This document shows, one piece after another, positions 1 to 6,832 of a stretch of 6,832 nt of DNA (positions within the stretch are counted from its first letter, which is position 1; each line of letters begins with the position of its first letter). The notes beneath the pieces were generated by a model. It was not told where the DNA came from. It saw only the letters and a list, made by a program, of their open reading frames with translations, and searched no databases. The position numbers were made by a program, and so were the translations under genes. Source of the stretch: Gammaproteobacteria bacterium (GTDB taxonomy: Bacteria; Pseudomonadota; Gammaproteobacteria; Competibacterales; Competibacteraceae); contig JAIFNF010000224.1 of assembly GCA_020047885.1 (NCBI GenBank), positions 1 to 6,832 on the forward strand, in the 5' to 3' direction.

Positions 1-284
1 ATGTCAGACGGCGCGGTCGAGCCTTACTCGGATCACTTTTGGATACGCTACTGCAACCGGTAGCATGTCCTCAAAACCCAATATGAGCCACCCAATATGA
101 GCCATAATAAATACGAGATTGATGCTCAATACTGTAATGATTGTGAAATAAATTTAGAAGAGTGAAAAAACCTATGTTAAGACGCACGCCTACATATTGG
201 CTTGTACTTGTCCAGCAGATAGTTGCATCCAAACTTCCGCTGGTGTTGCCATAGTCTTACCCTCAGGTTGACTCAACGCGGCGT
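1..284. other. non-coding left edge, no supported gene
   Basis: No reading frame here looks like a protein. A frame opened by the ATG at the first base stops after 20 codons, and an ATG at 174 gives only 26 codons with no good ribosome binding site. The stretch from about 100 to 180 is clearly richer in A and T than the rest of the window, as expected of intergenic DNA. It contains a 14-bp tandem repeat (77-104) and a small perfect dyad, GTTGA-C-TCAAC (267-277), just downstream of the exonuclease gene's stop. The dyad has a 1-base centre, so it could bind a protein but is a poor hairpin. The left edge might carry the end of a gene outside the window, but nothing recognisable supports that. 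Confidence 0.5.
77..104. repeat. 14-bp tandem repeat, two copies
   Basis: The 14-base unit CCCAATATGAGCCA occurs twice head to tail (77-90 and 91-104) without a mismatch. It lies in the AT-richer intergenic stretch, outside any gene I can support. It could be a recent slippage duplication or a paired protein-binding site; nothing nearby decides between them. Confidence 0.85.
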
Positions 285-1052
285 CTAAAAATCATAATCC
301 ATGATCAACGGGGCATGATCCGAAAAGCGTTGTTCCCGGTAAATGGCGGCAGTGCGCACCTTGTCGGCCAGTCCGGGCGTGATGATCTGATAATCAATCC
401 GCCAACCGACATTTTTGGCCCACGCCTGACCGCGATTCGACCACCAGGTGTATTGATCCGGTTCGGGATTCACTGCTCGGAAAGCGTCCACCCAGTTCAG
501 CGCTCCAAAGAGTTCATCCAGCCAGGCCCGTTCTTCGGGCAGAAAGCCGGAATAGTTCTGATTAGCCCGCCAGTTTTTCAGGTCGATGTTTTTATGCGCG
601 ATATTCCAGTCGCCGCACAGAACGTAGTCGCGGCCACTGGCCTGCATCGCCCGCAAAGGTTCAGCTAGTCGCGCCAGAAAATCGAATTTCACCGCCTGCC
701 GTTCGGGACTGGAGGAGCCGGAGGGCAGATACACCGACGCCACACTGAGATTGCCAAAGCGCGCCTCCAGCCAGCGCCCTTCGGTATCGCATTCCGGCCA
801 GCCCAGCCCAATCCGCACGTCATCCGGTTCCCGGCGAGCGTACAGCGCCACCCCGCTATAGCCCTTGCGCTCAGCGTCATGGTAGTAGCAGTGATAGCCG
901 GGCGGCTGATAGATCGCCGGCGGTAACTGGTGAATCTGCGCTTTGGTTTCCTGAAGACAGACGATGTCGGCGTTCTGCCCGACCAGCCAGTCGAAAAAGC
1001 CCTTGCGGACCGCAGCGCGGAGGCCATTGGCGTTGAGGGTGATAATGCGCAC
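285..1052 (-). CDS. xthA: exodeoxyribonuclease III (AP endonuclease family)
   Basis: This 255-residue protein belongs to the exonuclease III / AP endonuclease branch of the EEP phosphatase fold, a magnesium-dependent cytoplasmic enzyme of base-excision repair that cuts DNA 5' to abasic sites and degrades duplex DNA 3' to 5'. The expected motifs are in order: N7 in NANGLRA, E35 in CLQETK, Y108 in YLPSG, D148 and N150 in GDWNIAH, D220 in GWRIDYQ, and D245-H246 in SDHAPL. The length fits the family (E. coli 268). The start codon is GTG, chosen because translation then begins with the family's canonical MRII(T/S)xNxNG; no good Shine-Dalgarno precedes it. The gene is divergent from pyrE, 86 bp apart. 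In Pseudomonas this place is held by crc, a relative whose catalytic residues are substituted. Here they are all present, so a nuclease is the better call, though a regulatory role is not excluded. Confidence 0.93.
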   Translation of the reverse strand: MRIITLNANGLRAAVRKGFFDWLVGQNADIVCLQETKAQIHQLPPAIYQPPGYHCYYHDAERKGYSGVALYARREPDDVRIGLGWPECDTEGRWLEARFGNLSVASVYLPSGSSSPERQAVKFDFLARLAEPLRAMQASGRDYVLCGDWNIAHKNIDLKNWRANQNYSGFLPEERAWLDELFGALNWVDAFRAVNPEPDQYTWWSNRGQAWAKNVGWRIDYQIITPGLADKVRTAAIYREQRFSDHAPLIMDYDF

Positions 1053-1138
1053 GGTGAAAGAGGTCGATGATCGGGTAGCAGGCTCGGGGAGCGGCTATGA
1101 TACGGCATTCCTCCCTCTCATCACCGGAATTTCCAACC

Positions 1139-1783
1139 ATGCAGGACTATCAGCGGGATTTTCTCAACGTCGCCATTGACCGTGGTGCATTGCGCTTCGG
1201 CGAATTTACCCTCAAATCCGGGCGGGTCAGCCCGTATTTCTTCAATGCCGGTCTGTTCAATAGTGGCGCAGCGCTCGCTCAACTGGGCCGTTGTTACGCT
1301 GCCGCAATTGAGGCATTCGGGCTGGAATTCGATGTGCTGTTTGGACCGGCCTACAAGGGTATTCCACTGGTCGCCGCCGTCGCTATCGCCCTGGTTGAGC
1401 AACAGGATCGTGACGTGCCGTGGTGCTTCAACCGCAAGGAAGCCAAGGATCATGGCGAGGGCGGCCTGATCGTCGGTGCGCCGTTGCAGGGTCGGGTGCT
1501 GATCGTGGACGACGTGATGACGGCGGGTACGGCCATTCGCGAAACCCTGCAGCTTCTCGAAGCGCATCGCGCTGCGCCTGCCGGCGTCCTTATTGCCCTC
1601 GACCGGCAGGAGCGCGGTCAGGGGGAATTATCGGCCGTTCAGGAAGTCGAGCGTGACTACGGGGTGACGGTCGCCAGCATCGCCACACTGAACGATCTGG
1701 TCGCGTATCTGGCCGAACGCCCGGACTATGCGGAACGCCTGGCGCAGATGCAGGATTACCGGGCGCGGTATGGCATCAAATAA
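1139..1783 (+). CDS. pyrE: orotate phosphoribosyltransferase
   Basis: This 214-residue enzyme joins orotate to PRPP to give orotidine 5'-monophosphate and pyrophosphate, the fifth step of de novo pyrimidine synthesis in the cytoplasm. It matches E. coli PyrE (213 residues) nearly end to end. Visible landmarks are the N-terminal YQRDF, the [16 protein letters not shown] segment with K26, FGPAYKGIP at 68-76, the [12 protein letters not shown] loop with K100, K103 and H105, and the PRPP-binding signature [13 protein letters not shown] at 120-132. An in-frame ATG 42 bases upstream would add 14 unconserved residues; the start at 1139 restores the family N-terminus. The Shine-Dalgarno is weak (GGAA about 8 bases upstream). 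Unlike in enterobacteria there is no rph gene directly upstream, so the classical rph-pyrE attenuation layout is absent. The 3' end overlaps the convergent flavoprotein gene by 8 bp. Confidence 0.97.
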
Positions 1784-2933
1784 AGCAGGCCGGATCAAGC
1801 CATTCGTGATCTTCCGCTGAATCTACCAACGCCACTGACGGCAGCATCGCTAGAGGTTCCCGCGTTCCACCGTCCAGCAACGCCGTGGCCTGTTCCACCC
1901 AGGCCGCGATCAATTCGGCGGCTGGTCGGTCTTCGCACAGATGGCAACCCTGACCGGCCCACAGCGCCATGAAGTCGGTTAAACTCTGTTCAGCGGCGGC
2001 TTGCCGAATATCCTGAGTCAGGAACAGTTGCAGGGGAAAGCCGGGTAGTTCGGCTTCGTGGGCGTGCAATTCATTGACCAGCCGGTTGCGCAACACCCGG
2101 CCATGGCGACCGGTGAAAATGCGGGTCAAGGTCGTCGCAATTTCACTACCTTGGCTGAGCAGCGCCTTGTGCGCAAGATGTGCGCCGCTTTCGGGACAGG
2201 CCAAGAAGGCCGTACCCATCTGGACGCCGACTGCGCCCAGCATCTGCGCCGCCGCAATGCCGCGTCCATCCATAACACCGCCAGCGGTAATAATGGGAAC
2301 GGCGATGTGCCTGGCTAACAGTGGCGTCAGGGTCATCGCGCCGACCATACCCTGTTCGGCATGGCCGACAAATGCGCCACGATGGCCTCCGGCTTCAGCG
2401 CCCTGGGCGACAATAAAATCGAACCCGCTTTCTTCCAGCACAATGGCTTCGAGCAGGTGCGTGGCCGTGCCGAGTAGCGTGATGCCCGCTTCGCGCAGCA
2501 GGTTCAGATAAGCGGCTTCCGGTGCCCCGAACACGAAGCTGACCACTGGGATCTGCGCCTCCAGAATCACCGCCAGTTGCTCACCAAATTCTGGCAATTC
2601 CGGCATCGGTGGCGGTTCGGGCGGCAAACCCAGTTCAGCGCGGAAGGGAGCCAATAATTCCTGGGCGCGGGCGATGCGTACCGGATCCAGCTTGGCGGGA
2701 GGGGCAGCGGACAGGTTGACGGCAAACGGCTGATCCGTCAGAGCGCGGACGGCAGCAATCGCCTGCCGCAACGGTTCGGCATGGAGATAGCCGCCGGCCA
2801 GACAGCCCAGTCCCCCGGCGTTGGACACTGCGGCGACCAGTTGTGGCGTGCCCGGACCGCCAGCCATGGGTGCCTGAATAATGGGATAGCGAAGATGAAG
2901 TCGCTCGGTCAATAGGGTATTAGGCCAGTTCAT
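1776..2933 (-). CDS. nitronate monooxygenase-family FMN protein
   Basis: This 385-residue protein is a TIM-barrel flavoprotein of the nitronate monooxygenase (2-nitropropane dioxygenase) family; class I members oxidise alkyl nitronates such as propionate 3-nitronate using FMN and oxygen. Supporting motifs are [11 protein letters not shown] at 16-25, SNAGGLGCL at 38-45, GTATHLLEA at 155-163, [10 protein letters not shown] at 177-186 with the likely catalytic H184, [15 protein letters not shown] at 215-229 and [16 protein letters not shown] at 233-248, the last two fitting the phosphate-binding part of the FMN site. I start at 2933 (MNWPN) because the 33 residues before it are unlike the family, whose first strand begins about a dozen residues later. 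A tail after residue about 354 (rich in Leu, Ala and acidic residues) appears longer than usual for the family, and its last codons overlap pyrE. The actual substrate cannot be told; related enzymes include enoyl reductases of the FabK type. Confidence 0.88.
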
Positions 2934-3011
2934 GTAGGCTTGGGATTTCTCGCTGAAAGTAGCTGGAAGATTAGGCGGAATCCCGACCATTCGCCACACC
3001 GTTTGTTGACC

Positions 3012-3016
3012 GAGGA
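3012..3016 (+). promoter_or_regulatory. ribosome binding site of pgpA
   Basis: GAGGA lies 4 bases before the ATG at 3021. It selects this start over the in-frame ATG at 2940, which lies inside the region needed for the divergent flavoprotein gene's leader and would add 27 residues unlike the family. Confidence 0.65.
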
Positions 3017-3020
3017 CAAC

Positions 3021-3545
3021 ATGTCGCCCCATTCATCCGATTCACTGTCCTCCACGGTAGAGGATGTTCGCCCAAAGCCCTGCGCCCGCGTGTTTTGCGA
3101 CCCGGTGCATTTTTTGGCCTTGGGCTTCGGTTCCGGTTGTGCGCCAAAGGCGCCCGGCACCTTTGGCACACTGGCGGCCATTCCGCTGTATTTGTTGATG
3201 CAGCCGCTACCGCTGTGGATTTATCTGCTGCTTACAGCGGCTGGCTTCGCGCTGGGGGTGTGGATTTGCGACCGAACCGCCCGCGATCTGGGCGTCCATG
3301 ACCATCCGGCGATTGTCTGGGATGAGGTGGTTGGCTACTGGCTGACGATGATCGCTGCGCCGTCCGGCTGGCAGTGGGTCATCGCCGGATTCGCCTTGTT
3401 CCGGCTGTTCGATATTCTCAAACCCTGGCCGATCCGGCAGGCTGATCGAAAGGTAGGCGGCGGCTTCGGCATCATGTTTGATGATGTGCTGGCCGCCGTT
3501 TATGCGTGGCTGGTCTTGCAGGGATTGGCCTGGTGGTTACGCTGA
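3021..3545 (+). CDS. pgpA: phosphatidylglycerophosphatase A
   Basis: This 174-residue inner-membrane enzyme removes the phosphate from phosphatidylglycerophosphate to give phosphatidylglycerol, the last step of that branch of phospholipid synthesis. The length matches E. coli PgpA (172). Family motifs are all present: GFGSGCAPKAPGTFGTL at 35-51, HDHPAIVWDEVVGYW at 93-107 with the acidic metal site D101-E102, FRLFDILKPWPI at 127-138 and GGGFGIMFDDVLAA at 146-159 with D154-D155. Hydrophobic segments at about 51-80, 105-126 and 157-173 fit a membrane protein. The hydrophilic first 28 residues are not conserved. In many gammaproteobacteria pgpA follows thiL and nusB; here it stands alone, divergent from the flavoprotein gene across 87 bp, and converges on the autotransporter gene. 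Confidence 0.95.
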   Translation: MSPHSSDSLSSTVEDVRPKPCARVFCDPVHFLALGFGSGCAPKAPGTFGTLAAIPLYLLMQPLPLWIYLLLTAAGFALGVWICDRTARDLGVHDHPAIVWDEVVGYWLTMIAAPSGWQWVIAGFALFRLFDILKPWPIRQADRKVGGGFGIMFDDVLAAVYAWLVLQGLAWWLR

Positions 3546-3560
3546 TCCTGAGTGCATGCG

Positions 3561-3581
3561 AAACTACGCAGGCGCAGTTTT
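3561..3581. terminator. hairpin between convergent pgpA and autotransporter genes
   Basis: AAACT (3561-3565) pairs with AGTTT (3576-3580). With an inner CGC/GCG pairing this forms an 8-position stem around a 4-base loop; position 6 is A-C on the plus strand and G-U on the minus strand. On the plus strand the descending arm runs into TTTT (3578-3581), a short U tract that would suit termination after pgpA. On the minus strand no U tract follows the stem beyond its own TTT, and the arm touches the autotransporter stop codon. The site is placed where a shared terminator is expected, but it is weak. Confidence 0.4.
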
Positions 3582-5076
3582 AAAAAGCGACCGACAGTTG
3601 GCCGTAAAGGTTGTATCTGTCAGTCTGGTCAGCGCCGACCAAGGTCATCCCAGCGAGAGAGAACTGCGCCTGTCGGTTGAGCGCCAGGCTGACTCCGCCG
3701 GAAATCCGGCCATAGGTCTCTTCAGCCACATCGTCCAATGGCGTGGTGACCACAAAGTCCGGCGAGAAAGAAAACATGGACTCGACCGTATCCTCGCCGC
3801 CAATACCGAAATCCCGTTCAAGTTCGAGTTTAAGGTAAGAGCGGACCGGATATCCGCCCAGGGTATCCTGACGATCAAGAGCGGCTCCCAACGACGCGAC
3901 GAAACTTTCGCGATCCTGCTCCCCGATCCCTTGCGTCAGTAGTGGACTGCCCTTTTCCCAATAGGCGTCAACGCTACCCTTGGCATAACGGGCGGTCAGG
4001 AAAGGTCCGAAACGCAGGTTATCCTGTTCAAATAAATAGCCGCCTTGCAAACGCCCGGTATAACTCCAGCCATCGGTATCCGCTTCTACCCGGGTGGCGC
4101 CACTGAAGCGGTTGGATGAAAAATCAACCGTGCCGAGCGTTGCAATCACATCGAGGTAATATTGCGATTGCGAAAAGGAGCCGAAACCACCGATTTGATA
4201 GCTGGTGGCGTCGACGCTACCCAGTCCCTGGTGAATATCGCTATCCGAGTTTGCAAAATTAACGGCGATGCCCAATGTGCTCATGGGATTGATTCGAAAA
4301 TCCGCGCCCAACGTGGCCGAGCGAATGCTCTGCTCATATCCCAAGGCTCCTAATGTACTGTCCCGATCCGCCTGTCCATAGCTTAATGTGGCAAAAAAGG
4401 GACTCGATGAACAGACCGGGTCGTGTTTTACCGGGCTGCCTGCGCCATCTGCTCCAATAGCCAGTGGTGGCTGATCCATGCAGAATCCAGAGCGCCCCTG
4501 ATCCAGCCGATTCTCTAGCACAGACGTAAAATGCAGGGAGATATCTTCCAGCAAACCGACATTGACCCGGGACACTTCAGGCGCGAAGATGAAATTTTGC
4601 GCGACGGTCCTGGCTTGATCAAAAGTCAGATTGCCAAACTGATCGGCGATGGGATTGGTGTCATTAACCGCGGTTTGCATCGTGAATAAAAAATTGGTCG
4701 CATCTAGTCCCTCTCCCTGGCGAGCATCGATGGTCTGTACATCCTGTTCGGTACTCGCCACCTGGATAATCATGGCTCGATTGAATAGACCGGGTTGACG
4801 AAGAATAGAGATCTTGTCATTGCCAAATTGAATAATCGCCATCCGGTTATAGAAACCTGTCTGCAAGACTGCTGAATCCGAACTAACATTGTCTTCGACA
4901 ATACTGACTGAATTGGATACGTTTTCTTGGGTAATCGTAATCGGCGGCGTCACGGACTGAAAATCAGCCCCGTCAATGCTCACCCGTGAATCCGCTAGTG
5001 CTATAGCGGAGGAGATACAGGAAAAAGCAGAAATCGCGAGAACCTGGAATCGTGACACTGAATGCGCTTTCAACAT
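3580..5076 (-). CDS. curlin-repeat passenger fused to autotransporter-type beta-barrel
   Basis: This 498-residue protein has a signal peptide (about 1-28, ending SSAIALA before DSR), then a curlin-type domain: Q50, E61, Q72, Q83, Q94 and Q105 stand exactly 11 residues apart, with Gly or Asn two residues after the first five (N52, N63, G74, G85, G96) and Asn five after three of them (N55, N77, N99). The unit QPGLFNRAMIIQ fits the curlin pattern QxGxxNxAxxxQ perfectly. A linker follows (about 106-224) with a helix-like stretch near 170-195 that could thread the barrel and two cysteines (C199, C222). Residues about 225-498 are alternating amphipathic strands ending YGQLSVAF; the terminal Phe is the signal for outer-membrane barrel assembly. 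The 11-residue period is that of CsgB, the curli nucleator. I infer a surface-anchored amyloid-like domain. A frame extension to 5223 is rejected because it runs through a palindromic repeat. No name is assigned. Confidence 0.87.
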   Translation of the reverse strand: MLKAHSVSRFQVLAISAFSCISSAIALADSRVSIDGADFQSVTPPITITQENVSNSVSIVEDNVSSDSAVLQTGFYNRMAIIQFGNDKISILRQPGLFNRAMIIQVASTEQDVQTIDARQGEGLDATNFLFTMQTAVNDTNPIADQFGNLTFDQARTVAQNFIFAPEVSRVNVGLLEDISLHFTSVLENRLDQGRSGFCMDQPPLAIGADGAGSPVKHDPVCSSSPFFATLSYGQADRDSTLGALGYEQSIRSATLGADFRINPMSTLGIAVNFANSDSDIHQGLGSVDATSYQIGGFGSFSQSQYYLDVIATLGTVDFSSNRFSGATRVEADTDGWSYTGRLQGGYLFEQDNLRFGPFLTARYAKGSVDAYWEKGSPLLTQGIGEQDRESFVASLGAALDRQDTLGGYPVRSYLKLELERDFGIGGEDTVESMFSFSPDFVVTTPLDDVAEETYGRISGGVSLALNRQAQFSLAGMTLVGADQTDRYNLYGQLSVAF

Positions 5077-5082
5077 AAGCAA

Positions 5083-5087
5083 CCTCT
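5083..5087 (-). promoter_or_regulatory. ribosome binding site of the autotransporter gene
   Basis: On the minus strand AGAGG stands 6 bases before the ATG at 5076. It decides the start, because the protein then begins directly with a signal peptide (MLKAHSVSRF followed by a hydrophobic core). Confidence 0.7.
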
Positions 5088-5120
5088 GGGATATCCGCGT
5101 ATCGATCATCATTCGAGAAA

Positions 5121-5186
5121 TTAGCCACGAAAAAACACGGAAAATTCTTTCTTTTTCTGTGTCATTCTGTGTTATTCCGTGGCTAA
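5121..5186. repeat. 66-bp imperfect palindrome with 10-bp internal periodicity
   Basis: TTAGCCACG (5121-5129) is perfectly inverted as CGTGGCTAA (5178-5186), and with a few mismatches the pairing extends to arms of about 24 bases. The right half is three 10-base steps, TCTGTGTCAT, TCTGTGTTAT and TCCGTGGCTA (5156-5185). The look is that of a mobile or REP-like intergenic element; similar CACGAAAA/TTTTCGTG-type palindromes are scattered in several bacterial genomes, as I recall. It lies between the paralogue's stop (5220) and the autotransporter start (5076), so its transcript hairpin could end or slow transcription between them. Confidence 0.8.
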
Positions 5187-5219
5187 AATTCTCATGTTTG
5201 GCTGGAGTGGGGATGGGGA

Positions 5220-5888
5220 TCAAGGTCTGGGGAAAAGGGGGCGCATACGGCTGCGCATACGGTCTTCGAATTCATTAGCCGTCGGAAAGTCGGTGCCCCC
5301 GTTACTCGTCCTCCGGGTAGACGGACAATAATCGGTGTAATCCTGTGAACCGTGCGTAAAACGATCTCGGCCAATCGGTAGCGTGGCATTACCCGAGGAT
5401 TCGCGACCGGGCGGGATAGCACTGTACTGAGTCGTGTTATCCGGATCATCAGGTGTTTTGACCGCGCCGATTTTATCGGGATCACGCCCTTCACTTTGCC
5501 TGAATTCCCTGGCGGTCGAAATGCCGGAATCCGGTTCATTAGTCTTGCTGGCCCGTGGATCATCGACACGATCTTGCAACCGGCGAGTGAAACGATCCTG
5601 GTCAATCGAGGGTTGTGTCGCGCCGCTTCCTGAAGACCTGCGACTTCCCGAGTCGCCACTGCTCTGAATCGTAATATCGGTATTGCGGCCATCCCGGGTG
5701 ATGATTTTTTGGCCATCGGGCGTTTTGACAACCTCGGTCGTCCTCGGGCCACTGCCCCCGCTTTGCCGGATAACCGAGGTCGAGTTGCCCTGTTGGTGAA
5801 CCTCGGCAGCAGTGCATTCAACCGCGTTGAAAGTCATACCGAAGAGGATGGCGATGTACCCACGATAAATTGCATTCGACGAAGCCAT
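5220..5888 (-). CDS. exported curlin-like paralogue with internal duplication
   Basis: I do not recognise a named family. This 222-residue protein is a paralogue of the lipoprotein encoded just upstream: residues 1-100 align almost without gaps, including VIRQSGGSG, KTPDGQKIITRDG and TDITIQSS. The N-terminus is a signal peptide, but the residue before C25 is Glu (AVEC) where the paralogue has LAGC, so lipidation is unlikely and ordinary cleavage near 27-29 is more probable. GNSTSVIRQSG (34-44) and GRNTDITIQSS (67-77) are curlin-like strands 33 residues apart. The second half repeats the first at low similarity: VKTPD at 54 and 143, DRFT at 98 and 175, STAREF at 124 and PTANEF at 202. The rest is polar, rich in Arg, Asp, Ser, Thr and Pro, and probably disordered. 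It may be part of a curli-like surface assembly with its neighbours; this is inference from repeats and position. Confidence 0.75.
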   Translation of the reverse strand: MASSNAIYRGYIAILFGMTFNAVECTAAEVHQQGNSTSVIRQSGGSGPRTTEVVKTPDGQKIITRDGRNTDITIQSSGDSGSRRSSGSGATQPSIDQDRFTRRLQDRVDDPRASKTNEPDSGISTAREFRQSEGRDPDKIGAVKTPDDPDNTTQYSAIPPGRESSGNATLPIGRDRFTHGSQDYTDYCPSTRRTSNGGTDFPTANEFEDRMRSRMRPLFPRP

Positions 5889-6070
5889 AGGTCGCTCATT
5901 CCTCCTAATATTAGTGAGTGTCGCCTGGCTGTCTGGAGTAGCGCCGCGGCAGCTTTAGGGACGACAAAAAACAAGACTCGCCTAGGTTCGCGAAAGATTG
6001 GATTCAGTGATCTGTTCCCAGTACGGCCTACTGCTGGGGATTGGATTCAGTGATCTGTTCCCAGTACGGC
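5889..6070. other. intergenic region between the two paralogues
   Basis: No gene is seen in these 182 bases. The right third is taken up by a 43-bp tandem duplication. On the minus strand a short stem (TCGC/GCGA around 8 bases) is followed within a few bases by TTTTTT (near 5965-5972), a poor terminator candidate for the lipoprotein gene. Near 5901-5912 comes the AGGAGG of the next gene. No clear promoter pair was found. Confidence 0.5.
5901..5906 (-). promoter_or_regulatory. distant ribosome binding site of the 222-residue paralogue
   Basis: A perfect AGGAGG (minus strand) lies 12 bases before the ATG at 5888, longer than usual. A closer ATG falls in the gap but is out of frame with the protein. 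The alignment of the first residues with the neighbouring lipoprotein supports the start at 5888. Confidence 0.5.
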
Positions 6071-6082
6071 CTACTGCTGGGG
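5996..6082. repeat. perfect 43-bp tandem duplication, two copies
   Basis: The bases 5996-6038 are repeated exactly as 6039-6081, with one further matching base at 6082; the flanking bases on both sides differ. Each copy contains CTGCTGGGG and CCCAGTACGGCCTACT, which can fold as an interrupted hairpin (CCC/GGG and AGTA/TACT around CGGCC). The right copy contains the stop codon (6071-6073) and last codons of the lipoprotein gene; the left copy is the same sequence displaced into the downstream spacer. The exactness suggests a recent event. Confidence 0.95.
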
Positions 6083-6403
6083 TTGTCTGACCCGATTAGC
6101 GCGTTCAAAACGACTCTGGTCGAGTTGTGGTTGGGCAGCACCCTCCTCCGAGAGCCTGCTGCTCCCTGAGGCATCACTGCTTTGAATCGTAATATCGGTA
6201 CTGTTGCCATCGCGGGTAATGATTTTTTGGCCATCGGGTGTTTTGATGACCTCGGTCGTACTCGAGCCACTCCCGCCGCTTTGCTTGATGACCGTTGTCG
6301 AATTACCCTGCGGATGGTCTGTAGCCCCACATCCAGCTAAACCAAAGATCATGCTGGAGAGGATAGCGATGGGCCAGCCATTCACCTGACTTGAATAAAC
6401 CAT
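6071..6403 (-). CDS. small lipoprotein with two curlin-like strands
   Basis: This 110-residue protein has a signal peptide with a canonical lipobox, LAGC, at 22-25; the residue after the cysteine is Gly, so outer-membrane sorting is expected. The mature part holds two similar 11-residue segments exactly 33 residues apart, GNSTTVIKQSG (33-43) and GNSTDITIQSS (66-76). Both fit N-S-x5-Q, the first strand of the curlin repeat (E. coli CsgA has NSDLTITQHG). Between them lies KTPDGQKIITRDG, shared with the paralogue downstream. The C-terminus is polar and ends in PQQ. I know no name for this family. It is 80 bp downstream of the small curlin gene and on the same strand, which suggests a role in the same cell-surface assembly, for example as an outer-membrane anchor. 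The start at 6403 is preferred over the frame's earlier ATG (6475) because of its strong ribosome site and signal peptide. Confidence 0.85.
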   Translation of the reverse strand: MVYSSQVNGWPIAILSSMIFGLAGCGATDHPQGNSTTVIKQSGGSGSSTTEVIKTPDGQKIITRDGNSTDITIQSSDASGSSRLSEEGAAQPQLDQSRFERANRVRQPQQ

Positions 6404-6411
6404 GTTGCTGA

Positions 6412-6417
6412 CTCCTT
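6412..6417 (-). promoter_or_regulatory. strong ribosome binding site of the lipoprotein gene
   Basis: AAGGAG on the minus strand stands 8 bases before the ATG at 6403. It is the best Shine-Dalgarno in the window and sets the lipoprotein start. Confidence 0.8.
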
Positions 6418-6433
6418 TATACCGGGATGCCGC

Positions 6434-6447
6434 CTGTCTACCGACAG
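6434..6447. other. small hairpin in the curlin-lipoprotein spacer
   Basis: CTGTC (6434-6438) and GACAG (6443-6447) form a 5-bp stem around TACC. It lies between the curlin stop (6484) and the lipoprotein's ribosome site. There is no U tract, so it is not a standard terminator; it might stabilise an mRNA end, or be chance. Confidence 0.3.
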
Positions 6448-6483
6448 CTATGTTCGACTTGGGATAACGCGCCACTGAGGATA

Positions 6484-6774
6484 TTACCGCTGTGGTGCGG
6501 GGCGCCGTTGCTGTGCGTCATAGCCGTACTGGATGACTTGGTTATCATTGACATCGCCGCGTTGGTAGGTCTCGGCCTGATTGTTCTGTCCAGCCTGCAT
6601 GGTCCCACTGTAGTTCTGACCACAATTCTGCTGGACACGCGAATGATTATTCTTGTCGATCTGGACATTGACATCGACACAGGGGCGGTTGCTGTTGTCA
6701 CGCGCGGCCTGGCTATAAGCAGATGCGCACGGAGCTAAAAGCACAACACTCAAAAGAAAAGGCAGTGTTTTCAT
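6484..6774 (-). CDS. small secreted curlin-repeat protein (CsgB-like)
   Basis: This 96-residue protein starts with a Sec signal peptide (about 1-19, hydrophobic FLLSVVLLAPCASA with ASA cleavage). The mature part is Asn- and Gln-rich and has three contiguous 11-residue units set by Q49, Q60, Q71 and Q82: QNCGQNYSGTM, QAGQNNQAETY and QRGDVNDNQVI. The middle one with its following Gln fits the curlin consensus QxGxxNxAxxxQ exactly. Uninterrupted 11-residue phasing is typical of the nucleator CsgB, whereas CsgA uses longer units. With only three units it is much smaller than CsgA or CsgB (about 150 residues). Two mature cysteines (C32, C51) are unusual for curlins, and C51 sits where Gly is expected. 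I infer a minor or miniature amyloid subunit. The ribosome site is weak (GGA about 10 bases upstream), and the upstream gene, if any, lies beyond the window. Confidence 0.8.
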   Translation of the reverse strand: MKTLPFLLSVVLLAPCASAYSQAARDNSNRPCVDVNVQIDKNNHSRVQQNCGQNYSGTMQAGQNNQAETYQRGDVNDNQVIQYGYDAQQRRPAPQR

Positions 6775-6832
6775 TTCAAATTAGTCCAGGGGCATGGTGA
6801 AAGGGGCCGACGCCTCGCTCTCAGACGACGGC

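Follow-up and report, generated by a model that had tools for sequence, protein, structure and literature searches.

Introduction

Curli nucleation relies on the way in which CsgB is attached to the cell via CsgF and CsgG, and to our knowledge every curlin protein studied to date is found outside the cell. Autotransporters follow another route. Their passengers are exported to the outside, as is established for the family, beta-solenoids are common among these passengers, and the passenger of EstA remains attached after export. In the Fap system, the autotransporter-like barrel FapF is used to export other chains, which shows that such a barrel can serve an amyloid system (PMC5557850). The curlin motif is given as N-x-psi-x-psi-x-Q in PMC10192328, in which Sleutel et al. 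also report that 1033 of 43279 CsgA-bearing genomes are without CsgG. The word autotransporter does not occur in the main text, as available, of that survey or of an earlier one (PMC3521004), and the portion of PMC4551309 at hand describes no curlin-autotransporter. Likewise, no description of such a fusion was found among titles and openings of abstracts, whose coverage of the literature is incomplete.

We analyzed a stretch of 6,832 nucleotides (the window) from a Gammaproteobacteria bacterium of the Competibacteraceae. A sequence-only reading of this DNA had proposed that one of its genes encodes curlin repeats fused to an outer membrane barrel.

The curlin-autotransporter gene

The 498-residue open frame named in that reading exists at 3580..5076; it lies on the minus strand, as do genes 2, 3a, and 3b described below, and starts with an ATG at 5076. 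Residues 1-28 (4993..5076) are a likely Sec signal peptide, with the cut placed by eye at ALA/D, after A28, and a helix at residues 9-21 in the predicted model. The repeats had been described as following the signal peptide directly; they in fact start about 16 residues past the likely cut.

Strands and repeats of the passenger were assigned with the curlin motif. Eight strands were found (residues 44-50, 55-61, 66-72, 77-83, 88-94, 99-105, 114-120, and 128-134), and these pair into four repeats: repeat 1 at residues 44-61 (4894..4947), repeat 2 at 66-83 (4828..4881), repeat 3 at 88-105 (4762..4815), and repeat 4 at 114-134 (4675..4737). The five units of the sequence-only reading correspond to six strands, or three 22-residue curlin repeats, and the fourth repeat had been overlooked. 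It is less regular than the others and has longer turns, with strands at 114-120 and 127-136 in the model. Behind the repeats are a helical linker (residues 142-194, 4495..4653), whose helix 171-194 is positioned as the in-pore helix of NalP, and a type Va autotransporter barrel (residues 226-498, 3583..4401), for which the best solved relatives are EstA, NalP, AaaA, and EspP. The chain ends in Phe, as had been noted.

Q50, E61, Q72, Q83, Q94, and Q105 do stand at an 11-residue phase. The accompanying description, Gly or Asn at +2 and mostly Asn at +5, was half right, as the residues are N, N, G, G, G, and A at +2 and N, S, N, K, N, and E at +5, with Asn in only 3 of 6 of the latter. A step-11 ladder of 5 Gln with one miss allowed was matched in 14 of 20000 shuffles when residues 29-200 were permuted and in 6 of 4000 when the complete mature chain was; once the score also rewarded Gly or Asn at +2 together with Asn at +5, no shuffle matched (0 of 20000 and 0 of 4000, respectively). 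Chance or composition is unlikely to lie behind the Gln phase according to these shuffle tests. By plain count, the window's passenger has 3 complete motifs, which 72 of 20000 shuffles equaled.

Homologues and conservation of the repeats

One search returned 22 proteins, 20 of which match over 85-100% of the length with 46-90% identity, the other two being partial; a profile search added one further partial relative. All 20 homologues carry curlin-type repeats and a barrel, the domain order that had been suggested as worth seeking in other genomes. They were aligned with the window protein (n = 21; P0006 is incomplete at its C-terminus).

The 11-residue Gln phase, which homologues had been expected to conserve, is kept across the 21 proteins. 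Invariant residues are Q50, N55, Q72, N77, Q83, G85, Q94, G96, N99, N128, and Q134, and Q120 and Q105 are each Gln in 20 of 21. The second motif of each repeat begins with Asn in every protein (positions 55, 77, 99, and 128), and the first motif is without a starting Asn except in 2 of 21 proteins at position 88. Complete second motifs were found in all 21 proteins at 77-83, in 20 at 99-105, and in 12 at 128-134. That of repeat 1 closes with an acidic residue rather than Gln, position 61 being Glu in 15 proteins, Asp in 6, and Gln in none. N...Q motifs conserved at a step of 11 are those of a curlin repeat.

In 26 barrel relatives, taken from loci besides the four with a full-length protein, no more than 3 Gln were in phase; frames of 9 of the 26 end at the edge of the locus, so part of their passengers is out of view. 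The idea that Gln-rich passengers are common on such barrels and that this protein is merely another example was set aside, with the limit that these 9 frames are incomplete. The same counts bear on an alternative in which the protein is a stand-alone autotransporter adhesin or stalk, its short beta-solenoid, of curlin ancestry or convergent, acting alone and nucleating no neighbor. The frequency of beta-solenoids among autotransporter passengers suits this alternative; the invariance of the curlin-specific Asn and Gln positions and the short ladders of the barrel relatives argue against it.

Family profiles and predicted structure

The proposed Pfam check gave a divided result. The autotransporter family PF03797 was found in the window's own protein (E 2.2e-38, residues 228-474), but Curlin_rpt (PF07012) was not, even at E <= 10, where the filters of HMMER drop most weak matches. 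Across the 21 members, PF07012 matches 16 at E <= 0.01, and its curated cut-off was exceeded by 4 of the 10 homologues scanned (of 20). The PF03797 barrel is present in 21 of 21 members, as expected of type Va autotransporters. Matches of the window protein to the NCBIfam models for CsgA (E 3.5e-5, 23.8 bits) and CsgB (E 1.1e-4, 22.0 bits) are weak and far below the equivalog cut-offs of 160 and 165, respectively; the CsgB model matches all 21 members at E <= 0.001.

The predicted structure contains the anticipated solenoid strands, with pLDDT mostly about 85-95, and places a helix inside the barrel pore, as in type Va autotransporters. DSSP segments of the model give 12 or 13 barrel strands. 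A Foldseek search of the passenger against the PDB returned nothing at E <= 0.001; the best match was a SufB-SufC-SufD chain at E 0.072. Taken together, sequence, 20 homologues, and structure prediction support a curlin-type solenoid and an autotransporter barrel on one chain.

Neighboring genes in the window

Besides the curlin-autotransporter, the window contains gene 2 and two copies of gene 3. Gene 2 (6484..6774) encodes a small Q-ladder protein of 96 residues with a signal-like N-terminus, two invariant Cys, and Q38, Q49, Q60, Q71, and Q82 at step 11, a ladder that 22 of 2000 shuffles equaled; it matches NCBIfam CsgB weakly (E 0.001) and has a counterpart in 6 of 6 related loci. Its Cys residues, C32 and C51, are invariant over seven sequences and odd for a curlin subunit; we know of no curli subunits with Cys. 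A search with gene 2 found 32 relatives at E <= 0.001, the window's own included, against 20 homologues of the curlin-autotransporter, so gene 2 may be the more widespread.

Gene 3a (6071..6403) is a shortened copy of a lipoprotein-like gene with the invariant Cys, and gene 3b (5220..5888) is a longer second copy; both belong to family A5. From their sequences they look like a tandem duplication, and a 203-nt direct repeat (76%) joins window positions 5590-5792 and 6108-6310. A single gene 3 was seen in each of the other loci read. A perfect 43-bp tandem duplication (5996-6081) spans the end of gene 3a, which lacks a C-terminal part retained in one form or another by the other six copies in the alignment. 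Weak matches of gene 3a were to phrog_37690, of unknown function (E 1.1e-4), and, below the cut-off, to an NCBIfam YgdI/YgdR lipoprotein model (E 0.0046). The Cys is invariant in an alignment of 7 copies, of which only 3 show a clean lipobox on visual inspection, and 'lipoprotein-like' is therefore a guess.

Only 58 bases of the window remain upstream of gene 2, which would leave gene 1 of the related loci outside it. Positions 285-3545 hold ordinary neighbors: exodeoxyribonuclease III, pyrE, a nitronate monooxygenase-type enzyme, and pgpA. An Rfam scan of the window gave no match, and promoter and terminator scans gave 2 and 5 hits, respectively, with 2.5 and 3.4 expected.

A conserved locus in six genomes

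A scan of genome contigs yielded six related loci (L001-L006), from Thiobaca trueperi, Thiocystis minor, a Thiocystis MAG, a Burkholderiaceae MAG, a Thiorhodovibrio MAG, and Macromonas bipunctata, which we take to represent purple sulfur bacteria and Burkholderiaceae/Macromonas. In all six, gene 1, gene 2, gene 3, and the curlin-autotransporter follow one another in this order on one strand, with gaps of 9 to 168 bases (starts by eye). This run of two small Q-ladder genes, a lipoprotein-like gene, and a curlin-autotransporter is new.

Gene 1 (91-97 residues) has a longest step-11 Gln ladder of 4 to 6 units with one miss allowed, matched by 0 to 12 of 2000 shuffles, and gene 2 has one of 4 or 5 units, matched by 0 to 28 of 2000. 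A gene 1 profile had a single match among PDB sequences, the solved curlin 8c50, at E 2.4e-15. Genes 1 and 2 correspond to the separate small curlin subunits of curli systems. PF07012 exceeded its cut-off in 1 of 9 small proteins scanned and in all 6 genomes; 20 of its 22 matches listed at E <= 1 were on the contig of the locus, and the other two were weak (E 0.29 and 0.88).

The units of gene 1 read N-x-N-x-[S/T]-x-Q in 5 of 6 loci (L001:8730-9005, L002:559-840, L003:8631-8909, L004:3445-3738, and L006:6093-6374). The core-facing positions would then be Asn and Ser/Thr instead of hydrophobic residues, that is, an all-polar curlin core. Gene 1 of Thiorhodovibrio (L005) has a mixed core.

That this gene order is retained in all 6 loci, which span purple sulfur bacteria and Burkholderiaceae/Macromonas, is a second point against a protein that acts alone. 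The negligible profile match between the passenger and gene 2 is a second point in its favor.

Csg machinery and genome distribution

CsgG, CsgE, and CsgF were sought in the six related genomes, with E. coli among the control genomes positive in each search. CsgF and CsgE were over the cut-off in none of the six. CsgG was over it in one, Macromonas, on a different contig from the locus, and in none of the other five. Matches below the cut-off were CsgG at E 0.34 (G004) and at 0.08 and 0.12 (G006), CsgF at E 0.05 (G002), and CsgE at E 0.31 (G004). The Macromonas CsgG match scores 106 bits compared to 251-273 bits for the CsgG that shares a contig with curlin in five genomes, and no lipobox was seen by eye; it is probably another CsgG-family protein.

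Among 210 genomes of the family of Thiobaca, 4 have a full-length curlin-autotransporter, and PF07012 (E <= 0.01) was found in 9, namely those 4 plus a further 5. In each of the further 5, a contig with curlin repeats also carries CsgG at E <= 8.7e-75; in the 4 with the curlin-autotransporter, no CsgG was found at E <= 0.01. No genome of the 210 has CsgG and a curlin-autotransporter together. Some of the 4 genomes are MAGs or close kin, so they do not represent four independent events. Of 399 genomes sampled from the Macromonas family, Macromonas itself was the only one with a curlin-autotransporter at E <= 1e-30.

Loci without the autotransporter

A gene 3 profile matched 9 of the 210 genomes in the family of Thiobaca: the four with the curlin-autotransporter and another five. 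In the loci of these five (L091:7462-9291, L092:8447-10279, L093:8631-10415, L094:3404-5257, and L095:8087-10009), genes 1 and 2 are followed by a third gene for a small Q-ladder protein (with two Cys) and then by gene 3. No autotransporter was seen adjoining them, the L094 contig stopping 1.3 kb past gene 3. Neither CsgG nor PF07012 was found in these five genomes at E <= 0.01, and a curlin-autotransporter match at E <= 1e-10 was absent from four of five; G057 had a match to the barrel only, on another contig.

The small genes therefore exist independently of the curlin-autotransporter, which is the third point in favor of a stand-alone adhesin. Weighing these points with those above, we consider that alternative unlikely. 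Loci with neither CsgG nor the curlin-autotransporter also weaken the use of their mutual exclusion as proof of replacement. Replacement of CsgG would be the case if the barrel also exported the small curlins in trans, as FapF does for FapC, and we regard this as very improbable.

The small curlin-like proteins could instead be periplasmic, with the barrel protein merely an envelope link or a co-regulated adhesin. Consistent with this, the known curli export pore was not found in most genomes searched, and a lipoprotein-like gene is present in all 12 loci read (the window, L001-L006, and L091-L095). However, autotransporter passengers go to the outside, and the curlin proteins studied to date are, as far as we know, extracellular. 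A periplasmic location seems quite improbable.

Proposed function

The curlin-autotransporter gene closes a small curlin locus. The reading we prefer, with roughly even confidence, is that its product is a self-secreted, membrane-anchored nucleator or anchor of curlin. The adjacent small curlin-like genes, which the sequence-only reading did not mention, offer a plausible client for a nucleator. The chain would pass the inner membrane via Sec, and its C-terminal barrel would insert into the outer membrane. The N-terminal part would be threaded out, fold as a four-repeat curlin beta-solenoid, and remain tied to the cell, where its open curlin edge could template or hold the subunits encoded by genes 1 and 2. 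One chain would then perform the role of E. coli CsgB held by CsgG-CsgF. The earlier proposal of a self-secreted, self-anchored amyloid nucleator is partly supported: the solenoid-barrel fusion stands on sequence, 20 homologues, and structure prediction, but a related locus without the barrel protein exists.

More tentatively, and with somewhat less than even confidence, these loci may form a curli-like fiber system without CsgG, CsgE, and CsgF, composed of small Q-ladder subunits, of which some have an all-polar core, and a lipoprotein-like protein. One branch of it would rely on an autotransporter that secretes and anchors its own curlin-repeat nucleator, a hybrid that would combine type V secretion with curli. 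Loci of the curlin-autotransporter kind may explain part of the CsgA genomes that are without CsgG. If a nucleator is indeed welded to its own barrel, nucleation could be studied without the CsgF-CsgG complex, and curlin repeats would have been recruited to another secretion route.

Comparison with known systems

The protein shares with CsgA and CsgB of curli (type VIII, PF07012) the 22-residue strand-turn-strand repeats with N-x-psi-x-psi-x-Q, and small curlin-like genes adjoin it. It differs in that the repeats are fused to an outer membrane barrel, the first motif is degenerate, and Glu or Asp stands at residue 61; the related genomes also differ, with CsgG not over the cut-off in 5 of 6 and CsgE and CsgF in 6 of 6. 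The Fap system has in FapF (5o65) a 12-stranded barrel with a helix in an amyloid locus, a structural match to the barrel alone; FapF would differ from the protein described here in its periplasmic trimeric coiled coil and its export of other chains (PMC5557850). The PF03797 barrel, the in-pore helix, and the terminal Phe are those of type Va autotransporters of the EstA/AaaA kind (3kvn, 9oqa), whose passenger is an enzyme, whereas here it is a curlin-type solenoid.
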